DNA of 10,860 nt, taken from a bacterium. Lineage in GTDB: Bacteria; UBP15; UBA6099; JAJRTR01. The stretch's first letter is position 1. Every line of letters starts with the position of its first letter. The position numbers and the translations under genes are program-made. Of the stretch, positions 1-10,860 are shown one piece after another. Under the pieces are notes generated by a model. That model saw only the letters and a program-made list of their open reading frames with translations. It was not told the origin of the DNA and did no database searches. The stretch spans positions 1 through 10,860 of the forward strand of contig JAJRTR010000039.1 of the NCBI GenBank assembly GCA_024278215.1, written 5' to 3'.

Positions 1-219
1 GCAATTGTCAACAGCTGCGTTGTCGGCACAAAATCATCCTCGACGTACTCTACAAGTACGCCTGCGGGGATTTTGCACCTCCGCCTTGCTTCCGACCAAT
101 TTCGCTCGACCTCGCTTCGAACATAATTTTGCAACTGGCTCGATTGCTATAATGACGTGTCTACTTTTTCTGTTCCTTCCACTAAATTATTCTCTTACGT
201 CTTTTCATCGTTGACACGA
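1..219. other. Gene-free left edge with structured repeat-like DNA
   Basis: No reading frame here is convincing as a gene. A plus-strand open frame from about 5 to 214 exists, but it has no recognisable domain or ribosome binding site and crosses a stem-loop. The stretch holds a nested inverted repeat at 29-75 and two imperfect direct repeats around 78-93 and 103-118, both variants of a CTCCGCCTTGCTTCC-like word. At 166-180 there is a 15-nt word that recurs at 4754-4768, just past the end of rimO. The region lies downstream of the minus-strand phosphohydrolase gene. I read it as noncoding repeat-type DNA, although a gene truncated by the window edge cannot be excluded. Confidence 0.5.
29..75. 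repeat. Nested hairpin-forming inverted repeat
   Basis: Outer arms CAAAATC (29-35) and GATTTTG (69-75) enclose inner arms CGTACT (44-49) and AGTACG (55-60) around a 5-nt loop. The two unpaired segments between the stems are both exactly 8 nt long, so the element folds symmetrically on either strand. There is no T-tract, so it is unlikely to be a simple terminator. It looks like a dispersed palindromic repeat or a structured RNA segment, but I cannot name a family. Confidence 0.5.
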
Positions 220-1587
220 CTATAACCGTTCAAAAACATTTCTGCCGTCGAGTCTGAGGCCCGCGGTGGGGATTTCGGGGTAAAGGCTCAGGATCGACGG
301 CATTACATCGGCGATATTCAGGTTCTCGACATCAATGATTTTACAGCCGCGCACGCACAATGCGGCATCCCAGTAGGTGTGCATACCGATGATGGCGTCT
401 TTCTGCGTGAAGCTCGGATTCAACAGGTTGCCCTTCAGGTCGTAGCCGTCGTGGGGCAGAGCCACAAGGTCCGCCGTAAGGTCGAAAAGCGGGCCGCTGT
501 ATATCTCCTCGCGCTTGAAAACACTTTTTATTATCGGCTCGCCGGTGTCGGGGTCGGTAAGCGTAAGCAGGAAATCTTTAAGCTCGGCCCTTAGCCTGTC
601 GTACTGTGCGCCGGGTTCGACCGATCCGTTTTTCTCCCGGCCTTTCAGGTTGATGAAAAACCTGCCGGGTATCATGCTGTATGCTTTTGTGTCGGGGTGA
701 ATATCGGCGGGCGATTTTGCTTCTTCGGAGTTCAGCTTCAGGTAGCCTGCCTCGCGCAGCGGCACATTCACATACACTTCCTTTTTCAAGGTGCAGAACC
801 CGTGGTCCGACATTACGATAATCGTGGTTTCTTCCGGCAGCCTGTCGGAGACAGTGCCTATGAAGTCGTCGACTTTCCTGAAGAATTTCATAATCAGAGG
901 CGCATATTTTTCGTCATTCTTATCGAGATACTCCCAGAAGAAGTGGCCGATACGGTCTGTTTCCATAATGTGTGAGATCATGAAATCGGGCTGGTCCGTG
1001 TCCAGCAGGTAGAGTGTCGCCTCGAGCCTTTTCTCCAGCGCAGTGAACAAGTCTTCGAGATAGCCGTCGAGGTCCGACCGTGCTTTCCAGGGGTCGGCGT
1101 CGATAATGTAGCCCATTTCTTTGAGTTTGCCGGCAAGTTGCGGCGGATAGGTGGCTTTATCAATGTTTGTCGCCAGGAAGCAGGAGACCATTGAGCCGTT
1201 GACCTTTTTCGGCGGGTAGGAGATCGGCACATTCATGGCGACAACTTTCCTGCCGTGCTCGCCCAGGATTTCCCACAGTGACTTCTCTTTTATATCCACA
1301 GATGTCGGAATCTTCATCGCCATAGTAGCCGGGTCCCTGTCGATGAAGCCCATAATGCCGTGTTTCGCGGGATTTTTGCCGGTCATGAATGTAGTCCACG
1401 CGACAGAAGATATAGGGGGAATAACAGAATTCATCTGCTTCATGTCGCCGCCGTCACTAATGTTTCCCAGGTTCGGGAATTCGCCTTTTGCGAGCATCCG
1501 CTGGAGGAAGGTAAAGGGAACGCCGTCGATGCCGATGACAAAAACGCGGGGTTTGATCGAACCGCCGCAGCCGTGCTCATTATTCAT
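220..1587 (-). CDS. Alkaline phosphatase superfamily phosphohydrolase (type I phosphodiesterase/nucleotide pyrophosphatase family)
   Basis: A 455-residue metal-dependent hydrolase expected to cleave phosphate mono- or diesters; its substrate cannot be told from sequence. The active-site pattern of the nucleotide pyrophosphatase branch is complete: D21 in VIGIDG, a nucleophile candidate S60 (or S61) in PPISSVAWTTFMTG, D211 and H215 in ETDRIGHFF, D261-H262 in VMSDHGF, and H403 in GMHTYWD. These would hold two metal ions, usually zinc. There is no signal peptide or membrane segment, so a cytoplasmic location is likely, in contrast to many exported relatives. I chose the ATG at 1585-1587 because GGAGAG lies 6 nt upstream; the frame stays open 11 codons further without a better site. 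It sits 135 nt downstream of the response regulator gene on the same strand, with a hairpin and a REP-like repeat between, so co-transcription is uncertain. Confidence 0.9.
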   Translation of the reverse strand: MNNEHGCGGSIKPRVFVIGIDGVPFTFLQRMLAKGEFPNLGNISDGGDMKQMNSVIPPISSVAWTTFMTGKNPAKHGIMGFIDRDPATMAMKIPTSVDIKEKSLWEILGEHGRKVVAMNVPISYPPKKVNGSMVSCFLATNIDKATYPPQLAGKLKEMGYIIDADPWKARSDLDGYLEDLFTALEKRLEATLYLLDTDQPDFMISHIMETDRIGHFFWEYLDKNDEKYAPLIMKFFRKVDDFIGTVSDRLPEETTIIVMSDHGFCTLKKEVYVNVPLREAGYLKLNSEEAKSPADIHPDTKAYSMIPGRFFINLKGREKNGSVEPGAQYDRLRAELKDFLLTLTDPDTGEPIIKSVFKREEIYSGPLFDLTADLVALPHDGYDLKGNLLNPSFTQKDAIIGMHTYWDAALCVRGCKIIDVENLNIADVMPSILSLYPEIPTAGLRLDGRNVFERL

Positions 1588-1624
1588 AATTGCTCTCCTG
1601 CCGTATTGAAATTGTAACACTTAT

Positions 1625-1647
1625 CCCGCGCTGGTGAAATATGCGGG
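1625..1647. repeat. REP-like palindromic repeat, copy 1
   Basis: Arms CCCGC (1625-1629) and GCGGG (1643-1647) flank a 13-nt centre. The last 16 nt (1632-1647, TGGTGAAATATGCGGG) are identical to 4800-4815. The element lies in the gap between the response regulator and the phosphohydrolase genes. A third, more diverged copy with the same arm and spacer lengths is at 7118-7140. Confidence 0.6.
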
Positions 1648-1689
1648 TTATCGTCGAACTGGATATAAAAAATGAAACAGGGGGGCGTT

Positions 1690-1724
1690 GATAGACAGCC
1701 GGAGTTCTGCCGACGCTTTCTATC
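1690..1724 (-). terminator. Hairpin at the response-regulator stop codon
   Basis: GATAGA (1690-1695) and TCTATC (1719-1724) are perfectly complementary. Inside them AGC pairs with GCT and CGG with CCG, leaving a 7-nt loop and a small bulge. The stem overlaps the TGA stop (1723-1725) of the receiver gene. On the minus strand the next T-run comes only about 15 nt later (around 1668-1673), so this is an imperfect intrinsic terminator or an mRNA 3'-end stabiliser rather than a textbook case. It may separate the receiver transcript from the downstream phosphohydrolase. Confidence 0.4.
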
Positions 1725-2109
1725 AGCTTTCTTCCTCATCTTCACTGTCGAGAACGGATTTAAGCTTGCTGCGCAGTGTTGCTTCCTTGAAGGGTTTGAG
1801 GACATAGCCTGCCGCGCCGTCTCTGAAAGCGGTTATAACCTTTTCTTTTTTGCCCACAGCGGTAAGCATCACGACAGGAATATCTTTCGTATGAGGATCA
1901 TCCTTCAGAAGCATCAGAGTCGAGAAACCGTCAAAACCGGGCATCATGATGTCGAGAAGAATAATGTCTATTTCCTGTTCATTAGCGAATTCTATCGCCT
2001 CGTGTCCGTCCTTGGCAAGCAGGATGTTATATTCGCAACCGAAAACCTCGTTTATCGCCTCGCGTACAACAGGATCATCGTCAACCGCAAGAAGTGTTTT
2101 TCTGGCCAT
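1723..2109 (-). CDS. Single-domain response regulator (CheY-like receiver)
   Basis: A 128-residue protein that is almost entirely one receiver domain, with no output domain. The residues for phosphotransfer are all present: the acidic cluster D10-D11-D12 that binds magnesium, phosphoacceptor D53 in LLDIMMP, T83 in MLTA, and K105 in YVLKPF. It should accept a phosphoryl group from a histidine kinase and act by protein contact. The short C-terminal tail is strongly acidic (EDEEES). I chose the ATG at 2107-2109 because AGAGGTG ends 6 nt upstream; a GTG three codons earlier overlaps that ribosome-binding site. It is transcribed away from the large PAS histidine kinase across a short intergenic region, and that kinase lacks a receiver domain of its own, so the two are likely partners. 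The pairing is inference from position. Confidence 0.93.
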   Translation of the reverse strand: MARKTLLAVDDDPVVREAINEVFGCEYNILLAKDGHEAIEFANEQEIDIILLDIMMPGFDGFSTLMLLKDDPHTKDIPVVMLTAVGKKEKVITAFRDGAAGYVLKPFKEATLRSKLKSVLDSEDEEES

Positions 2110-2147
2110 TTGCTTCACCTCTGTATATCCAAGTGGTAATCAACTAT

Positions 2148-2177
2148 ATTATAAACCCGTACAAACTACATTGCCAA
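2148..2177 (-). promoter_or_regulatory. Predicted sigma-70-type promoter for the response regulator
   Basis: On the minus strand TTGGCA (2172-2177) and a perfect TATAAT (2148-2153) are separated by 18 nt. Transcription would start near 2141, giving a leader of about 30 nt before the ATG at 2109. Position and consensus fit well; nothing else in the gap on this strand competes. Confidence 0.6.
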
Positions 2178-2303
2178 CAGTATTTAAGACAAATATCAGC
2201 GGGATTACTGCGCGCGAGACAAGTCCGGCAACAAAACCCGGCTCAAGCGATGTCTGCGCATTTCTGTGTAATAATAACAAAGCCGCTGGAAATACGGCGA
2301 CGG

Positions 2304-2332
2304 TTTTAAAACGCAAAGGTTCAGAATATAAT
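2304..2332 (+). promoter_or_regulatory. Possible promoter for the PAS histidine kinase
   Basis: A perfect TATAAT at 2327-2332 has a poor -35 match, TTTTAA (2304-2309), at 17-nt spacing. The weak -35 lies within a 10-bp palindrome, GTTTTAAAAC (2303-2312), which could be an activator or repressor site. Transcription would begin near 2340, immediately before the GC-rich leader hairpin. Confidence 0.45.
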
Positions 2333-2350
2333 GTCGGTTGACGTTGCGGT

Positions 2351-2365
2351 GCGCGACTCACGCGC
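2351..2365 (+). promoter_or_regulatory. GC-rich leader hairpin next to the histidine kinase ribosome binding site
   Basis: GCGCG (2351-2355), a 5-nt loop ACTCA, then CGCGC (2361-2365) form a short all-GC stem. The Shine-Dalgarno sequence AGGAGG (2372-2377) follows 6 nt later and the ATG is at 2384. A stem this close to a strong ribosome-binding site could influence translation start. No regulator or ligand is suggested by the sequence. Confidence 0.4.
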
Positions 2366-2383
2366 GGCGACAGGAGGCATGAT

Positions 2384-4741
2384 ATGAAGACAGGTGGCGA
2401 TCCGTACAATATCATTGACGCAATGAGAAACAGGCACGGCAGCGAGCCGCCTGTAGTCTACAATGTCGGCATCGTAGGCGGCGGGCCGGGCTGCATCGCT
2501 ATTCTCGAGATGGTACACAGCAATGTAATGAAACACTTCAGGATGAACGTCCGGGGCGTGTGCGACATAAACGCCGAAGCACCCGGCATGATCGCCGCGA
2601 AAAAACTCGGTGTGAAAATTGTCACTACAGCTGTCGGCGACCTCTTCGAGATAGACGATCTCAACATGATTATCGAAGTCACCGGCAGGAACGATGTCCG
2701 TGACGAAGTGTTCAGGAACAAACCTGAAAATGTCGAACTCATAGACCACACAGCCGCCCGCCTGCTCTGGGACCTGTATGAAACTCATCTCGAAAAGATC
2801 GAAGCGGATATCAAAGCGAAACGTACCATCAGGGAAGAACGCAACAGGGTCAAGCAGATATTCAACAACCTGCCCGACGCCATCCTTGTGATCGATCTCG
2901 ACATGCGCATCAGGGACACGAACCAGACTTTCCTCGATATCAATAAACTCAAAGAAGAAGATGTTATCGGCAAGTTCTGCTACGAGGTCGAGAACCGCCT
3001 CCGGGGCGAATGCCAGATAACCGAAGAATACTGTCTTTTCAACGAAGTGGTAAGCATGAAAGCCGCCCGCAAAAGTATACAGCGCCATGTGGACAAATCG
3101 CGCGGAGAGGAAATCTTCGCATCCACGTCCATGTCTCCCATGCTGGACGAAAAGGGAAACGTCGTGGGCATCATCGAGGCAAGCAGGGACATTTCATACA
3201 GAATAAAACTCGAGGAAGAACTCGTGCAGTCGAAAATACGGCTCGAAAAGTTCATGGAGTCCGCCCCGTTCTTCATCGCGCTCAAAAACCTCGCAGGCCA
3301 GTACATTCAGATAAATCAGCGCGGCTGCAAAGACCTCGGACTCGACTTCAAAGATATTATCGCGCACACAGACCTCGAGATACTACCTCGCAACACGGCC
3401 GAAATGATCCGCAAAAACGACCACGAAGTCATAAAAAACAAAAAGGAACTCGTCTCACAGGAGATGATCGAACGCGACGGACAGCCCCGCTATTATCACA
3501 CTATAAGATTCCCCATCCTCGACCAGAACCACGAACTCAGCGCCATCTGCATGATCGCTCAGGACATCACTGTGCTCAAAGAAACGCAGTTTAAGCTCAA
3601 TAAGAAACAGCACGAACTCGAAGACACCAAAGAATATCTCCAGTCCATCCTGGAAAACTCGACAGATATTATCATTACTACCGACCTCAACGAAAACATC
3701 GTTTCCTTCAACAGGGGCGCAGAGAAGATGACCGGCTACAACAGGTACTCCGTCATGGGCAAACCCGCCTCGCTCCTTTATATCGATCCCGCAGACCGCA
3801 GTAAGTTTATGAGCAAACTCGCGGATAAAAACAGCATAACCGGCCTGGAAGTCATGCTGAAAGACTTCAACGGCAACAAGATTTTTACAGACGCTACCAT
3901 CTCGAAGCTCTACGACAACACCGGCACAATCATCGGAACGGTCGAGATATTCCGCGACGTAACCACAAGAAAACAACTTCAGGAACAACTCATAAGAACC
4001 GACCGCCTCGCAGCCATAGGCAAACTCGGCGCGGGTGTCGCCCATGAAATAAACAATCCGACCGCTGTCATCGGCGAAGCTGTCGGCTGGATATCCGAAC
4101 TTGTCGCAAGCGACAAAATTATGCGGAAATCCGGCAATTACGACGAGTTCATGTCCACCATCGGCATCATCAAGAAACAGGCCGCGCGCATAACGGATAT
4201 CACTCACAGGCTACTCGGGTTCGCCTCGCAAACCGAATCCACTCCGGAAAAAGTCGACATAAACCATGTCGTCGACGAAGTCATCAAGTTCACTTCGCGC
4301 ATCAAGGGTACTTCCAACGTGAAACTCCACAAGCACTTCGCCGAAGACCTGCCCAGCCTCAATCTCAATGAGATCCAGCTCCAGCAGGTGTTCGTTAATA
4401 TCGTTGACAACGCTGTGGATTCAATACGCGGAAATGGTAATATTACGATCACAACATCGCAGGAGGGCGATAATGTTCTGGTGACAATCTCCGACGACGG
4501 GCCGGGCATAGACCCGCAGGTGCTCGACAGGATTTTCGATCCCTTCGTGTCCACAAAACCTGTCGGCAAAGGCACCGGCCTCGGCCTCTCTATATGCTAC
4601 GGAATAATAAAACAGATGGGCGGCTCGATCCAGGGCGAGTCGATGCCGGGCGCAGGCGCAACTTTCACAATATCGCTCCCTGTCATAGAACACACCGACG
4701 ACAGCGACGAAGCCGATGCTCCCGGTCTCGCGGATTTATAA
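2384..4741 (+). CDS. PAS-domain sensor histidine kinase with an N-terminal Rossmann (NAD-binding-like) domain
   Basis: A 785-residue kinase with no membrane segment. Residues about 25-135 form a dehydrogenase-like Rossmann unit: the glycine-rich loop VGGGPGC (31-37), an acidic residue after the second strand (D61 in GVCDIN), and IIEVTG (96-101). Three PAS domains follow at about 153-272, 284-397 and 415-528. The first contains a cysteine cluster (C199, C210, C217). The transmitter carries the phosphorylation site H554 in GVAHEINNP, the N box at about 668-678, ISDDGPGID (702-710), FDPFVSTK (718-725) and GTGLGLSI (730-737), so it should be catalytically competent. The Rossmann unit probably reads a dinucleotide or redox state rather than catalysing a reaction, since no dehydrogenase catalytic domain follows it; this is inference. 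The start is fixed by AGGAGG 6 nt upstream. The best partner is the divergent receiver. Such kinases are, to my knowledge, recurrent in Deltaproteobacteria but poorly characterised. Confidence 0.93.
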   Translation: MKTGGDPYNIIDAMRNRHGSEPPVVYNVGIVGGGPGCIAILEMVHSNVMKHFRMNVRGVCDINAEAPGMIAAKKLGVKIVTTAVGDLFEIDDLNMIIEVTGRNDVRDEVFRNKPENVELIDHTAARLLWDLYETHLEKIEADIKAKRTIREERNRVKQIFNNLPDAILVIDLDMRIRDTNQTFLDINKLKEEDVIGKFCYEVENRLRGECQITEEYCLFNEVVSMKAARKSIQRHVDKSRGEEIFASTSMSPMLDEKGNVVGIIEASRDISYRIKLEEELVQSKIRLEKFMESAPFFIALKNLAGQYIQINQRGCKDLGLDFKDIIAHTDLEILPRNTAEMIRKNDHEVIKNKKELVSQEMIERDGQPRYYHTIRFPILDQNHELSAICMIAQDITVLKETQFKLNKKQHELEDTKEYLQSILENSTDIIITTDLNENIVSFNRGAEKMTGYNRYSVMGKPASLLYIDPADRSKFMSKLADKNSITGLEVMLKDFNGNKIFTDATISKLYDNTGTIIGTVEIFRDVTTRKQLQEQLIRTDRLAAIGKLGAGVAHEINNPTAVIGEAVGWISELVASDKIMRKSGNYDEFMSTIGIIKKQAARITDITHRLLGFASQTESTPEKVDINHVVDEVIKFTSRIKGTSNVKLHKHFAEDLPSLNLNEIQLQQVFVNIVDNAVDSIRGNGNITITTSQEGDNVLVTISDDGPGIDPQVLDRIFDPFVSTKPVGKGTGLGLSICYGIIKQMGGSIQGESMPGAGATFTISLPVIEHTDDSDEADAPGLADL

Positions 4742-4744
4742 CAA

Positions 4745-4762
4745 AACAGCACCTTTTCTGTT
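4745..4762 (-). terminator. Weak hairpin between the convergent kinase and rimO genes
   Basis: AACAG (4745-4749) and CTGTT (4758-4762) form a 5-bp stem with an 8-nt loop in the 28-nt gap between the two converging stop codons. On the minus strand the stem runs into a T-rich stretch (TTTTGTT), which would suit termination of rimO, although the stem is short and AT-rich. Its right arm overlaps a 15-nt word repeated at 166-180. Confidence 0.3.
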
Positions 4763-4769
4763 CCTTCCG

Positions 4770-6170
4770 CTATATCATTTCCCGTTTTTTGGCACGCATT
4801 GGTGAAATATGCGGGCTGGATATTTTTCCGAACAGGTCGTATTCGCCCGCCCCGGTTATCTTGACATGAACGAATGTGCCCGGTTCGGCGGCACCCTCGA
4901 TTTCGACACAACCGTCGATATCGGGTGCGTCACGATACGAGCGGCCATAACATATATTTCCTGATTCCTCATCCACTTCGTCCACGAGCACTTCGAGCGT
5001 GCTGCCGATAAGCGACTCATTCTTGCGCAATGAAATCTCCTGCTGGAGTTCCATCAGGCGATTGTAACGCGCGACCTTCACTTCGTCCGGAACCTGGTCC
5101 GGCATCCCGGCGGCGGGTGTTCCATCCTCGGGCGAGTAAGTGAACGCGCCGAGGCGGTCGAAGCGCGCTTCGCGCAGGAACTCGATCAGTTTTTCGTATT
5201 GCTCCTTCGTTTCGCCGGGATAGCCTACCATTACCGTCGTCCTTATACATATATCCGGCACATAAGACCGTAGCGTTTCAATCGCCCGCCTGACAGCGCT
5301 CGACCCGCCGCGCCGTTTCATCGAGTCGAGAATATCATCGTCTATGTGCTGGATCGGCATGTCAATATAATTACATACTTTAGACAGCTTCGCGACAGCT
5401 TCAGCAAGGGCGTCCGTAACAAGTTCCGGATACATATACATCACGCGGAGCCGGCGCAGATTGTCCATTCCATTTAATCGACCAAGCAGCTCCGGCAGAG
5501 AAGTTTTCGGCACGAGGTCGGTCCCGTATCGTGTTGTGTCCTGTGCGATCAGGATCAATTCGCGCGCGCCGATTCCGACAAGCGCGGCAGCCTCGACTTC
5601 GAGCGATTCGGGCGTCCGGCTTCGGTATGGGCCGCGCAGTGAAGGGATGCGGCAGTAGGCGCACTGGTTCGAGCAGCCCTCGGCAATCTTGAGATACATG
5701 GACCAGGGCAGGGTGGCAGGGAAGCGCGGGTCTTCATGTGTATGTATAAATTTTTGCGGCGCAAAATCTTCCGTCGCACCGGATTCCAGCAGTTCTATTA
5801 TTCGCGGATACGAAGATGTGCCGACTAATAAATCTATTTCGTCGAAACCTTCGACATCGTCTCTGAGGTCGGTCCTGAAGCGCTCGGCAAGGCATCCCAT
5901 GACAACAAGCTTCGAACACTTTCCTTCTTTCTTTGCTTCTATCATATCGTCGATGACGCCGAGCGATTCTTCGACGGCGCTTTCGATGAAACCGCATGTA
6001 TTGACGATGATAATGTCGGCGTCGCAAGGCTCGGCACCGACGATATAACCGGCAGACGCGAGCGCCCCCAGCGCAACTTCCGTGTCTACCAGGTTCTTGT
6101 TGCATCCGAGGCTCACCGCCGCTACTGTTTTATCATTCGCCCTTTGCCGTTTATGTTTTTTTGCACTCAT
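4770..6170 (-). CDS. rimO: Ribosomal protein S12 methylthiotransferase RimO
   Basis: A 466-residue radical-SAM enzyme that adds a methylthio group to a conserved aspartate of ribosomal protein S12. The N-terminal methylthiotransferase domain has its cluster cysteines C23 (SLGCNKN), C59 (NTCGF) and C93 (MGCLAERF). The radical SAM CxxxCxxC motif is C166, C170, C173 in EGCSNQCAYC, followed by the family signature RGPYRSR. A TRAM domain ends at about residue 450 with EYDLFGKI. The SLGCNKN and IAQDTTRYG signatures favour RimO over the related tRNA enzyme MiaB. Sixteen further residues (SSPHISPMRAKKREMI) extend past the TRAM domain and are partly encoded by a palindromic repeat. The ATG at 6168-6170 has only a weak GGAA ribosome-binding site; it lies 17 nt after the transporter stop codon, suggesting translation within an operon. 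Confidence 0.96.
   Translation of the reverse strand: MSAKKHKRQRANDKTVAAVSLGCNKNLVDTEVALGALASAGYIVGAEPCDADIIIVNTCGFIESAVEESLGVIDDMIEAKKEGKCSKLVVMGCLAERFRTDLRDDVEGFDEIDLLVGTSSYPRIIELLESGATEDFAPQKFIHTHEDPRFPATLPWSMYLKIAEGCSNQCAYCRIPSLRGPYRSRTPESLEVEAAALVGIGARELILIAQDTTRYGTDLVPKTSLPELLGRLNGMDNLRRLRVMYMYPELVTDALAEAVAKLSKVCNYIDMPIQHIDDDILDSMKRRGGSSAVRRAIETLRSYVPDICIRTTVMVGYPGETKEQYEKLIEFLREARFDRLGAFTYSPEDGTPAAGMPDQVPDEVKVARYNRLMELQQEISLRKNESLIGSTLEVLVDEVDEESGNICYGRSYRDAPDIDGCVEIEGAAEPGTFVHVKITGAGEYDLFGKISSPHISPMRAKKREMI
4793..4815. repeat. REP-like palindromic repeat, copy 2, inside the rimO 3' end
   Basis: CACGC (4793-4797; one mismatch to the CCCGC arm) and GCGGG (4811-4815) enclose a 13-nt centre, and 4800-4815 is identical to 1632-1647. 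It encodes residues SPHISPMRA of the RimO tail on the minus strand. Copy 1 and this copy are also both followed by CTGGATAT, directly here and after 11 extra nt in copy 1. Confidence 0.55.
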
Positions 6171-6187
6171 TCAAATGATTCCGTTCT

Positions 6188-7066
6188 TCAATGATGTGGT
6201 GGTTCGATGTGAATTGTTATGCTGGCGTTTCTGATTTTTTCTTTTATGTCCGACTCGATGTGGTCGCAGAATTTATGCGCCTCGCTGACACTTTTTTCAG
6301 CCGGCACCACGAGATGCAAGTCGATATATCTATGCGCGCCCGCTTTTCTCGTGCGGAGCCGGTGGTAGCCGACAAACTCTGCGAGGTGCTCCTGATCTTC
6401 TATAATCTCCCTGATGATTCTCTCCTCCTCTTCCGGCAATTTCTGGTCGAGCAGATCGGTGAAGGAACTAATCAGCACTTTTATACCGACGAAGATAATC
6501 AGGCACGCCACACATAGCGCCACAACCGGGTCGAGCCATTGCAGGCCCGTCACCCTGACGACCAGCAGGCCGACAAAAACGCCCACCGATGTATACACAT
6601 CTGTCGAAAGGTGATGCGCGTCCGCCTCGAGCGCCGGCGACTCGTGTTCTTTCGCAACAGCGAAAAGGTTTCTCGACACCAGCACATTGCAGATAACGGA
6701 AACCGCCATTACAGCAAGTCCGAAATCAAGATTGAAAACTTCGCCGCCGTGCCGAAGTTCTTCCACGGATTCGTAGATGATATACACTCCGGCCGCAACA
6801 ATGAGAAATGCTTCGACCGAGCCGCTGACGTTTTCGACTTTGCCGTGGCCGTAAGGATGCGAGCCGTCGGCGGGCTTGCCGGAGATCGAAACACTTATAA
6901 AAGCTATGAGGGCGGCAAGGAGGTCCATGCCGCTGTGTATGCCTTCGGAGATTATCGCCACGCTGCCCGTGAAAATACCCACGCCGATTTTCAGCGCCAC
7001 AAGCACTGTGTTCGATATCACGGAGAGCAGCGCCGCGCCGCGTGTTGTCTTATGCCATCCGGCCAT
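6188..7066 (-). CDS. Cation diffusion facilitator (CDF) family transporter
   Basis: A 292-residue inner-membrane protein, the normal length for a CDF exporter, which moves divalent metal out of the cytoplasm in exchange for protons. Six hydrophobic segments occupy roughly residues 12-212. The membrane metal site is visible as H44xxxD48 in the second segment (EGIHSGMDLL) and H152xxxD156 in the fifth (HHLSTDVYT). Paired HxxxD sites are typical of zinc-transporting members, though specificity is not certain here. The loop HPYGHGKVEN (70-79) is characteristic of the family. The last 80 or so residues form the soluble regulatory domain, ending HIEPPHH. I chose the ATG at 7064-7066 because AAAGG lies 5 nt upstream; a GTG 15 codons earlier would add an unusual N-terminus. 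It lies between the endonuclease IV-like gene and rimO on the same strand. Confidence 0.93.
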   Translation of the reverse strand: MAGWHKTTRGAALLSVISNTVLVALKIGVGIFTGSVAIISEGIHSGMDLLAALIAFISVSISGKPADGSHPYGHGKVENVSGSVEAFLIVAAGVYIIYESVEELRHGGEVFNLDFGLAVMAVSVICNVLVSRNLFAVAKEHESPALEADAHHLSTDVYTSVGVFVGLLVVRVTGLQWLDPVVALCVACLIIFVGIKVLISSFTDLLDQKLPEEEERIIREIIEDQEHLAEFVGYHRLRTRKAGAHRYIDLHLVVPAEKSVSEAHKFCDHIESDIKEKIRNASITIHIEPPHH

Positions 7067-7117
7067 TATTACCTTTTCAGTCCTGATTTCGATTGCAGCG
7101 CCGCGCTCCACTTCTTA

Positions 7118-7140
7118 CCCGCACCGGTGCGATACGCGGG
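7118..7140. repeat. REP-like palindromic repeat, copy 3 (diverged)
   Basis: CCCGC (7118-7122) and GCGGG (7136-7140) flank a 13-nt centre, the same geometry as the repeat at 1625-1647. Within it CGCACCGGTGCG (7120-7131) is a perfect 12-bp palindrome. On the minus strand this copy and copy 1 are both followed by TAAG soon after the second arm. It occupies the 91-nt gap between the endonuclease IV-like gene and the CDF gene, where it might also affect transcript processing. Confidence 0.45.
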
Positions 7141-7157
7141 GCAAGTCTGCAATCGGC

Positions 7158-8036
7158 TCATCTTTTCGGCCTGATTCTTTTTCCGTAATATTTCCGGAAC
7201 ATGAGCGCGTTTTTCTCTTTGCTTTCGTCCGGGCTCTCGCATATCAGCAGACCCGCCGCGCCGAAGTCAGCCAGCGCTTTTAATACTTCCCGATACCTGA
7301 TTTTCGACTCCGCGGCAGGCAGGTGCCGCCGCTCGCCCGCCGGGCCATACTCGATGCCGGACAGGTGAATGTGCATGTCTTCGAGCGCATCCTCACCGAG
7401 CGTGCCGCCTATCTGCTCGAGTACTCCGGCATAACATTTGTATGTGTTGCATCTGCCCAATGATCGTGTGAACAAATGTGAAAAGTCAATACACGGCAGC
7501 ACTCCTTCAATGTCGGCGCTCAGACGTATAATCTCATCCAAACTGCCGAACACACTCGGCTTGCCCGTGACCTCCGGCCTCAATACAACATCTTTGATAC
7601 CATTTTCTCTCAGGCTTTCGAGAACCTTTTCAATATTGCGCCTGATCATCGCGTATACTTCGCCCGGCTCTCTCTTCATATAGAATCCGGCGTGAAAAAC
7701 GATGTTTCGCGCCCCGCAGAGCGCCCCTGCGCGCGCGGCGTCAAGCAACCGCTTCATACTGTCTTCGCGCTTCTTCCTGTCTGGCGACGCGAGATTTATG
7801 TAGTAAGGAGCGTGGCACGAAAGCTCGATCCCGCATTCCTCCGCCGTCTTTCGTACGACACAGGCGGTTTTATCTCCCATCTTCACACCTTTCACAAACT
7901 CGACTTCCATGCACTCGAGGCCCAGCTCCTTCGCGCGCCGCACGCCCGACTCGGTCGATCGTTTTTGCGAACTCGACGGCGGCCCGGCTGTCCCGAACAA
8001 TATTTGCCTGTGATAACTTTTTTTCAGGTTAACCAT
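7158..8036 (-). CDS. Endonuclease IV-like TIM-barrel protein (AP endonuclease family 2)
   Basis: A 292-residue protein of the AP endonuclease/xylose isomerase-like TIM-barrel superfamily. The order of metal-ligand motifs matches endonuclease IV (Nfo), which cuts DNA at abasic sites with three zinc ions: H75 in SCHAPY, H115 in VFHAGFY, E155 in LRPEVTG, D184 and H187 in CIDFSH, H224 in IHLSG, H238 in ERRHLP, and E267 in CESP. One zinc ligand looks altered: where Nfo has DxH before the penultimate motif, this protein has an arginine two residues before H238. The motifs are diverged from classical Nfo, so a sugar-phosphate isomerase-like role remains possible. I chose the ATG at 8034-8036, which has GGAG 5 nt upstream. 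It is the first gene of the minus-strand run leading to the transporter and rimO. Confidence 0.75.
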   Translation of the reverse strand: MVNLKKSYHRQILFGTAGPPSSSQKRSTESGVRRAKELGLECMEVEFVKGVKMGDKTACVVRKTAEECGIELSCHAPYYINLASPDRKKREDSMKRLLDAARAGALCGARNIVFHAGFYMKREPGEVYAMIRRNIEKVLESLRENGIKDVVLRPEVTGKPSVFGSLDEIIRLSADIEGVLPCIDFSHLFTRSLGRCNTYKCYAGVLEQIGGTLGEDALEDMHIHLSGIEYGPAGERRHLPAAESKIRYREVLKALADFGAAGLLICESPDESKEKNALMFRKYYGKRIRPKR

Positions 8037-8059
8037 AAACACTCCGAATCGATTAACTA

Positions 8060-8277
8060 ACTTGTGCGTTTTTCAATATATTGTGAGAATTCTGGGGACA
8101 TAACTGAAATTTGACCTTTAGTTACGGATCGTGTCTCCATAAATTCGACTACTGTCACGTCAGGCATGTAATGTCGCGGGAAGGACGGTGACCCCGCCCT
8201 TTAATAGTTTTTACGCTACCCCATCTTATATCTTGTCTTTATTGACATGGCACTACCTTTCATAAAAACGCACAAGT
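8060..8277. mobile_element. 218-bp MITE-like element with 14-bp perfect terminal inverted repeats
   Basis: ACTTGTGCGTTTTT (8060-8073) is exactly the reverse complement of AAAAACGCACAAGT (8264-8277). The enclosed segment has no open reading frame of note, but it has internal structure: a larger imperfect inverted repeat at 8087-8146 and GCGGG/CCCGC arms at 8176-8180 and 8193-8197. Its composition differs from the AT-rich DNA to the right. I see no convincing target-site duplication, so it could be an old insertion or a regulatory inverted repeat. A non-autonomous mobile element is the best reading. Confidence 0.5.
8087..8146. repeat. Imperfect inverted repeat inside the MITE-like element
   Basis: From outside in, GAATT (8087-8091) faces AATTC (8142-8146), GGGGACA (8094-8100) faces TGTCTCC (8132-8138, one G-T mismatch), and TAACT (8101-8105) faces AGTTA (8120-8124). 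A 7-nt bulge lies on one side and a 14-nt loop closes it. The DNA could form a cruciform or an RNA hairpin. This style of repeat is often seen at ends of small transposable elements. Confidence 0.5.
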
Positions 8278-8407
8278 ACAGAACAAATAACAATTCATTA
8301 TAACCCAAAGTCGCTATTTTTCTTTGTAAATGATCTCAACAAGGTAAGATATTTTTATCAATATTTTTTCGTTGTAGGGTTATCATTATATTTTTGTGAT
8401 ATTATTC

Positions 8408-8413
8408 TATAAT
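8408..8413 (+). promoter_or_regulatory. Possible -10 element for the MBL/CNB gene
   Basis: A perfect TATAAT lies at 8408-8413, about 38 nt before the ATG at 8451, in strongly AT-rich DNA. No acceptable -35 hexamer is found at 16-18 nt spacing. If real, the promoter would be activator-dependent or rely on the AT-rich upstream DNA. Confidence 0.35.
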
Positions 8414-8450
8414 TATTATTCAGAATTCAATATGATTTGCGGTGAGGGCA

Positions 8451-10643
8451 ATGAAAAAGATTAAAGTCTCCAGTGGAATATTCTGGGTTGAAGAACCAGA
8501 GACAGACCTGCGCGTCTTATGCGGATGCCCCGCGGACAGTGTCAAACACCTGATGCGTAAAGGGCTGATAATCGAGCAGGAGTTAAACGGAATATCGTGC
8601 GAAACAGGTCCGAACGCGATACTGCTTTCAGACCTGCCGCTCCAGAAAGAGCACTTTGCAAATCTTGCGGAATTCCCTGTGCTTCAGATGCTCTACAGGC
8701 AGGGTATGATGATTCCCGGCCATCCCGGCAATACAGGGGATAAGCCGTTGCTGATCGGCATCGAAGACCAGGTGCTCGCACAAGCGGAGTATATCTACCG
8801 GGGTAACTACGGACTGGATTCGAAGGAAAAAATGGTTGCCGCGGGAATAAGCGGCAAGCTCGCTGAAAACCTGATGCGGATGAAGATGAAATTTTCTTTT
8901 GATGAAATAAAAAAGACCGATGAATTGCTTGATATAAGGGTAGTTGAAGATGAGCGTATCGAGATAAAAAACGGCGTTTTCATAAAAAGAACCGCTACAA
9001 ATGTTTATGAATTCAGCTATAACGGCAGCCGGGTCGAGGTGGACCTGAACCTGCAATACAACGAAAGTTATGAAGCGCCTTACAGCCTGGGCCACCACAA
9101 GATAAAAAGACAATACTTCAGCGTGATTCACACAGGAGAAGGCAACGGCTGGGACATCAACAGACCGTGCATGAGCAGCATAATAACATACCAGGGAAAA
9201 ATATACCTGATAGACGCGGGCCCGAACATCACACACGCTCTCACCTCTCTGGGTATCAGTGCAAACGAAATCGAAGGCATCTTCCATACACATGCCCACG
9301 ACGATCATTTCAACGGCCTGACAGTGCTCCTGCGCTCGGACCACCGCGTGAAGTACTTCTCGACACCACTCGTGAGGGCTTCAGTGGAAAGAAAACTGGG
9401 CGCGCTGCTGTCTCTCGACCGCGACGATTTCTCGAAAAATTTCGAAGTGCACGACCTCGAACTGGACAAATGGAACAACATCGAGGGGCTCGAAGTCAGA
9501 CCGGTGCTGTCGCCCCATCCGGTCGAAACAAATATCTTGTTCTTCCGCGTTTTATGGGAAAACGGATACAAGACCTACGCGCATTTTGCCGACATCGCCG
9601 CGTTCGACGTTCTCAACAGCATGGTAACCGACGACCCCAAAGGCCATGGAATATCGAAAGAATATTGTGAAGAAGTCAAGAAAATGTACATGACGCCGGT
9701 CAACCTCAAAAAGCTGGACATCGGCGGCGGCATGATTCACGGCAAAGCAAAAGATTTTACAGAAGACCAATCGGATAAAATCCTGCTGAGCCATACTGAA
9801 GAAGCGCTCACGGACAAACAGAAAGAAATAGGCGCAAGCACATCTTTCGGCATGGCGGATGTGCTGATAACGGCGCAGCAGGATTTTATAAAAAGCAATG
9901 CGTTCAAACACCTCAAAATGTATTTTCCCGAAGCGCCGCAATACGAACTCAGCCTGCTGCTCAACTGCCCGGTCGCTTCATATAATCCCGGGTCCTTCAT
10001 CCTGAGAAAAGGCGAAATGCCCGACAAACTTTATTTCCTGCTTTCCGGCATAGTCGAGTACATCGCAACAGACCACGGCTCTCACAATTATCTTTCGTCA
10101 GGCACGATAATGGGGGAGATCGCCGCACTGTCATATTCCGAAATAAGAGGAACCTACAGGGCCGCAAGCATTGCCTACGCACTCGAGATACCATGCAGCC
10201 TTTACCTTGAATTCGCAAAACGCAATAATCTCCTCGGTAAAATAAAACAGAATCTCGGATTAAGGCGTTTCATTCAGGGCACATGGCTGATCGGAGACAT
10301 GATCTCGTGCCCCGTCAAAAGTCGTCTTGTCCGGAGCGCTACAGAAGTCGAATTCGAAACAAACCAGGAATTGATTCCCGATGAAAAGGGAGACCTGTTC
10401 ATTATACACGAAGGAGCAATGGACATTTACTACAAAGATGAGAGAATAGACGTCCAGGGCTCCGGCGGCGTATTCGGCGAGGAAAAGATTTTATTCGGCA
10501 AACACAGCACAGTGAGAGCAAAAACGATCACAGAATCCAAAATACTTCAAATACCGGCAGAGGCCTTGCAGGGAATACCCATCATACAGTGGAAACTGCT
10601 CGAACTCTACGAAAAACGCACCAAACGCTGGAAGTATGAATAA
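8451..10643 (+). CDS. Metallo-beta-lactamase-fold protein with two C-terminal cyclic-nucleotide-binding domains
   Basis: A 730-residue soluble fusion protein. Residues 1 to about 225 match no domain I can name; they include an LCGCP motif (C24, C26). The metallo-beta-lactamase fold covers roughly 226-450 with a full di-metal site: H281, H283, D285 and H286 in HTHAHDDHF, then H356 (SPHPVE), D381 (HFADIA) and H448 (LLSHTEE). It could be a hydrolase or a di-iron sensor; the substrate is unknown. Two cyclic-nucleotide-binding folds follow at about 492-597 and 627-722. Each keeps the phosphate-binding-cassette marks: G555-E556 with R570-A571, and G676-E677 with R689-A690. No DNA-binding helix-turn-helix follows, so it is not a CRP-type regulator; ligand binding probably gates the MBL unit. 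I chose the ATG at 8451, preceded by GGTGAGG; a GTG at 8442 in frame overlaps that site. I recall similar proteins in other bacteria, without an assigned function. Confidence 0.85.
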   Translation: MKKIKVSSGIFWVEEPETDLRVLCGCPADSVKHLMRKGLIIEQELNGISCETGPNAILLSDLPLQKEHFANLAEFPVLQMLYRQGMMIPGHPGNTGDKPLLIGIEDQVLAQAEYIYRGNYGLDSKEKMVAAGISGKLAENLMRMKMKFSFDEIKKTDELLDIRVVEDERIEIKNGVFIKRTATNVYEFSYNGSRVEVDLNLQYNESYEAPYSLGHHKIKRQYFSVIHTGEGNGWDINRPCMSSIITYQGKIYLIDAGPNITHALTSLGISANEIEGIFHTHAHDDHFNGLTVLLRSDHRVKYFSTPLVRASVERKLGALLSLDRDDFSKNFEVHDLELDKWNNIEGLEVRPVLSPHPVETNILFFRVLWENGYKTYAHFADIAAFDVLNSMVTDDPKGHGISKEYCEEVKKMYMTPVNLKKLDIGGGMIHGKAKDFTEDQSDKILLSHTEEALTDKQKEIGASTSFGMADVLITAQQDFIKSNAFKHLKMYFPEAPQYELSLLLNCPVASYNPGSFILRKGEMPDKLYFLLSGIVEYIATDHGSHNYLSSGTIMGEIAALSYSEIRGTYRAASIAYALEIPCSLYLEFAKRNNLLGKIKQNLGLRRFIQGTWLIGDMISCPVKSRLVRSATEVEFETNQELIPDEKGDLFIIHEGAMDIYYKDERIDVQGSGGVFGEEKILFGKHSTVRAKTITESKILQIPAEALQGIPIIQWKLLELYEKRTKRWKYE

Positions 10644-10860
10644 AAGAAGGTGTAACATTTTGCCATCTGAAGTGAAGTCGCATCCGCGCTCCCAGGGTCC
10701 ACCCCGGGAACGCCGAACATTGTTGATTCGTGTATAAAAAGGCACGGATGACATTTGTCAACAGACAATAAGCAACAATAGCGAACTCGCAAATAGCGTT
10801 TTTGTGCATTTTCGCTGACTTTAACAACAACGGCTGTATTGAAAATGGCTAATTACACAC
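10644..10860. other. Gene-free right edge
   Basis: These 217 nt follow the MBL/CNB stop codon. Apart from the hairpin at 10686-10713 I see no gene, no convincing promoter and no T-tract terminator. Open frames on the minus strand exist but have no domain or ribosome-binding site, and they cross the hairpin. The next gene presumably begins beyond the window. Confidence 0.5.
10686..10713. repeat. REP-like hairpin downstream of the MBL/CNB gene
   Basis: GCG (10686-10688), TCCC (10690-10693) and GGG (10695-10697) pair with CCC (10702-10704), GGGA (10706-10709) and CGC (10711-10713), with two single mismatches and a 4-nt loop. The stem begins 43 nt after the stop codon. There is no T-run after it on either strand, so it is better read as a dispersed palindromic repeat than as an intrinsic terminator, although it could still stabilise the 3' end. 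From memory, similar CCCAGG...CCTGGG-type hairpins are scattered in many genomes. Confidence 0.5.

Follow-up and report, generated by a model that had tools for sequence, protein, structure and literature searches.

In the long-form tRNase Z of eukaryotes, typified by ELAC2, two metallo-beta-lactamase (MBL) domains share one chain; the N-terminal domain lacks zinc ligands and is inactive, and the C-terminal one is active (PMC11144196). The class II phosphodiesterases, Apyc1 and related enzymes, form homodimers, and catalysis by Apyc1 uses residues E74 and Y112 contributed by the partner protomer (PMC9117128). The 730-residue protein described here is encoded by a single open reading frame in the window (the whole stretch of bacterial DNA analysed, 10,860 nucleotides) and resembles both systems. 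Like ELAC2, it carries an MBL domain without metal ligands ahead of a second MBL domain, and the latter shares with Apyc1 and other class II MBL phosphodiesterases (YhfI, yeast PDE1) the catalytic fold and the HxHxDH-H-D-H set of ligands. The pseudodimer layout is that of ELAC2 and, in the form of a true homodimer, that of Apyc1, YhfI and short RNase Z. Unlike ELAC2, the window protein is bacterial, much shorter, apparently devoid of the tRNA-binding extensions and not a member of that family at the sequence level, and its own family carries cyclic-nucleotide-binding (CNB), hemerythrin, receiver or SBP_bac_3 regulatory domains. Apyc1, YhfI and PDE1 are single-domain homodimers with no CNB domain, whereas here a degenerate partner and two CNB domains lie in the same chain, and the score for the Pfam family Apyc1 (PF23023) stays below the cut-off (19.7 versus 50 bits). 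The tandem CNB arrangement is that of the regulatory domains of PKA and PKG, but it is joined to an MBL enzyme rather than to a kinase.

The reading frame is open from 8442 (GTG) or 8451 (ATG) through 10643; the ATG agrees with the N terminus of the family and is preceded closely by GAGG. Pfam detects Lactamase_B_2 (7e-9, residues 253-386) and two stretches of cNMP_binding (PF00027, 9.9e-19, 67.6 bits versus a cut-off of 27.5), so that the MBL domain and both CNB domains exceed the curated cut-offs; weak matches to DUF4473 and DUF7898 fell below theirs and were dropped. The whole protein was modelled by AF2 with a pLDDT of 89.6 and a pTM of 0.91. In agreement with the sequence-only reading, which held that no DNA-binding or membrane part exists, neither a helix-turn-helix nor a membrane segment is visible in this model, and no DNA-binding family of Pfam is matched by the protein. 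The winged helix that follows the CNB domain in transcription factors of the CRP/FNR type is absent, the second CNB domain ending in the model at about residue 709 and being followed by a single helix (710-729). The resulting order of domains, dead MBL, live MBL, CNB and CNB (Table 1), is assigned with high confidence, and it is not a product of chance since full-length relatives occur in several phyla. CRP-type sites in the window number four, with 3.7 expected, and none lies just upstream of the gene; an Rfam search gave no match. The protein is not assigned to defence, since its matches to the defence library were confined to the CNB domains that Pycsar proteins carry.

Table 1. Features of the gene and its product in window coordinates; residue numbers refer to the 730-residue protein.
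Feature	Position	Strand	Basis or remark
Whole gene, 730 aa	8451..10643	+	ATG 8451 preferred; in-frame GTG 8442 also possible
N-terminal pseudo-MBL domain, residues 1-212, no metal ligands	8451..9086	+	AF2 model; Foldseek and VIA matches
SDLPLQ, residues 60-65 (S-D-x-x-x-Q in the family), at the place of HxHxDH in the pseudo-domain	8628..8645	+	Hand alignment; putative equivalence
E74, pseudo-domain	8670..8672	+	75/76, one D; about at the place of Apyc1 catalytic E74
Y120 of the invariant G-N-Y-G turn, pseudo-domain	8808..8810	+	75/76, one F; putatively close to where Y112 of the Apyc1 partner protomer lies
Catalytic MBL domain, residues 213-474	9087..9872	+	Pfam; VIA and profile matches to Apyc1
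HAHDDH metal motif: H281, H283, D285, H286	9291..9308	+	76/76
Other metal ligands: H356; D381; H448	9516-9518; 9591-9593; 9792-9794	+	76/76
CNB domain 1, about residues 490-605	9918..10265	+	Pfam cNMP_binding; model
Phosphate-binding cassette 1: G555-E556 ... Y569-R570-A571	10113..10166	+	Sequence
CNB domain 2, about residues 606-725	10266..10625	+	Pfam, second stretch; model
Phosphate-binding cassette 2: G676-E677 ... V688-R689-A690	10476..10520	+	Sequence

The metal centre of residues 213-474 is probably a di-metal one, with zinc as the predicted metal. The seven ligands, H281, H283, D285, H286, H356, D381 and H448, had been read as complete, and this holds for the family as well, in which each is retained by 76 of 76 sequences. 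The alpha-beta-beta-alpha fold is recovered by VIA structure alignment, with Z scores of 22-25 to Apyc1, PqqB, YhfI and RNase Z. For residues 222-474 the first matches are to Apyc1 (7u2r, Z 24.7, 220 residues aligned, 2.4 A; 7u2s, 24.6; 7t28, 23.9), followed by a Brucella protein with GMP (3md7, 22.9) or AMP (3qh8, 22.7) and, at about 21-23, by PqqB, YhfI, a PhnP-family diphosphatase (6b9v, 22.6) and RNase Z (22.0). Apyc1 is also first (6e-8) when a profile of the catalytic domain is compared with the PDB. The nearest relative of the live domain is thus Apyc1, which is a phosphodiesterase of cyclic mononucleotides, although this closeness of fold leaves the substrate unfixed, the folds of RNase Z, PhnP and PqqB lying within about 2-3 Z units.

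The pattern HxExD is that of di-iron flavodiiron and ODP proteins, and HxHxDH-H-D-H is typical of zinc phosphodiesterases. The protein has HAHDDH where HxExD would stand, within a complete HxHxDH-H-D-H set, and its best fold matches are phosphodiesterases; a di-iron sensor, as earlier envisaged for the MBL domain, here one for oxygen like the ODP and flavodiiron proteins, is therefore very improbable. The family is tied to oxygen or redox by the hemerythrin domains of 34 of its 76 members, the paralogue in the same genome among them; these are di-iron domains, but the window protein has none.

Nor is it probable that the gene encodes a bacterial long-form tRNase Z, that is, a regulated nuclease processing the 3' ends of tRNA or other RNA. 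The succession of a dead and a live MBL domain is indeed that of ELAC2, and RNase_Z is the best NCBIfam match (2.5e-11). The score for TIGR02651, however, is only 43.2 bits against a cut-off of 292.95, and a separate, canonical RNase Z exceeding this cut-off (330 bits) is encoded elsewhere in the genome. The catalytic domain is of the size of Apyc1 (about 250 residues) and smaller than RNase Z chains of about 307. A tRNA-binding arm is a feature of RNase Z, and both MBL domains, judged by their lengths, seem too short to accommodate one. Taken with the canonical enzyme elsewhere and the score far below the cut-off, this makes a role in tRNA maturation unlikely.

The N-terminal region of about 225 residues had been left without an assignment, and structure prediction now supplies one: residues 1-212, modelled alone with a pLDDT of 92.7 and a pTM of 0.88, appear in the AF2 model as a second MBL-fold domain without the metal motif. 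Foldseek places Apyc1 first (2.3e-4), with ELAC1 at 9.4e-4, and VIA aligns the domain with RNase Z (1y44, Z 12.2, 150 residues, 3.2 A), arylsulfatase (8gyg, 11.5), Apyc1 (7t28, 11.4) and PqqB (10.5), values that are moderate yet above the chance level of this tool (Z 7-8). Profile searches of the region alone, which the sequence-only reading had proposed, gave no match in the PDB, and the fold was resolved by structure comparison alone. Homology to MBL proteins rests on structure, since the relation is detected by no sequence method: Pfam and NCBIfam have no match to residues 1-212 either, and hhalign against the protein's own catalytic domain returns a probability of 0.3%. None of the 76 members has the HxHxDH motif in the first domain, and all 76 have it in the second. 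Residues 1-474 align in one piece with human ELAC2 (8rr1, VIA Z 20.4, 370 residues, 4.2 A), so that the placement of the two domains, beyond the fold of each, resembles that of long-form tRNase Z.

The pseudo-domain has its own conserved residues. At the putative place of the lost motif, S60, D61 and Q65 are conserved at a level of at least 97% (76 sequences). By hand alignment, which is uncertain by about one residue, E74 would be the counterpart of the catalytic E74 of Apyc1, and Y120, aligned by hand in the same way, may be that of the Y112 which the partner protomer contributes. At the corresponding places of the live domain the residues vary (the V292 and S321 columns). This pattern is compatible with the dead domain completing the active site of the live one, within the uncertainty of a residue or so. 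Among the complete frames fetched, the N-terminal domain never occurs without the MBL and CNB domains; two short frames that resembled CNB-less members (G147, G124) both reach the ends of their contigs and were discarded.

Both CNB domains of the window protein keep the Gly-Glu and Arg-Ala positions that the sequence-only reading had listed, with the key pairs E556/R570 and E677/R689 intact, and by profile their best matches in the PDB are the regulatory domains of cGMP- and cAMP-dependent kinases. Given these cassettes and the lack of any other sensor in the chain, a cyclic nucleotide is the most likely input. Cyclic-nucleotide gating, as earlier suggested, thus agrees with the window protein, but it is not a rule of the family: the glutamate of the first cassette is kept in 49 of 76 members and the arginine of the second in 25, so that nucleotide gating can at best be one among several inputs family-wide.

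Such losses also bear on the view that the CNB domains are mainly structural, bind no cyclic nucleotide in vivo and leave the core to be regulated by partner proteins or dimerisation. They are far less conserved than the core, with 3% of columns in each CNB domain conserved at 97% or more as against about 25% in the dead and about 21% in the live domain, and a mean pairwise identity of 0.33 and 0.31 as against 0.58 for each MBL domain (76 sequences). The first-cassette glutamate is gone in 27 members, mostly of one sensor-fused clade, and yet every member retains the CNB fold. Against this stand the glutamate and arginine present in both cassettes of the window protein and the glutamate kept in 45 of the 51 members that have no N-terminal sensor, which render a mainly structural role unlikely. 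The association of sensor fusion with loss of this glutamate (21 lost and 4 kept among 25 fused members, 6 lost and 45 kept among 51 unfused) was rejected as statistical evidence, as it falls mostly within one clade, and an independent-pairs test had no power on a tree with three changes of fusion and six of the glutamate.

The main reading, to which a probability of about 0.5 is given, is that of a signal-gated metallo-phosphodiesterase working as an intramolecular pseudodimer, probably on a cyclic nucleotide; its activity, substrate, nucleotide binding by the CNB domains and direction of control are all predicted. Residues 1-474 would form the pseudodimer, in which the dead domain, having lost its metals, would serve as a scaffold and probably lend conserved residues to the active site, and the domain at 213-474 would hold the di-metal, probably zinc, centre and perform catalysis. 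Binding of cyclic nucleotide to the C-terminal tandem CNB domains would change the activity of the core. The substrate would most likely be a nucleotide phosphodiester messenger, with cAMP, cGMP or a related cyclic mononucleotide as first choice, which would make the protein a messenger phosphodiesterase under feedback control. The core of relatives may receive its input instead, or additionally, from receiver domains, from SBP_bac_3 sensors in the periplasm or from hemerythrin. Confidence in the exact substrate is clearly lower than in the architecture.

The earlier guess that the enzyme might act on a cyclic nucleotide itself has gained some ground, and it may do so: Apyc1 is closest by profile and by fold, and the genome encodes eight class III nucleotidyl cyclases at E < 1e-11 and a ninth by a weak match. 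Among other genomes tested, cyclases occur in 27 of 28 that bear the family, but also in 16 of 20 genomes without the family. Cyclases being common in both, their presence is consistent with a role in cyclic-nucleotide turnover and does not prove it.

It is also conceivable, though rather less probable than hydrolysis of a cyclic mononucleotide, that the enzyme cleaves another nucleotide-linked bond, either within a dinucleotide (cyclic or linear) or a nucleotide diphosphate or between AMP and an AMPylated protein. The CNB domains would then report the state of cAMP or cGMP. The PhnP-family diphosphatase and RNase Z are among the fold neighbours listed above, and RNase Z has been reported as a deAMPylase (PMC12663964). 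Several members have genes of the GGDEF or GGDEF-EAL type adjoining or nearby (L067, L007, L016 and L073). Such genes are common anyway, however, and Apyc1 ranks first in both structure and profile, which argues against this alternative.

The same layout was found at 24 loci of the genome contigs searched, in Desulfobacteraceae, Desulfatibacillum, Magnetococcales, Rhodospirillaceae/Telmatospirillum, beta- and gammaproteobacteria, Spirochaetes, Nitrospirae and Nitrospinota. Within the small phylum to which the window belongs, 5 of 7 genomes carry the family. In the phylum that includes Magnetaquicoccus it is present in 55 of 398 genomes, with as many as six copies in one genome; the counts are 7 of 198 for the phylum of the Spirochaete genome and 4 of 297 for that of the Desulfobacteraceae genome. 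No plasmid copy was found. The window's genome itself contains a paralogue, 56% identical, with a C-terminal hemerythrin domain. Six copies are present in the 4.1 Mb genome of Magnetaquicoccus inordinatus (G009), where receiver-fused, SBP_bac_3-fused, plain and hemerythrin versions stand together.

Fusions of three kinds were confirmed by Pfam. A receiver and a coiled coil precede the core at L013, L014, L015, L021-L023, L052, L053 and others, and SBP_bac_3 with a membrane helix and a coiled coil does so at L018, L019, L063, L071 and L094. C-terminal hemerythrin, present in 34 of 76 members, fits the full seven-ligand pattern in 17 of these 34, and one member (L097) has both receiver and hemerythrin. 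The hemerythrin domains of L002, L030 and L099 lack at least one iron ligand, so not all can be oxygen binders. The placing of a receiver or SBP_bac_3 domain and a coiled coil before the output recalls REC-GGDEF, REC-HD-GYP, REC-PP2C and SBP_bac_3-GGDEF-EAL proteins, but the output is here a tandem MBL and not a cyclase, EAL, HD-GYP or PP2C domain.

Since the core is highly conserved while the CNB pair is not, and is fused to varied sensors, the dead and live MBL domains together behave as an output module that can be moved between signalling proteins. The domain composition, the pairing of a dead with a live domain, the conservation of metal ligands across the family and the fusions are computed results. 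A wider proposal, advanced tentatively, is that the core is a general and previously unrecognised bacterial output module that removes a nucleotide messenger, and a bacterial counterpart of the pseudoenzyme-enzyme pair of ELAC2. Second-messenger networks in bacteria are interpreted from their output domains, and a near-unchanged core exchanged among four kinds of input has the signature of an output enzyme, one that has as yet neither a name nor an assigned reaction. If the proposal is correct, it would stand beside GGDEF, EAL, HD-GYP and PP2C, taking as inputs cyclic nucleotide, oxygen (hemerythrin), phosphorylation (receiver) and periplasmic solutes, and it would offer a compact bacterial case of an ELAC2-like pair. 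The components are each known; for their combination, a bacterial tandem of dead and live MBL domains fused to CNB domains and interchangeable sensors, literature searches of open-licence papers found no description.

Among the neighbourhoods compared, no partner gene is common to the whole family. In a Magnetaquicoccus genome an SBP_bac_3-GGDEF-EAL gene (L073:7316-9958, +) lies directly upstream of a hemerythrin-bearing member; its SBP_bac_3 domain is of the type fused to the MBL core elsewhere, which suggests an exchange of sensors with c-di-GMP enzymes. Three genomes from the same phylum as the window (G003/G005/G006) have a gene for a STAS-domain, anti-anti-sigma-like protein just upstream of their hemerythrin-bearing member (L068:9764-10105, -; L030:976-1317, +; L070:3944-4285, -), which may point to partner-switching control. 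A SpoIIE phosphatase gene adjoins the member at L015, the receiver-fused one of the isolate Desulfatibacillum alkenivorans DSM 16219, and a CheA-like kinase gene that at L021.

Other genes of the window encode signalling and phosphodiesterase-type proteins. A histidine kinase that bears three PAS domains is encoded at 2384-4741 (+); its first approximately 130 residues (VGIVGGGPGC...VRGVCDINAEAPG...) have no match in Pfam or, by sequence, in the PDB and resemble a dinucleotide-binding Rossmann fold; the kinase is possibly NAD(H)- or redox-sensing. A stand-alone receiver domain encoded divergently next to it (1723-2118, -) is its likely partner. The gene at 220-1620 (-) codes for a type I phosphodiesterase/nucleotide pyrophosphatase (PF01663, 5e-45), another enzyme of phosphodiesterase type on the contig.
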